Below are positions 1-64,000 of a DNA stretch of 64,000 bases, piece after piece (the stretch's first letter is position 1; each line of letters begins with the position of its first letter). The notes under the pieces are model-generated. The model worked only from the letters and a program-made list of their open reading frames with translations, was not told where the DNA came from and made no database searches. Both the position numbers and the translations under genes were made by a program. Source of the stretch: Moorella glycerini (GTDB lineage: Bacteria; Bacillota; DSM-521; Neomoorellales; Neomoorellaceae); assembly GCF_009735625.1 (NCBI RefSeq), contig NZ_CP046244.1:1860001-1924000 (forward strand). Reading direction: 5' to 3'.

Positions 1-1
1 C

Positions 2-553
2 CTGGGGCTCCTGGAAATGACCCGGAAAAAAGACCAGCTGGAACTGGGAAATGTGCTGCAGCAGGACTGCCCCTATTGCCACGGTACGGGCAAGGTCCTG
101 TCGGAAGAAACGGTAGCCCTCCAGGCCAGGAAAAAAGTCCTGCAACTGGCCGAAGAGAGCCGGGCCCGGGCCCTGCTGGTGGAGGCCAATCCGGCTGTAG
201 CTTCTTTGCTTATTGGCTCAGGGGGAGCCCACTTGCGCCTCCTGGAGCGGCGGGCCGGGAAAAAGCTGATTATCAAGGGCAAGGAAAATTTCCACCTGGA
301 AGAAGTAAACGTGCGGGAGCTCTTTGACCTGGACGAAATCAACAACCTGGCCACCCCCGTCAAAGCCGGCCAGATTCTGAAAGTTACCATCGAAGGGGCG
401 CATACGACCAACAACGGTGATGGTATCGCCAGGGTGGACGGCTTTGTCCTGGCTATACCCGGCGGCGCATCTTACCTCGGCCAGGAAGTGCCGGTAGAGG
501 TTACCCGGGTTTACCGCACCTTTGCCCGGGCGCGGCTCTTAGCCGATGCTTGA
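2..553 (+). CDS. rng: Ribonuclease G, C-terminal part (cut by window edge)
   Basis: This is the last 183 codons of an RNase E/G family endoribonuclease, an enzyme of rRNA and mRNA processing. The frame is open from base 2 and begins with LGLLEMTRKK, a typical segment near the end of the catalytic core. A CPYCHGTG motif follows; in this family the equivalent CPxCxGxG motif binds the zinc that links subunits. The last ~60 residues (GQILKVTIEGAHT to YRTFARARL) look like an appended TRAM-type RNA-binding domain, which is inference. The gene lies directly upstream of rplU, a common Firmicute order. The N-terminal part is outside the window. Confidence 0.88.
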   Translation: MGLLEMTRKKDQLELGNVLQQDCPYCHGTGKVLSEETVALQARKKVLQLAEESRARALLVEANPAVASLLIGSGGAHLRLLERRAGKKLIIKGKENFHLEEVNVRELFDLDEINNLATPVKAGQILKVTIEGAHTTNNGDGIARVDGFVLAIPGGASYLGQEVPVEVTRVYRTFARARLLADA

Positions 554-579
554 CAGGGACTGGGAAGATATGTTACACT
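550..579 (+). promoter_or_regulatory. Sigma-A-like promoter for rplU operon
   Basis: TTGACA at 550-555 and TACACT at 574-579, separated by 18 bases, form a good vegetative promoter. The -35 box overlaps the rng stop codon, so the ribosomal protein operon has its own promoter. Confidence 0.6.
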
Positions 580-672
580 GCATTAAGCTGCACCAGAGTT
601 TTAAACCGCTCGCCGCAGGTTGTAAAACCTTTCTAACAGGTACCTGGCGGCGGCGAGTCTTAGCTTGGGGGG
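580..672 (+). promoter_or_regulatory. Probable L21 leader RNA
   Basis: The leader between the promoter and rplU can fold into a long stem: CTCGCCGC at 609-616 pairs with GCGGCGAG at 650-657, and AGGT (617-620) can pair with ACCT (642-645). Firmicute L21 mRNAs are known to carry a structured autoregulatory leader. The position fits, but I matched it by position and pairing, not by a covariance model. Confidence 0.5.
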
Positions 673-678
673 ATTCAG

Positions 679-993
679 GTGTATGCCATTATTATGACCG
701 GTGGCAAGCAGTACCGGGTTAGCGAGGGCGACGTCCTTCGGGTAGAAAAGCTACCGGTAGCCGAAGGCGAAAAGGTAGTCCTGGATAAGGTGCTGGCCGT
801 CGGTGAAGGCGCTGACTTGCAGGTAGGCACCCCTTATGTGAAAGGGGCCAGGGTTACCGCCACTGTAGAGGCCCAGGGTAAGGGCAAGAAAATAATTGTT
901 TTCAAGTACAAGCCTAAGAAAAACTACCGGCGCAAGCAGGGCCATCGCCAGCCGTATACGCGGTTACGGATTGAAAAAATTGAGGTGCAATGA
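679..993 (+). CDS. rplU: 50S ribosomal protein L21
   Basis: This 104-residue protein has the L21 hallmarks: the N-terminal [13 protein letters not shown] strand, a basic C-terminal [16 protein letters not shown] segment and the ending YTRLRIEKI. It binds 23S rRNA in the large subunit. The start is GTG at 679, about six bases after a GGGGGG ribosome-binding site. The stop overlaps the prp start (ATGA), which implies translational coupling. The order rplU-prp-rpmA is standard in Firmicutes. Confidence 0.97.
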
Positions 994-1325
994 TCAGGGT
1001 TATCTTCTGGCAGGGAACAGGCGGGACTTTCACGGGCTTTACCGTTACCGGCCATGCTGGTTACCGGCCTAAAGGCGAGGATATCGTCTGTGCCGCCGTA
1101 TCGGCCCTGGCCCAGACGGCAGTTTTGAGCCTGAAGGAACAGCTGGAAGAGGAACCCGGGGTAAGCATCCAGGAAGGTGTCCTGGACTGCCGTTTACCGG
1201 CAGGCTTAAGCCCCGCCGGGCAGGAGAAGGCCCGGGTGATTCTCAAAACCATCGAACTGGGGCTGAAGGCTATAGCCAGCGATTACAGACAGTATGTAGC
1301 AGTAGAATATAAAAGCAGGAGCTAG
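990..1325 (+). CDS. prp: Ribosomal-processing cysteine protease Prp
   Basis: This 111-residue YsxB-type protein carries the catalytic pair of the Prp family: histidine in GHAGY (about residue 22) and cysteine in [10 protein letters not shown] (about residue 34). Prp removes the N-terminal extension of L27, and the L27 gene just downstream has that extension, so enzyme and substrate are co-encoded. The start overlaps the rplU stop by four bases. About 70 bases separate it from rpmA. Confidence 0.93.
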
Positions 1326-1393
1326 AGGTGAAATAAAAATTTCTGACCTCCGATTTCCTGCATCTGACTTCCGAAACTAAGGGGGTGGGCCAG

Positions 1394-1669
1394 ATGATTA
1401 TGGATTTACAGCTTTTTGCCCATAAAAAAGGTGTAGGTAGTTCCCGGAACGGCCGCGATAGTGAGGCCAAACGCCTGGGAGTAAAAAGACAGGACGGCCA
1501 GTTTGTTAAGGCCGGCAATATCCTGGTGCGCCAGCGTGGTACCAGGATCCACCCGGGCCGCAACGTCGGCATTGGCAAAGACGATACCCTTTTTGCCCTG
1601 ATTGACGGCGTAGTCCATTTTGAACGCAAAGGACGCGAGAAGAAGCAGGTCAGCGTTTATGCCAGCTAA
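1394..1669 (+). CDS. rpmA: 50S ribosomal protein L27
   Basis: L27 sits near the peptidyl-transferase centre. The body [24 protein letters not shown] is split here as AHKKGVGSS and [15 protein letters not shown], both diagnostic. Upstream of AHKKG lies MIMDLQLF, the Firmicute-type extension that Prp cuts after LQLF. I chose ATG at 1394, about eight bases after AAGGGGG; the GTG at 1385 falls inside that ribosome-binding site. ATG at 1400 is an alternative. A strong terminator follows the stop. Confidence 0.95.
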
Positions 1670-1675
1670 GAATAA

Positions 1676-1700
1676 CCCCTGGAAACTTCCAGGGGTTTCT
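1676..1700 (+). terminator. Rho-independent terminator after rpmA
   Basis: CCCCTGGA pairs with TCCAGGGG around a four-base loop and is followed by TTTCT. It ends the rplU-prp-rpmA transcript. Confidence 0.8.
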
Positions 1701-1776
1701 GCTATGGACCGGCCCGTTAGCGACTGGCGCCCGCGCCAGTGAACATGCGAAAATAATAAGGGGCGAGGTGTCTGCA

Positions 1777-2313
1777 ATGACCTGGCAGGCCGCAGCAGTG
1801 GTATCTTTGCTACGCTGGCAAAGACACGATATCCTGAATCACCTCCAGGTGATCTCCGGTTATCTCCAGCTGCAAAAAAGTGACCGGGCTTTATCATATT
1901 TGCAAGAGGTTATCGTCCAGCTGGAGCAGGTGGGCGGGCTCATGCGCCTGAAACAACCCGACCTGGCCCTGGCCAGCCTTCTCAAAATGGAACAGGCCGC
2001 CGCCCAGGGCATAACCTTAACAATAGCCGTACATACCATGATGGAGAACCTGGCTGTGGATGATAAAGTGGCCCTCACCCTCTGGGAGGCCGCCTGGGAC
2101 CTGGCCCTGGCCCTGGCCGGTGAGGGGAATGCCGTCCAGGTGAGCCTGACTGAGGTGGAGGAAGGCTATTACCTGTCCTTTAAAGCAGCAGTACCGGCAA
2201 TCGTACCTGCCGGTGCAGCAAACCACCTGGCCGACCTGACCGGCCGCCACCAGGTGCCCTTCACCTGGGAACCGGATAAGGGAAAAATGGGACTGCTCTT
2301 GAGGAAACAGTAA
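1777..2313 (+). CDS. spo0B: Spo0B-like sporulation phosphorelay protein
   Basis: This 178-residue protein has an N-terminal histidine box, RHDILNHLQVISGYLQL (about residues 16-32), of the type in the Spo0B alpha-helical hairpin and related kinases; the histidine in RHD is the expected phospho-acceptor. The C-terminal half looks like a degenerate ATPase-like domain with no clear nucleotide-binding motifs. Its location between rpmA and obg is exactly that of spo0B in Bacillus. In Bacillus, Spo0B passes phosphate from Spo0F to Spo0A; a phosphotransfer role here is inferred. I chose ATG 1777, six bases after GAGGTG; the GTG at 1768 overlaps that site. Confidence 0.72.
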   Translation: MTWQAAAVVSLLRWQRHDILNHLQVISGYLQLQKSDRALSYLQEVIVQLEQVGGLMRLKQPDLALASLLKMEQAAAQGITLTIAVHTMMENLAVDDKVALTLWEAAWDLALALAGEGNAVQVSLTEVEEGYYLSFKAAVPAIVPAGAANHLADLTGRHQVPFTWEPDKGKMGLLLRKQ

Positions 2314-3825
<1,512 letters not shown>

Positions 3826-3859
3826 AAGTACTGAATGTCCGCGAGGGCATGAAAATGCC

Positions 3860-3915
3860 GGGCTGGCATTTGTCGGAAGCGTGGGAGACAATGCCAGCCT
3901 GCGACCGAGTTACTT
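3860..3915 (+). repeat. Hairpin repeat, copy a (upstream of proB)
   Basis: GGGCTGGCATTTGT (3860-3873) pairs with ACAATGCCAGCC (3888-3899), followed by a GTTACTT tail. The same arms and tail appear before leuS (8379-8446). It lies just before the proB ribosome-binding site, so it could affect proB expression. The sequence is seen directly; the function is unknown. Confidence 0.65.
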
Positions 3916-3932
3916 GCGAAGGAGTGACGGCC

Positions 3933-5069
3933 TTGACGGAGAGGGAGTGCCGCGAGGCTCTACAACAGGTCCGCAGGCTGGTAGTTAAAGTAGGCACCAG
4001 CACCCTGACCCACAAAACAGGCAAGTTAAACCTGGAACGCATGGAGCGCCTGGTCCGGGAACTGGTGGACCAGGTCAATGCCGGCCGCCAGGTAGTGCTG
4101 GTTACTTCCGGGGCCGTGGGGGCCGGCATGGGTCGCCTGGGACTGAAGGAAAAACCCAGGACACTGCCGGAAAAGCAGGCCGCCGCCGCTGTGGGCCAGG
4201 GCTTGCTCATGCACATGTATGAAAAATTCTTTAGCGATTACGGCCTGCTGGTGGCCCAGGTCCTCTTAACCCGGGACGACCTGGCCGACCGCCGCCGTTA
4301 CCTCAATTCCCGCCACACCCTGGCCACCCTGTTACACCTGGGCGTGATACCCATAGTCAATGAAAATGATACCGTGGCCGTAGACGAAATACGGGTTGGT
4401 GATAATGACACCCTGTCGGCCCTGGTGGCCGGCCTGGTTGACGCCGATATTTTAATCCTGCTGACGGATACCGGCGGCCTTTTTACCGCCAACCCCCGTA
4501 ACCACAAAGATGCCTCTTTACTCCATTGTGTTACAGAAATTACGCCGGAGATAGAAGCCCTGGCCGGGGGGGCCGGTTCTACCTGGTCCACCGGCGGTAT
4601 GGCCACCAAGCTCCAGGCCGCGCGGCTGGCCACCAGCTTCGGCATCCCGGTAGTGATCACCAGCGGGCTGGAGGGTGGAAAAATCGGCGCCGTCCTCCGC
4701 GGGGAAGAGGTAGGTACCATCTTTATCCCCCGGGAACACCGCACCCATACTCGCAAGCGCTGGCTGGCCTACGGGCCGGCCGCCCAGGGCCAGGTCCAGG
4801 TGGATGGCGGGGCCGTCAGGGCCATCTGCCAGGGTGGAAAAAGCCTCTTACCGGGGGGTGTGGTGGCCGTTTACGGCGACTTTGACCAGGGAGCTATTAT
4901 CAGTATTATCGATCCGGACGGCAAGGAAATTGCCCGGGGTATGTCCAACTACCCGGCCGCAGCCATTCGCCGTATCCAGGGCAGGAAAACGAAGGAGATT
5001 GTCGAAATCTTAGGCTATAAAGATTACGATGAAATTGTGCACCGGGATAACTTAATCGTTTTAGCTTAG
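3933..5069 (+). CDS. proB: Glutamate 5-kinase
   Basis: ProB phosphorylates glutamate in the first step of proline synthesis. The amino acid kinase domain starts at RLVVKVGTSTLT and includes LVTSGAVGAGMG, NENDTVAVDEIRVGDND (glutamate/ATP site) and STGGMATKLQAA. A C-terminal PUA domain begins near GQVQVDGGAV. I chose TTG 3933, eight bases after GAAGGAG, giving 378 residues, normal for the family. An upstream open frame from 3849 runs through a hairpin repeat and is unlikely to be translated. proA follows 20 bases later. Confidence 0.95.
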   Translation: MTERECREALQQVRRLVVKVGTSTLTHKTGKLNLERMERLVRELVDQVNAGRQVVLVTSGAVGAGMGRLGLKEKPRTLPEKQAAAAVGQGLLMHMYEKFFSDYGLLVAQVLLTRDDLADRRRYLNSRHTLATLLHLGVIPIVNENDTVAVDEIRVGDNDTLSALVAGLVDADILILLTDTGGLFTANPRNHKDASLLHCVTEITPEIEALAGGAGSTWSTGGMATKLQAARLATSFGIPVVITSGLEGGKIGAVLRGEEVGTIFIPREHRTHTRKRWLAYGPAAQGQVQVDGGAVRAICQGGKSLLPGGVVAVYGDFDQGAIISIIDPDGKEIARGMSNYPAAAIRRIQGRKTKEIVEILGYKDYDEIVHRDNLIVLA

Positions 5070-5089
5070 CAAGGAAAGGAGTGGCTGCC

Positions 5090-6346
5090 ATGAATGTAGC
5101 CGCAGAAGTGCAGGCTAAGGGTAAGCTGGCCAGGGAAGCAGCGCGTACCCTGGCTAATTTAAACACGGCCAGGAAAAATGAAGCCCTGCTGGCCATGGCC
5201 CGGGCCCTGGAGGAGGAAAAGGATTTCATCCTGGCGGCCAATGCCCGGGATATGGCTGCCGGCAAAGAAAAGGGCCTTTCCCGGGCCATGCTGGACCGCC
5301 TCCTGTTAAACGAGCGGCGCATTCAGGACATGGCCGTTGGTTTGCGGGAACTGGTAGCGTTGCCCGACCCGGTGGGCGAAGTTACTTCCATGTGGACGCG
5401 GCCCAACGGCCTGCAGATTGGCCGGTTGCGGGTGCCCCTGGGGGTGATCGGCATTATCTATGAAGCCCGGCCCAACGTGACTGTAGATGCGGCGGGCCTG
5501 TGCCTGAAAACCGGTAATGCCGTTATCCTGCGCGGAGGCTCGGAGGCCTTTAATTCCAACCGGGCCCTGACCCAGGTCATCAGCCGGGCGGCAGCGGCCG
5601 CCGGCATGCCGGAGGGGGCCATCCAGTTAATTGAGACCACCGACCGCGAAGCCGTCAACCTGCTGCTGCGGGCCAATGATTACCTGGATGTCCTGATTCC
5701 CCGGGGAGGCGCCGGCCTCATCCGCACGGTGGTGGAGAACGCTACGGTGCCGGTGATTGAGACGGGTGTGGGCAACTGCCATGTCTACGTCGATGCCGCA
5801 GCCGACGTGGAGATGGCCAGAAACATTGTAATCAATGCCAAGACCCAGCGTCCCGGCGTCTGCAACGCCATGGAAACCTTGCTGGTCCACGAAAAGGTGG
5901 CGGCTGCTTTCCTGCCTTCCCTGGCGGAGGCCTTGAAGGAAAGGGGGGTTGTCTTGCGGGGATGCGAACGCACCCGGGAACTTGTCCCCTGGGCGGAAGC
6001 AGCTACCGAAGAAGACTGGGCTACCGAATACCTGGACCTGATCCTGGCCGTCCGGGTGGTCGACAGCTTGGAAGCGGCCCTGGAGCACATCCATACCTAC
6101 GGCACCAAACATTCGGAGGCTATCGTCACCAGCGATTACCAGACGGCGCGGGAATTCCTGGCCCGGGTGGACGCCGCCGCCGTTTACGTCAATGCTTCCA
6201 CCCGCTTTACCGACGGTTATGAATTCGGTTTCGGGGCGGAAATCGGCATCAGCACCCAGAAGCTCCATGCCCGTGGCCCCATGGGCCCGGAGCAGCTCAC
6301 AACTTTTAAGTATATTATCTTTGGTAGTGGACAGATCCGTCAGTAA
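5090..6346 (+). CDS. proA: Gamma-glutamyl phosphate reductase
   Basis: ProA reduces gamma-glutamyl phosphate to the semialdehyde with NADPH, the second step of proline synthesis. The 418-residue protein shows PLGVIGIIYEARPNVTVDA, ILRGGSEAFNSN, the catalytic-cysteine region AKTQRPGVCNAMETLL and the C-terminal GAEIGISTQKLHARGPMG block. ATG 5090 follows GGAAAGGAG at a spacing of about eight bases; the GTG at 5081 lies within that site. It forms an operon with proB. Confidence 0.97.
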   Translation: MNVAAEVQAKGKLAREAARTLANLNTARKNEALLAMARALEEEKDFILAANARDMAAGKEKGLSRAMLDRLLLNERRIQDMAVGLRELVALPDPVGEVTSMWTRPNGLQIGRLRVPLGVIGIIYEARPNVTVDAAGLCLKTGNAVILRGGSEAFNSNRALTQVISRAAAAAGMPEGAIQLIETTDREAVNLLLRANDYLDVLIPRGGAGLIRTVVENATVPVIETGVGNCHVYVDAAADVEMARNIVINAKTQRPGVCNAMETLLVHEKVAAAFLPSLAEALKERGVVLRGCERTRELVPWAEAATEEDWATEYLDLILAVRVVDSLEAALEHIHTYGTKHSEAIVTSDYQTAREFLARVDAAAVYVNASTRFTDGYEFGFGAEIGISTQKLHARGPMGPEQLTTFKYIIFGSGQIRQ

Positions 6347-6383
6347 TTGTTAAAATAACAGCATAGGGAACCGGGAGGGAGTT

Positions 6384-7025
6384 ATGACGGCATCAAACAA
6401 TTACCGGCGGGTAGGTATTATGGGTGGGACCTTTGACCCCATTCATTTCGGTCACCTGGTAACGGCCGAAGCCGCCCGTTGGGAATTTGCCCTGGAAAAG
6501 GTGGTCTTTGTCCCTTCCGGGCGACCTCCCCATAAAAAGGACTACCGGGTCAGTGACCCGGAACACCGCTACCAGATGACGGTCCTGGCTACGGCCAGCA
6601 ACCCTTACTTTGAAGTATCCCGGAGCGAGATTGACCGGGAGGGTTATTCCTATACCGTCGATACCGTATATGAGTTTCGCCGCTTTTACGGCCCGGAAGT
6701 CCAGCTTTTCTTTATTACCGGTGCCGACGCCATCCTGGAGATCTTGACGTGGAAGGATGTCGACAGGCTCCTCCAAGAGTGCCATTTTATTGCCGCCACG
6801 CGCCCCGGTTTTCAGTTGAACCGGCTAGGGGAGTCCAGAACCATGTTACCGGTTGAGGGTAGGCACCGTATTCATCTCATTGAAGTCCCAGCTCTGGCCA
6901 TATCATCTACTGATATCCGCTGGCGAGTACAAAATAAAAAACCAATTAAATATTTACTCCCGGAGGCAGTAGAAGATTATATCCACTGCCAGGGGTTGTA
7001 CCGGCCCCGGGACTGTGGCATATAG
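6384..7025 (+). CDS. nadD: Nicotinate-nucleotide adenylyltransferase
   Basis: This 213-residue NadD makes nicotinate adenine dinucleotide from NaMN and ATP in NAD synthesis. The nucleotidyltransferase motif [11 protein letters not shown] is at about residues 14-24. [18 protein letters not shown] and the second motif ISSTDIRWR are also present. The ATG follows GGGAGGGAG. The setting between proBA and yqeK-rsfS is usual in Firmicutes. Confidence 0.95.
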
Positions 7026-7089
7026 TGGCGTATATGAAAAGAGCTAGGACTATATACTACTACTAACATCAAAGAAGAGGTGAAGTGCA

Positions 7090-7338
7090 TTGGTGCGTAC
7101 CCTGTACGTGGGCAACCTTCCCTGGGCCACCACGGAGGAAGAACTGGCCAGGGCGTTTGCGGCCCACGGCGAAGTGTTGAGCGCGCGGATTATTACCGAC
7201 CGCCAGACGGGCCGGTCCCGGGGTTTCGGTTTCGTGGAAGTTAACGATGCCGATGCCGACCGCATGATCGCCGCCATGAATGGCGCCGAACTTGGTAATC
7301 GCGTCTTAACCGTCAACGAAGCCCGGGCCCGCTCGTAA
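7090..7338 (+). CDS. Small RRM RNA-binding protein
   Basis: This 82-residue protein is a single RNA recognition motif. RNP2 is LYVGNL near the N-terminus and RNP1 is RGFGFVEV near residue 40. The fold is ended by LTVNEARARS. Such one-domain proteins are known in cyanobacteria and some Firmicutes and bind single-stranded RNA. The start is TTG 7090, about seven bases after AGAGGTG; GTG 7093 is possible. A terminator follows, so it may be transcribed alone. Confidence 0.9.
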   Translation: MVRTLYVGNLPWATTEEELARAFAAHGEVLSARIITDRQTGRSRGFGFVEVNDADADRMIAAMNGAELGNRVLTVNEARARS

Positions 7339-7356
7339 GACCCGGAGTTGAGCCTG

Positions 7357-7390
7357 ACCTCCTATTTTTAACAAATAGGGGGTTTTTGTT
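7357..7390 (+). terminator. Terminator after the RRM gene
   Basis: ACCTCCTATTT (7357-7367) pairs with AAATAGGGGGT (7373-7383), followed by TTTTTGTT. Confidence 0.75.
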
Positions 7391-7418
7391 AGCTGCCCAG
7401 CGGAGGTTAGTTATAAAA

Positions 7419-7985
7419 GTGAAAAAGTACCTGCAGCTTCTAGCAGCACGGCTACCCGCTGGGCGTTACCGCCATAGCCTGGGTGTAGCTGATACCGCAG
7501 CCGGACTGGCAGTAAAAAATGGTGTTGACCCGGAACAGGCCCGCCTGGCGGGCCTGTTACATGATTACGCCCGGGATTTACCGCCGGAGAAACTCCTGGA
7601 CCTGGCCGGGGCTGCCGGGCTCATAACCTGCGACCTGGAAAGGCGGCTACCCGTTTTACTCCATGGCCCCGTCGGAGCCCTGCTCCTGGAACGGGAGCTG
7701 GGGATAACCGATAAAGCCATTCTCCAGGCCGTGGCCCGGCATACGGTAGGGGCGCCGGGCATGACGACGCTGGATAAAATTATTTACCTGGCGGATGTTA
7801 TTGAACCCGGGCGCCAGTTTGCCGGTGTCCAGGCTATTCGTAAAGCAGCGGCCACTGACCTGGAGGCGGCTTTGTTGAAGGCCTTGGAAGCCAGTATTGT
7901 TTACGTCCTGGATAAAGAACAGCCCCTCCACCCGGCCACGGTGGAGGCACGCAACTACATTTTACTGGCCAGGGGAGGTTATTGA
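7419..7985 (+). CDS. yqeK: YqeK-type HD hydrolase (Ap4A hydrolase family)
   Basis: The 188-residue protein is an HD-domain hydrolase. RYRHSLGVADTA gives the first metal-binding histidine, LLHDYARDLP the HD pair, LLHGPVGALL and ARHTVGAPGMTTLDKIIYLADVIEP the remaining motifs. YqeK proteins are reported to cleave diadenosine tetraphosphate symmetrically. I chose GTG 7419; GGAGG at 7402-7406 is rather far (12 bases), so the start is less certain. The nadD-yqeK-rsfS cluster supports the call. Confidence 0.88.
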   Translation: MKKYLQLLAARLPAGRYRHSLGVADTAAGLAVKNGVDPEQARLAGLLHDYARDLPPEKLLDLAGAAGLITCDLERRLPVLLHGPVGALLLERELGITDKAILQAVARHTVGAPGMTTLDKIIYLADVIEPGRQFAGVQAIRKAAATDLEAALLKALEASIVYVLDKEQPLHPATVEARNYILLARGGY

Positions 7986-7988
7986 TTG

Positions 7989-8336
7989 ATGGATGCAGCC
8001 CGGGTAGCTGAGCTGGCGGCCAGGGCGGTAGGAGAGAAGAAGGGACTGGATCCGGTCATCCTGGATCTCAGGGGGATTACCCTTATTGCCGATTACTTTG
8101 TTATTGCCAGCGGTACCTCGGCAACCCAGGTCCAGGCCATTGCCGGCCGGGTAGAGGAACTCCTGGAGGCAGCCGGGGTAAAGCTCTTGCACCGGGAAGG
8201 CTGGGACGCTGCTCGCTGGATCTTGCTTGATTATGGTGCGGTGGTGGTACATATCTTCCAGGAAGAAGAGCGCCGTTTCTATGACCTGGAGCGCCTCTGG
8301 CGGGATGCCAGGGTGATTAAAATAGATGCCGTCTAG
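7989..8336 (+). CDS. rsfS: Ribosome silencing factor RsfS
   Basis: RsfS binds L14 and blocks subunit joining when nutrients are low. This 115-residue protein has the family core VILDLRGITLIADYFVIASGTS, split here as VILDLRGIT and IADYFVIASGTS, plus HREGWDAARWILLDYG and VVVHIFQEEERRFYDLERLW regions. ATG 7989 follows GGGGAGG by about ten bases; TTG 7986 is an alternative. Only three bases separate it from yqeK. Confidence 0.95.
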   Translation: MDAARVAELAARAVGEKKGLDPVILDLRGITLIADYFVIASGTSATQVQAIAGRVEELLEAAGVKLLHREGWDAARWILLDYGAVVVHIFQEEERRFYDLERLWRDARVIKIDAV

Positions 8337-8378
8337 CACAAGATAGCTATGCCGCTGATGCGGTACCAGCAGAAGGAT

Positions 8379-8446
8379 TAAAATAACGGGCTGGCATTTG
8401 TTTGGAGCGAGCAAAAACAATGCCAGCTTGGTGCGCAGTTATTTTA
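8379..8446 (+). repeat. Hairpin repeat, copy b (upstream of leuS)
   Basis: This is the most complete copy. An outer stem TAAAATAAC (8379-8387) pairs perfectly with GTTATTTTA (8438-8446). An inner stem GCTGGCATTTGT (8390-8401) pairs with ACAATGCCAGC (8417-8427), and GTTTGGAGCGAGC lies at the loop. It ends 25 bases before leuS. It lacks the features of a T-box leader. Confidence 0.7.
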
Positions 8447-8471
8447 GGGTAAACTTTAGGAGTGACTGGTT

Positions 8472-10961
8472 ATGGAAGCAAGGTATAATTTTAAGGAAAT
8501 CGAACCTAAATGGCAGCGCCGCTGGGAAGCAAGCGACCTTTACCGGGTAACAGAAGATAGCGACAAGCCCAAGTTTTACTGCCTGGAGATGTTCCCCTAT
8601 CCTTCCGGGAATTTACACATGGGTCATGTCCGTAATTATTCCATCGGCGATGTGGTAGCCCGCTTTAAACGCATGCAGGGCTACAATGTCCTCCATCCCA
8701 TGGGCTGGGATGCCTTTGGCCTGCCGGCGGAAAACGCGGCCATCCACCGGGGGATTCCACCGGCGGAGTGGACCTGGAGCAATATCGCCAACATGCGCCG
8801 CCAGCTCCATGCCATGGGCATCAGCTACGACTGGGATCGGGAGGTGGCTACCTGCCACCCCAACTACTACCGTTGGACCCAGTGGCTCTTCCTGCAGATG
8901 TACAAGCACGGCCTGGCCTACCGCAAAAAGGCCGCCGTCAACTGGTGTCCTTCCTGCGTCACGGTGTTGGCCAACGAGCAGGTAGTTGACGGCGCCTGCG
9001 AGCGCTGTCATACCCCCGTTATGCGCAAAGACCTGGAGCAGTGGTTTTTCCGCATCACCGCTTATGCCGAGCGGCTTTTGAGCGACCTGCAGCAGCTGCC
9101 CGGCTGGCCGGAAAAAGTAAAGATCATGCAGGAAAACTGGATCGGCAGGAGCACCGGCGCGGAGGTTATTTTCCGGGTGGAAGGCAGCGATGAAGAAATA
9201 CCGGTATTTACCACCCGTCCGGACACCCTCTACGGGGTTACCTATATGGTCCTGGCTCCCGAACATCCCCTGGTGGCGAAGCTGGCAGCGGGGACACCCC
9301 AGGAAAAGGAAGTAGCCGGCTTTGTCCAGGCAGCCCGCTATTTAAGCGACCTGGACCGGACTGCTACCGAGAAGGAAAAGGAAGGCGTTTTTACCGGGGC
9401 CTATGCCATCAACCCGGTCAATAACGAGCGGGTACCCATCTGGATCGCCAACTATGTCCTCATGGAATACGGTACCGGGGCGGTCATGGGGGTACCGGCC
9501 CATGACCAGCGGGACTTCGAATTTGCCCGCAAGTACAACCTGCCGGTCGAGGTGGTTATCCAGCCCCAAGGCCAGGAACTTGACGGCGCCACCATGACGG
9601 CCGCCTACGTCGAGGACGGCATCATGGTCAACTCCGGTCCCTTCAACGGCCTGCCCAACCGGGAGGGCATCGGCAAGGTAACTGCCTACCTGGAGAGCAC
9701 TGGTAAAGGTAAGGCCCGGGTGAATTACCGCCTGCGGGACTGGCTGATTTCCCGCCAGCGTTACTGGGGCGCGCCCATACCCATAATTTACTGCGACCAC
9801 TGCGGCCTGGTACCCGTGCCCGAAGAAGATCTGCCGGTCATCCTGCCCGAGGGGGTAGAGTTTAAACCGACAGGGGAATCGCCCTTAAAGAACTGCCCCG
9901 AGTTTGTCAACACCACCTGTCCCCGGTGCGGTGGCCCGGCGCAGCGGGAGACGGACACCATGGATACCTTTGTCTGCTCCTCCTGGTATTTCCTGCGCTA
10001 CACCAGCCCCCACAGCCAGGAGCGGGCCTTTGCACGGGATAAAGTTGATTACTGGATGAATGTGGACCAGTATATCGGCGGGGTGGAGCACGCCATCCTG
10101 CACCTCATGTATGCCCGCTTCTTTACCAAGGCCCTGTACGACTTTGGCCTGTTGGGGGTGGAGGAGCCCTTCCAGAACCTGCTAACCCAGGGGATGGTCT
10201 TAAAGGACGGCAGCAAGATGTCCAAATCCAAGGGGAATGTTGTCAGCCCTGAAGAAATAATAGAGCGCTATGGCGCCGATACCGCCCGCCTCTTTATCCT
10301 CTTTGCTGCCCCTCCGGAGCGGGACCTGGAGTGGAGCGACCAGGGAGTGGAGGGCTGCTACCGCTTCTTAAACCGGGTCTGGCGCTTAGTGGCCGCTTAC
10401 GCCGATGCCGTGCGCCGGGACGGCGGCACCCCCGTGGTGAACGCTCCCGCCGACCGTGAGCTCTGGCGGCTCCTCCATGCTACCATCAAAAAAGTTACCG
10501 AGGATATCGAGCAGCGCTTTAACTTTAATACGGCCATCAGTGCCATTATGGAGCTGGTCAACGGCTGTTACCGTTACCAGGACACCGTTGCTGAAAATGA
10601 ACAAAACCTGCCGCTGATGGGTGAGGTTTTGCGGAAGCTGGTTACCCTGCTGGCCCCCTTTGCTCCCCACATTGCCGAGGAGCTCTGGCAGGGCCTGGGG
10701 GGCCGGGAAAGCGTCCACCTGGAATCCTGGCCTGCTTATGACCCCGCGGCCCTGGTGGAGGAAGAGGTAACCCTGGTGGTGCAGATCAACGGTAAAGTTA
10801 GGGACCGGATGCAGGTTCCGGCGGGGCTGCCGGAAGAAGAGGTTAAGAAGCTTGTTTTAAAAAGGGAAAAAGTGGCCAGCCTCCTTGCCGGCCAGCAGGT
10901 GGTGAAGGTCATCGTGGTGCCGGATAAGCTGGTCAATGTTGTAGCCCGCTGGGCGAGTTAA
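8472..10961 (+). CDS. leuS: Leucyl-tRNA synthetase
   Basis: This 829-residue class I synthetase charges tRNA-Leu. It has the HIGH-type motif [12 protein letters not shown] (about residue 50), zinc-binding cysteines (CPSCVTV with CERCHTP), an editing domain with TTRPDTLYG and GVPAHDQRD, and KMSKSKGN near residue 580. The C-terminal anticodon and tRNA-binding domains follow. Length is normal for the bacterial enzyme. The ATG follows TAGGAGTG. Confidence 0.98.
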
Positions 10962-11051
10962 AAGCTGTTTTCGTCAAAAAGGCTGGAAAAATGGCTCTAG
11001 TTTGGTTAAAAAGTTGCCCTATCGAGGGAAACTGGAGAAAGGATGGAAGGG

Positions 11052-12500
11052 ATGGCTCTTAAACGACTTCTACTGTTAGTGCTGCTGGTGTCCGGCTCTT
11101 TTCTCTCCTTGAGCGGGGTGGCCTGGGCCTCTGGAGGAAATGAACTGGGCCATCTTTTACCCTGGTGGAGCGTATTGCCTTTTGTAGGCATGTTGCTGTC
11201 TATTGCTATCTTCCCGCTGGTTAACAGCCACTGGTGGGAGCACAACATGGGCAAGGTAAGCGCGTTCTGGGCCCTGGTTTTCTTTATTCCCTTCTTAATT
11301 GCCTTCGGCAGTGGGACCGCTTTCTTCCAGGCCCTGGAAGTATACTTGCTTGATTACCTTCCATTTATCATTCTTCTCTTCGGTTTGTTTGTAGTTTCGG
11401 GAGGAATTATCCTCCGCGGTACCCTGCAGGGGACCCCGGCCGTGAACGTATTGCTCCTGCTGGTAGGCACCGCCCTGGCCAGCTGGGTGGGAACGACGGG
11501 AGCCAGCATGCTCCTGATCCGGCCGGTGATCCGGGCCAACGAGTGGCGGCGTTACAAGGCCCATATAATTATCTTCTTTATCTTTCTTGTATCCAATATC
11601 GGCGGCTCCCTGACACCCGTGGGCGACCCGCCCCTGTTCCTCGGATATTTAAGGGGTGTACCCTTCTTCTGGACAATGCGATTAATTGTCCCTATGGGAT
11701 TTAATGTAATTATTCTCCTGGCCTTGTATTATATCCTGGATAGTTACTTTTACCGTAAAGAAAGCGTCCCGGAACTGAAGAACGAGCGGGAACCCTTGCG
11801 TGTAGAGGGGTTACACAATCTTATTTATCTCGGCATCATTCTTGCTGCGGTTATTACCAGCGGCATCCTGGCCAAGAACCCCGCCTTCGCCGATCTGAAA
11901 ACAGGCGCCCTCTATGGTATCACCCTGTACCGGCACGGGGAGGAAGCAGTGGTCTTGCCCTACACGAATATAATCCGCGACCTGGCCATTCTCCTGGCAG
12001 CCTTCCTGTCATGGAAAACTACTTCTATGGATATTCGTAAAGATAATCGTTTCACCTGGGGCCCCATCAAGGAAGTGGCCACCTTGTTTGCCGGTATCTT
12101 CATGACCATGATCCCGGCCCTGGCCATCCTCCACGCCCGCGGCGCTGAACTGGGCTTAACCCACCCGGCGCAATTTTTCTGGGCGGCAGGAGCCCTTTCC
12201 AGCTTCCTGGATAACGCTCCCACGTATCTGGTATTTTTGACCACCGCCGCCAGCCTGGGAGCCGCCAGCGGCGTGCCGACCACTCTGGGGATAGTGGCCC
12301 CCAAGATGTTAATGGCCGTATCCTGTGGAGCGGTGTTCATGGGGGCTAATACTTACATCGGCAATGCTCCCAACTTTATGGTGCGGTCCATAGCGGAGGA
12401 GAATAACATTCGCATGCCGAGCTTCTTCGGCTATATGGCCTGGTCGGCGGGTATTTTGATCCCCCTCTTTATCATGGACACTTTAATCTTTTTCCGCTGA
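11052..12500 (+). CDS. NhaD/ArsB-type sodium:proton antiporter
   Basis: This 482-residue integral membrane protein has an N-terminal signal-like helix (KRLLLLVLLVSGSFLSLSG) and about ten further hydrophobic segments. Motifs such as GTTGASMLLIRPVIRANEWRR, SNIGGSLTPVGDPPLFLGYLRG (taken as separate blocks) and FLDNAPTYLVF are typical of the NhaD branch of the ion transporter superfamily. The likely role is sodium/proton exchange for ion homeostasis; the exact ion is not provable from sequence. ATG 11052 sits nine bases after GGAGAAAGG; ATG 11043 directly abuts that site. No obvious operon partner. Confidence 0.82.
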   Translation: MALKRLLLLVLLVSGSFLSLSGVAWASGGNELGHLLPWWSVLPFVGMLLSIAIFPLVNSHWWEHNMGKVSAFWALVFFIPFLIAFGSGTAFFQALEVYLLDYLPFIILLFGLFVVSGGIILRGTLQGTPAVNVLLLLVGTALASWVGTTGASMLLIRPVIRANEWRRYKAHIIIFFIFLVSNIGGSLTPVGDPPLFLGYLRGVPFFWTMRLIVPMGFNVIILLALYYILDSYFYRKESVPELKNEREPLRVEGLHNLIYLGIILAAVITSGILAKNPAFADLKTGALYGITLYRHGEEAVVLPYTNIIRDLAILLAAFLSWKTTSMDIRKDNRFTWGPIKEVATLFAGIFMTMIPALAILHARGAELGLTHPAQFFWAAGALSSFLDNAPTYLVFLTTAASLGAASGVPTTLGIVAPKMLMAVSCGAVFMGANTYIGNAPNFMVRSIAEENNIRMPSFFGYMAWSAGILIPLFIMDTLIFFR

Positions 12501-12753
12501 TTGCCAGAAGAATAGGCGGGTAAGGCATCCTGGCTGAAAATTGCTTTCTTACCGGAATTAAATATTACTTTATGATCTTTTAGTTCAAAAAACGGAGTGG
12601 AAGCGGAGTGAAAGCGGGGATGTCCCGGTAAGGATGGTTAAATGTAGTTTAAAGTTACCTGGACGGGGGACCCATGCGCTCCGGGTGGTACCTGCAGGGA
12701 AAAGCGAGGTTCATCTTTAAAGTCAAGGCAGTTTTTGCCGGGGTGATAGGAAG
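12501..12753 (+). other. 253-bp spacer without recognisable gene
   Basis: An AT-rich stretch near 12555-12590 could hold a promoter. A GGGTGGTACC string at 12679-12688 resembles part of a T-box but no other T-box part is present. I see no supported element. Confidence 0.3.
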
Positions 12754-13389
12754 ATGTGGGAATGGGACGGTCGCGTGCGCTGGCTGGCTGTAGCCCTGGT
12801 GGCGGCCATCCTCTTTGGTGCCGGTCTCCAGTACGGCCGCTGGCAGGAGCGGCAGGGGGGAGATAAACTTCCCGCGGTGGTGCCGGGGGATGAAAAGGCA
12901 GCAGGGGCCACCGGTGGCGCTAAATCTGGCGCTGCTCCGGGGGAGGCGGCAACCATCCAGGTCCATGTGGCCGGGGCGGTGCAAAGGCCGGGGGTGTATG
13001 AACTTCCCGCCGGGGCCAGGATTAACGAGGCCGTGAGCCTGGCCGGGCTGCTGCCGGAAGCCAACCCCAACGCCCTGAACCTGGCCGCTCCTTTGAATGA
13101 CGGCCAGCAGCTCATCGTTCCCCGGCAGGGCGAGGAAGCAGCGCCGGGGAAGGGGGGTAATCCGCCCGGTAGCGCAACTGCAGGTGGGGGTGCCCGGAAA
13201 ATTAATATTAATACCGCCACCCTGGCCGAATTAGACACCCTGCCGGGTATTGGACCAACCCTGGCCCAGCGCATCCTGGATTACCGGACGCAGAAGGGTC
13301 CTTTCCGGACGATTGAAGACCTGCAAAATGTCGGCGGTATCGGCCCCAAAAAATTTGCCGACCTGAAGGATTTGATAACGGTCCGCTAG
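12754..13389 (+). CDS. comEA: ComEA-like DNA-binding competence protein
   Basis: The 211-residue protein has one N-terminal membrane helix (WLAVALVAAILFGAGLQ), a linker, an SLBB domain (VHVAGAVQRPGVYELPAG, about residues 70-125) and a C-terminal pair of helix-hairpin-helix motifs (ININTATLAELDTLPGIG and FRTIEDLQNVGGIG). ComEA binds incoming DNA at the cell surface during transformation. A comEC gene is present about 17 kb away rather than adjacent. The ATG is preceded by GATAGGAAG. Confidence 0.92.
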   Translation: MWEWDGRVRWLAVALVAAILFGAGLQYGRWQERQGGDKLPAVVPGDEKAAGATGGAKSGAAPGEAATIQVHVAGAVQRPGVYELPAGARINEAVSLAGLLPEANPNALNLAAPLNDGQQLIVPRQGEEAAPGKGGNPPGSATAGGGARKININTATLAELDTLPGIGPTLAQRILDYRTQKGPFRTIEDLQNVGGIGPKKFADLKDLITVR

Positions 13390-13410
13390 GGTAGGGGGGC
13401 CGTTTTTTGT
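13377..13410 (+). terminator. Terminator overlapping the comEA stop
   Basis: AACGGTCC (13377-13384) pairs with GGGCCGTT (13397-13404), followed by TTTTTTG. The left arm is inside the last codons of comEA. Confidence 0.7.
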
Positions 13411-13518
13411 TTCGCCGTGCCTCACGAGCCGGCAAAATAGCTGCCGAAAACAGGTGCCGCCATTTTTTTCCGGGATATTACTGGTGCGGCCTGGTATATA
13501 AAGCCGGTGGGAGAACGC

Positions 13519-13547
13519 TTGACATAAGGGCTGGGTAGGGATAAACT
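13519..13547 (+). promoter_or_regulatory. Candidate uppP promoter
   Basis: TTGACA (13519-13524) and TAAACT (13542-13547) are separated by 17 bases, about 40 bases upstream of uppP. Confidence 0.5.
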
Positions 13548-13585
13548 TGCTTTGTAATCAGTCCTGCTAAAGGAGAGTTAGTACT

Positions 13586-14371
13586 ATGAATGTCCTGCAG
13601 GCAATAATCCTGGGCCTGGCCCAGGGCCTGGGAGAATTTTTGCCCATTTCCAGTTCCGCCCACCTGGTTTTGCTGCCCTGGTTTTTCCGCTGGCCCGACC
13701 CGGGCTTAACCTTTGACGTCGCCCTGCACCTGGGTACCCTCATTGCCGTGGTAGCTTATTTCTGGCGGGACATTGTCGAGCTGGTTATCTGCGGCTTGTC
13801 CCAGCCTCGCAGCCTGGATGGACGCCTTTTCTGGTACCTGGTCGTTGCCTCCATCCCGGGGGCCATCTTTGGCTATCTCCTGGAAAAACAGGCCGAGACG
13901 GTTTTCCGTTCACCCCTGCTCATTGCTTTGACCCTCACCTTGATGGGAATTGGCCTCTGGTGGGCCGACCGGGTGGGCCGCAAAACCCGGCAAATGGATG
14001 ATATTACCCTGGCCGACAGCATTATTGTGGGTATTTCCCAGGCCCTGGCCATTATCCCCGGCGTCTCGCGTTCCGGGATTACCATGTCCGCCGCTCTCCT
14101 GACCGGGATGCAGCGCGAGACGGCAGCCCGCTTCTCCTTCCTCATGTCGGTGCCGATTATTGCCGGGGCGGCCCTGCTGCAGTTAAAGGATTTAACCCTG
14201 GCTGCTATCAACCTGTCCTTTATCCTGGGGGTCCTGACGGCAGCTGTCGTCGGTTTTTTAGCCATCAAGTTTTTGCTCCGCTACCTGCGCCATGGCAGTT
14301 ACCTGCTGTTCACCTGGTACCGGATTTTCCTGGCCGTCCTGGTGGTGGCCGTATTCTGGCTACGCCGCTAA
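13586..14371 (+). CDS. uppP: Undecaprenyl-diphosphate phosphatase
   Basis: This BacA/UppP-type membrane enzyme dephosphorylates undecaprenyl diphosphate to recycle the lipid carrier for peptidoglycan. The 261-residue protein contains both active-site regions: GLGEFLPISSSAHLVL near the N-terminus and PGVSRSGITMSAAL near residue 160. It has about seven or eight hydrophobic helices. The ATG follows AAAGGAGAG. A terminator follows. Confidence 0.96.
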   Translation: MNVLQAIILGLAQGLGEFLPISSSAHLVLLPWFFRWPDPGLTFDVALHLGTLIAVVAYFWRDIVELVICGLSQPRSLDGRLFWYLVVASIPGAIFGYLLEKQAETVFRSPLLIALTLTLMGIGLWWADRVGRKTRQMDDITLADSIIVGISQALAIIPGVSRSGITMSAALLTGMQRETAARFSFLMSVPIIAGAALLQLKDLTLAAINLSFILGVLTAAVVGFLAIKFLLRYLRHGSYLLFTWYRIFLAVLVVAVFWLRR

Positions 14372-14384
14372 AAAATCAGGCCTG

Positions 14385-14408
14385 GCTGCCCGCGGGGGCA
14401 GCTTTTTT
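14385..14408 (+). terminator. Terminator after uppP
   Basis: GCTGCCC (14385-14391) pairs with GGGCAGC (14396-14402), with a run of six T after it. Confidence 0.75.
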
Positions 14409-14474
14409 GCTGTTGCGGGGGTACAATACCTTTGCCGGCCATTATACCAGCTGGTTGAGGAAGGGAGTGAGGCA

Positions 14475-16073
14475 GTGCTTAGAGTCACAGGTATCAAGAT
14501 ACCAGTAACAGATAAAGTTCCGGATCTGCAGGCCGCCCTTCTGCAAAAGCTCGGCATACTGGCCCGGGACTTACAGGGCTTTACCATTTACCGCCAGTCC
14601 CTGGATGCCCGTTCCCGGCAGATGCTCTACTGGGTCTATACCCTGGATGCCAGGGTAAAAAATGAAGGCCGCCTGTTAAAGAAACATGCCGGCGATAAAA
14701 CCGTCTCCCGGGCGGCCCTCCCCGTCTACCGGCCGGTCAAACCGGGCCGGGAGAAACTACCCCACCGTCCGGTAATTATCGGCACCGGGCCGGCCGGTCT
14801 TTTTGCCGGGCTGCTTTTAGCCCGCACGGGTTACCGGCCCGTCCTCCTGGAAAGGGGGGCCGATGTGGATACCCGGACCAGGGTGGTGGCCCGCTTCTGG
14901 CAGGAAGGGCTCCTGGATCCCGGGTGCAACGTCCAGTTCGGTGAGGGCGGCGCCGGTACTTTCTCCGACGGCAAGCTGACGACTTTAATTAACGACCATC
15001 GCTGCCGCTACGTCCTGGAGGAACTGGTGCGATGCGGGGCGCCGGAGGAAATCCTCTATTATTACCGGCCCCACATCGGCACCGATATCCTGCGGCTCGT
15101 TGTTAAAAATATGCGCCACGAAATAATCCGCCTGGGGGGTGAGGTTCATTTCAACGCCCAGGTTAGTGATATCGCAACAGGAGACAATCGCCTGCAAGGC
15201 CTGGTTATAAATGGTACGGAAATGCTGCCGGCAACGGTGGCCGTTCTCGCCTGCGGCCACAGCGCCAGGGATACCTTTAACCTGCTGGTAGAGCGAGGGG
15301 TGCAGGCCGGCCCCAAACCCTTTTCTATCGGGGTACGCATTGAACACCCCCAGGAGTTGATCAACCATGCCCAGTATAAAAAATTTGCCGGCCTGGAGGG
15401 CCTGGGGCCGGCCGACTATAAACTGGCCTACCACTCACCTCACGGCCGTTCGGCCTATACCTTCTGCATGTGCCCCGGGGGCACGGTGGTGGCTGCCGCC
15501 TCGGAACCCGGCGGCGTGGTTACCAACGGCATGAGCACCTATGCCCGCGATGGCGAAAACGCCAACAGCGCCCTGCTGGTGGGAGTGACGCCGGAGGACT
15601 TTGGCGACGATCACCCCCTGGCCGGGGTCGAGTTCCAGCGCCGCTGGGAACGCCTGGCTTTCCAGCTGGGAGGGGAAAATTATCATGCCCCGGTCCAGCT
15701 GGTGGGCGACTTCCTGGCCGGGCGGCCTTCTGGACAACTGGGAAAGGTAAGGCCCACCTATCGCCCGGGGGTAACCCTCCAGGAGTTAAAAAAATGCCTG
15801 CCTGCCTATGTAGTAGCCACCTTGAGGGAAGCCATAACCGTCTTTGACCGCAAGGTTTACGGCTTTGCCCTGGCGGACGCGGTGTTGACCGGCGTGGAAA
15901 CCCGCAGTTCTTCCCCGGTACGCATCTGGCGCGATGACAACTATGAGGCCAGTACCGGGGGCCTGTACCCGGCTGGCGAAGGGGCCGGTTACGCCGGGGG
16001 CATTGTCTCCGCCGCCGTCGACGGCCTTAAGGTGGCCGAAGCCATCATCAGCCGCTACCGGCCGCTGGATTAG
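14475..16073 (+). CDS. FAD-dependent dehydrogenase (COG2509-like)
   Basis: The 532-residue protein has an N-terminal ~80-residue domain (LRVTGIKIPVTD) and then a Rossmann FAD-binding motif in PVIIGTGPAGLFAGLLLARTG (quoted in part: GTGPAGLFAGLLLA). FGEGGAGTFSDGKL and the C-terminal ASTGGLYPAGEGAGYAGGI match the uncharacterised NAD(FAD)-utilising dehydrogenase family. Substrate and partner are unknown. I chose GTG 14475, after AAGGGAGTGAGG; the open frame from 14292 overlaps uppP and its terminator. It converges on folB. Confidence 0.82.
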   Translation: MLRVTGIKIPVTDKVPDLQAALLQKLGILARDLQGFTIYRQSLDARSRQMLYWVYTLDARVKNEGRLLKKHAGDKTVSRAALPVYRPVKPGREKLPHRPVIIGTGPAGLFAGLLLARTGYRPVLLERGADVDTRTRVVARFWQEGLLDPGCNVQFGEGGAGTFSDGKLTTLINDHRCRYVLEELVRCGAPEEILYYYRPHIGTDILRLVVKNMRHEIIRLGGEVHFNAQVSDIATGDNRLQGLVINGTEMLPATVAVLACGHSARDTFNLLVERGVQAGPKPFSIGVRIEHPQELINHAQYKKFAGLEGLGPADYKLAYHSPHGRSAYTFCMCPGGTVVAAASEPGGVVTNGMSTYARDGENANSALLVGVTPEDFGDDHPLAGVEFQRRWERLAFQLGGENYHAPVQLVGDFLAGRPSGQLGKVRPTYRPGVTLQELKKCLPAYVVATLREAITVFDRKVYGFALADAVLTGVETRSSSPVRIWRDDNYEASTGGLYPAGEGAGYAGGIVSAAVDGLKVAEAIISRYRPLD

Positions 16074-16085
16074 TTGCCTGGAAGG

Positions 16086-16457
16086 CTAGGAGCCTTGCCG
16101 GCGGCGCCGGATTTCTACGGCGGCGTAATTGAAGGTCCCGGGCAGGGGTGCCCGGGGTTTTTTTACCCGCACCAGCACTTCCTCCACCGGGAAACCGGTG
16201 AGGATTTTTTGCGCCACAGCCTCGGCCAGGGCTTCCAGGAGCTTGAAGCGTTGCCCGGTAACGGTCTCCCGGACCAGGCGATAAACCGCATCGTAATTAA
16301 CCGTGGCCTGCAGGTCATCAGCCTGCCCGGCCGGGGCCAGGTCCAGGTAAAGCTCGGCATCGACGATGAAGGGCTGGCCCAGCTGTTCCTCGGCGGGGTG
16401 GCAGCCGTGGAAGGCATAGAATTCCAGCCCGTCCAGGATTATTTTATCCTTACTCAT
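16086..16457 (-). CDS. folB: Dihydroneopterin aldolase
   Basis: FolB converts dihydroneopterin to hydroxymethyl-dihydropterin in folate synthesis. The 123-residue protein contains LDGLEFYAFHGCHPAEEQLGQ (in part: EFYAFHGCHP), NYDAVYRLV, LLEALAEAVAQKIL and a VKKPRAPLPG segment, all typical. It lies 31 bases downstream of folE on the same strand, so the two form a pterin operon. Folate is central to acetogenic one-carbon metabolism if the organism is an acetogen. Confidence 0.95.
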   Translation of the reverse strand: MSKDKIILDGLEFYAFHGCHPAEEQLGQPFIVDAELYLDLAPAGQADDLQATVNYDAVYRLVRETVTGQRFKLLEALAEAVAQKILTGFPVEEVLVRVKKPRAPLPGTFNYAAVEIRRRRQGS

Positions 16458-16488
16458 AACGTCCTCCCTGATGGCCGGTTTTCACCGG

Positions 16489-17046
16489 TTATTTGCCCCG
16501 GATCAGCGCCATGGCCTCCGCCCGGGCGGCCTGGTCGCGGCGGAAAAGGCCGCGGACGGCGGAGGTGATGGTCAGGTGGCCGGGCTTTTTGACCCCGCGC
16601 ATGCTCATGCATAAATGCTCGGCTTCAATGACGACCACCACGCCGTAGGGGTCCAGCTTCTGCATGATAATATCGGCGATTTGTGATGTTAAACGTTCCT
16701 GGACCTGGGGCCGCCGGGCGGCGATATCCACTACCCGGGCCAGCTTGGAAAGGCCCGTGATCTTCCCCCGCGGTATATAGGCCACGTGGGCTTTACCCAG
16801 GAAGGGCAGGAAGTGGTGTTCGCAGACGGAATAGAGGGGAATATCCTTGACCAGCACCATTTCCTCATGGTGCTCATCAAAGACAACCGTCAATTCTTCC
16901 CCCGGGTCGCGGTTGATACCGGCGAAGATCTCGGCATACATATCGGCAATACGGCGCGGCGTTTCCCTTAAGCCCTCCCGCTCGGGGTCTTCGCCTACGG
17001 CCTCAATAAGCATCCTTACCGCCTGGCGGATTTTTTCTTTATCCAT
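16489..17046 (-). CDS. folE: GTP cyclohydrolase I
   Basis: FolE makes dihydroneopterin triphosphate from GTP, the first committed step of folate synthesis. The 185-residue protein carries the zinc ligands in [10 protein letters not shown] and HLCMSMRGV, plus [10 protein letters not shown] and [10 protein letters not shown]. Length is normal. The start is well placed after GGGGAGGAAG. folB follows. Confidence 0.97.
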
Positions 17047-17183
17047 GTTTCTTCCTCCCCGGCGCTTGACCGCTGTTTTTTGTCATTAAAACATATATCT
17101 TACGGCCAGTCAATTGTACTTAGAAGGAAAATGGCTTTCTAAAGCGAAATATGTTTCATCCAGGAGAATGCGGGGGTGGAAAT

Positions 17184-17918
17184 ATGACCATTGCGGCTAC
17201 CTATGCCGAGCAATTGCGTTTTTTGGGTATTGGCGAGGCGGAACTGGCCCTGATGCACGCGGAAAGAGATATTTTCATGCAAGAAGCTGATACTGTAGTT
17301 AAAAGCTTTTATGACCAGCTTGTTCAGTACCCTTACCTGGATGCTTTGATTAAAAACCACAGTACGATAGAGCGACTCTCCCAGACACAGAAGGCCTATT
17401 TTATCAGCCTTACCTCCCCGGCCATCGATGAAGAATACATATCCTGGCGCCTACGCATTGGTAAGAAGCACCAGGAAATCGGCCTCTATCCCAAGTGGTA
17501 CCTGGGGGCCTATCGCCTTTACTTCAGTGAGCTTCACCGCATTATCTGGCAGTACCACGGTGATGATCCTGATCTGGCCCTGCGCTTGCTGGAGGCCTTC
17601 ACCAAAAGGGTTGTCTTTGACATGCAGCTGGCCATTGAAAGCTATATTATTGACCAGCTCCAGCACCTGACCCGTTTCCATGATGAAATCGCCGCCGTAG
17701 CCAGGATTATCGGCGATATTGCCGAGCAGACGAAGATTCTATCCCTCAATGCCTCCATTGAAGCGGCCCGGGCCGGGGAGCACGGCCGCACCTTTTCGGT
17801 GGTGGCCCAGGCGGTACGGGACCTGGCGGCCCGGACTTCCCAGTCGGCTAAAGATATCACCCAGAAGGTCCAGGAGAACCACCGCGTCCTGGCCAGGATG
17901 CAGCAAACGGGGAAGTGA
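17184..17918 (+). CDS. Short globin-coupled sensor (protoglobin + MCP tip)
   Basis: Residues ~1-165 look like a sensor globin: an all-helical domain with [17 protein letters not shown], in which His96 is the likely proximal haem ligand. Residues ~177-235 are the signalling tip of a methyl-accepting chemotaxis protein ([29 protein letters not shown]). The whole is 244 residues with no membrane segment; HemAT-type sensors are usually over 400. Only the kinase-contacting hairpin tip remains. It probably senses oxygen, CO or NO, but the partner is unknown. ATG 17184 follows GGGGGTGG; ATG 17151 is less likely. Confidence 0.85.
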
Positions 17919-17927
17919 TGAAGAACA

Positions 17928-19364
17928 TTGGCCCATGAGGATTTACAGGCTTACCTTGCCTACCTGGAACAAAAAGGGATGCTCCACCGGGTGAAGGCAG
18001 AAGTCGATCCGGTCCTGGAAATCGCCGCCGTAACCGACCGGGTGGTAAAAAAAGGGGGGCCGGCCCTGCTTTTTGAACGGGTTAAGGGTTCCCCTTTACC
18101 TGTGGCCACCAATCTTTTCGGTAGTATAGAGCTGGTGCAGGCGGCCCTGCAGATCGCCGACCTTGAGGAACCGGCCGGGAGGTTAAGGGCTTTACTTGAT
18201 TTACCTGCGACGGCCGGCGGCTGGCTGGAAAAACTAAAACACCTGCCGCGCCTGGCCGAGCTGGGCCGCTACCTGCCGCGCCGGGTCAAAACCGCCCCTT
18301 GCCAGGAGGTGCGGGTTGACCCCCCTTCCCTGGCGGAACTGCCGGTACTGCAGCTCTGGCCGGAAGACGGCGGCCGCTTTATTACCTTGCCCCTGGTTTT
18401 CACCCACGACCCTGTTACCGGCCGCCGCAACGTAGGTATGTACCGCATGCAGGTTTTTGATGACCGCACCACGGGCATGCACTGGCACATCCACAAGGAA
18501 GGGGCGGAACACCTGCGCCGGAGCGGGGGCCGCCTGGAAGTAGCCGTAGCCCTGGGGGCCGACCCGGCCGTGATTTATGCCGCGACTGCCCCCCTGCCGC
18601 CGGGATTTGATGAAATGCTTTTCGCCGGCTTCTTACGCCGGGAACCGGTGGAGATGGTCCCGGCGTTAACGGTGAATGTGGAGGTCCCGGCCCGGGCGGA
18701 AATCATCCTGGAAGGCTATGTGGACGCCCATGAAAGGCGCCTGGAAGGCCCCTTCGGCGACCATACAGGTTACTACTCGCCGGCCGACTATTACCCGGTT
18801 TTTCACCTTACCTGCCTGACCAGGCGGCGCCAGGCCGTTTACCCAGCCACGGTGGTGGGGCCGCCGCCCATGGAAGATGTCTATTTAGGCAAGGTAACGG
18901 AACGTCTCTTTTTGCCCCTGATCCAGCTCCAGCTACCGGAGGTTGTCGACATTAACTTTCCGGCCGAGGGGGTATTCCACAACTGTGTTATCGTCGCCAT
19001 CCGCAAGAGTTATCCCGGCCAGGCGCGCAAAGTCATGCACGCCCTCTGGGGCATGGGGCAGATGATGTTTACCAAGCTGATCATCGTCGTTGACGACGAG
19101 GTGAATGTGCATGATCTTGGTGAAGTGCGCTGGCGGGTCCTGGGTAACATTGAACCCAGGCGGGATACGGTAATCGTGGACGGGCCGGTGGACATCCTCG
19201 ATCATGCCTCGGCCTATACGGGTTACGGTAGCAAGATGGGCCTGGATGCCACCCGGAAACTGCCGGAGGAAGGGTACCCGCGGCCCTGGCCCCGGGAAGC
19301 GCGCATGAGCCGGGAGATTTTAGAACTCATCGACAGGAAGTGGCGTGATTATGGCCTGCCGTAA
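17928..19364 (+). CDS. UbiD-family decarboxylase (menaquinone type)
   Basis: This 478-residue protein is a prenylated-FMN decarboxylase of the UbiD family. Family features include LPVLQLWPEDGGRFITLPLVF (in part: WPEDGGRFITLP), MYRMQVFDDRTTGMHWH, GPFGDHTGYYSP and the E/R-rich motif around FLRREPVEMVPALT. It directly precedes and overlaps a UbiA gene, which suggests that the pair acts on a menaquinone precursor (futalosine-pathway MqnL or similar). No UbiX, the cofactor maker, is visible in the window. The start is TTG 17928 after GGGGAAGTGATG. Confidence 0.85.
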   Translation: MAHEDLQAYLAYLEQKGMLHRVKAEVDPVLEIAAVTDRVVKKGGPALLFERVKGSPLPVATNLFGSIELVQAALQIADLEEPAGRLRALLDLPATAGGWLEKLKHLPRLAELGRYLPRRVKTAPCQEVRVDPPSLAELPVLQLWPEDGGRFITLPLVFTHDPVTGRRNVGMYRMQVFDDRTTGMHWHIHKEGAEHLRRSGGRLEVAVALGADPAVIYAATAPLPPGFDEMLFAGFLRREPVEMVPALTVNVEVPARAEIILEGYVDAHERRLEGPFGDHTGYYSPADYYPVFHLTCLTRRRQAVYPATVVGPPPMEDVYLGKVTERLFLPLIQLQLPEVVDINFPAEGVFHNCVIVAIRKSYPGQARKVMHALWGMGQMMFTKLIIVVDDEVNVHDLGEVRWRVLGNIEPRRDTVIVDGPVDILDHASAYTGYGSKMGLDATRKLPEEGYPRPWPREARMSREILELIDRKWRDYGLP

Positions 19365-20208
19365 GTTAAAGATCTTCCTGGAAATGATCAAGTTTGAGCA
19401 TACCATTTTTGCCCTGCCCTTTGCTTACCTGGGGGCTTTCCTGGCGGCCGGCGGCAGGCCGGCCCTGGCCCAGCTTGGCTGGATTACCCTGGCCATGATC
19501 GGGGCGCGGACGGCAGCCATGTCGTTAAACCGCCTCATTGACCGCCATATTGATGCCTTGAACCCGCGCACGGCCGGCCGGGCCCTGCCCCGGGGACTGT
19601 TGTCCGTAGCCGAAGTGTGGCTGTATACCCTTCTTTCCTTTGGCCTTTTATTGTATGCTGCCCTGCAACTCAACCGGCTCTGCGTGCAGCTGTTGCCCAT
19701 TGCCGTTTTTGTCCTGGTGATCTATTCCTATACCAAACGCTGGACCTGGGCCTGCCATCTGGTCCTGGGGCTGGCCGATGCCCTGGCCCCCGTGGGAGCG
19801 TGGGTGGCCGTCCGGGCGGCCATCGACCTGCCGGCCATAGTCCTGGGCCTGGGCATGGGGAGCTGGGTGGCGGGGTTTGATATTATCTACGCCTGCCAGG
19901 ATTACGATTTTGACCGGCGTTACGGCCTTCACTCTATACCGGCCCGTTTTGGCAAGGCCAGGGCCCTGATCATCGCCCGCTGGCTGCACGCCCTGGCCAT
20001 CTTGATGCTGGCCCTGGTGGGCTTGCTCCTGCACCTGGGCTTAATCTATTTCCTGGGGGTATTACTGGCGGCCGTGGTCTTAATCTATGAGCACCGTTTA
20101 GTTTCCCCGGAAGACCTGTCGCGCTTAAACCTGGCCTTCTTAAACTTGAATGGCTATTTAAGCGTCCTCATGTTTGTCTTTACCTTGCTGGCGTTAACCT
20201 GGCGCTGA
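19351..20208 (+). CDS. UbiA-family prenyltransferase (MqnP-like)
   Basis: This ~285-residue membrane protein transfers a prenyl chain to an aromatic quinone precursor. The first aspartate-rich motif is NRLIDRHID and the second is DYDFDRRYG; both bind magnesium-prenyl diphosphate. About eight hydrophobic helices are present. It overlaps the end of the ubiD gene by 14 bases. I chose ATG 19351, ten bases after AGGAAG; GTG 19345 is the longer alternative. Menaquinone synthesis is the best-fitting role. Confidence 0.86.
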   Translation: MACRKLKIFLEMIKFEHTIFALPFAYLGAFLAAGGRPALAQLGWITLAMIGARTAAMSLNRLIDRHIDALNPRTAGRALPRGLLSVAEVWLYTLLSFGLLLYAALQLNRLCVQLLPIAVFVLVIYSYTKRWTWACHLVLGLADALAPVGAWVAVRAAIDLPAIVLGLGMGSWVAGFDIIYACQDYDFDRRYGLHSIPARFGKARALIIARWLHALAILMLALVGLLLHLGLIYFLGVLLAAVVLIYEHRLVSPEDLSRLNLAFLNLNGYLSVLMFVFTLLALTWR

Positions 20209-20235
20209 AAGGAAGCTGGAAAAAGGAGTGAAAAA

Positions 20236-21219
20236 ATGGGCGGGAAACGCTTAATCTTCTTTTTGCTCATCCTGTTCCTGGCTTTGATGGCAGCCGGCTG
20301 CAAGGTACCGGCAGGTAAGGGCGAGGGAGAGGAAAGCCTGAAGCTGGGCCTGATCCCGGTGGAAGACAACTTCCCCTTTTTTGTAGCTGAGCAGGAAGGC
20401 CTTTTTGCCAGGGCCGGGTTGGAGGTCGAGTTAGTCCCCTTCAACAGTGCCCGGGACCGCGACCTGGCCCTGCAGGCCAAAAGCATCGACGGTGAAGTGG
20501 CGGACATTGTGGCTACGGCCCTATTGCGGAAAGGCGGGACGCCGGTCAAAATCGTCTCCCTGACCATGGGGGCAACACCCGCCGAAGGACGCTTTGCCCT
20601 GGTCACCCGGCCTGGTTCCGCTGTCAGCCGCCCGGAACAGCTCAAGGGAGCAAGCGTGGGCATTTCGGAAAATACCATCATTGAATATGTCGCCGACAGG
20701 CTCCTGCAGGGCGCGGGGGTAGAACCCGGAAGCGTGCAGAAGGTGGCCGTGCCCCAGATCCCGGAACGCCTGCAGCTGCTCCTGGGGGGCAGGCTGGAGG
20801 CGGCCCTCCTGCCCGATCCCTTTGCCACCCTGGCCGAGAAAAAGGGCGGCCGGGTCATCCTGGACGATACGAAAATTAACCGCAATTTGTCCCAGGTGGT
20901 CCTTATCTTCCGGGAAGAAACCCTCAAAGAAAAAGCGACAGCCATCAAGAAGCTGTTGCAGGTTTATGCCGAGGCGGCCGGCCTGGTAAGCAGCCATGCG
21001 GATAAGTACCGGGAGCTATTTATTACCAGGGCCAGGATTCCCGCAGAGCTCAAGGATACGTATTTGTCGCCTAAATTTTCACCACCCCAGGTACCGGCAA
21101 AGACCGAAGTGGCCGATGTCCAGGAATGGATGGTGGCGAAAAAATTACTGCCGGCGGCGTACAGCTACGAAGAACTGGTGGACCCCACCTTTGTCCCTGG
21201 CGGCAGGGAGAATAAGTGA
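20236..21219 (+). CDS. ABC transporter substrate-binding lipoprotein (SsuA/NMT1 type)
   Basis: The 327-residue protein has a lipoprotein signal (ALMAAGC, lipobox near residue 22) and a periplasmic-binding fold of the SsuA/ThiY type: LKLGLIPVEDNFPFFVAEQEGLF (in part), GASVGISENTIIEYVADRLL and GRLEAALLPDPFATL. The ligand cannot be read from sequence; this family binds sulfonates, pyrimidines, or aromatic molecules. It is the first gene of a three-gene importer cassette and follows ubiA by 27 bases, so it may share that operon. Confidence 0.85.
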   Translation: MGGKRLIFFLLILFLALMAAGCKVPAGKGEGEESLKLGLIPVEDNFPFFVAEQEGLFARAGLEVELVPFNSARDRDLALQAKSIDGEVADIVATALLRKGGTPVKIVSLTMGATPAEGRFALVTRPGSAVSRPEQLKGASVGISENTIIEYVADRLLQGAGVEPGSVQKVAVPQIPERLQLLLGGRLEAALLPDPFATLAEKKGGRVILDDTKINRNLSQVVLIFREETLKEKATAIKKLLQVYAEAAGLVSSHADKYRELFITRARIPAELKDTYLSPKFSPPQVPAKTEVADVQEWMVAKKLLPAAYSYEELVDPTFVPGGRENK

Positions 21220-21956
21220 TCCGGGTTTTTAACCTTGATTACACCTATTATACCGGTGAGGGGGCCGTACCGGCGCTGGTTAACATTAACCTCACCGTGC
21301 CGGCGGGGCAAACCTGCGTCCTCATAGGCCCTTCGGGTTGCGGGAAAACAACCCTGCTCTACCTGCTGGCCGGTCTTCTGCAGCCTGCCAGGGGAGAAAT
21401 ATGGATCGGCGGGGAAAGAATAACAAAGCCGCGCCAGCGGACGGCGATTATTCTCCAGGATTACGGCCTTTTGCCCTGGAAAACGGTGTGGGAAAACGCG
21501 GCCCTGGGCCTGGCTTTACGGAAGTTCACCGCCCGCCAGCAACAGGAGCGCCTGCAGCCCCTCCTAGCCGGCCTGGGGCTGGCCGGCCTGGAGAAACGCT
21601 ACCCGGCCCAGTTGAGCGGCGGCCAGAAACAACGGGTGGCCATTGCCCGGGCCCTCTCCCTGGAGCCGGATGTCCTGTTAATGGACGAGCCCTTTTCGGC
21701 CCTGGATGCCCTGACCCGGGAGAGTTTACAGCAGACCCTGGTCGAAATACAAAACCAGCGCCGGCTGACTACCGTGCTGGTTACCCATAACATCGAGGAA
21801 GCCGTTTTCCTGGGACAGCAAATTATTATCCTGACAGGGGCGCCGGGACAGGTGAAGGCGGTCCTGGCCAACCCGGGGGCGGGAAGCGGGGACTACCGCT
21901 TTACCACTAAATTCCATCACCTTTGCTCCCGGGTGCGCCAGCTCCTGCGAAAATAA
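21216..21956 (+). CDS. ABC transporter ATP-binding protein
   Basis: This 246-residue ATPase has Walker [12 protein letters not shown], a Q-loop [10 protein letters not shown], the signature [15 protein letters not shown], Walker [14 protein letters not shown] and the H-loop VTHNIEEAV. It belongs to the SsuB/TauB group. The GTG start overlaps the upstream stop by four bases, showing coupling to the binding protein. Confidence 0.95.
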
Positions 21957-22004
21957 ATGTAGCACCTAATATTAGCACCGTGTCGCGGGGAGGTGTATAG
22001 TGCC

Positions 22005-22751
22005 GTGCCGGATTCCCGCCGGGCCCTATCCTACCTGGCGTCCATTCTTTTTTTATTTGGCCTCTGGTGGCTCCTGGCAGTCGTTATTAACAACCCGGGC
22101 CTGCCGGGTCCCTTTCCGGCCCTCCAGAGCCTGGTTAAGGTGGGATGGCCGGTACTGGCCCGGCACCTTTATATCAGCACCTACCGGGTGCTGGGGAGCC
22201 TGGCCCTGGCCCTTATAATAGCTGTACCTTTAGGCCTCTGGGCCGGCCGCCACCCGGCTTTTGATTCCTTCCTGGCACCCCTGGTCTATTTGCTGTACCC
22301 GGTTCCCAAGGTGGCCCTGTTACCTGTAGCCATGGTCCTTTTAGGCATTGGTGACGGCACCAGGATGCTGGTCATTTTCCTGGTCATTGTCAACCAGATC
22401 CTTATTACGACCCGGGACGCAGCGCGGCAGATCCCGCCCCAGCTGCTGCTGTCCGTTGCTTCCCTGGGGGCCGGGAAAATCAGCCTCTACCGCCAGGTGA
22501 TTTTACCTGCCTGTTTGCCGGAGATCATTACTGCCAGCCGCATTTCCCTGGGCAGCGCCATTGCCGTTCTTTTTTTAAGTGAAACCATTGCCGGCAACAG
22601 CGGCCTGGGCTATTTTATCCTTGACGGCCTGTTCCGGGCCGATTACGGCGCCATGTTTGCCGGGATCCTGGCCATGGCCGGCATGGGGCTGGTACTGTAT
22701 ATGTTGCTTAATTTCCTGGAATATCTCCTTTGTCCCTGGCAGCGGCTGTAG
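22005..22751 (+). CDS. ABC transporter permease
   Basis: A ~248-residue inner membrane permease of the SsuC type with about six helices. The EAA-like coupling segment is around VASLGAGKISLYRQVILPACLPEI. It completes the importer with the two preceding genes. I chose GTG 22005, eleven bases after GGGGAGG; GTG 21993 overlaps that site. The end overlaps the 3' end of a convergent gene on the minus strand by about 44 bases. Confidence 0.88.
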   Translation: MPDSRRALSYLASILFLFGLWWLLAVVINNPGLPGPFPALQSLVKVGWPVLARHLYISTYRVLGSLALALIIAVPLGLWAGRHPAFDSFLAPLVYLLYPVPKVALLPVAMVLLGIGDGTRMLVIFLVIVNQILITTRDAARQIPPQLLLSVASLGAGKISLYRQVILPACLPEIITASRISLGSAIAVLFLSETIAGNSGLGYFILDGLFRADYGAMFAGILAMAGMGLVLYMLLNFLEYLLCPWQRL

Positions 22752-23361
22752 ATAGACGCCCCGGCTTCCAGCTTCCGGCCTCTGTTTCAGCCAGGCGCCG
22801 GGCATCCTGGACGACTTGCCAGGCGGGGTCGTCCAGGACCGTCTCCCCGGCGGCGATAATCTTTACCGCCTGTTCAATAATGTCTCGTTCGAGGCCAACC
22901 CTGGTCATGATCTCCCGGGCCAGGGCAGCGTTTCCTGCCTTTTCTCCGCCCGCACCCAGGTCGTAGAACAGGCAGGCCGCGATGGCTACCAGGGGTTGCA
23001 CGCCTTCTTCCCGGGCTATTTTTTCGGCAAAGCCGGCGGCCTTTAAGGCCAGGTTTAACAATTCCCTTTGGTTGAAAAGCATTTTACGGGCTTCCACTTC
23101 CAGCTTATCGCGGATCACCCGGGGCTGGCGCTGGTAAACGGCGGCCATTTCGCCCAGGCACTTGCTGGCGTAGGAACACCAGGCGGCACAGCCGGGGTCA
23201 AAGCGGGGGTTGGTTACCAGCTTGCGGCAATGGGGGCAGCGTAAGTTGACATCGTCTTTCCAGAACTCAATCAGGCCGCCGCAGTGGGGGCAGGGTTCCT
23301 CGAAAATATCGCCAGGCTTCCAGTAACGCCGGTCCTGGCCGGGGCAGCGTCCCAGGCTCAT
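22708..23361 (-). CDS. Zinc-ribbon protein with HD-like C-terminal region
   Basis: The 217-residue protein begins with RCPGQDRRYWKPGDIFEEP and a zinc ribbon, CPHCGG ... CPHCRKL (about residues 24-48), then a cysteine cluster CAAWCSYASKC. The remaining ~140 residues are helical (LVAIAACLFYDLGA) and recall HD-type phosphohydrolases, but the catalytic HD pair is not obvious. I do not know its function. ATG 23361 sits seven bases after GGGGGG. It is convergent with the permease gene. Confidence 0.6.
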   Translation of the reverse strand: MSLGRCPGQDRRYWKPGDIFEEPCPHCGGLIEFWKDDVNLRCPHCRKLVTNPRFDPGCAAWCSYASKCLGEMAAVYQRQPRVIRDKLEVEARKMLFNQRELLNLALKAAGFAEKIAREEGVQPLVAIAACLFYDLGAGGEKAGNAALAREIMTRVGLERDIIEQAVKIIAAGETVLDDPAWQVVQDARRLAETEAGSWKPGRLSTAAARDKGDIPGN

Positions 23362-23537
23362 TTTTGGGTCCCCCCTTCGCAAATGTTACCTGCATACTAA
23401 TACACAGGCTTCCAGGTTGCTATGATGGAGATCACATCTTAATGTAAAATTTACCTTGCACCAAATTGTAGCTCCGGTAGGAAAATTGGACCAGGGCGGA
23501 GAAAAAGTTTCAGCAAGAAAGGGGATTACCAGGATCA

Positions 23538-24770
23538 ATGCCACCGGCAAGGATAGTGAAAAAATTTTCTCTCCTCATTGCTACCAGCTTGCTCCTCCTT
23601 TGCACCGGAGCATTACCAGCACTGGCCGCAGACGCTGCCGGCCCCCCCGGGCTTACGGCAGCGGCAGCGGTACTGATGGATACAGCTACGGGAAAGGTGC
23701 TCTTCGCGAAAAATCCCGACGAACGCAAGGCCCCGGCCAGTACCACCAAAATCCTCACCGCCATGATCGCCCTGGAAAAAGGCCATTTAGATGATGTGAT
23801 CACTGTGGGACCAAATCCTCCCCGGGTTGACGGTACCCGTATCTACCTGGTGGAAGGGGAGAAAGTCACCCTGGAAAACCTGCTTTACGGCATGCTCCTT
23901 AACTCCGGTAACGATGCTGCCCTGGCTATAGCCGAACATTATGGTGGTTCTATGGAAGGCTTTGCCCGGCTGATGAATGAAAAGGCCGCCTCACTGGGCG
24001 CCTTAAATTCCCACTTTGTCACTCCCAATGGCCTGTCAGACCCTAACCATTATACCACGGCCCGGGACCTGGCCATCATTGCCCGGGCGGCCATGCAGGA
24101 TGAAACCTTTCGCCGCATAGTAGCTACCAGAACCCGGCCCTGGCACGGCCAGGAATGGGAAACAACCCTGGTCAACCAGAACAGGCTCCTCTGGAACTAT
24201 GAAGGTGCCGACGGCGTCAAAAACGGGTATACTTCCGAGGCCCGCTTTACCCTGGTAGGTTCAGCGACCAGGGAGGGGCAGAGTTTTATTGCCGTTGTCC
24301 TGGACGAGCCCGGTGCCCGGGCGGCCGAGCAGGACGTGGCCGCTCTCCTGGACTACGGCTTTAAGGAGTTCCGTTCTTTTCAACTGGTCCGGCAGGGTGA
24401 GATAGTAGCCGTAATTGACCCGGGCAACGGGAAAAAGATAGAACTGGCCGCGGCCGGTGACCTGGCTGTAGTCCGCAAAAATGATAATAGTAGTCCCCCC
24501 ACCGGGCAACTGCAATTATCTCCCCTCAAAGGGCCTCTATCCGCTGGTACCCGGGTAGGGGAGATGGTTTTCCGGCAGGATGGGGAAATAGTAGGCCGCG
24601 TGGACGTAATTAACCGCCAGCCCATCCCGGCCCGGCCCCCCAGTCTCAGTGACTGGTGGCTGCGGCTGAGCCTGGCGCTGGGGGCCTTCTTCCTTTTATA
24701 CCGCCAGGCGCAGGTGAAGCGGCAGCGCCGGCGGGTCTTCCGGAGCCGGGTTTTCAGCGATTACCCTTGA
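23538..24770 (+). CDS. dacF: D-alanyl-D-alanine carboxypeptidase (DacF-like)
   Basis: This 410-residue penicillin-binding protein 5 family enzyme trims pentapeptides in peptidoglycan. It has a signal peptide (FSLLIATSLLLLCTGALPALA), the active-site SxxK as ASTTKIL, the SGN motif in LNSGNDAAL, and KNG (in place of the more usual KTG) in GVKNGYTSEA. A C-terminal helix (LSLALGAFFLLY) near residue 380 anchors it, followed by a basic tail. DacF in Bacillus acts on spore cortex; that assignment is inferred. Confidence 0.9.
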   Translation: MPPARIVKKFSLLIATSLLLLCTGALPALAADAAGPPGLTAAAAVLMDTATGKVLFAKNPDERKAPASTTKILTAMIALEKGHLDDVITVGPNPPRVDGTRIYLVEGEKVTLENLLYGMLLNSGNDAALAIAEHYGGSMEGFARLMNEKAASLGALNSHFVTPNGLSDPNHYTTARDLAIIARAAMQDETFRRIVATRTRPWHGQEWETTLVNQNRLLWNYEGADGVKNGYTSEARFTLVGSATREGQSFIAVVLDEPGARAAEQDVAALLDYGFKEFRSFQLVRQGEIVAVIDPGNGKKIELAAAGDLAVVRKNDNSSPPTGQLQLSPLKGPLSAGTRVGEMVFRQDGEIVGRVDVINRQPIPARPPSLSDWWLRLSLALGAFFLLYRQAQVKRQRRRVFRSRVFSDYP

Positions 24771-24830
24771 GTCCATAAGGCCACCCGGGCCGCAGCCAGC
24801 CCCCGCTGGTCGCGCAGCTACCCGGCCATA

Positions 24831-26249
24831 TCAGGAGAGGCAGCCGCTTCTACCCCGGGTAGCCAGGGGAATACCTAAGGCCCTGGCCGTGACCGGGTCC
24901 AGGGCCGCCAGGTCGGTCTTATTGACCTGCCGGACGGATTGTTTGCCCAGGGCGCGTACCCCTGCCATGATTTCGGCGTTACAGGCCCTTAAGAAATTGG
25001 CCAGATTATGGGCCGCCTTGTCTACATTCAGCTGGTCCTGATAGCGCCCCTGGGCAAAGACTACCTGGACCGGAGGTTCCCAGGGCATGGCTTTTAAGAC
25101 CTGGGTGTGGGTGAGGGCGAAGAGGGCGATGGTACCGATATATACGGCGTCGGCCCCCAGGGCCAGGATTTTTAAAAAGTCGCCCGGGGTAACCAGCCCG
25201 CCGCCGGCGATCAGGCTTACTTTGTCTTTTACCCCCTGTTTTTTTAGAAAAGTGGCCGCGCGGTTGACGGCATAGACCGTGGGCACGCCAAAGTCATCCT
25301 GGATAATGGGCGGTGAGCCCTTGGTGGCCGCCCCGGCTCCATCGATGGCAATAAAGTCGACGCCTGCTTCCAGGAGGATGGCCAGGTCCTGCTCCAGGTC
25401 ATTGCCGGCACCGATTTTAGCACCGATGGGAACGCCCCCGGTCAGGTGGCGTAACCTGGTGACCAGGGGTGGCAGGTCTTTTTGCGGATCTTTGATACCG
25501 GGCATACGGGCATGAGTTACAGCCGCCTGGCCGGGCTTGAGCCCGAGCAGGTGACGGCCTTGGGGAGGTATCTCGTCATAATTGCTGCTGTGGCCCAGGC
25601 CGCCTCTGGCTGCCTGGCCAAACTGGATTTCCACCATGTCGGCCTGCTGGAGTATGCGGGGGTTATGATTCCAGCCGCCACGGCTGTACTGGACGATGAG
25701 GTGCCTGGTAGCCTGCCTCTCGGAAGGCAAGAAAGGCCCTTCGCCGGTATTGGTGGCGGTACCGGCCAGGCTGGCTCCCCTGGCCAGGGCTATCTTGGCC
25801 TTTTCGCTTAAGGCCAGCCCGTAGGCCATGCCGGACACGATAATCGGCATGCTTATTTGCAGGGGCCTGGCGGCCTGCGGTCCCAGGGTTACCTTTGTAT
25901 CAACGGGAACACTTTCCTCAACAGGCAGCCTGGCCAGCTGCGCCAGGTTAAAAACAAGGCCGTCCGTACCGGGGAAACGCCAGGGGCTGCCGAAAGGTCT
26001 CTGGAGGAGTTGCCCCTGCTGGGCCCGCAAATTGGTCTCAACAATTTTCTGGAGACCGGTACGGGTGGCGGCCGAAACCAACTCCCAGAAATTCTCTTCA
26101 TAGGGATCGGTCATCACGGTTTTAAGAAAAGAATCGTGAAAGCGGTTCAGCAGGGGGCGGCTGAAAAGCCATAGCCCCAAAAAGGTCAGGCCGGCCGAAC
26201 CCAGAGCCGCTTTCCAGAGATCGATAGTCCCGGCTTTTTTATTTCCCAT
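24831..26249 (-). CDS. FMN-binding glutamate synthase family protein
   Basis: The 472-residue protein starts with a membrane-anchor-like helix (LGSAGLTFLGLWLFS) and continues with the glutamate synthase FMN domain: ISMPIIVSGMAYGLALS, GPFLPSER, VEIQFGQAARGGLG, GIKDPQKDLPPLV, VPIGAKIGAGNDLEQDLA and FIAIDGAGAATKGSPP. Stand-alone domains of this type occur in many anaerobes; only some work in glutamate synthesis. The substrate is uncertain. It diverges from splB. Confidence 0.85.
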   Translation of the reverse strand: MGNKKAGTIDLWKAALGSAGLTFLGLWLFSRPLLNRFHDSFLKTVMTDPYEENFWELVSAATRTGLQKIVETNLRAQQGQLLQRPFGSPWRFPGTDGLVFNLAQLARLPVEESVPVDTKVTLGPQAARPLQISMPIIVSGMAYGLALSEKAKIALARGASLAGTATNTGEGPFLPSERQATRHLIVQYSRGGWNHNPRILQQADMVEIQFGQAARGGLGHSSNYDEIPPQGRHLLGLKPGQAAVTHARMPGIKDPQKDLPPLVTRLRHLTGGVPIGAKIGAGNDLEQDLAILLEAGVDFIAIDGAGAATKGSPPIIQDDFGVPTVYAVNRAATFLKKQGVKDKVSLIAGGGLVTPGDFLKILALGADAVYIGTIALFALTHTQVLKAMPWEPPVQVVFAQGRYQDQLNVDKAAHNLANFLRACNAEIMAGVRALGKQSVRQVNKTDLAALDPVTARALGIPLATRGRSGCLS

Positions 26250-26388
26250 CTGGCGATCCGTTCCCTTGTGGACAATGTATTATCAGTATCTCCCTCAAGG
26301 AGAAAATTATATTCTCCGGTCATTACCGCGACCCCGCTGCGGCGGAATAATATTGCCACCTGGAACTGGACAGACTAGGGCCAGGCAG

Positions 26389-27336
26389 GTGATAAAAACG
26401 AGCGCTGAAATTAAACGGGTTGTTTTTGAGCCGGCAGCCCTCAATTATCCTCTGGGTAAAAAACTATATCATGCTTTCCGTCAAAAAGGGCTCGAGATAC
26501 ACTTTACTCCATCCCACAACCGGGTAATTTGTGTCCCGGGTAAATCAGTTCAAGAAAGTTTCGTGGAAGCCAAACGAACCCTGGTGGTGGGGGTAAGACG
26601 AAGCAGGCATTTAGAAACCTGTAAACCTTCGGCCCACTACCAATTGCCCCTGGCTACCAGTTGCCCGGCAATGTGTGAGTACTGTTACCTGTTTACTCAT
26701 TTTGGACGCAGGCCTTACCAGAGAATTTATGTAAATTTGAGTGAGATTCTGGAGCTGGCCGCGGAATATATTGAGCGCAGAAAACCAGAGGTTACGGTTT
26801 TTGAAGCGGCAGCTACTTCAGACCCCCTTCCGGTAGAAAAATATACCGGTAATCTGGCCCGTACCATTGAATTTATGGGTAATCAACCCCTGGGGCGCTT
26901 GCGCGTTGTCACCAAATTTACCGATGTTGCAAACCTTTTGGGATTAGACCACCGGGGTCATACCCGCTTTCGTTTTAGTATTAACGCCGCAAATATAATT
27001 AAGCGTTTTGAGCATGGTACGCCGCCGCTGGCAGAACGGCTGGCAGCAGCCCTTAAAATAGTAAAGGCCGGTTACCTTCCGGGTTTTATCATAGCCCCCA
27101 TATTTTACCTGGACGGCTGGCAAGAGCAATACCGGGCTCTCTTTGAAGAAATTGCCCGGCAACCTTTAATTGCAGAACACAACGATCTGACCCTGGAATT
27201 AATAACCCATCGTTTCACTAAAAAGGCGAAGACCACTATAGAAACTTTATTTCCCAATACAAAATTACCTCTAGATGAAGAGGGCCGTAGTTTCAAATAC
27301 GGCCAGTTCGGTTACCCCGAGTTCGACAGTTGCTAG
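26389..27336 (+). pseudogene. splB: Spore photoproduct lyase, 5' part, truncated by IS
   Basis: SplB is a radical SAM enzyme that reverses the thymine dimer of spore DNA. The radical SAM motif here is CPAMCEYCYLF. RVVFEPAALNYPLG marks the normal N-terminus. Native sequence runs 309 codons to QFGY, then six foreign residues (PEFDSC) and a stop contributed by an IS at 27316. Joining to the remnant at 29258 gives 343 residues, the usual SplB length, which supports GTG 26389. The open frame extends up to 26266 but would leave only 16 bases to a divergent gene. The lost C-terminus probably inactivates the enzyme. Confidence 0.85.
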
Positions 27337-27446
27337 GCAAAAATGACTGCTTTTCAGATGAAGAACCCTTATAAATCAACGTTTCCCGATCTTGGGAGAG
27401 CTCAAAAATCAAAAATCACATAGGCACACGATTTCGGGATTAAAAC

Positions 27447-27476
27447 TTGATGGTAATGTAGTACATGCGCTATAAT
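27447..27476 (+). promoter_or_regulatory. Transposase promoter, IS copy 1
   Basis: TTGATG (27447-27452) and a perfect TATAAT (27471-27476) are 18 bases apart. The second ATG of the transposase frame is seven bases after the -10 box, so transcription would start at or next to ATG 27483. This implies a leaderless or nearly leaderless message and excludes ATG 27465 for this transcript. Confidence 0.6.
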
Positions 27477-27482
27477 ATAGAC

Positions 27483-29165
27483 ATGTACATAAGAACTATT
27501 TCCCGCAAAAACAAGGACGGCTCTGTTGTCCGTTATATCCAGCTTGCCCACAACGTCTGGGACCCCAAGGCCGGCTACCCGAAAGCCAAAGTACTCTTCA
27601 ACTTCGGCCGCGAAGAGGATGTAGACCGGGAAGCCCTGGTCCGCCTGGTAAAGAGTATTACGCGTTTTTTGGGACCGGAAGAGGCTTTACGCACCCAGGC
27701 AGAGTTAAACGGCAGCGCTCCCCTAACTTTTGTCTCCAGCCGGCCTATAGGTGGCGCCTGGGTGTTAAACGAGCTCTGGAACCAGCTGGGTATCAACCGC
27801 GTTTTAGCCGGGCTGCTGGCCAAACGTAAGTTCCAGGCGCCGGTAGAACGAGCCATCTTCGCTATGGTAGCCAACCGGGCTTTGAACCCGGCCAGTAAAC
27901 TTAAGACCGAGGATTGGGTCAGCCACGATGTTTTCATTCCCGGCCTCCCGGACGTGCCGGTGCAAAACCTTTACCGAGCCATGGACTTCTTACTGGAGGC
28001 TGCTGAAGAACTGCAAAAGGATATCTTCTTCTCCGTGGCCCACCTCTTCAACCTGGAAGTCGATCTCCTGTACTTCGATACCACCTCCACCTACTTTGAA
28101 GTGGAAGAGGAGGATAATCCGGAGGACCATAAGCAGCACCTTCGGCGTAAAGGCAACTCCAAGGACCACCGGCCGGATTTACCCCAGGTGGTAATCGGCC
28201 TGGCTGTCACCAGGGAGGGCCTGCCGGTACGCTGCTGGGTCTGGCCGGGTAACACCGCCGACATGGCGGTAATCGAGCAAGTCAAAAAGGACCTGGTGGG
28301 CTGGCAACTGGGCCGGGTCATTACTGTTGTCGACCGCGGTTTTGCTTCGGAAGACAACCTTCGTTACCTCCAGCGCGCCGGCGGCCACTACATTGCCGGC
28401 GAAAAGATGCGCAGCGGCAAGGATACGGTGGCAGAGGCCCTTGCCCGGCCGGGCCGTTACAAAACTGTCAAGGATAACCTTGAAGTTAAAGAAGTTATCG
28501 TCGGCGACGGCGAAAAAAGGGTACGATATATCCTGGTACGTAACCCTAAAGAAGCAGAAAAAGACAGACTGGAGCGGGAGAAAATCCTGGCCCGCCTCAA
28601 GGAAGAATTAGCGGCCATTGGGGACCTCAAAGGCGAACCCCATACTAAAGCCTGCTGCCAGCTCATTGCCCATCCCACTTATGGCCGCTATCTCAAGACC
28701 GACAAGAAGGGACAACCCTATATCGATGCGGCCAGGGTGAAAGCTGAAGAGAAGCTGGACGGCAAATACCTTTTAAGAACCTCGGACGATACCATAAGTG
28801 CTGAAGACGTGGCCCTCGGCTACAAGCAACTGCTTGAGGTAGAGGATGCCTTCCGCACCATGAAGCAGTCCTTAGAGCTGCGGCCGGTCTATCATCGCCT
28901 GAGCGACCGCATCCATGCTCACGTCCTCCTGTGCTGGCTGGGACTGCTCCTAATCCGGGTAGCTGAAACGAAAGTGCAGGATAGCTGGCGGAACATCCGC
29001 CAGACCCTGGAACGCATGCACCTGGGCGAATTTGTTGGTCCTGAGGGCAGGGTACTCCAAAGGACGGAAACAACCCCGCCACAGCAGCATATCTTCAAGA
29101 CCCTTGGGATAAAGGAACCGCCGCAAATAATCGCGGTCGAAACAAAGGCCAGAAAGGGTCCCTAG
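27483..29165 (+). CDS. IS1634-family transposase
   Basis: A DDE transposase of about 560 residues. YIRTISRKNKDGSVVRYIQ is the usual family N-terminus. Catalytic residues are probably D199 (LYFDTTSTYFE), D284 (VVDRGFASEDN) and E454 (LLEVEDAFRTMK, with the E-x6-K pattern of IS4-like enzymes). The frame is intact, so the element may be active. The start at 27483 is chosen from the promoter position; ATG 27465 is upstream in frame. Copy 2 differs at a few percent of residues. Confidence 0.9.
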   Translation: MYIRTISRKNKDGSVVRYIQLAHNVWDPKAGYPKAKVLFNFGREEDVDREALVRLVKSITRFLGPEEALRTQAELNGSAPLTFVSSRPIGGAWVLNELWNQLGINRVLAGLLAKRKFQAPVERAIFAMVANRALNPASKLKTEDWVSHDVFIPGLPDVPVQNLYRAMDFLLEAAEELQKDIFFSVAHLFNLEVDLLYFDTTSTYFEVEEEDNPEDHKQHLRRKGNSKDHRPDLPQVVIGLAVTREGLPVRCWVWPGNTADMAVIEQVKKDLVGWQLGRVITVVDRGFASEDNLRYLQRAGGHYIAGEKMRSGKDTVAEALARPGRYKTVKDNLEVKEVIVGDGEKRVRYILVRNPKEAEKDRLEREKILARLKEELAAIGDLKGEPHTKACCQLIAHPTYGRYLKTDKKGQPYIDAARVKAEEKLDGKYLLRTSDDTISAEDVALGYKQLLEVEDAFRTMKQSLELRPVYHRLSDRIHAHVLLCWLGLLLIRVAETKVQDSWRNIRQTLERMHLGEFVGPEGRVLQRTETTPPQQHIFKTLGIKEPPQIIAVETKARKGP

Positions 29166-29257
29166 TAACACGCGCCCAAAAAGCCGATCCCTGAAACCCT
29201 TGCGCAACAAGCTGTTGCGCTTATTATTCACCTAGCAACTGTCGAACTCGGGGTTAC

Positions 29258-29362
29258 GGTAAATATGTTTACCCCGCCAAAGTAAAAACAGAGATTGAGT
29301 CGTTTTTTAAAGAGATGGTAGCTGCCTATCTACCCCGGGCAACTATAGAATATTTGATATAG
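29258..29362 (+). pseudogene. splB: splB 3' remnant
   Basis: 34 codons beginning GKYVYPAKV and ending RATIEYLI plus stop continue splB exactly after the duplicated GGTTAC. This is the normal SplB C-terminus. It has no start of its own and is presumably untranslated. Confidence 0.85.
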
Positions 29363-29376
29363 CTAAGATTATCAGT

Positions 29377-32695
<3,319 letters not shown>

Positions 32696-32773
32696 GGATA
32701 TTTACCTGGTTGCTAAAAAGAACCATGGCGCGTAGAAGGAAATAGTTAACTAAGGTCGAATATTTTTTTATAA

Positions 32774-32825
32774 GGCGTGAGCCAAACAATGCCGGCCTGG
32801 GGCAAAGTTATTTTCAGGGTAGACC
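32774..32825 (+). repeat. Hairpin repeat, partial copy c (upstream of thiC)
   Basis: AACAATGCCGGCCTGG (32785-32800) and AGTTATTTTCAGGGTAGAC (32806-32824) match the right arm and tail of copy b. The left arm is degenerate or lost. It sits upstream of the TPP riboswitch. Confidence 0.5.
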
Positions 32826-32865
32826 TTGAATTACCACGTGCCCCGGCAAGGGCCGGGGAAAATTG

Positions 32866-33006
32866 CATACTCACCCCGGGGGTGCCCGTGAGGGCTGAGA
32901 GGTGCTAACCGTGCACTAACCCTTGGAACCTGATCTGGGTCATACCAGCGGAGGGAAGTGGGGTCAAAGGTTTATGAAGATCACCTGCTTGCCGCAGGTG
33001 TTTTTT
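32866..33006 (+). promoter_or_regulatory. TPP riboswitch with terminator platform
   Basis: The aptamer has both conserved THI-box halves: GTGAGGGCTGAGAGG (32888-32902) and CCTTGGAACCTGATC with ATACCAGCGGAGGGAAGTGG (32931-32961). It is followed by a terminator, CACCTGC (32982-32988) pairing with GCAGGTG (32994-33000) and six T. This matches transcription attenuation by thiamine pyrophosphate. The target is thiC, 24 bases downstream. A CCCCGGC/GCCGGGG hairpin (32841-32858) precedes the aptamer. Confidence 0.95.
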
Positions 33007-33029
33007 ATTAAAGAAGGGGGTAAACGCAA

Positions 33030-34328
33030 ATGACGCAAATAGAGGCGGCCCGAGTGGGCCAGGTAACGCGGGCCATGGAAAAGGTGGCGGCGAAGGAAGG
33101 TATCCGGGTAGAAGACCTGATGGCGGCAGTGGCTGCCGGCCGGGTGGTGATCCCGGCCAATAAAAATCACCGCAACCTGGAACCATGCGGCATTGGTAAA
33201 GGCTTGAGGACCAAGGTCAATGCCAACCTGGGGACTTCCACGGCCTACCCGGATATCGAGCCGGAACTGGCAAAGCTTAGAGAAGCCCTGGACGCCGGGG
33301 CCGATGCCGTCATGGATTTAAGCACCGGTGGCGATATTAATGAGTGCCGGCGGCAAATTATTGCCCATTCCCCGGTTGCCGTCGGCACGGTGCCCATCTA
33401 CCAGGCCACGGTGGAGGCCCAGGAAAAATACGGCGCCCTGGTGGAGATGACGGCCGAGGATTTATTTAAAGTAATCGAAAGGCAGGCCGAAGACGGGGTG
33501 GACTTTATCACCGTCCACTGCGGCGTTACCCTGGAAGTGGTCGACCGCCTGCGGCGGGAAGGGCGCCTTACCGACATTGTCAGCCGGGGTGGCTCTTTCC
33601 TGACAGGGTGGATGCTGCACCATGGGGAAGAGAATCCCCTCTATGCCCAGTACGACCGCCTGCTGGAGATTGCCCGCCGTTATGATGTCACCTTGAGCCT
33701 GGGCGACGGTCTCCGGCCCGGCTGCCTGGCCGATGCTACCGACCGGGCCCAGATCCAGGAGTTAATTATCCTGGGTGAACTGGTAGACCGGGCCCGGGAA
33801 GCGGGCGTCCAGGCCATGGTCGAAGGGCCGGGACACGTACCCTTAAACCAGGTGCAGGCCAACATCTTGCTGGAGAAAAGGCTCTGCCATGAGGCGCCCT
33901 TTTATGTCCTCGGCCCCCTGGTAACCGATGTCGCCCCGGGCTACGATCATATTACGGCGGCCATTGGCGGCGCCCTGGCAGCAGCGGCGGGAGCGGACTT
34001 CATCTGTTATGTCACCCCGGCCGAGCACCTGGGCCTGCCCACCCTGGCTGACGTCCGGGAAGGGGTAATGGCCGCCCGCATTGCCGGCCATGCCGCCGAC
34101 CTGGCCAAAGGTATCCCCGGGGCCTGGGAATGGGACCGGGAGATGGCCCGCGCCCGCAAAGCCCTGGACTGGGAGCGCCAGCTGGAGCTGGCCATTGATC
34201 CCAAAAAGGCGCGGCAGTATCGCCGGAACCGCAATGAAGCTACCGCCGTTGCCTGTTCTATGTGCGGCGACTTTTGTGCCATGCGCCTGGTGGGAGAGTA
34301 CCTGGGCAAGCCGGTAGAAAAGTGCTAA
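33030..34328 (+). CDS. thiC: Phosphomethylpyrimidine synthase ThiC
   Basis: ThiC is a non-canonical radical SAM enzyme converting aminoimidazole ribotide to HMP phosphate for thiamine. The 432-residue protein has [39 protein letters not shown] and the C-terminal cluster motif [11 protein letters not shown]. Its TPP riboswitch argues for thiamine rather than the homologous benzimidazole synthases. The ATG follows AGAAGGGGG. Confidence 0.96.
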
Positions 34329-34408
34329 AATGAAGGGAGAACCTTTTGGGGGCCAGCGCCATAGCAAAGGTTTCCCCATAGGGATTCGTGCCAGGGAGGG
34401 CTTATCAT

Positions 34409-35404
34409 TTGGACTGGCAGGAACTGGACAGGGAATTGGAACAAGGTAAGATAGCCCCGGTATATCTCTTTTATGGTAACGAGAGTTATCTCCTGGAGCG
34501 GGCTTTAAAAACCCTCCGGGAAAAGCTGGTCCCAGCAGAAGCGGCGGCCTTTGATTACCAGGAACTGGACGGCAGGGAGCTATCAGCAGGAAAGATAGTC
34601 CTCCTGGCCACTACCCTGCCGGCCCTGGCGCCCAGGCGCCTGGTGGTAGTAAAAGACCCGGCGGCAGAAATATTGAAGGCCGGGGAAGGGGACCTCCTGG
34701 CTTACCTGGAAAACCCGGCCCCGACGACCTGCCTGGCACTGGCAGTTAATGGCAGTATTGATAAACGCTTGAAGCTAGTGAAGCTAATCCAGCAGACCGG
34801 CCGGGTGGTAGAATTTTTACCCCTTAAGGCAGCAGAACTGGAGAAGTGGTTACAGCGGGAGGCCCGGGAGCAGGGTTATAATTTACACCCGGCGGCTGCC
34901 CGGGCCCTGGCCCAGGCCGGCGGGGGAGACCTGCGCCTGGCCAGGAATGAGTTATATAAAGTAATGACCTATACCGGGCAGCCGGGTACCATTACACCGT
35001 CAGATGTTGAGGCCCTGGTACCGGCCGCGGCTGCGGAAGCTACCATCTTCCAGTTAGTAGACGCCCTGGGGAACCGCAATGCCACCCTGGCCATTAACTC
35101 CCTGCGCCGGCTGCTGGAAAAAGGCGAGGCCCCGTTAAGCATCCTGGCCATGCTGGCCCGCCAGCTGCGCCTGATTTACCAGTACCACCTGGCGGCGGAT
35201 AAAGGCGAGCTGGCCGCCAGGCTGGGAGTAAAACCCTTTGTCGTGCAGAAGGTGGCCGCCCAGGCCCGCAATTTTTCCCTGCCTGCTGCCGGCCGGGCCC
35301 TGGAGGAATTATTAAAGGTAGATACCGGGATCAAGACCGGGCAGGGTGGAGCCGGCCCCCTGCTGGAAAAAGCTATCTGGACTATTATTAAAGGGGAGCA
35401 TTAA
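34409..35404 (+). CDS. holA: DNA polymerase III delta subunit
   Basis: HolA opens the sliding clamp as part of the clamp loader. The ~331-residue protein begins with the AAA-like domain (KIAPVYLFYGNESYLLERAL, in part) and includes RRLVVVKDP and ISAL-like helices, with the C-terminal clamp-loader collar (VFQL-type IFQLVDALGNRN, ILAMLARQLRLIYQY). I chose TTG 34409, eight bases after AGGGAGGG; the GTG at 34388 lies before that site. holA upstream of rpsT is the common Firmicute order. Confidence 0.92.
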   Translation: MDWQELDRELEQGKIAPVYLFYGNESYLLERALKTLREKLVPAEAAAFDYQELDGRELSAGKIVLLATTLPALAPRRLVVVKDPAAEILKAGEGDLLAYLENPAPTTCLALAVNGSIDKRLKLVKLIQQTGRVVEFLPLKAAELEKWLQREAREQGYNLHPAAARALAQAGGGDLRLARNELYKVMTYTGQPGTITPSDVEALVPAAAAEATIFQLVDALGNRNATLAINSLRRLLEKGEAPLSILAMLARQLRLIYQYHLAADKGELAARLGVKPFVVQKVAAQARNFSLPAAGRALEELLKVDTGIKTGQGGAGPLLEKAIWTIIKGEH

Positions 35405-35412
35405 TGCTCCCC
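35393..35412. terminator. Palindrome spanning the holA stop, likely bidirectional terminator
   Basis: GGGGAGCATTAATGCTCCCC is a perfect 20-base palindrome between two convergent genes. On the minus strand it is followed by TTTAATAAT, so it may best serve the minus-strand gene. Confidence 0.5.
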
Positions 35413-35417
35413 CACCT

Positions 35418-35621
35418 TTACTCTTCACCAGCGGGTCGCTTCTGGTCCTTTTCCCGGACTGCTCCGGCAGTACTCCTGACGGTACCAGCTGCTCTAGTAC
35501 CAGGGGTCGCAATTTCGGTAGCAAATTCATAGGCGGTACCCGGGGTACCTTCGGTAGCAATGCCCTTCCGGTTGGCTTCTTTTTCCGGCCGCTCTTTAGC
35601 GGTGCCAGGTTTTTCCGGCAT
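35418..35621 (-). CDS. Small hydrophilic protein, possible gamma-type SASP
   Basis: A 67-residue protein rich in Lys, Glu, Arg, Thr, Gly and Ala, with no hydrophobic segment. It contains TPGTAYEFATEIATPGT; the EFATE core resembles the TEFASE-type site cut by the GPR protease in small acid-soluble spore proteins. ATG 35621 is preceded by AAAGGGGGG on the minus strand. It lies between rpsT and holA with its own flanking terminators, in a spore gene neighbourhood. The SASP call is speculative; the protein might be an unrelated small protein. Confidence 0.5.
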   Translation of the reverse strand: MPEKPGTAKERPEKEANRKGIATEGTPGTAYEFATEIATPGTRAAGTVRSTAGAVREKDQKRPAGEE

Positions 35622-35692
35622 AAATTAAAGTCCCCCCTTTCTGCAAGCCTGTTTTTATTATGGCATGATGAAGGGGGGAAAATTCCGGGTAA

Positions 35693-35721
35693 ATTAAAAA
35701 CCCCCTGGATAGGCGGGGGTT
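35693..35721 (-). terminator. Terminator after rpsT
   Basis: On the minus strand ACCCCC pairs with GGGGGT around an eight-base loop, followed by TTTTTAATTT. Confidence 0.65.
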
Positions 35722-35746
35722 ATGTTGCTCAAATTAAGCCATGGGA

Positions 35747-36010
35747 TTAAGCCGACGTTTTGTTGAACAGGCGCTGCAGCCTTGATTTTTTCCGGGCGGC
35801 AGTGTTCGGGTGGAGAACGCCTTTGGTAACGGCTTTGTCGATGGTGCGAATGGCCTGGCGCAAATTTTCGGCAGCGGCACTATCGCCCTGTTCCAGGGCC
35901 GTCCGGAATTTTTTGATGGCCGTTTTCACGCGGGATTTGACGGCCTTGTTGCGCTCGGTACGAATGCGGGTCAGCTCTACGCGTTTAATGGCCGACTTAA
36001 TGTTGGGCAT
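35747..36010 (-). CDS. rpsT: 30S ribosomal protein S20
   Basis: This 87-residue basic helical protein has NIKSAIKRVELTRIRTERN (in part), KSRVKTAIKKF, TIDKAVTKGVLHPNTAARKK and KSRLQRLFN, all characteristic of S20. It binds 16S rRNA early in assembly. The ATG follows a GGAGG-type site (CACCTCC on the plus strand). spoIIP lies 52 bases upstream in the same direction; gpr, which separates them in Bacillus, is not here. Confidence 0.97.
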   Translation of the reverse strand: MPNIKSAIKRVELTRIRTERNKAVKSRVKTAIKKFRTALEQGDSAAAENLRQAIRTIDKAVTKGVLHPNTAARKKSRLQRLFNKTSA

Positions 36011-36062
36011 CCCAGCTCACCTCCCGCCTTATTTTATCATGGCAACCTGGTAAAAGCAACAT

Positions 36063-37139
36063 TTAACCGGATTGAGCCGGGTTCTCCCGCCGCAGGTCTT
36101 CGATAACTCCCGCCAGGACCCTGGCTATCAGGCGGGCGGAGCGTTCCGCCTCTTCCAGGGTATTATTATCGCTGCCAACTTCTAAGAGCAGGGCCCGGGG
36201 CAGGAGGTGCTGGTTGTAGCGGCCTTCCTGGACCCGGACACCCAGGCATAAACCGGGATAAAGTTCGTCCATTTTTTTAGCCAGCTGGTGGGCAAAGGCC
36301 TCATTCTGGCGCCAGTTGGGGTGTTCCAGGCGGGCATTGCTGCCGACGATAATGAGCACCTGGGCGACTTTCTGGTGGGCAATTTCCACTACCGGTGGTG
36401 CCGGCAGGCCGGCGTTGCGATGGATATCCAGGGCCACCAGGACGGAAGGGTTTTCCGCCAGCATTCTTTTCAGGGTTTTTTCGGAGTTGGCATAGGACCT
36501 GGTAAAGTCGGGATAATCATGGATGGTAGTTGAACGTACTACCGGGATGCCGTAATCTTTGCTTAAAGTTTCGGCCAGGACCGCCGCCACCTGGCTGACA
36601 CCGCCGTTTTTCCCGGGAAATTTAGCCTGCCCCTCACTCGGCTGGTAGGATTCCGCATTGTGGGTGTTGTATATAGCAACCAGCGGGTTATCGGCGCTGG
36701 CGATCTCCCTTTCTGCCGGCGCTGGTGGGGCACTTTCCCCCGGCAGCGGCGGGGGCAACTCATACTCTTCCTCGGTAGTCAGCAAGGGCGTTACCCCGGC
36801 ACTGCCGGGGAAAACTACCAGGGGTGAGGCCAGGACCCGGGCGGCGGCCGCCAGGTTTTTGCTGGAACTATCTTGCGGGCTGCTGGCCGCGCGTAAAGCA
36901 AGGGTCGGCAGGCCTTCGCTTAAAATGCCTTCCAGCAGGGGCAGGGGTAACCAGGCAGAATAACTTACGCCGGGGGATAGCTGGCGGCCGGCTTTAATCA
37001 AACGCCAGGTACCGGTAGCCAGGGAAAGAATAACCGCCACTGCCACGAATACTTTTACCAGGCGAGATAGAAAGATCCTGGCCTGCCAGCGGGTAATAAC
37101 GTGAATCCGCAAACTTTCCGCCCCCTTGCTGGTAGCCAT
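36063..37139 (-). CDS. spoIIP: Stage II sporulation protein P
   Basis: SpoIIP is a peptidoglycan amidase/endopeptidase needed for engulfment. The 358-residue protein has an N-terminal membrane helix (VFVAVAVILSLATG, about residues 30-45), a Pro/Ala-rich linker and the catalytic domain from about residue 150: VAIYNTHNAESYQPS, PVVRSTTIHDYP, YANSEKTLKRML, LVALDIHRNAG and LLLEVGSDNNTLEEA. It probably works with SpoIID and SpoIIM, not visible here. Length is normal. Confidence 0.94.
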   Translation of the reverse strand: MATSKGAESLRIHVITRWQARIFLSRLVKVFVAVAVILSLATGTWRLIKAGRQLSPGVSYSAWLPLPLLEGILSEGLPTLALRAASSPQDSSSKNLAAAARVLASPLVVFPGSAGVTPLLTTEEEYELPPPLPGESAPPAPAEREIASADNPLVAIYNTHNAESYQPSEGQAKFPGKNGGVSQVAAVLAETLSKDYGIPVVRSTTIHDYPDFTRSYANSEKTLKRMLAENPSVLVALDIHRNAGLPAPPVVEIAHQKVAQVLIIVGSNARLEHPNWRQNEAFAHQLAKKMDELYPGLCLGVRVQEGRYNQHLLPRALLLEVGSDNNTLEEAERSARLIARVLAGVIEDLRRENPAQSG

Positions 37140-37207
37140 TTTATTCCTCCAGGGGATAATTTAGACCTGGGGACGGACCACGAGGGGCAATGTTAGGAGG
37201 CTGAGCA

Positions 37208-37963
37208 GTGACTGGGGCCCAACTTAAGGATCTTTTACAGGCTTATAAAAACGGGCAGGTTGACCTGGACACCGTCATGGGGCATTTAAAAAGTTTAAAG
37301 GAAGAAGACCTGGGCTTTGCCAAGGTCGATCACCACCGGGCTTTAAGGAACGGCTTTCCGGAGGTTATTTTCGGCCAGGGAAAAACAAAGGAACAGGTGG
37401 CGGCCATTGCCTCCCGCCTGGCGGCTGCCGGCTCAACGGTCCTGGTAACCAGGACTACCAGGGAAGTATACCAGGAGGTTGCCGCTCGCTTGCCGGCGGC
37501 CGAATTTAACGAACTGGCCCGGACCATCGTGGTGGCTGCCGGGGAGATCAAGCCTACCGGTGGTAGAGTGGCGGTTTTAAGCGCCGGGACGGCCGACCTG
37601 CCTGTGGCCGAAGAAGCAGCGGTGACGGCGGCGGTAATGGGCAATGAGGTGGAGAGAATTTACGATGTCGGCGTGGCCGGCATCCACCGCCTGCTGGGGC
37701 GGGTGGAACTGGTACGCCGGGCCGATGTGGTTATTGTCGTCGCCGGCATGGAAGGTGCCCTGGCCAGCGTCGTAGCCGGCCTGGTGGACCGGCCGGTGAT
37801 TGCCGTGCCGACAAGCATCGGTTATGGGGCGAGTTTCGGCGGGCTGGCCGCCCTGCTGACCATGCTTAATAGCTGTGCTGCTGGCATTGGCGTCGTTAAT
37901 ATTGACAACGGTTTTGGCGCTGCCGCCCTGGCCACGGCTATCACCCGCCTGAAAAAAGTATAA
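37208..37963 (+). CDS. larB: Nickel-pincer cofactor biosynthesis protein LarB
   Basis: LarB carboxylates and hydrolyses nicotinate adenine dinucleotide in synthesis of the nickel-pincer nucleotide of lactate racemase. The 251-residue protein has an N-terminal segment with DHHRALRNGFPEVIFGQGKT and a PurE-like C-terminal domain (AVLSAGTADLPVAEEA, YDVGVAGIHRLL, VVIVVAGMEGALASVVAGL, VPTSIGYGASFGG). larC and larE are not in the window. The GTG start follows TTAGGAGG. Confidence 0.85.
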   Translation: MTGAQLKDLLQAYKNGQVDLDTVMGHLKSLKEEDLGFAKVDHHRALRNGFPEVIFGQGKTKEQVAAIASRLAAAGSTVLVTRTTREVYQEVAARLPAAEFNELARTIVVAAGEIKPTGGRVAVLSAGTADLPVAEEAAVTAAVMGNEVERIYDVGVAGIHRLLGRVELVRRADVVIVVAGMEGALASVVAGLVDRPVIAVPTSIGYGASFGGLAALLTMLNSCAAGIGVVNIDNGFGAAALATAITRLKKV

Positions 37964-38015
37964 TTTACCTCCTTTTTGGGCAATGCTATAGGCGAACCCG
38001 TAGGAGGTGATAAAT

Positions 38016-38354
38016 ATGACTAACTGGGTAGGCGCCGTTGTCCGCTTTGTTGTCTCGGCCCTGGTGCTGATGCTGGTAGGTTTTATCCTTCCCGGCATTA
38101 GAGTAGCAGGTTTCACCGGTGCCCTGATTGCGGCCGTCGTTATAGCCATCCTGGGCTGGCTGGCAGAAGCCGTCCTTGGCAAGCGGATTTCCCCCCATGG
38201 TCGCGGCATTGTCGGCTTTATCGTCGCGGCAATAGTAATCTATCTGGCTCAATTTATTGTCCCCGCCTACTTAAGCGTGAATATCCTGGGTGCTTTACTG
38301 GCGGCTCTAGTTATCGGTGTAATTGATGCCTTTGTCCCTACCGAGCTACGCTAG
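38016..38354 (+). CDS. Holin-4-like / YvlD-type membrane protein
   Basis: A 112-residue protein made almost entirely of four hydrophobic helices with short loops (FVVSALVLMLVGFILPG, AVVIAILGWLAEAVLG, FIVAAIVIYLAQFIVPA, LGALLAALVIGVIDAF). It belongs to the phage holin 4_2/YvlD superfamily, mostly chromosomal and of unknown function. No phage genes surround it. ATG 38016 is six bases after AGGAGGTG; GTG 38007 lies in that site. A strong terminator follows. Confidence 0.78.
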   Translation: MTNWVGAVVRFVVSALVLMLVGFILPGIRVAGFTGALIAAVVIAILGWLAEAVLGKRISPHGRGIVGFIVAAIVIYLAQFIVPAYLSVNILGALLAALVIGVIDAFVPTELR

Positions 38355-38369
38355 GCAATGAGCTGCCGG

Positions 38370-38401
38370 GCGGGCCGGGCTTTTAGCCCGGCCCGCTTTC
38401 T
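38370..38401 (+). terminator. Terminator that forms the intron 5' exon
   Basis: GCGGGCCGGGC (38370-38380) pairs perfectly with GCCCGGCCCGC (38386-38396) around TTTTA, followed by TTTCT. The first group II intron begins at the next base. Group IIC introns are known to insert just after such terminators. Confidence 0.85.
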
Positions 38402-40291
38402 GTGCGCCCGGCATGGGCGTTAACTTAGTGGTGAAAGTCCACTGCAGGCGAGGCAGCACCAGTCTGCTAGCCAAAGGCAAGGGTGTCCATCGCGAGGTGG
38501 GATCCGAAGGAAGCCGGAGGCAAAGCCACGGCCCGATGAACAAGAACCCCATACGAGGCTAGACCGTTCGGATAAGCTGGCGGAACACAGCGAAATCCCA
38601 GGCTGCCAAGGGACGGTAGAGTATATGGGGCGGGCACGGGGCGAAGGTTAACGCTCTTACCCGGGGAGGCCTGCCGGATAAGCCAGGGAGAGCTGGTAAA
38701 CCGTATCGGAAGGTACGGCTGAACCGGCAGGAGTCAGCAGAGGGCATAGTACCCTGGGGGTCATGAACTCCAGGGGAAGGCCCGAACATCAAGTCAGAGG
38801 TGAAACCGGTGCGTTCGCGAGAAGGACAGAGACAGCAGAAAACCCCGCAAGGGGCCTGCCCGCGGGAAGAAGTGGTGAAGCCACGGGGGAGCGCGGGAGG
38901 GCCGAGTTCTTCTCCGGCACAAAGCGGGACGTCACCTCGCGGAGGCCAAGGTAGCGGCCTGATGGAGCAGGTGGTGGCCAGGGAGAACATGCTGGCCGCG
39001 CTGAAACGGGTAGAGCGGAACGGAGGCGCGCCCGGTGTGGACGGCATCCCGACCGAACGGTTGCGGGACCAAATACGCGCCGAGTGGCCGCGCATCCGGG
39101 AAGAACTGCTCGCGGGAACCTACAGACCGAAGCCCGTGCGCCGGGTCGAAATCCCGAAACCCGGGGGAGGCAAACGGATGTTAGGGATACCCACCGTAAT
39201 GGACCGCCTAATCCAGCAGGCCCTCCTGCAAGTATTGACGCCCATCTTCGAACCGCAGTTCTCAGAGGCCAGCTACGGGTTCCGTCCCGGAAGGAAAGCC
39301 CATGATGCGGTAAAGAAGGCGCGGCAATACGTAGAAGAAGGATACGAATGGGCCGTGGACCTGGACATCGAGAAATACTTCGACCGGGTAAACCACGACA
39401 TCCTCATGGCCCGGGTGGCCCGGAAAGTGGCAGATAAGAGGGTACTTACCCTTATCCGCCGCTATCTCCAGGCAGGCGTCATGGTAAACGGAGTGGTCAT
39501 GGAGACGGCAGAAGGAACGCCCCAGGGCGGACCCTTAAGCCCGTTATTGGCCAACATACTCCTGGACGACCTGGACAAAGAACTGGAAAAGAGGGGCCAC
39601 AAGTTCGTCCGTTACGCCGATGACTGCAACATCTACGTCAAAAGCAAACGGGCAGGAGAAAGGGTCATGGCCAGTATCCGCAACTTCCTGCAGGAGCGGT
39701 TGAAGCTCAAGATCAACGAGCAGAAGAGCGCGGTAGACCGGCCGTGGAAGCTGAAATTTCTGGGGTTCAGCATGTACAAACACAAGGCAGGAGTAATCCT
39801 TATCCGCCTGGCGCCGCAGACCATCGACCGGGTGAAAACGAAAATCCGGGAGATAACCGCCCGGAATAAACCCTTAAAGATGGCCGAGCGCATAGAGCGC
39901 CTGAACGCCTACCTGGGCGGCTGGATAGGGTACTTCGCCCTGGCCGACACGCCCAGCATCTTTAAGAACTTAGAAAGCTGGACGCGGCGGAGGCTGCGCA
40001 TGTGTCTCTGGAAGCAGTGGAAGCGAGTACGGACCAGGTACCGCGAACTACGCGCATTGGGATTGCCGGAATGGGTAGTGCATGAATTCGCCAATGCCCG
40101 CAAAGGGCTGTGGCGGATGGCCCATGGGCCAATGAATAGAGCCCTGGGCAATGCCTACTGGCAATCCCAGGGCCTGATGAGCTTAACCGAGCGCTATTCT
40201 TATCTTCGTCAAGCTTGGTGAACCGCCGGATGCGGACCCGCATGTCCGGTGGTGTGAGAGGACGGGGGCTAGCCGCCCCCTCCTACTCGAT
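38402..40291 (+). mobile_element. Group II intron, copy 1 (IIC-like)
   Basis: A 1,890-bp intron starting GTGCGCCCGG and ending TACTCGAT. The first ~400 bases are the structured domain I-III RNA, then the maturase frame (domain IV), then domain V at about 40221-40253, a CCGCCGGA/TCCGGTGG stem with a CGC triad as in IIC introns, and a domain VI hairpin GGGGGC/GCCCCC at 40264-40280. Its 5' exon is a terminator, also a IIC trait. Copy 2 abuts it with no base between. Confidence 0.9.
38800..40221 (+). CDS. ltrA: Group II intron reverse transcriptase/maturase, copy 1
   Basis: The frame encodes up to 473 residues. The reverse transcriptase domain covers GAPGVDGIPTERL, YRPKPVRRVEIPKPGGGKR, YGFRPGRKAHDAV, GTPQGGPLSPLLANI and the catalytic FVRYADDCNIYV. 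A maturase (GIIM-like) domain follows with RIERLNAYLGGWIGYF. No HNH endonuclease is seen. The homologous core starts near ATG 38962; the GTG start at 38800 would add 54 low-complexity residues and is uncertain. The stop is next to domain V. Confidence 0.9.
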   Translation: MKPVRSREGQRQQKTPQGACPREEVVKPRGSAGGPSSSPAQSGTSPRGGQGSGLMEQVVARENMLAALKRVERNGGAPGVDGIPTERLRDQIRAEWPRIREELLAGTYRPKPVRRVEIPKPGGGKRMLGIPTVMDRLIQQALLQVLTPIFEPQFSEASYGFRPGRKAHDAVKKARQYVEEGYEWAVDLDIEKYFDRVNHDILMARVARKVADKRVLTLIRRYLQAGVMVNGVVMETAEGTPQGGPLSPLLANILLDDLDKELEKRGHKFVRYADDCNIYVKSKRAGERVMASIRNFLQERLKLKINEQKSAVDRPWKLKFLGFSMYKHKAGVILIRLAPQTIDRVKTKIREITARNKPLKMAERIERLNAYLGGWIGYFALADTPSIFKNLESWTRRRLRMCLWKQWKRVRTRYRELRALGLPEWVVHEFANARKGLWRMAHGPMNRALGNAYWQSQGLMSLTERYSYLRQAW

Positions 40292-42181
40292 GTGCGCCCG
40301 GCATGGGCGTTAACTTAGTGGTGAAAGTCCACTGCAGGCGAGGCAGCACCAGTCTGCTAGCCAAAGGCAAGGGTGTCCATCGCGAGGTGGGATCCGAAGG
40401 AAGCCGGAGGCAAAGCCACGGCCCGATGAACAAGAACCCCATACGAGGCTAGACCGTTCGGATAAGCTGGCGGAACACAGCGAAATCCCAGGCTGCCAAG
40501 GGACGGTAGAGTATATGGGGCGGGCACGGGGCGAAGGTTAACGCTCTTACCCGGGGAGGCCTGCCGGATAAGCCAGGGAGAGCTGGTAAACCGTATCGGA
40601 AGGTACGGCTGAACCGGCAGGAGTCAGCAGAGGGCATAGTACCCTGGGGGTCATGAACTCCAGGGGAAGGCCCGAACATCAAGTCAGAGGTGAAACCGGT
40701 GCGTTCGCGAGAAGGACAGAGACAGCAGAAAACCCCGCAAGGGGCCTGCCCGCGGGAAGAAGTGGTGAAGCCACGGGGGAGCGCGGGAGGGCCGAGTTCT
40801 TCTCCGGCACAAAGCGGGACGTCACCTCGCGGAGGCCAAGGTAGCGGCCTGATGGAGCAGGTGGTGGCCAGGGAGAACATGCTGGCCGCGCTGAAACGGG
40901 TAGAGCGGAACGGAGGCGCGCCCGGTGTGGACGGCATCCCGACCGAACGGTTGCGGGACCAAATACGCGCCGAGTGGCCGCGCATCCGGGAAGAACTGCT
41001 CGCGGGAACCTACAGACCGAAGCCCGTGCGCCGGGTCGAAATCCCGAAACCCGGGGGAGGCAAACGGATGTTAGGGATACCCACCGTAATGGACCGCCTA
41101 ATCCAGCAGGCCCTCCTGCAAGTATTGACGCCCATCTTCGAACCGCAGTTCTCAGAGGCCAGCTACGGGTTCCGTCCCGGAAGGAAAGCCCATGATGCGG
41201 TAAAGAAGGCGCGGCAATACGTAGAAGAAGGATACGAATGGGCCGTGGACCTGGACATCGAGAAATACTTCGACCGGGTAAACCACGACATCCTCATGGC
41301 CCGGGTGGCCCGGAAAGTGGCAGATAAGAGGGTACTTACCCTTATCCGCCGCTATCTCCAGGCAGGCGTCATGGTAAACGGAGTGGTCATGGAGACGGCA
41401 GAAGGAACGCCCCAGGGCGGACCCTTAAGCCCGTTATTGGCCAACATACTCCTGGACGACCTGGACAAAGAACTGGAAAAGAGGGGCCACAAGTTCGTCC
41501 GTTACGCCGATGACTGCAACATCTACGTCAAAAGCAAACGGGCAGGAGAAAGGGTCATGGCCAGTATCCGCAACTTCCTGCAGGAGCGGTTGAAGCTCAA
41601 GATCAACGAGCAGAAGAGCGCGGTAGACCGGCCGTGGAAGCTGAAATTTCTGGGGTTCAGCATGTACAAACACAAGGCAGGAGTAATCCTTATCCGCCTG
41701 GCGCCGCAGACCATCGACCGGGTGAAAACGAAAATCCGGGAGATAACCGCCCGGAATAAACCCTTAAAGATGGCCGAGCGCATAGAGCGCCTGAACGCCT
41801 ACCTGGGCGGCTGGATAGGGTACTTCGCCCTGGCCGACACGCCCAGCATCTTTAAGAACTTAGAAAGCTGGACGCGGCGGAGGCTGCGCATGTGTCTCTG
41901 GAAGCAGTGGAAGCGAGTACGGACCAGGTACCGCGAACTACGCGCATTGGGATTGCCGGAATGGGTAGTGCATGAATTCGCCAATGCCCGCAAAGGGCTG
42001 TGGCGGATGGCCCATGGGCCAATGAATAGAGCCCTGGGCAATGCCTACTGGCAATCCCAGGGCCTGATGAGCTTAACCGAGCGCTATTCTTATCTTCGTC
42101 AAGCTTGGTGAACCGCCGGATGCGGACCCGCATGTCCGGTGGTGTGAGAGGACGGGGGCTAGCCGCCCCCTCCTACTCGAT
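40292..42181 (+). mobile_element. Group II intron, copy 2 (tandem duplicate)
   Basis: A second 1,890-bp copy begins at the base after copy 1 ends. Every position I compared matches copy 1 with an offset of 1,890, including all reading frames. Its 3' exon is GTTATAATAATAG, upstream of lepA. The 5' exon of copy 2 is the 3' end of copy 1. Confidence 0.92.
40690..42111 (+). CDS. ltrA: Group II intron reverse transcriptase/maturase, copy 2
   Basis: The translated protein is identical to that of copy 1, with YADD, GTPQGGPLSPLL and the maturase domain intact. Both copies therefore seem able to make active maturase. The same start uncertainty applies (GTG 40690 or ATG 40852). Confidence 0.9.
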   Translation: MKPVRSREGQRQQKTPQGACPREEVVKPRGSAGGPSSSPAQSGTSPRGGQGSGLMEQVVARENMLAALKRVERNGGAPGVDGIPTERLRDQIRAEWPRIREELLAGTYRPKPVRRVEIPKPGGGKRMLGIPTVMDRLIQQALLQVLTPIFEPQFSEASYGFRPGRKAHDAVKKARQYVEEGYEWAVDLDIEKYFDRVNHDILMARVARKVADKRVLTLIRRYLQAGVMVNGVVMETAEGTPQGGPLSPLLANILLDDLDKELEKRGHKFVRYADDCNIYVKSKRAGERVMASIRNFLQERLKLKINEQKSAVDRPWKLKFLGFSMYKHKAGVILIRLAPQTIDRVKTKIREITARNKPLKMAERIERLNAYLGGWIGYFALADTPSIFKNLESWTRRRLRMCLWKQWKRVRTRYRELRALGLPEWVVHEFANARKGLWRMAHGPMNRALGNAYWQSQGLMSLTERYSYLRQAW

Positions 42182-42313
42182 GTTATAATAATAGAGCTAA
42201 CCCACCAGTGAGACTTTTAAAAAAGGAAACCGGCGCCGCCAGTTTCCACGGGAATTTGGACATCAGACTTCATGCATCTTGCTTCCGACTTGCGTGGGGG
42301 AGGAAGTTATTTA

Positions 42314-44119
42314 GTGACAGAGCAAAAAAATATCCGTAATTTCTGCATCATTGCCCATATTGACCACGGCAAGTCCACCCTGGCCGACCGCCTCCTGGAG
42401 TATACCGGCGCTTTGAGCAAGCGGGAGATGGTGGACCAGGTTCTGGATACCATGGAACTGGAACGGGAGCGCGGCATCACCATCAAGCTCCAGGCGGTCC
42501 GCCTGAACTATAGAGCCCGGGACGGCCGGGAATATGTTTTAAACTTGATTGACACCCCGGGACACGTGGACTTTACCTATGAAGTATCCCGGAGCCTGGC
42601 GGCCTGTGAAGGTGCCCTGCTGGTGGTTGACGCGGCCCAGGGCATTGAGGCCCAGACCCTGGCCAATGTTTACCTCGCCCTGGAACACAACCTGGAAATT
42701 ATCCCGGTTATCAATAAAATCGACCTGCCCAATGCTGAGCCGCAACGGGTACGCCGCGAGATAGAAGACGTCATCGGCCTGGACGCCGGTGAAGCCATCC
42801 TGGCCTCGGCTAAAACCGGGGTGGGGACGGAAGAGATCCTGGAGGCCATCGTCCGGCGCATTCCCCCGCCCCGGGGCGACCGGGAAGCGCCCTTAAAGGC
42901 GCTGATTTTTGATTCCATCTTTGATAGCTACCGGGGGGCTATCCCCTATATACGGATTGTCGAGGGCCAGGTGCAAAAGGGCGACCGCATCCGTTTCATG
43001 GCTACGGGGGCCGAATTTGAAGTTAATGAGGTGGGCATTTTCACCCCGGCGCCGCGGCAGGTCACAACACTAGCCGCCGGCGAGGTGGGCTTTCTCTCCG
43101 CCAGCATTAAAAATGTCAAGGATACCCGGGTCGGCGACACCATCACCAGCGCCACCCGGCCGGCCAGGGAGCCCTTGCCGGGCTACCGCAAGGTCATGCC
43201 CATGGTTTACTGCGGCCTGTTCCCGGTGGACTCGGAACAATTTGACAACCTGCGGGATGCCCTGGAAAAGCTACAGTTAAATGACGCCTCATTAAGCTTT
43301 GAGCCGGAAACCTCAGTGGCCCTGGGTTTCGGCTTTCGCTGTGGCTTCCTGGGACTGCTGCACATGGAGATTATCCAGGAGCGGCTGGAAAGGGAGTATG
43401 GCCTGGAACTCATAACTACCGCGCCCAGCGTAGTCTACCGGGTGGTGCGGACCGACGGCGGGGTGGAGATGGTTGACAATCCCACCGCCCTGCCGGCACC
43501 TAACTTGATTGACCATATTGAAGAGCCCTATGTCGAGGCCACCATCATGACGCCCAGGGAATATGTAGGGCCGGTAATGGAACTCTGCCAAGGAAAACGC
43601 GGTACTTTCCTTAATATGGATTACCTTTCCGAGAAAAGGGTGGCTTTAAAATACGACCTGCCGCTGGCGGAAATTATCTACGATTTCTTTGACCAGCTTA
43701 AGAGCCGGACGCGGGGCTATGCTTCCCTGGATTATGAAGTCAAGGGCTACCGGCCGGCGGAGCTGGTAAAGATGGATATCCTTATTAATAATGAAGTGGT
43801 GGATGCCCTGTCGGTAATCACCCACCGGGACCAGGCCTACCACCGCGGCCGGGCCCTGGTGGAACGCCTGCGCCAGCTGATCCCGCGCCAGCTCTTTGAC
43901 GTGCCCATCCAGGCCGCCATCGGCAGCCGGATCATCGCCCGGGAAACCATCCCGGCGCTGCGCAAAAACGTCCTGGCCAAGTGTTACGGCGGCGATGTGA
44001 CGCGGAAGCGCAAGCTCCTGGAGAAACAAAAGGAAGGCAAGAAGCGCATGAAACAGGTGGGCACGGTGGACATCCCCCAGGAGGCCTTTATGGCCGTGCT
44101 GAAGGTAGGGAAGTCGTAG
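42314..44119 (+). CDS. lepA: Elongation factor 4 (LepA)
   Basis: LepA is a ribosomal GTPase. The ~601-residue protein has G1 [16 protein letters not shown]2 RERGITIK, G3 DTPGHVDF and G4 NKID, followed by EF-G-like domains and the LepA-specific C-terminus ([26 protein letters not shown] in part; [20 protein letters not shown] in part). I chose GTG 42314, seven bases after GGGGGAGGAAG. An upstream open frame from 42272 is unnecessary. The tandem introns lie 132 bases upstream. Confidence 0.96.
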
Positions 44120-44139
44120 GCTGTGGTCATCATATCTAA

Positions 44140-44349
44140 GACTGGCTTTAGTTTGGAGCGAGCGACTTGGCCCGAGCGGCGAATTGGCCTTGGTGAAGCC
44201 GAAGAGCGAGGGCGGGGCCGAGGACAGCGAGGCCTTCGGCCGGCCTTTGAGGCAAGGACGCCGAATAGGCCGGGAACCCCGCCTGAGCCTGAGGCTGAAC
44301 CTTAGGCCAATCCGCAAGGGCCAGGGAGCGAGCGAAAACAAAGCCAGTC
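44140..44349 (+). repeat. Hairpin repeat copy d with nested palindromic insert
   Basis: GACTGGCTTT (44140-44149) pairs with AAAGCCAGTC (44340-44349), and GTTTGGAGCGAGC (44151-44163) is identical to the loop of copy b. About 170 bases are inserted in the loop, flanked by direct repeats GGAGCGAGCG (44155-44164 and 44325-44334). The insert itself is a large inverted repeat: TTGGCCC...GGGCCA at its ends and AATTGGCCT (44182-44190) against AGGCCAAT (44304-44311). Confidence 0.6.
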
Positions 44350-45491
44350 ATATTTACATCCACATACCCTTCTGTATTCGCAAGTGCCATTACTGCGACT
44401 TCGTCTCCTATCCCAGCCGGTCACCGGAGGAAATGTCCGCCTACTGCCGCGCCCTGGAGCGGGAAATGGAGCTGATGTCCCAGAAGTGGCAGCCGGGGCC
44501 GGCGGCCACTGTTTATATCGGCGGCGGTACCCCGACCCTGCTCCCCGCTCGGGATCTGGAGCAGGTCCTGGAGGCAGCGGCCCGCTACTTCGGCCGGCAG
44601 CCGGGGGCAGAAGTTTCTATAGAGGCCAACCCCGGCACGGTAGATGAAGCTAAACTCCGGGACCTGCGGGCCGCTGGGGTGAACCGCCTCTCCCTAGGAG
44701 CCCAGGCCTTTGACGACGACCTCCTTGGTGCCATGGGCCGCATCCACCGGCGCCGGGACATCTACCAGGCCTGCGAGCTGGCGCGCCGGGCCGGCTTTAA
44801 TAACATCAACCTGGACCTGATCTTCGGCCTGCCGGGCCAGACCCTGGACGGCTGGCGGGCTACCTTAAAGGAAGCCATTGCCCTGCAGCCCGAGCATATT
44901 GCCGCTTACAGCCTCCAGGTGGAGGAAGGTACGCCCTGGGGTAACCTGGCGGCTGCCGGCGAGTTACCCTTGCCCGGGGAAGAACTGGAACTGGCCATGT
45001 ACCAGGAAGCCCGGGAAAGGCTGGCAGCTGCCGGTTACCGGCAATATGAAATATCCAACTTCGCCCGGCCGGGGTACCAGTGCCGCCACAACCTCACTTA
45101 CTGGTTTAACCAGCCCTACCTGGGCCTGGGGGCGGCCGCAGCCTCCTCCTGGCAGGGCCAGCGCTGGCAGAATTTCAGCGACCTGCAGCTGTACCGGGAC
45201 GCCTTATCCCGCGGCCAGCTACCCCGGGCGGAAATAGAAACCTTAACACCCCGCCAGCAGATGGCTGAAACCATGTTTATGGGCCTGCGCCTGCTGGCCG
45301 GCGTCGACTTGCAGGCCTTCCGGCAGCGTTTCGGGATTGACGCCCGGGAGATTTATGCCCGGGAGCTGGACCAGCTTTACCAGGTAGGACTGGTAGAGGA
45401 AAAAAACGGCCATTTAAGGCTCACCGAAAAGGGTTTGCCCCTGGCCAATGAAGTTTTTGTGCAGTTTGTCTCTAGTTCCTGTCCATCTTAA
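44184..45491 (+). CDS. hemW: HemW, radical SAM haem chaperone
   Basis: HemW is a radical SAM protein of the HemN family that binds haem and delivers it to haem proteins. The core begins at HIYIHIPFCIRKCHYCDF with the CxxxCxxC cluster site, then YIGGGTPTLL, IEANPGTV, RLSLGAQAF, NNINLDLIFGLPGQT and HIAAYSLQ. lepA-hemW-hrcA is the standard order. The start is unresolved: the only start codons before the core (TTG 44184, TTG 44190, GTG 44193) lie within a nested repeat insert and lack a good ribosome-binding site. The first ~54 residues are probably not native. Confidence 0.85.
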   Translation: MALVKPKSEGGAEDSEAFGRPLRQGRRIGREPRLSLRLNLRPIRKGQGASENKASHIYIHIPFCIRKCHYCDFVSYPSRSPEEMSAYCRALEREMELMSQKWQPGPAATVYIGGGTPTLLPARDLEQVLEAAARYFGRQPGAEVSIEANPGTVDEAKLRDLRAAGVNRLSLGAQAFDDDLLGAMGRIHRRRDIYQACELARRAGFNNINLDLIFGLPGQTLDGWRATLKEAIALQPEHIAAYSLQVEEGTPWGNLAAAGELPLPGEELELAMYQEARERLAAAGYRQYEISNFARPGYQCRHNLTYWFNQPYLGLGAAAASSWQGQRWQNFSDLQLYRDALSRGQLPRAEIETLTPRQQMAETMFMGLRLLAGVDLQAFRQRFGIDAREIYARELDQLYQVGLVEEKNGHLRLTEKGLPLANEVFVQFVSSSCPS

Positions 45492-45564
45492 AAAGGCCAG
45501 GGGCCAGTACCTTTACCGCTACCGATGCGCCAGCACAAACAGCAAATGCGACCCTCCCATGAAG

Positions 45565-45602
45565 TTGCCGCCAGCAAGGGCTTCGCTGGCGGCATTATAT
45601 TA
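45565..45602 (+). terminator. Probable terminator after hemW
   Basis: TGCCGCCAGC (45566-45575) pairs with GCTGGCGGCA (45585-45594), followed by TTATATTA. The tail is only moderately T-rich. The remaining spacer 45492-45709 shows no other feature. Confidence 0.5.
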
Positions 45603-45709
45603 GGGCCGGTTGGCCAGGGCAGGCAGCTTTTGCTTTTGTTTTGTATGCCAGTACAAAAATTAATGGGCAAGACTTGCAGACTGAGACAAAGGAAAGAGAT
45701 CCAGGGATG

Positions 45710-45739
45710 TTGAAATAACCTTGTAATCAAGGCGATAAT
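45710..45739 (+). promoter_or_regulatory. Candidate promoter of the dms island with palindromic operator
   Basis: TTGAAA (45710-45715) and GATAAT (45734-45739) are 18 bases apart. The spacer holds CCTTGTAATCAAGG (45719-45732), an inverted repeat of CCTTG/CAAGG that a repressor or activator could bind. It lies 55 bases before torD. Confidence 0.45.
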
Positions 45740-45794
45740 TCTTTTTATATATGTGAACGTTAGGACACTCGTAAATCTGAGGGGAGGTCGGCCC

Positions 45795-46511
45795 ATGACC
45801 CCGGCGGACAACCTGGCCCGCAAGTGGGAAGGCATCCAGATCCTTTGCGAGGACAGGATGTTTGCTTATAACTTACTGCGCACCACCTTTATCCAGGAGC
45901 CTGCCCGGGAGTTCCTCGATCTCTTGGCGGGGGATGCCTTGATCCAGGTATTTCCCTTCACTGCAGAAAACCGGGAAATCGGGGCCGGGGTGGATCAGGT
46001 AAATAAATACCTGGAGAGGTATACCTCCCTGGCGGCGGACGGCCGGGGTGAAGAGTTGGAGAGGTTGCGGTGGGATTATACCCGGATGTTCGTTGGCCCC
46101 TACCAACTCCCGGCACCACCGTGGGAATCGGCCTATCTAAATGACGAGCGCCTTCTTTTGCAGGCAGAAACCCTGGCCGTCAGACGCGTCTATCTTAGTT
46201 ACGGCTTTATCCCCAGGAACTATCACCAGGAGGCCGATGACCACCTGGGGCTGGAACTGGAATTCATGTTCCGGTTGAGCGAAATGGTGGCGGGGAAAAT
46301 GGCCCTCAGGGATACTGCGGGAGCTGCGGCCATACTCAAAGACCAGGAGGCATTTCTGGCTGATCACATCCTGAAATGGGTGCCCCGGTTTGCCGGGGAT
46401 GTAATGCATAGCTCGGCCACTGATTTTTACCAGGGGATGGCCCGCCTGCTGAAGGGATTTATCCATCTGGACCGGCAGGCCACAGCAGAACTTTTGCAGG
46501 CGATTGCTTGA
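45795..46511 (+). CDS. torD: TorD/DmsD-family molybdoenzyme chaperone
   Basis: TorD-like proteins bind Tat signal peptides and guard apo-molybdoenzymes until cofactor insertion. This 238-residue all-helical protein has the family's LRWDYTRMFVGPYQLPAPPWESAYL region (core YTRMFVGP and PPWES) and EADDHLGLELEFMFRLSEM near residue 140. It lies just upstream of a Tat-signal DmsA-like gene, its probable client. ATG 45795 follows GGGGAGG by seven bases. Confidence 0.9.
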   Translation: MTPADNLARKWEGIQILCEDRMFAYNLLRTTFIQEPAREFLDLLAGDALIQVFPFTAENREIGAGVDQVNKYLERYTSLAADGRGEELERLRWDYTRMFVGPYQLPAPPWESAYLNDERLLLQAETLAVRRVYLSYGFIPRNYHQEADDHLGLELEFMFRLSEMVAGKMALRDTAGAAAILKDQEAFLADHILKWVPRFAGDVMHSSATDFYQGMARLLKGFIHLDRQATAELLQAIA

Positions 46512-46548
46512 GAGGGCGTAACGGGACTTTATCGGAGGTGAGGGGAGC

Positions 46549-49122
46549 ATGAGTAATCTCATCGAAAAAGCCCTGGAATACAAAATGAACCGCAGGGCTT
46601 TCCTGAAATCGACGGCTGTTGCCTCGGCAGCCCTTACCCTGGCGGGCTGCAGCGGTGGTTTGACTCAAGTTTCCAGCGAAGAGGCGGCCCGGCTGGCCCG
46701 TAAGGAAGGCCGGTGGCTTTCCGCCGCCTGCTGGCATAACTGCGGCGGCCGCTGCCTGAATAAAGCCTATGTAGTTGACGGTGTGGTCGTGCGGCAAAAG
46801 ACCGATGACACCCATCCCGACAGCCCTGATTTCCCCCAGCAGCGGGGCTGCGCCCGGGGTCGTTCCCAGCGCAAGCAGGTCTTCGGCGTCGACCGGCTGA
46901 AGTACCCCATGAAGCGCAAGCACTGGGAGCCGGGGGGCGGCAGGAAGGAACTCCGGGGCCGGGACGAATGGGTGCGCATTTCCTGGGATGAGGCCCTGGA
47001 CATTGTAGCCGGCGAGATTAAAAGGATCAAGGAGAAATACGGCAGCAGGGCTATCTTTGTCGGCGGCGGCAATGAAATCAGCAATATCCTGGCCCTCTAC
47101 GGCGGCTATGTATCCCATTGGGGTACTACCTCCTGGGGTTCCTGGCGTTACACCGGTGACATCATCGGCCTGGCGGATGGTTACTTTAATTTCAGCCACA
47201 ACGACCGCTTTGACTTGCGCAATTCCCGGCTTATCGTCCTCTGGGGAGCCAACCCGGCCTGGAGCAGCCTGGGCAACCCCACCTATAACTACCTGCAGGC
47301 CAAAAAGGCCGGGGCTAAATTCATTTTTATCGACCCTATCTACACCGACGCGGCCCGGGTCCTGGGAGGGGAGTGGATCCCCATCCGGCCGGCTACCGAC
47401 CACGCCATGCTCCTGGGTATGGCCTATACCCTGATTACAGAAGACGACCCGGGCACCAACCCGTTAATCGACTGGGACTTCCTGAACCGCTGCACCATTG
47501 GTTTCGATGCCGACCACATGCCGCCGGGGGTGGACCCCAAAGAAAACTTTAAAGACTATGTCCTGGGCACTTATGACGGCGTGCCCAAGACGCCGGAGTG
47601 GGCGGCGGAGATCTGCGGCGTCGACCCCGAAAGGATACGCAGCCTGGCCCGGGAGATCGCTACCACCAAAAGGGTCGCCCTCCTCACCGGCTGGGCGCCG
47701 GCCCGGGTCCGCAACAGTGATTCCTGGCCGCAGATGTTCATGACCCTGGGCTGCATGACCGGCCACATCGGCCAGCCGGGCCGGATGACGGGTGTCAGCT
47801 GCCATCGAAGCACCGCTGACGGCGGGCCGCCCCTGGTTCTCCCCGGCAGCAGCGGTTTGCCCGGCATTAAAAATCCAGTTGCCGACAGCATCAACGATAA
47901 TGAGATTTGGGATGCGATTCTCAAAGGTAAATACACCGCCGGTTATAACGACATCCGGGAGATCAATATCCAGATGATCTACCACGGCGGCGGCGCCACC
48001 CTGCAGACCCGGGACGGGATGATTAAAGGCATTGAGGCCCATCGCAAGGTGGAATTTGTTGTTTCCCATTCCCAGTTCCTGACGACCAACTCCAGGTATG
48101 CCGACGTGGTTCTCCCGGTGACTACCGAGTGGGAACGGGAAGGGGGACTCCTTACCGGCAACCGGGAAATTTTAATCTACTACACTAAAATAACCGAACC
48201 GCTATACGAAGCCCGGGACGACCAGTGGATCGCTATCGAGATCGCCAGGAGGCTGGGCCTTGACCCCCGGCAGGCTTACCCAATCTCCCCCAAACAGCAG
48301 CTCTTCAACCAGCTGGCCGGGGCCAAGGTAATGAAGGAGGACGGTTCCGGGTTTGAGAAGCTGTTGACCATTACGGCAGCGGACATCGCCGCCTGGGGCG
48401 TCCAGGGCGAGCCCCAGCAGGGCCGGATCACTTTACAGGAATTCCAGGAGAAGGGGATTTACCAGGTACCCCGGAAACCCGGCGACAAACTGGGCTTTAT
48501 CGCCCTGAAGGACTTCCGTGAGGACCCCCAGGGCCACCCCTTAAAGACTGCTACCGGTAAATTGGAGATTTATTCCCAGGCCCTGGCCAAAATGGTCAAG
48601 GATAAAGGCTGGACGGAAATCAGGCCCATACCAGCTTACAACCCGCCCCGGGAGGGTTATGAGGACACCTTTGCCGATTGGTCCAAAAAGATTAAGGGAG
48701 ATTATCCTCTGCAGCTAATTACGCCCCATTATCTCCGGCGGTCCCACTCGGTCTTCGACAATATCCCCTGGCTGCGGGAGGCCTTCCCCAACCATGCCTG
48801 GATGAATCCAGTCGATGCCGCGGCGCGGGGGATTAAAGAGGGAGACACCATCCTGATAACCAGCCGGCACGGTAAGACTTTACGCCCGGTACACCTGACG
48901 GAACGGATAATGCCCGGGGTAGTCGCCTGTCCCCACGGCGCCTGGGTGGAGATGGACGAAAAGACGGGTATCGATAAAGCCGGTGCCGATAATATCCTCT
49001 GCGGGGCCATCCCTACGGGTCAGGGGACCTCGGGTTGGAACTCCTGCAATGTCCAGGTCGAAAGATGGACCGGGGCGCCCTTGCCGCCTGACGACCAATG
49101 GCCCCTGCGCATCGTTTTTTAG
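46549..49122 (+). CDS. DmsA-like molybdopterin oxidoreductase, Tat exported (A1)
   Basis: The 857-residue catalytic subunit carries a Tat signal (NRRAFLKS, R15-R16) that ends in LAGC, so Cys34 might be lipidated. A 4Fe-4S site is C61-x3-C65-x3-C69 and C101. Molybdopterin-binding regions include WDEALDIVAGEIKRI, VLWGANPAWSS, FIDPIYTDAARVLGGEW and the C-terminal dinucleotide-binding domain (GVVACPHGAWVEM). It belongs to the DMSO reductase family, DmsA branch; the substrate cannot be read. A B subunit follows 12 bases on; no C subunit follows directly. Confidence 0.9.
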   Translation: MSNLIEKALEYKMNRRAFLKSTAVASAALTLAGCSGGLTQVSSEEAARLARKEGRWLSAACWHNCGGRCLNKAYVVDGVVVRQKTDDTHPDSPDFPQQRGCARGRSQRKQVFGVDRLKYPMKRKHWEPGGGRKELRGRDEWVRISWDEALDIVAGEIKRIKEKYGSRAIFVGGGNEISNILALYGGYVSHWGTTSWGSWRYTGDIIGLADGYFNFSHNDRFDLRNSRLIVLWGANPAWSSLGNPTYNYLQAKKAGAKFIFIDPIYTDAARVLGGEWIPIRPATDHAMLLGMAYTLITEDDPGTNPLIDWDFLNRCTIGFDADHMPPGVDPKENFKDYVLGTYDGVPKTPEWAAEICGVDPERIRSLAREIATTKRVALLTGWAPARVRNSDSWPQMFMTLGCMTGHIGQPGRMTGVSCHRSTADGGPPLVLPGSSGLPGIKNPVADSINDNEIWDAILKGKYTAGYNDIREINIQMIYHGGGATLQTRDGMIKGIEAHRKVEFVVSHSQFLTTNSRYADVVLPVTTEWEREGGLLTGNREILIYYTKITEPLYEARDDQWIAIEIARRLGLDPRQAYPISPKQQLFNQLAGAKVMKEDGSGFEKLLTITAADIAAWGVQGEPQQGRITLQEFQEKGIYQVPRKPGDKLGFIALKDFREDPQGHPLKTATGKLEIYSQALAKMVKDKGWTEIRPIPAYNPPREGYEDTFADWSKKIKGDYPLQLITPHYLRRSHSVFDNIPWLREAFPNHAWMNPVDAAARGIKEGDTILITSRHGKTLRPVHLTERIMPGVVACPHGAWVEMDEKTGIDKAGADNILCGAIPTGQGTSGWNSCNVQVERWTGAPLPPDDQWPLRIVF

Positions 49123-49134
49123 GGAGGCGGGATA

Positions 49135-49683
49135 ATGGCTCAACTGGGCTTTTACTACGACATGACTGCCTGCATCGGCTGCAAAACCTGCCAGGTCGCC
49201 TGTAAAGATAAGAATAACCTGGAGGCAGGGGTGCTCTTCCGCCAGGTCTATACCGTAGAAGGCGGCAAGTTCCCGCACCCCTGGTTTTACCACATCTCCC
49301 TGGGTTGCAACCATTGCGCCCAGGCGCCCTGTGTCCGGAATTGTCCTACCGGCGCCCTCTATAAAAGGGAAGACGGCGTTGTCATGCAGGACCGGAATAA
49401 ATGCATCGGTTGCCGCTACTGCGTCTGGTCCTGCCCCTACGGTGCCCCGCAATATATCGCGTCCGAGGGTAAAGTAGGCAAGTGTAACCTGTGCGCGGAT
49501 TTAATTGACAGGGGCGAACAACCGGCCTGCGTCGCCGCCTGCATAATGCGCGCCCTGGACTGCGGCGATATTGAGGAACTGCGGCGGAAATACGGTGGCA
49601 CGGCGGACATCAAAGGCCTGCCGGCCGCCAGTATAACCCATCCCTCTATTACCATTAAACCGGCCGATGCAGCCAGGAAATAA
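49135..49683 (+). CDS. DmsB-like four-cluster ferredoxin subunit (B1)
   Basis: This 182-residue electron-transfer subunit has sixteen cysteines in four motifs: CIGCKTCQVAC, CNHCAQAPCVRNC, CIGCRYCVWSC and CNLC...CVAAC, binding four 4Fe-4S clusters. It would pass electrons to the A1 subunit. There is no Tat signal of its own, as usual for subunits exported in complex. The ATG follows GGGAGGCGGG. Confidence 0.93.
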   Translation: MAQLGFYYDMTACIGCKTCQVACKDKNNLEAGVLFRQVYTVEGGKFPHPWFYHISLGCNHCAQAPCVRNCPTGALYKREDGVVMQDRNKCIGCRYCVWSCPYGAPQYIASEGKVGKCNLCADLIDRGEQPACVAACIMRALDCGDIEELRRKYGGTADIKGLPAASITHPSITIKPADAARK

Positions 49684-49743
49684 GAGCGGAAAACGGTCCC
49701 TTTAACCCCGGGGTGCCGGTGGCCATCAACAGGGGTGGCGAAT

Positions 49744-51069
49744 GTGATTATTGATATCTGCCAGGAAACCCTGTCCCAGATCAAAAACCCTGCCCTGGCG
49801 AAATACGCCGGGATGTATACGCAGATTTACGAAGAATTTATGGAACAAGTCCGGAGTAGCGGTATAGACGTTGCCCGGGAGAATTGCCATAAAGAGACGC
49901 GGCGGCGAATAGAGGATTTGCGCCGGAAGGGTGTAGTCGTCCGCAACGACGCTAAGAGCCTGTATATCAACCGTATTTCCCCGGCGTGCCTGGCCTGCCA
50001 GAAGGGCGTGGGGAGCCTGACCTTTTTCATCTCCCTTCAATGCCACCGCCGCTGCTTTTTTTGCTTTAACCCCAACCAGGAGAATTACGATTACTACTCC
50101 CATAATAAAAGGGATTGCCTTCAGGAACTGGAGTTTTTACAAAAAACCGGCCGGGAAATAAACCACCTGGCCCTGACAGGGGGAGAACCCCTCCTCCACC
50201 CGGCAGAAACCCTGGCCTTCTTCCGCGCCGCCAAGGAGAAATTTCCAGGTGTTTATACCCGGCTCTATACGGCCGGCGACTTGGCCGGCAAAGAGATCCT
50301 GGCAGAATTGCAAAGGGCCGGCCTGGATGAAATCCGCTTTAGTATCAGGCTGCATGACCCGGAAGGGGTGCGGCGGCGTACTTACGAGCATATCGCCCTG
50401 GCCAGGAAGTATGTTCCCCGGGTAATGGTGGAAATGCCCGTCCTGCCCGGCACAGTTAAACCCATGCAGGAAGTTTTGCTGGAACTGGACCGCCTGGGCA
50501 TCTTTGGCGTAAATTTGCTCGAGTTCTGTTTTCCCTTTAATAACGTGGAAATATACAACGAAAGGGGGTATAAGATCAAGACCCCCCCTTACCGGGTGCT
50601 TTACAACTACTGGTACGGCGGGGGGCTGCCGGTAGCCGGGAGCGAGCTGGATTGCCTGGAGTTATTAGCCTTTGCCCTGGAGAAGGGGTTGCAGCTGGGC
50701 GTTCACTACTGCTCCCTGGAAAATAAAAACACCGGCCAGATTTACCAGCAAAACTACGGCCAGGAAGTAGCCGCCACCCTGTATTTCTCGCCCCGGGATT
50801 ACTTCTTTAAATCGGCCAAGGTGTTCGGTGACGACATTCCCCGGGTCCTGGAAGTCTTTAAGAAGATTAATTACGACCAGTATACCATCAATAAGCAATA
50901 CCGTTATCTTGAATTTCATATCAGCAAGGTTCAAGAGCTGGCGGGACACGACATTGAGGTGGGTATTTCCACCAGCGTGATGGAGAAACGCCGGGACGGC
51001 AGCTACCTGCGGGAATTGAAGGTCGACCTGACGCGCCCGATAATATTTAATCCGGAAACCGACATTTAA
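49744..51069 (+). CDS. Radical SAM protein of unknown function in dms cluster
   Basis: The ~441-residue protein has a radical SAM motif C100-x3-C104-x2-C107 (QCHRRCFFCFNPNQ) and the AdoMet motif TGGEPLLH near residue 147. A second cysteine pair, CLAC, lies upstream at about residues 82-85. The C-terminal third has scattered cysteines but no SPASM-type cluster. The N-terminal ~80 residues are helical and unassigned. It sits between two DmsA/DmsB modules in the same direction. Function unknown: cofactor or enzyme maturation is possible. GTG 49744 follows CAGGGGTGG; GTG 49735 is an alternative. Confidence 0.8.
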   Translation: MIIDICQETLSQIKNPALAKYAGMYTQIYEEFMEQVRSSGIDVARENCHKETRRRIEDLRRKGVVVRNDAKSLYINRISPACLACQKGVGSLTFFISLQCHRRCFFCFNPNQENYDYYSHNKRDCLQELEFLQKTGREINHLALTGGEPLLHPAETLAFFRAAKEKFPGVYTRLYTAGDLAGKEILAELQRAGLDEIRFSIRLHDPEGVRRRTYEHIALARKYVPRVMVEMPVLPGTVKPMQEVLLELDRLGIFGVNLLEFCFPFNNVEIYNERGYKIKTPPYRVLYNYWYGGGLPVAGSELDCLELLAFALEKGLQLGVHYCSLENKNTGQIYQQNYGQEVAATLYFSPRDYFFKSAKVFGDDIPRVLEVFKKINYDQYTINKQYRYLEFHISKVQELAGHDIEVGISTSVMEKRRDGSYLRELKVDLTRPIIFNPETDI

Positions 51070-51091
51070 GTCAAAAAGGAGGAGAGGGAGT

Positions 51092-53491
51092 ATGGCTGAG
51101 GACACCAAACTGTGGCTCAAGCCCATCTCCAGGCGCAAGTTTTTAGCCCTCAGCGCGGCGGCGGCCGGCGGGGCGGCAGCCCTGGCAACCCTGTCATGGG
51201 ACAGCAAGGCCGGGGCGGCAGGCGGTGGTGCTGCCGCTGCTACGGAGGAAACAATTATCCCCACCAGCTGCGTCCATAACTGCGGCGGCCGCTGTCCCCT
51301 GAATGCCCATGTTAAAGACGGTGTGATAACCTGGTTTACTTCCGATCAAGAAGGTAACGACAGTCCTGATTTTCCCCAGGCCCGCGCCTGCCTGAAGGGA
51401 CGTTCCCAGAGGAAACGCCTCTACCATCCTGACCGGTTGAAATATCCCATGAAGCGGGTAGGTAAACGTGGCGAAGGCAAATTTGAAAGGATTTCCTGGG
51501 ACGAAGCCCTGGATACCATTGCCGGTGAACTGCGACGCATCAAAAGCACCTATGGTAACGAAGCGATCTATATCAATTACGCCACCGGCATCTACGGCCA
51601 GATCAGCCAGTCCTGGATAACCCCGGCCTTTGGCGGGGCTTTGAAACGCTTTCTCAATATGTTTGGCGGCTTTCTCGGTTACTACAACACCTATAGCACG
51701 GCATGCTACAGCTATACAGCGCCGTTCACTTACGGGACGGTAGAGGGCGTAAGCCCGGACAACCTGCTGTATTCAAAGCTTATCGTCCTCTTTGCCGATA
51801 ACTCGGCGGAAACCCGCATGGGCGGAGCCAATCACCATTATTTCCTGCTCCAGGCCAAAGAAAAAGGGGCGCGGATAATCGTAGTGGACCCGCGCTATAC
51901 GGATACCGCGGTAAATGTGGCCGACGAATGGATCCCCATCCGGCCTACTACGGATAACGCCCTCCTTGCCGCCCTGGCCTACGTCATGATCACGGAAAAC
52001 CTTCACGACCAGGCCTTTCTGGATAAGTACTGCCTGGGGTTTGATGAAGAGCACATGCCGCCTGATGTGCCTCCCGGCAACTCCTTTAAAAGCTATATCT
52101 TAGGTCTAGGTGAAGACAGGACGCCGAAAACGCCGGCGTGGGCGGAGGCCATTACCGGCGTGCCCCGGAACACCATCATTAAACTGGCGCGGCAAATCGC
52201 TACCATCAAGCCCTGCTGTCTCATCCAGGGCTGGGGTTGGCAACGCCACGCCTATGGCGAACAGCCGGTAAGGGGTTTACCGGTCCTGGCGGCCATGACG
52301 GGCAATATCGGCCTTAAGGGAGGGGGGCCGGGCCTGTACTACGGGGGCCACGGGGTGCCTGTAGCCTGGATGCCTGCGGGAGAAAATCCGGTCAAAGCTT
52401 CTATCCCCTGCTTCATGTGGACGGAGGCCATTGAGCGAGGCCATGAAATGACCGCTGCCGACGGGGTCAAAGGGGCAGATAAGCTCTCCACTGACATCAA
52501 GGTGGTCTGGAATTACGCCAGCAATACTTTGGTAAACCAGCATGCAGATGCCAACCGGACAGCCCGGATACTGTCCGATGAAAAGAAATGCGAACTAATA
52601 ATAGTGCACGACATCTTCCTCACTCCCAGCGCCAGGTTTGCCGATATACTGCTGCCTGACGTCACCCACTTTGAACGGGAAGATATCGTTACTTTCGCCT
52701 CTGGCATCGGCTATGCTATTTACCATCAAAAGGTGATAGATCCACCCCATGAATGCCGGAGCCTCTACTGGGTCTGTAGCGAACTAGCCAAACGGCTGGG
52801 CTTTGGCGACAGGTACACCGAAGGGAAGACAGAAGAAGACTGGCTGCGCTATATTGTGGAGGAAACCCGCAAGGCGAATCCGGACTTCCCTACCTTTGAA
52901 GAATTCCGGCGCAAGGGTATTTATAAAGTGGCGCCCAGGGAACCCATTATCCCCTACAAAAAGCAGATTGAAGATCCGGCCAATAACCCCTTCAAGACGC
53001 CTTCGGGGAAGATAGAGATTTTCTCCCCCCGCCTGTGGGCCATGAACAACCCCCGGGAGATACCGGCCATCCCCAAATATGTCCCGGCCTGGGAGGGTCC
53101 GGAAGATCCCTTGAAGGAGAAATATCCCCTGCAGTGCATCAGTCCCCACTACAAGCGGCGGGTACATTCCACCTTCGATAATGTGGCCTGGCTGGAAGAG
53201 GCGGCCCGGCAAGAGCTATGGATAAACCCGGCAGATGCAGAGAAGCGGGGCATCCGGGACGGTGACCGGGTAAAGGTGTTCAACGACCGCGGTGCAACTA
53301 TAACTTACGCCAGGGTAACCCCCCGGATTCTGCCCGGCGTGGTATCCTTACCCCAGGGCGCCTGGTGGACGCCGGATCCGGACGGGGTAGATACCAGGGG
53401 CTGCGTCAACGTCCTCACTAAATACCATCCCACGCCCCTGGCCCACGGCAACCCCCAGCACACCAACCTGGTGCAGGTGGTTAAAGCTTAA
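51092..53491 (+). CDS. DmsA-like molybdopterin oxidoreductase, Tat exported (A2)
   Basis: The 799-residue protein has a Tat signal (SRRKFLALS, R14-R15) with an alanine-rich hydrophobic stretch and no lipobox. The 4Fe-4S site is C60-x3-C64-x3-C68 and C100. It is closer to E. coli DmsA than A1 is: YYNTYSTACYSYTAPFTYG, IIVVDPRYTDTAVNVADEWIPIRP (in part), AYVMITENLHDQAFLDKYCLG (in part) and GWGWQRHAYGEQPVRGLPVLA (in part). Role: terminal reductase for DMSO or a similar acceptor, by homology. B2 and DmsC follow. Confidence 0.92.
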   Translation: MAEDTKLWLKPISRRKFLALSAAAAGGAAALATLSWDSKAGAAGGGAAAATEETIIPTSCVHNCGGRCPLNAHVKDGVITWFTSDQEGNDSPDFPQARACLKGRSQRKRLYHPDRLKYPMKRVGKRGEGKFERISWDEALDTIAGELRRIKSTYGNEAIYINYATGIYGQISQSWITPAFGGALKRFLNMFGGFLGYYNTYSTACYSYTAPFTYGTVEGVSPDNLLYSKLIVLFADNSAETRMGGANHHYFLLQAKEKGARIIVVDPRYTDTAVNVADEWIPIRPTTDNALLAALAYVMITENLHDQAFLDKYCLGFDEEHMPPDVPPGNSFKSYILGLGEDRTPKTPAWAEAITGVPRNTIIKLARQIATIKPCCLIQGWGWQRHAYGEQPVRGLPVLAAMTGNIGLKGGGPGLYYGGHGVPVAWMPAGENPVKASIPCFMWTEAIERGHEMTAADGVKGADKLSTDIKVVWNYASNTLVNQHADANRTARILSDEKKCELIIVHDIFLTPSARFADILLPDVTHFEREDIVTFASGIGYAIYHQKVIDPPHECRSLYWVCSELAKRLGFGDRYTEGKTEEDWLRYIVEETRKANPDFPTFEEFRRKGIYKVAPREPIIPYKKQIEDPANNPFKTPSGKIEIFSPRLWAMNNPREIPAIPKYVPAWEGPEDPLKEKYPLQCISPHYKRRVHSTFDNVAWLEEAARQELWINPADAEKRGIRDGDRVKVFNDRGATITYARVTPRILPGVVSLPQGAWWTPDPDGVDTRGCVNVLTKYHPTPLAHGNPQHTNLVQVVKA

Positions 53492-53545
53492 AGGCCGAAG
53501 CACCTGGATAAGCCAAAAAGATAAAAACAGAACGGAGGAGAAACT

Positions 53546-54133
53546 ATGGCCGGACAGCTAGGTTTTCACGTCCAGCAGGACCGCTGTATCGGCTGCTTTA
53601 CCTGCCAGATCGCCTGCAAGGATAAAAACGACCTGGAGGTAGGACAGCTCTTCAGGAAAGTCCATGAGATAGCCGGCGGCGGCTATACCGTGGTGGGCAA
53701 CAACGCCGTTAAAGCCGACGTCTACGCCTACTGGATTTCAATAAGTTGCAACCACTGCCAGGAGGCGCCCTGCGTTAAGAACTGCCCCACCGGCGCTATG
53801 CAGAAGCGCCCGGAGGATGGGGTCGTCTTTGTCGATCAGAATAAATGTATCGGTTGCCGTTACTGCGTCTGGAGCTGCCCCTACGAGGCGCCCCAGTATA
53901 ACCCCGAAAGCGGCAAGGTAGGCAAGTGCGACTTCTGCCGCGATCTCCTGGCCAAAGGGGAACAGCCGGCCTGCGTAACCGCCTGCCCCATGCGGGTACT
54001 GGATTTCGGCCCCCTGGACGAACTCAAGAAGAAATACGGCGGTACCAACCAGATCAAAGGCCTGCCTGACCCCAACCTTACCAAACCTTCAATTTTAATA
54101 ACTCCCCACCGGGATGCAGCCCTGGGGAAATAG
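53546..54133 (+). CDS. dmsB: DmsB-like four-cluster ferredoxin subunit (B2)
   Basis: This 195-residue protein has four 4Fe-4S motifs: CIGCFTCQIAC, CNHCQEAPCVKNC, CIGCRYCVWSC and CDFC...CVTAC. It resembles B1 along its full length. It would carry electrons from the DmsC anchor to A2. The ATG follows ACGGAGGAG. It is separated from dmsC by 18 bases. Confidence 0.93.
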   Translation: MAGQLGFHVQQDRCIGCFTCQIACKDKNDLEVGQLFRKVHEIAGGGYTVVGNNAVKADVYAYWISISCNHCQEAPCVKNCPTGAMQKRPEDGVVFVDQNKCIGCRYCVWSCPYEAPQYNPESGKVGKCDFCRDLLAKGEQPACVTACPMRVLDFGPLDELKKKYGGTNQIKGLPDPNLTKPSILITPHRDAALGK

Positions 54134-54151
54134 GAATGGGAGGAGAAGCTA

Positions 54152-55003
54152 ATGGGTAAAGAATGGGCGCTGGTACTTTTCACCTTACTGGCCCAGATGA
54201 GCGTAGGTTTAATGGTCGTCGCCCAGGCCTTGAATTTAAAGCAGAGGGAAGGGCTCAAGCCGGTTCTCCTGTGGGTAGGCATCCTTATGGCGGCCAGCAT
54301 GATTGTCTCTCTAGGACACCTGGGCAGCCCTGTAGGAGCGCCGCTGGCTGTTCTGAATTTGAAGACCTCGTGGCTCAGCCGGGAGATTTTCTTCTCGGCC
54401 GGGTTCTTCGTCCTGTGGCTGGTGAGTTACTATGTTGAGGTGCGCAGCGGGGCCGGTGAGGGGGCCAGGGCCGCCCTGGGCTGGCTGGCCGGCCTGTGCG
54501 GGATAATAGCCCTCGTCAGCATGGCCAACATCTATGTCCACACCATCCTGCCGGCGTGGGAGACGGCCTATACCCATATAGTCTTCTACAGTACGGCCCT
54601 GGTGCTGGGGGCCATCCTCTACGCCGTGCTGGCCTACCGGGCCCGGCAGGAAGGCCAGGGAAGCATGCTGAAAACAACGGTCATCCTGGCGGTCATCGGC
54701 GTGGCCCTGCAGCTGGTCAGCCTGCCGCCCTACCTGGCCAGCTTGAGCGCCGGACCGGTAGCGGCGCAGGAGAGTGCCCGCCTGCTCCTGGGAGCAGCGC
54801 CGGCCCTGGTATTGAGCCAGGCCCTGGCGATAATCGGTGGCCTTGTCTTTACCTTCCTGGCCCTGCGGGCGTACGGCGAAAATGGTTCGGCCCTGACGGG
54901 ACAGTGGCTCTACGGCGCCCTGGCCCTCCTCATCCTGGCCGAACTAGCCAGCCGCTATCTTTTCTATGCCACCGGGGTCAGCATTATGGTCGGCCAGTTC
55001 TGA
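54152..55003 (+). CDS. dmsC: DmsC-like membrane anchor
   Basis: This 283-residue protein has about eight hydrophobic helices and the DmsC family features: EWALVLFTLLAQMSVGLMV at the N-terminus, SLGHLGSPVGAPLAVLNLKTSWLSREI (core LGHLGSP and SWLSREI) and an IYVHTILPAWET loop. DmsC anchors the AB subunits and oxidises quinol. It is the only anchor in the island, so it may serve both A1B1 and A2B2. The ATG follows GGGAGGAG. Confidence 0.92.
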   Translation: MGKEWALVLFTLLAQMSVGLMVVAQALNLKQREGLKPVLLWVGILMAASMIVSLGHLGSPVGAPLAVLNLKTSWLSREIFFSAGFFVLWLVSYYVEVRSGAGEGARAALGWLAGLCGIIALVSMANIYVHTILPAWETAYTHIVFYSTALVLGAILYAVLAYRARQEGQGSMLKTTVILAVIGVALQLVSLPPYLASLSAGPVAAQESARLLLGAAPALVLSQALAIIGGLVFTFLALRAYGENGSALTGQWLYGALALLILAELASRYLFYATGVSIMVGQF

Positions 55004-55077
55004 GTCAGGCTATCATATTATTACTTACGCCTGACTGACATTAACAAAGGATATGGCAGGTATCTTCTTCCACCTTC

Positions 55078-55106
55078 TTGACCGTGCGCAAGTAAAGTAC
55101 GATAAT
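55078..55106 (+). promoter_or_regulatory. Promoter upstream of the third dms module
   Basis: TTGACC (55078-55083) and GATAAT (55101-55106) have a 17-base spacer. Transcription would start near 55113, just before a terminator hairpin. Confidence 0.6.
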
Positions 55107-55130
55107 ATAAAGTGAGAATTTTAGTTTAGA

Positions 55131-55155
55131 AGCGGGCTGACCATGCCCGCTTTTT
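55131..55155 (+). terminator. Terminator/attenuator in the A3 leader
   Basis: AGCGGGC (55131-55137) pairs with GCCCGCT (55145-55151), followed by TTTTT. It is about 20-40 bases after the predicted start site and 100 bases before the gene, so it may attenuate the A3 transcript or end a tiny RNA. Confidence 0.6.
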
Positions 55156-55256
55156 CAAAATGAGGGCGGGAAAACTCTGGAGACTATTGCCGGGAGCCTT
55201 TCAGGCCTATGCAACCATAACCTTGCCGGACCGCTGATTAACGGAGGTGGAGCTTG

Positions 55257-57290
55257 ATGGCGCCGCGTTTTTACCGCCATACCTGCCCCCGGAATTGCTA
55301 CAACACCTGCGGCCTGATCTCCCTGGTAGAAGGGGGAAAAATCAAGGAGCTGGCCGGCGATCCGGCCCACGGTTACAGCCGGGGACACCTTTGCCGTCTC
55401 GGCTACAGCTACCTGGAGATCTTCAACCATCCAGAGCGGGTGCTGCACCCTTTACGGCAGGAGCCCCGGGGTTCCGGCAACTGGCGCCGGATAGGCTGGG
55501 ACGAAGCCCTGGCCCTCATTGCCGGTAAAATGCTGGACCTCAAGGGACGTTACGGTTCCTTTTTACCAGTCTTCTTTTACAGCAGTTCGGGTAACATAGG
55601 TCTCCTGCACCAGGCCTGGAACTGGCTGGCCCGCAGCCTGGGCGAGGTGACGGTAGCGTCGGGTTCCCTCTGCTGGAGCGCCGGCCTGGACGCCATGGTC
55701 TACGGTTACGGCACCCACAACCACCCCGACCCGGAGGTCATGGCCCGGGCCAGCTACCTGTTGCTCTGGGGGGCCAACCCGGCCTGGACGGCAGTCCACC
55801 AGATGGAATATATCTACCAGGCCCGGGAAAGGGGTGCCCGTCTGGTTGTTATTGATCCTGTTTTTACAGCCACGGCGGCCCGGGCCGACTTCTATGTCCA
55901 GATTAAACCCGGCAGCGACGGCGCCCTGGCTTTAGGACTGGCCCGCCATCTGTGGCAGAAAGGGTTGGTAGATAATTACTACCTGGAAAACCATGTGCAG
56001 GGATGGCCGGAGTGGCGGGAATACCTGGCCGGCCTGGATCCCGCGGAGCTGGCTGCAGCTTCGGGCGTGCCACCGGCCCTAATGGCCCGCCTGGCGGAGG
56101 AGTACGCCGCCGGCAACCCGGCGGCCATCTGGATAGGGATAGGCCTGCAGCGCCACATCAATGGCGGCCAGAACATTCGGGCCATCAACGCCCTGGCGGC
56201 CATGACCGGAAACCTGGGCCGGGAGGGGGGCGGCGTTTATTATGCCACCCCGGTAGTGAGCGAGCTTTTTACCACCTCCTGGCCGGGGTGGATGCGCCCT
56301 GCCGGCAGCGCAAGGCAAATACCTATCCATAATCTGGCCCGGGGCCTGAAGGAGGCAGACAATCCCCCGGTGAAAATGGCCCTCCTGGCCAATGCCAACC
56401 CCTTGAGCCAAAACGCTGTTACAGAAGAATTACATCGGACCCTGGCGAATCTGGAGCTGGTGGTCTTAAGCGGCCAGTTCCTGACCGAGACGGCGCGGGT
56501 GGCCGACATCTTCCTGCCGGCAACTACCTTTTTTGAAAGCTGGGATGTTGTTCCCAGCTACTGGCACCGCTGGATAGGGATCAATGAACCGGCCGTACCT
56601 CCCCGGGGTGAATGCCGCTCCGAACTCCAGATGGCGAGTGACCTGGCCAGGGTTCTAAAGCAAATGAACCCTGGAAGCTGTCCTTTTCCCACCGGTTGGA
56701 CGGAAGAAGAGTGGCTGGAGCAGGTTTTTAACCCGGAGGTTTACCGGTTACTGGGGATAAACCATTACCGCGAACTCCTGGACGGCCCCAGGAAATTAAA
56801 ACTGCCGGTCAATCCCTGGACCGGGGAGCGGTTCGCCACCCCTTCCGGGCGGTATGAAATCTTTTCGGACCGGGCGGCGACAGCCGGCCTGCTTCCCCTG
56901 CCGGTTTACCAGCCGGCAGCCGCAGGTACGGAGGCCTACCCCTACCGTCTTCTGACCCCTCACACCAGCGCCGGCTTGAACTCCCAGTTTTATAACCTCG
57001 ACGACGTACCGGAAGCCTTGGCCCTGGTCGATCCCAGCCTGGCCAGGGAGCGGGGCCTGGCCGACGGCAGCCCGGCCCGCCTTTACAATGAGTTGGGAGA
57101 AGTTATAATCACGGTGGGCATAACTGAACTGGTGCCGCCGCAAACTATCCTCTGCCACCAGCGGCCCCTGCCCGGAGGCCAGGCTATCAACGACCTTACC
57201 CCGCCCCTGGCCACTGATATGGGAAGCATCACCAGCGGCGGCCCCGCCTTGGCCTATTATGACACCTTTGTCAATATCGCCCCGGTGTAG
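55257..57290 (+). CDS. Cytoplasmic DmsA-like molybdopterin oxidoreductase (A3)
   Basis: The 677-residue protein has no Tat signal; its 4Fe-4S site is right at the N-terminus (C10-x3-C14-x3-C18, C46), so it works in the cytoplasm. Motifs include WDEALALIAGKML, GSLCWSAGLDAMVYGYG, LLWGANPAWTAVHQ, VVIDPVFTATAARADFY and AMTGNLGREGGGVYY. It is shorter than A1 and A2. A ferredoxin subunit (B3) lies 240 bases downstream. Reaction unknown. ATG 55257 is six bases after GGAGGTGG. Confidence 0.88.
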   Translation: MAPRFYRHTCPRNCYNTCGLISLVEGGKIKELAGDPAHGYSRGHLCRLGYSYLEIFNHPERVLHPLRQEPRGSGNWRRIGWDEALALIAGKMLDLKGRYGSFLPVFFYSSSGNIGLLHQAWNWLARSLGEVTVASGSLCWSAGLDAMVYGYGTHNHPDPEVMARASYLLLWGANPAWTAVHQMEYIYQARERGARLVVIDPVFTATAARADFYVQIKPGSDGALALGLARHLWQKGLVDNYYLENHVQGWPEWREYLAGLDPAELAAASGVPPALMARLAEEYAAGNPAAIWIGIGLQRHINGGQNIRAINALAAMTGNLGREGGGVYYATPVVSELFTTSWPGWMRPAGSARQIPIHNLARGLKEADNPPVKMALLANANPLSQNAVTEELHRTLANLELVVLSGQFLTETARVADIFLPATTFFESWDVVPSYWHRWIGINEPAVPPRGECRSELQMASDLARVLKQMNPGSCPFPTGWTEEEWLEQVFNPEVYRLLGINHYRELLDGPRKLKLPVNPWTGERFATPSGRYEIFSDRAATAGLLPLPVYQPAAAGTEAYPYRLLTPHTSAGLNSQFYNLDDVPEALALVDPSLARERGLADGSPARLYNELGEVIITVGITELVPPQTILCHQRPLPGGQAINDLTPPLATDMGSITSGGPALAYYDTFVNIAPV

Positions 57291-57530
57291 GAAAGACCGG
57301 CGGGCAGGTTCCCTGAAGGCGCGCTTGCGCCTTGACTAAGAAGAGCAGAGCAGACCGAGGAAAAAAGCGAGGTCGAAGTTTCAAGTTTCACGGCCCGCAG
57401 GGCCGGGTTTAGCCGCGCCCGAGACCTGCGGAGCTTGAACAAGTATAGGGGCGCAACAGCGCCTGAAGGGAACCTGCCCTACCAGGTAGCACAATGACTT
57501 GATAAGCATTTTCGGAGGGGGGTGCGAAGG
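57291..57530 (+). other. Structured spacer between A3 and B3
   Basis: Two 21-base arms (57302-57322 and 57459-57479) are inverted repeats matching at 19 positions; their outer parts read GGGCAGGTTCCCT and AGGGAACCTGCCC. Inside lie further hairpins: GGCGC-GCTT-GCGCC, GGCCC-GCA-GGGCC and GGCGC-AACA-GCGCC. The segment looks like a folded RNA or an inserted palindromic element. No gene is seen. Confidence 0.55.
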
Positions 57531-58079
57531 ATGCGACTGGGTTTTTTCCTGGACCTGAACCGTTGCCTTGGTTGCCGGGCCTGTGAGGGGGCCTGCCAGC
57601 ACTGGAAGGGTCTCGGGTTTCCCCTGCGGCAGGTGCGGACCTTTGCCGGCCAGGTAAGGGGCCGGTGGCAGGAATATTATCTCTCCCTGGCCTGCAACCA
57701 TTGTGAAAACCCCGAGTGTTTCCGGGTCTGTCCCGAACGCACCTATAACAAGCGACGGGACGGCATCGTCCTGCATAACAGCGGGCGGTGCAGAGGTTGT
57801 AACCGTTGCGTCCGCGCCTGCCCCTTCGGGGCTCCCCGTTACAACCTGACAACAGGGAAAGTTGAAAAGTGTGACCTCTGCGTAGAGAGAATAGAAAATG
57901 GCCTGCCACCGGCCTGCGTTGAAGCCTGTCCGGTCAAGGCCCTGCAGGTGTTACAATTAGATGAGGGTAAGGAACTGGGAGAGAAGTGGGTACCGGGGCT
58001 GGCTGACGTCAACATCACCCGACCCACCCTGCGCCTGAAGGCTCCGGAGGAAGGGGAAAGGTTCTTTCTTGTTGGTTAA
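57531..58079 (+). CDS. Ferredoxin subunit for A3 (B3)
   Basis: This 182-residue four-cluster ferredoxin has CLGCRACEGAC, CNHCENPECFRVC, CRGCNRCVRAC and CDLC...CVEAC. It is more divergent than B1 and B2. As neighbour of A3 it is the likely electron-transfer subunit of a soluble enzyme. ATG 57531 follows GGAGGGGGG; GTG 57522 overlaps that site. The pucR-like gene overlaps its end. Confidence 0.9.
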   Translation: MRLGFFLDLNRCLGCRACEGACQHWKGLGFPLRQVRTFAGQVRGRWQEYYLSLACNHCENPECFRVCPERTYNKRRDGIVLHNSGRCRGCNRCVRACPFGAPRYNLTTGKVEKCDLCVERIENGLPPACVEACPVKALQVLQLDEGKELGEKWVPGLADVNITRPTLRLKAPEEGERFFLVG

Positions 58080-59316
58080 TACAAATATCAACGGTGATTT
58101 TTGTATGGAACCACAAAAATGGTGCCGTTTTCTGGAGATGGCTGCTGCGGGCAAGGGCCTGGTTTCCATTGCCCGCCTCCTGGCGGAGGTTAGCGGGCGG
58201 CCCGCTGTAGTCTGCGACCTTACCCTGCGCATCCTGGCCAGCCAGGCGCCGCCGGGTAAGACCCTGAACTTTGGTGATTACCTGCCAGTGGAACTCCCCC
58301 GGGAGACAGTAGAGGGGGCGTTTTATCGCGGCCGTTTACAGGAAGCCGGTACAGGAATATTCTTTCTCATGCTCCCCATTGGTGAGGTTACGCTGTATGG
58401 TTACCTCTTTCTCCTGGAGGTGGCCGAGGACTGGCACCCTTACCGGGAGCCCCTGAAAGCAGCCGCTCTGGCGGCCATGATTGAGATGTCCCGGGCCCGC
58501 ATAGCCCAGGAAACCGAGAGGCGTTACCGGAATGAATTCATCCAGGATATCCTGTATAATAATTTACCAAACCGGGAAGCCATAGTCAACAGGGGCCGCC
58601 TCTGGGGCTGGGACTTAACCCGGCCCCATTTACTGGTGGTCCTCTCCCTGGACCGGCAGGACCAGCAGGAAAGAGACGAAACCCTGTGGGAACGGTGGCG
58701 CCAGTTAATGCAGTCTCACCTGAAACAACAGGCGCCGGAGATTATCCTTGCTGATCGCAGTGACCAGCTAATTCTCTTAATACCGTTCGCTACAAATGAA
58801 GCAGGGGTTAATAAAGGCAAAATCGCCGGACTGGTTAAATCCCTGCAAAAATCGACTGCCGCTCACCTGGACGGCAGGACCTTCTCCGCCGGGGTCGGGC
58901 GCTTTTACGAAAACGTAGCCGATCTCTACCGGGCCTACCAGGAAGCCAAGGTGGCCCTGGAGATCAGCCGCCTCCTGCGGCGTCGAGGAGTCTTGACCTT
59001 TTTTGATGAACTAGGGGTCCTGCGATTGATCTTTAACCAGGGGGAACAGGAACTGGAGGACTATTATGAAGAAACCTTAGGCGCTCTCCAGAAATATGAT
59101 GCCGAGCATAACGCCAATCTTTTGGAAACCCTGGCTTCCTACCTGTACGCCTCCGGAGACCACAACCGTGCGGCGAAGGATATGTTCATCCACGTCAATA
59201 CCCTGCGCTACCGCCTGAAAAAGATAGAAGAGCTCCTGGGCCAGGACCTGCGCCGGATTGAGGTTCTGGTCAACCTGTATACCGCCCTCCAGGTTAAGGT
59301 TATGCTCGGCCGGTGA
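58069..59316 (+). CDS. PucR/CdaR-type transcriptional regulator
   Basis: The protein (up to 415 residues) has an N-terminal sensory region (about 1-150), a middle GGDEF-like CdaR domain (HLLVVLSLDRQD, FSAGVGRFYENVADLYRAYQEAKVALE in part) and a C-terminal PucR helix-turn-helix (NRAAKDMFIHVNTLRYRLKKIEELLG; core HVNTLRYRLKKIEELLG). It probably controls the dms island it closes. TTG 58069 overlaps the end of B3 and follows a strong AGGAAGGGGAAAGG site; ATG 58105 is an alternative. Confidence 0.85.
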   Translation: MLVNTNINGDFCMEPQKWCRFLEMAAAGKGLVSIARLLAEVSGRPAVVCDLTLRILASQAPPGKTLNFGDYLPVELPRETVEGAFYRGRLQEAGTGIFFLMLPIGEVTLYGYLFLLEVAEDWHPYREPLKAAALAAMIEMSRARIAQETERRYRNEFIQDILYNNLPNREAIVNRGRLWGWDLTRPHLLVVLSLDRQDQQERDETLWERWRQLMQSHLKQQAPEIILADRSDQLILLIPFATNEAGVNKGKIAGLVKSLQKSTAAHLDGRTFSAGVGRFYENVADLYRAYQEAKVALEISRLLRRRGVLTFFDELGVLRLIFNQGEQELEDYYEETLGALQKYDAEHNANLLETLASYLYASGDHNRAAKDMFIHVNTLRYRLKKIEELLGQDLRRIEVLVNLYTALQVKVMLGR

Positions 59317-59336
59317 AGGTGTATCGTTACTTTCAC

Positions 59337-59365
59337 TTGACAAAAGCCAGGGCCGGTGGTATGTT
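59337..59365 (+). promoter_or_regulatory. hrcA operon promoter
   Basis: TTGACA (59337-59342), 17-base spacer, TATGTT (59360-59365). It is a strong vegetative promoter just upstream of the CIRCE operator. Confidence 0.75.
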
Positions 59366-59377
59366 TTAAGTAAGCTC

Positions 59378-59404
59378 TTAGCACTCTGGCCTTAAGAGTG
59401 CTAA
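59378..59404 (+). promoter_or_regulatory. CIRCE operator
   Basis: TTAGCACTC (59378-59386), nine bases, GAGTGCTAA (59396-59404): a perfect CIRCE element, the binding site of HrcA. It places hrcA-grpE-dnaK under autoregulated heat-shock control. Confidence 0.97.
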
Positions 59405-59419
59405 TAAGAAGGTGAGAAC

Positions 59420-60454
59420 ATGCGGATGGATGAGCGGAAAAAACAGGTCCTGGCCGCCATTGTCCAGGATTATATCCTTACCGGCGAACCGGTAGGCTCG
59501 CGCACCATTGCCCGGCGGTACAACCTGGGGGTAAGTCCGGCCACCATCCGGAATGAGATGGCCGACCTGGAGGAAATGGGCTTGCTGGAGCAACCCCATA
59601 CCTCGGCCGGCCGTATACCTTCGGACTACGGTTATCGTTACTACGTTGACTGCCTTATGGAGCCGGAAAAATTAACCCCGGCGGAAGAAGAATACGTGCG
59701 CAAGCGCTATAACCAAAAAATGCTGGAAATCGAGCAGGTCCTGGAGGAAACGGCCCGTTTACTTTCCGAGATGACCGCCTATACGGCAATTGCCCTGGGA
59801 CCCAACCAGAACAATGCCATCCTGGAGCAGGTGCAGATTTTACCTGTCCATTCAACCAACAAGGCCCTGCTGGTAGCGATTACCAGCACCGGTATGGTTG
59901 AGCACCGGATCTTTACCATTCCCGTCAATGTAACCCCGGAGGATCTTACCCGTATCTCCCGGGTTCTCAATGCCAGCCTGCAGGGTATAGCCCTGGAAGA
60001 GCTGCGCCAGGCAGTGTTGAGGGATATCTACCGGGAAGTAGCCCAGCACCGGGGTTTAATCAAACAGGTGATTGACCTTTTGCAACAAATCCTGGCCCTG
60101 GAAGGCGGCGAGAAGGTTTACCTGGAAGGCATCCTCAACATTTTAAGCCAGCCGGAGTTTAAAAATTTAGAGAAGGTCAAGGAAATCCTGGCTTTTCTCG
60201 AGCGGGAAGAGGCCCTGCGGCGTATTTTTAAAGCCACTCCGGCAAGCGGCCTGACGATCAGGATCGGCCAGGAGAATAAAGAAGAAGGCATTGATAAATG
60301 CAGTGTAGTAACGATTAGCTATGCCGTCGAAGGGAAAATAATGGGTAAAGTGGGCTTACTCGGACCAACGCGGATGCACTATTCCCGGGTTATATCGGTC
60401 CTCCAGTGTGTGGCCGATAGCTTGTCCCGGTCCTTGAAGCAATTTTACCGCTGA
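59420..60454 (+). CDS. hrcA: Heat-inducible transcription repressor HrcA
   Basis: HrcA represses the dnaK and groE operons through CIRCE. The 344-residue protein begins with a winged helix (LAAIVQDYILTGEPVGSRTIARRY; core GEPVGSRTIA, SPATIRNEMADLEEMGLL, PHTSAGRIPSDYGYRYYVD) and ends with GLLGPTRMHYSRVI. The CIRCE site is 16 bases before the start. Length is normal. Confidence 0.97.
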   Translation: MRMDERKKQVLAAIVQDYILTGEPVGSRTIARRYNLGVSPATIRNEMADLEEMGLLEQPHTSAGRIPSDYGYRYYVDCLMEPEKLTPAEEEYVRKRYNQKMLEIEQVLEETARLLSEMTAYTAIALGPNQNNAILEQVQILPVHSTNKALLVAITSTGMVEHRIFTIPVNVTPEDLTRISRVLNASLQGIALEELRQAVLRDIYREVAQHRGLIKQVIDLLQQILALEGGEKVYLEGILNILSQPEFKNLEKVKEILAFLEREEALRRIFKATPASGLTIRIGQENKEEGIDKCSVVTISYAVEGKIMGKVGLLGPTRMHYSRVISVLQCVADSLSRSLKQFYR

Positions 60455-60475
60455 GTTTCAGGGCCACCTGGATCA

Positions 60476-60505
60476 GGCCGGTGCCTTTAGGTGCTGGCCT
60501 TTTTT
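60476..60505 (+). terminator. Partial terminator between hrcA and grpE
   Basis: GGCCGGTGCC (60476-60485) pairs throughout, with three G-U pairs, with GGTGCTGGCC (60490-60499), followed by six T. No separate promoter is evident, so it may reduce rather than stop readthrough into grpE. Confidence 0.6.
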
Positions 60506-60531
60506 ACGAAAGGGAGTGACCGTAAGAAGTT

Positions 60532-63445
<2,914 letters not shown>

Positions 63446-63452
63446 GGAATAC

Positions 63453-64000
63453 ACACCCCAGGAAATCTCGGCCATGATCCTGCAAAAGCTGAAGGCCGAC
63501 GCGGAGGCCTACCTGGGAGAAAAGGTGACCCAGGCGGTCATCACGGTACCGGCCTACTTCACCGACAGCCAGCGCCAGGCTACCAAAGACGCCGGCCGCA
63601 TTGCCGGCCTGGAGGTTTTAAGGATTATCAACGAGCCGACGGCTGCCTCCCTGGCCTACGGCCTGGATAAAGAAGAAGACCAGACCATCCTTGTTTATGA
63701 CCTGGGCGGCGGCACTTTTGACGTTTCCATCCTGGAACTGGGGGACGGCGTCTTTGAAGTCAAGGCCACCAGCGGTAATAACCGCCTGGGCGGCGACGAC
63801 TTTGACCAGCGGATTATGGACTACCTGGTAGACATCTGCCGCCGGGAGCACGGGGTGGACCTGAGGCAGGATAAAATGGCCATGCAGCGCCTGAAGGAAG
63901 CGGCGGAAAAAGCTAAAATCGAGCTTTCCAGCATGACCAGCACCAACATTAACCTGCCCTTCATCTCGGCGACGCCCAGCGGCCCCATCCACCTGGATGT
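63453..64000 (+). pseudogene. dnaK: dnaK 3' part, continues past window edge
   Basis: The frame continues directly from codon 86: [21 protein letters not shown], then [38 protein letters not shown] and [16 protein letters not shown]. No stop or frameshift occurs up to base 64000, so the interruption looks recent. The first ATG after the IS is at 63474; a product from it would lack the phosphate-binding loop of the ATPase domain. Confidence 0.93.

Follow-up and report, generated by a model that had tools for sequence, protein, structure and literature searches.

A radical SAM protein family linked to a distinct clade of DMSO-reductase-type molybdoenzymes, with a likely role in their maturation

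The window (the whole 64,000-nucleotide stretch of the Moorella glycerini contig NZ_CP046244.1 that was analysed) contains a tight run of genes on the same strand at 45753-55003, in the order TorD-DmsA1-DmsB1-rSAM-DmsA2-DmsB2-DmsC, where rSAM is a radical SAM protein (Table 1). The co-directional position of the rSAM gene between dmsB1 and dmsA2, reported in the initial annotation, was confirmed from the coordinates: the gene lies 60 bases downstream of the end of DmsB1 (49683) and 22 bases upstream of the start of DmsA2 (51092). The open reading frame is genuine and intact. Its GTG at 49744 is the start shared by the homologues and has AGGGGTGG five bases 5' of it; an alternative, longer in-frame start is present at 49735. 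Because 115 of the 184 base differences from the 86%-identical relative in genome G005 fall at third codon positions, the gene is, judging from this comparison, under purifying selection. It is single-copy in its own genome, which carries 19 molybdopterin-dinucleotide-binding genes.

Table 1. Features of the rSAM protein and of the surrounding dms run in the window (nucleotide positions in the window unless given as residues of rSAM)
Feature	Position	Strand	Description
TorD/DmsD-type chaperone gene	45753..46511	+	First gene of the run; Pfam Nitrate_red_del 110 bits (cut-off 22.2)
DmsA1	46549..49122	+	Tat-exported MopB catalytic subunit, distinct clade; TIGR02166 547 bits, below the 777.7 cut-off
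DmsB1	49135..49683	+	Iron-sulfur electron-transfer subunit; TIGR02951 238.7 bits, above the 214.1 cut-off
rSAM gene	49744..51069	+	441 aa, radical SAM, dms-linked family
rSAM N-terminal region	residues 1-78		Helical/beta-hairpin region
rSAM CxxC	residues 82/85		
rSAM CxxxCxxC	residues 100/104/107		
rSAM HYCSxENK	residues 321-328		
rSAM C-terminal domain	residues 338-441		Alpha/beta domain
DmsA2	51092..53491	+	Canonical DmsA/YnfE-type catalytic subunit; TIGR02166 1084.6 bits, above the 777.7 cut-off
DmsB2	53546..54133	+	Iron-sulfur subunit; TIGR02951 268.9 bits
DmsC	54152..55003	+	Membrane anchor; Pfam DmsC 91.8 bits
Hairpin 3' of dmsC	55132..55150	+	GC-rich hairpin then T run; direct sequence reading

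The window TorD scored 78.6 bits with the NCBIfam TorD model, under the equivalog cut-off, and was assigned by its Pfam Nitrate_red_del/TorD domain. DmsA1 fell short of the DmsA/YnfE (TIGR02166) cut-off and formed a separate clade in the tree. Its S195 aligned to the Mo-ligand Ser of E. coli DmsA, and this Ser was present in 42 of 42 sequences, as in a Ser-coordinating DMSO reductase. Downstream of the run lies a third dms module, DmsA3/DmsB3 at 55254-58079, together with a PucR-type regulator. The hairpin that follows dmsC probably closes the TorD-to-DmsC unit, unless it belongs to a dmsA3 leader. A promoter-like TTGACC-17-GATAAT was also seen at 55078-55106, approximately 25 bases before the hairpin and upstream of DmsA3, and the two elements together (55078-55150) might act in attenuation or termination. 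A polyferredoxin gene was sought in the window and was absent; two relatives of the same genus have a four-cluster polyferredoxin between DmsC and DmsA3 (L018:3411-4562 and L020:3309-4439), where the window has none (55003-55254). Elsewhere in the window, tandem identical 473-aa reverse-transcriptase ORFs at 38800-40221 and 40690-42111, approximately 1.9 kb apart, resemble group II intron copies, and a 566-aa IS1634-type transposase-like ORF at 61597-63297 (minus strand) adjoins the hrcA/grpE genes.

The cysteines of the rSAM protein are found in CLAC (C82, C85), CHRRCFFC (C100, C104, C107) and HYCS (C323). When 47 homologues were aligned, C85, C100, C104, C107 and C323 were invariant and C82 was present in 46. 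The spacing C100-x3-C104-x2-C107, together with a PF04055 score of 67 bits (cut-off 29.5), placed the protein in the radical SAM superfamily. No SPASM/twitch domain was found in the window protein, which has zero cysteines beyond C323; the CxxxCxxC, the preceding CLAC pair and the lack of a SPASM cluster, all described initially, were each read directly in the sequence. In an NCBIfam scan no model reached its cut-off. HxsC (TIGR03977) was the best family profile, though weak, with 42.9 bits against an equivalog cut-off of 267.9, and the scores for Viperin/pVip (37.3 bits, equivalog cut-off 180) and MoaA (28.8 bits, equivalog cut-off 284) were likewise under threshold; for NifB, no family model was reported at E 0.001. 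The PADLOC pVip match was weak, and an anti-phage viperin identity was ruled out by score and genomic context. Family-model and literature searches gave no assigned function for close homologues, in agreement with the initial annotation, and none of the papers examined mentioned a radical SAM protein of dms clusters in a relevant way.

The AF2 model of rSAM (pLDDT 88.5) comprised an N-terminal helical region, a core at residues ~80-337 and a C-terminal alpha/beta domain. The top fold match was NifB (Z 17.4, rmsd 3.0, 209 residues), followed by viperin, SkfB (Z 15.7, rmsd 3.0 over 213 residues) and PflA; MoaA, LipA and NifB were all among the matches. These matches fail to tell whether the substrate is a peptide, a cofactor or a nucleotide. 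Searched by itself, the C-terminal domain (pLDDT 93.1) gave no Foldseek match at E 0.001, the best Z of 4.8 (UreE, 55 residues) being too weak to interpret. Because C82 and C85 lie before the first core strand of the model and C323 ends the last, it is plausible that these three residues bind an auxiliary Fe-S cluster.

Homologues of rSAM occur in other members of the genus and family, in Desulfosporosinus, Desulfitobacterium, Chloroflexota and Eggerthellaceae, and in one Deferribacteraceae MAG. The linkage to dms genes was firm: a MopB, DmsB or TorD gene lay within 4 kb of rSAM in 38 of the 48 homologous loci, mostly on the same strand. The question raised initially, whether TorD and DmsA1-like genes accompany this family, was thereby answered positively for Bacillota, Coriobacteria, Chloroflexota and the Deferribacteraceae MAG. 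The remaining 10 loci had no MopB, DmsB or TorD within 4 kb; several of these were cut by a contig end (L013, L055, L224) or came from genomes with DmsA1 elsewhere (G142, G357, G393). At one locus (G016, L019:7193-11006) rSAM was followed only by a canonical DmsA-type gene, and DmsB and TorD were not detected beside it. In several lineages the immediate neighbour of rSAM was TorD, and in Chloroflexota (L004, L005, L221-L223) the genes for TorD, a four-cluster polyferredoxin and rSAM overlapped or abutted. No Moco gene was identified adjoining rSAM among the neighbours scanned, and a non-systematic inspection noticed no small precursor peptide beside the gene. Since a polyferredoxin adjoined rSAM in nine loci, and NapF acts in the cluster assembly of NapA (PMC10609526), the two proteins might build or repair the 4Fe-4S clusters of DmsA or DmsB, much as has been proposed for NapF. 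We consider this quite improbable, as the DmsA and DmsB clusters are ordinary, canonical Dms enzymes manage without rSAM, the N-terminal cluster cysteines of DmsA1 and DmsA2 are identical, and the window is without a polyferredoxin.

Co-occurrence was counted in 692 genomes from three phyla, sampled as Bacillota (398), Coriobacteria (149) and Anaerolineae (145), with one weak rSAM match in Coriobacteria and two in Anaerolineae excluded. In the pooled set, rSAM was present in 29 genomes, a DmsA1-clade reductase in 30 and both in 26 (Fisher p about 9e-40). The corresponding numbers were 10, 9 and 8 for Bacillota (p 3e-14), 13, 13 and 12 for Coriobacteria (p 1e-15) and 6, 8 and 6 for Anaerolineae (p 2e-9); these p values are overstated because the genomes share descent, and the stronger point is the repetition in three phyla. 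Within the genus of the window, rSAM occurred only in the three genomes with DmsA1, and three others (G001, G004, G010) lacked both while having about as many MopB candidates. DmsA2-type reductases were found in 19 Bacillota genomes, 11 of them without rSAM, which bears out the earlier statement that standard DMSO reductases do not need a radical SAM enzyme. The association was still positive (p 2e-10), so DmsA2 is a looser companion of rSAM than DmsA1 rather than an unrelated one. Each rSAM genome of the Bacillota sample had DmsA1 or DmsA2. Exceptions were seen in both directions: rSAM without DmsA1, beside or with a canonical DmsA2, in G016 and G315, and DmsA1 without a detected rSAM in G268, G467, G574 and G697.

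The gene order around rSAM differed among genomes while the same cluster parts recurred in distant phyla, and this suggests transfer of those parts. The rSAM gene could on that basis be a bystander co-transferred with dms clusters, a reading that was already disfavoured and appears highly improbable. In four Bacillota genomes (G142, G355, G357, G393) rSAM and DmsA1 co-occurred at separate loci, so that their link is more than operon hitch-hiking; the catalytic residues were also kept in the 47 homologues, and the gene shows purifying selection.

In the MopB tree, DmsA1 formed its own clade with full support, and a second rSAM-linked clade, DmsA_b, which is without Ser at the Mo-ligand position, was placed elsewhere. 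The rSAM tree split in parallel in Eggerthellaceae and kin, with one subclade located by DmsA1 (8/8) and another by DmsA_b (9/9). Subclade and MopB clade therefore matched in all 17 clear cases, with p 4e-5 if these are independent. Outside this two-way pairing were the divergent loci L072 and L073, by DmsA2-like genes, and L093, which was basal. A third Eggerthellaceae-type subclade (L012, L013, L076, L077, L078) was not firmly tied to dms genes; the most that its loci offer is a MopB gene in the reverse orientation. A search for a modification site among the signature residues of DmsA1 versus DmsA2 and DmsA_b returned clade markers, mostly Trp, Asp, Asn and Gly, and no convincing target; the shared C356 was rejected, since its position is loosely C/T/S.

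One alternative is a metabolic enzyme that makes or activates a small molecule which works together with the reductases, as electron carrier or as reducible substrate. The nucleotide-acting viperin and MoaA are among the fold and profile matches, and the reductase substrates of most carriers are not established; nevertheless, we regard this as improbable because each rSAM paralogue of a single genome goes with its own MopB clade, a chaperone (TorD) immediately adjoins rSAM in several lineages, and DMSO requires no such step. Another alternative is that, in this subset of reductases, rSAM alters Mo-bisPGD at its pyranopterin or dithiolene, or puts a sulfur on the Mo. The MopB clades served differ in their protein ligand, so the item they share may be the cofactor, and CxxC with C323 fits an auxiliary cluster such as those of the fold matches MoaA, LipA and NifB. 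Most genomes rich in MopB genes are, however, without rSAM, which pairs with particular MopB clades and not with Moco genes, and cofactor editing is judged unlikely.

A link to physiology is provided by Moorella thermoacetica. In a study of this species, three linked dms clusters were described, of which dmsB2A2 (Mothe_c13700-13710) and dmsB3A3 (Mothe_c13730-13740) were up 3.3-4.5 log2 units with DMSO (PMC13391211). By position and order, these induced loci appear to match the flanking modules of the window. In the relative G005 the genes run, by increasing coordinates, DmsB2, DmsA2, rSAM, DmsB1, DmsA1; position and order likewise suggest that G005 is M. thermoacetica. The unnamed gene between the two induced pairs, Mothe_c13720 by numbering, should be rSAM because the G005 order has rSAM between DmsA2 and DmsB1. 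The initial annotation had raised a ‘previously undescribed respiratory pathway’. This was not supported: by position and order the flanking modules match the M. thermoacetica clusters, two of three of which were DMSO-induced (PMC13391211), and since the loci appear to be the same cluster, the pathway would be DMSO reduction. The rSAM protein is a new, uncharacterised partner of a known kind of enzyme.

The travel of the rSAM family with one MopB reductase branch across several phyla suggests that, ahead of export, the linked reductases pass through a required maturation step that has gone unrecognised. On balance, we think it somewhat more probable than otherwise that rSAM is a dedicated cytoplasmic maturase of DMSO-reductase-type molybdoenzymes, chiefly those in the DmsA1 clade, acting on the TorD-held reductase before Tat export. 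The apo-catalytic subunit would be held by the TorD chaperone prior to export, while the CxxxCxxC cluster and SAM would generate a 5'-deoxyadenosyl radical. The electron would come from ferredoxin, and we infer that the adjacent four-cluster polyferredoxin could serve in many loci. The enzyme would then alter a residue of the subunit or, less favoured, the bound Mo-bisPGD cofactor; the second site, with ligands C82, C85 and C323, may hold an auxiliary Fe-S cluster that binds substrate or gives sulfur. A Tat-exported reductase has to be completed inside the cell, since SAM and reduced ferredoxin are available in the cytoplasm, and action of rSAM on the complex of TorD and apo-subunit is the simplest reading. 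Between protein and Mo cofactor as the item modified, we lean slightly to the protein because rSAM paralogues pair with particular MopB clades; the difference of these clades at the Mo-ligand position leaves some probability to cofactor editing. In support of the maturase role, TorD, polyferredoxin and rSAM constitute a set of cytoplasmic accessory proteins in Chloroflexota. NapF is a four-cluster cytoplasmic maturation factor for NapA (PMC10609526), and the catechol dehydroxylases, of the same superfamily, require several dedicated accessory genes for activity (PMC11887054). The NifB-like fold of the model and the weak profile match to the peptide maturase HxsC also count in its favour. Against it stand the placement of rSAM-linked MopBs in different clades, the lack of a marked target residue, the 10 of 48 unlinked loci and the exceptions in both directions. 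We would give an even chance to the reading that, ahead of Tat export, a cognate rSAM maturase equips the enzymes of a DMSO-reductase-family clade with a post-translational modification installed by radical chemistry, or edits their molybdopterin cofactor.

In the usual picture, a molybdoenzyme requires chaperones, Moco insertion, sulfuration and cluster assembly to mature. If the proposal is true, a radical SAM enzyme devoted to this task would introduce a further chemical step, absent from current accounts of molybdoenzyme assembly, and this step could help explain the difficulty of obtaining some such reductases in active form in foreign hosts.

Among known systems, TorD/DmsD and NapF resemble the proposed rSAM maturase in being cytoplasmic proteins devoted to one Tat-exported molybdoenzyme, next to which they are encoded, and the rSAM family indeed has TorD and a four-cluster ferredoxin as neighbours. 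The radical SAM fold sets rSAM apart from all of these, and no maturation factor of that kind is mentioned in a 2023 review on how molybdoenzymes mature (PMC10609526). The peptide maturases HxsC, PqqE and SkfB belong to the same superfamily and include the best, albeit weak, profile and a fold match, whereas rSAM is far under the family cut-offs, is without SPASM/twitch cysteines and has no precursor peptide noticed nearby. NifB, the top structural match, matures a metalloenzyme and has additional Fe-S ligands close to its radical SAM motif; it shares 17% identity with rSAM, whose partners are molybdopterin enzymes and not nitrogenase, and whose C-terminal domain lies outside the match. The extra CxxC, noted initially as a CLAC pair, is not peculiar to the rSAM gene and belongs to a wider group, because distant homologues away from dms genes share the cysteine order. 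Such proteins, matching at 1e-21 to 1e-34, were found in G050, G443, G617 and G696, with other genes as neighbours in G050 and G443. These dms-unlinked radical SAM proteins have the CxxC, the CxxxCxxC and a late CS in the same order as rSAM, and presumably resemble COG2108. The HYCSxENK form and the dms link, in contrast, are specific to the subfamily of the window protein.
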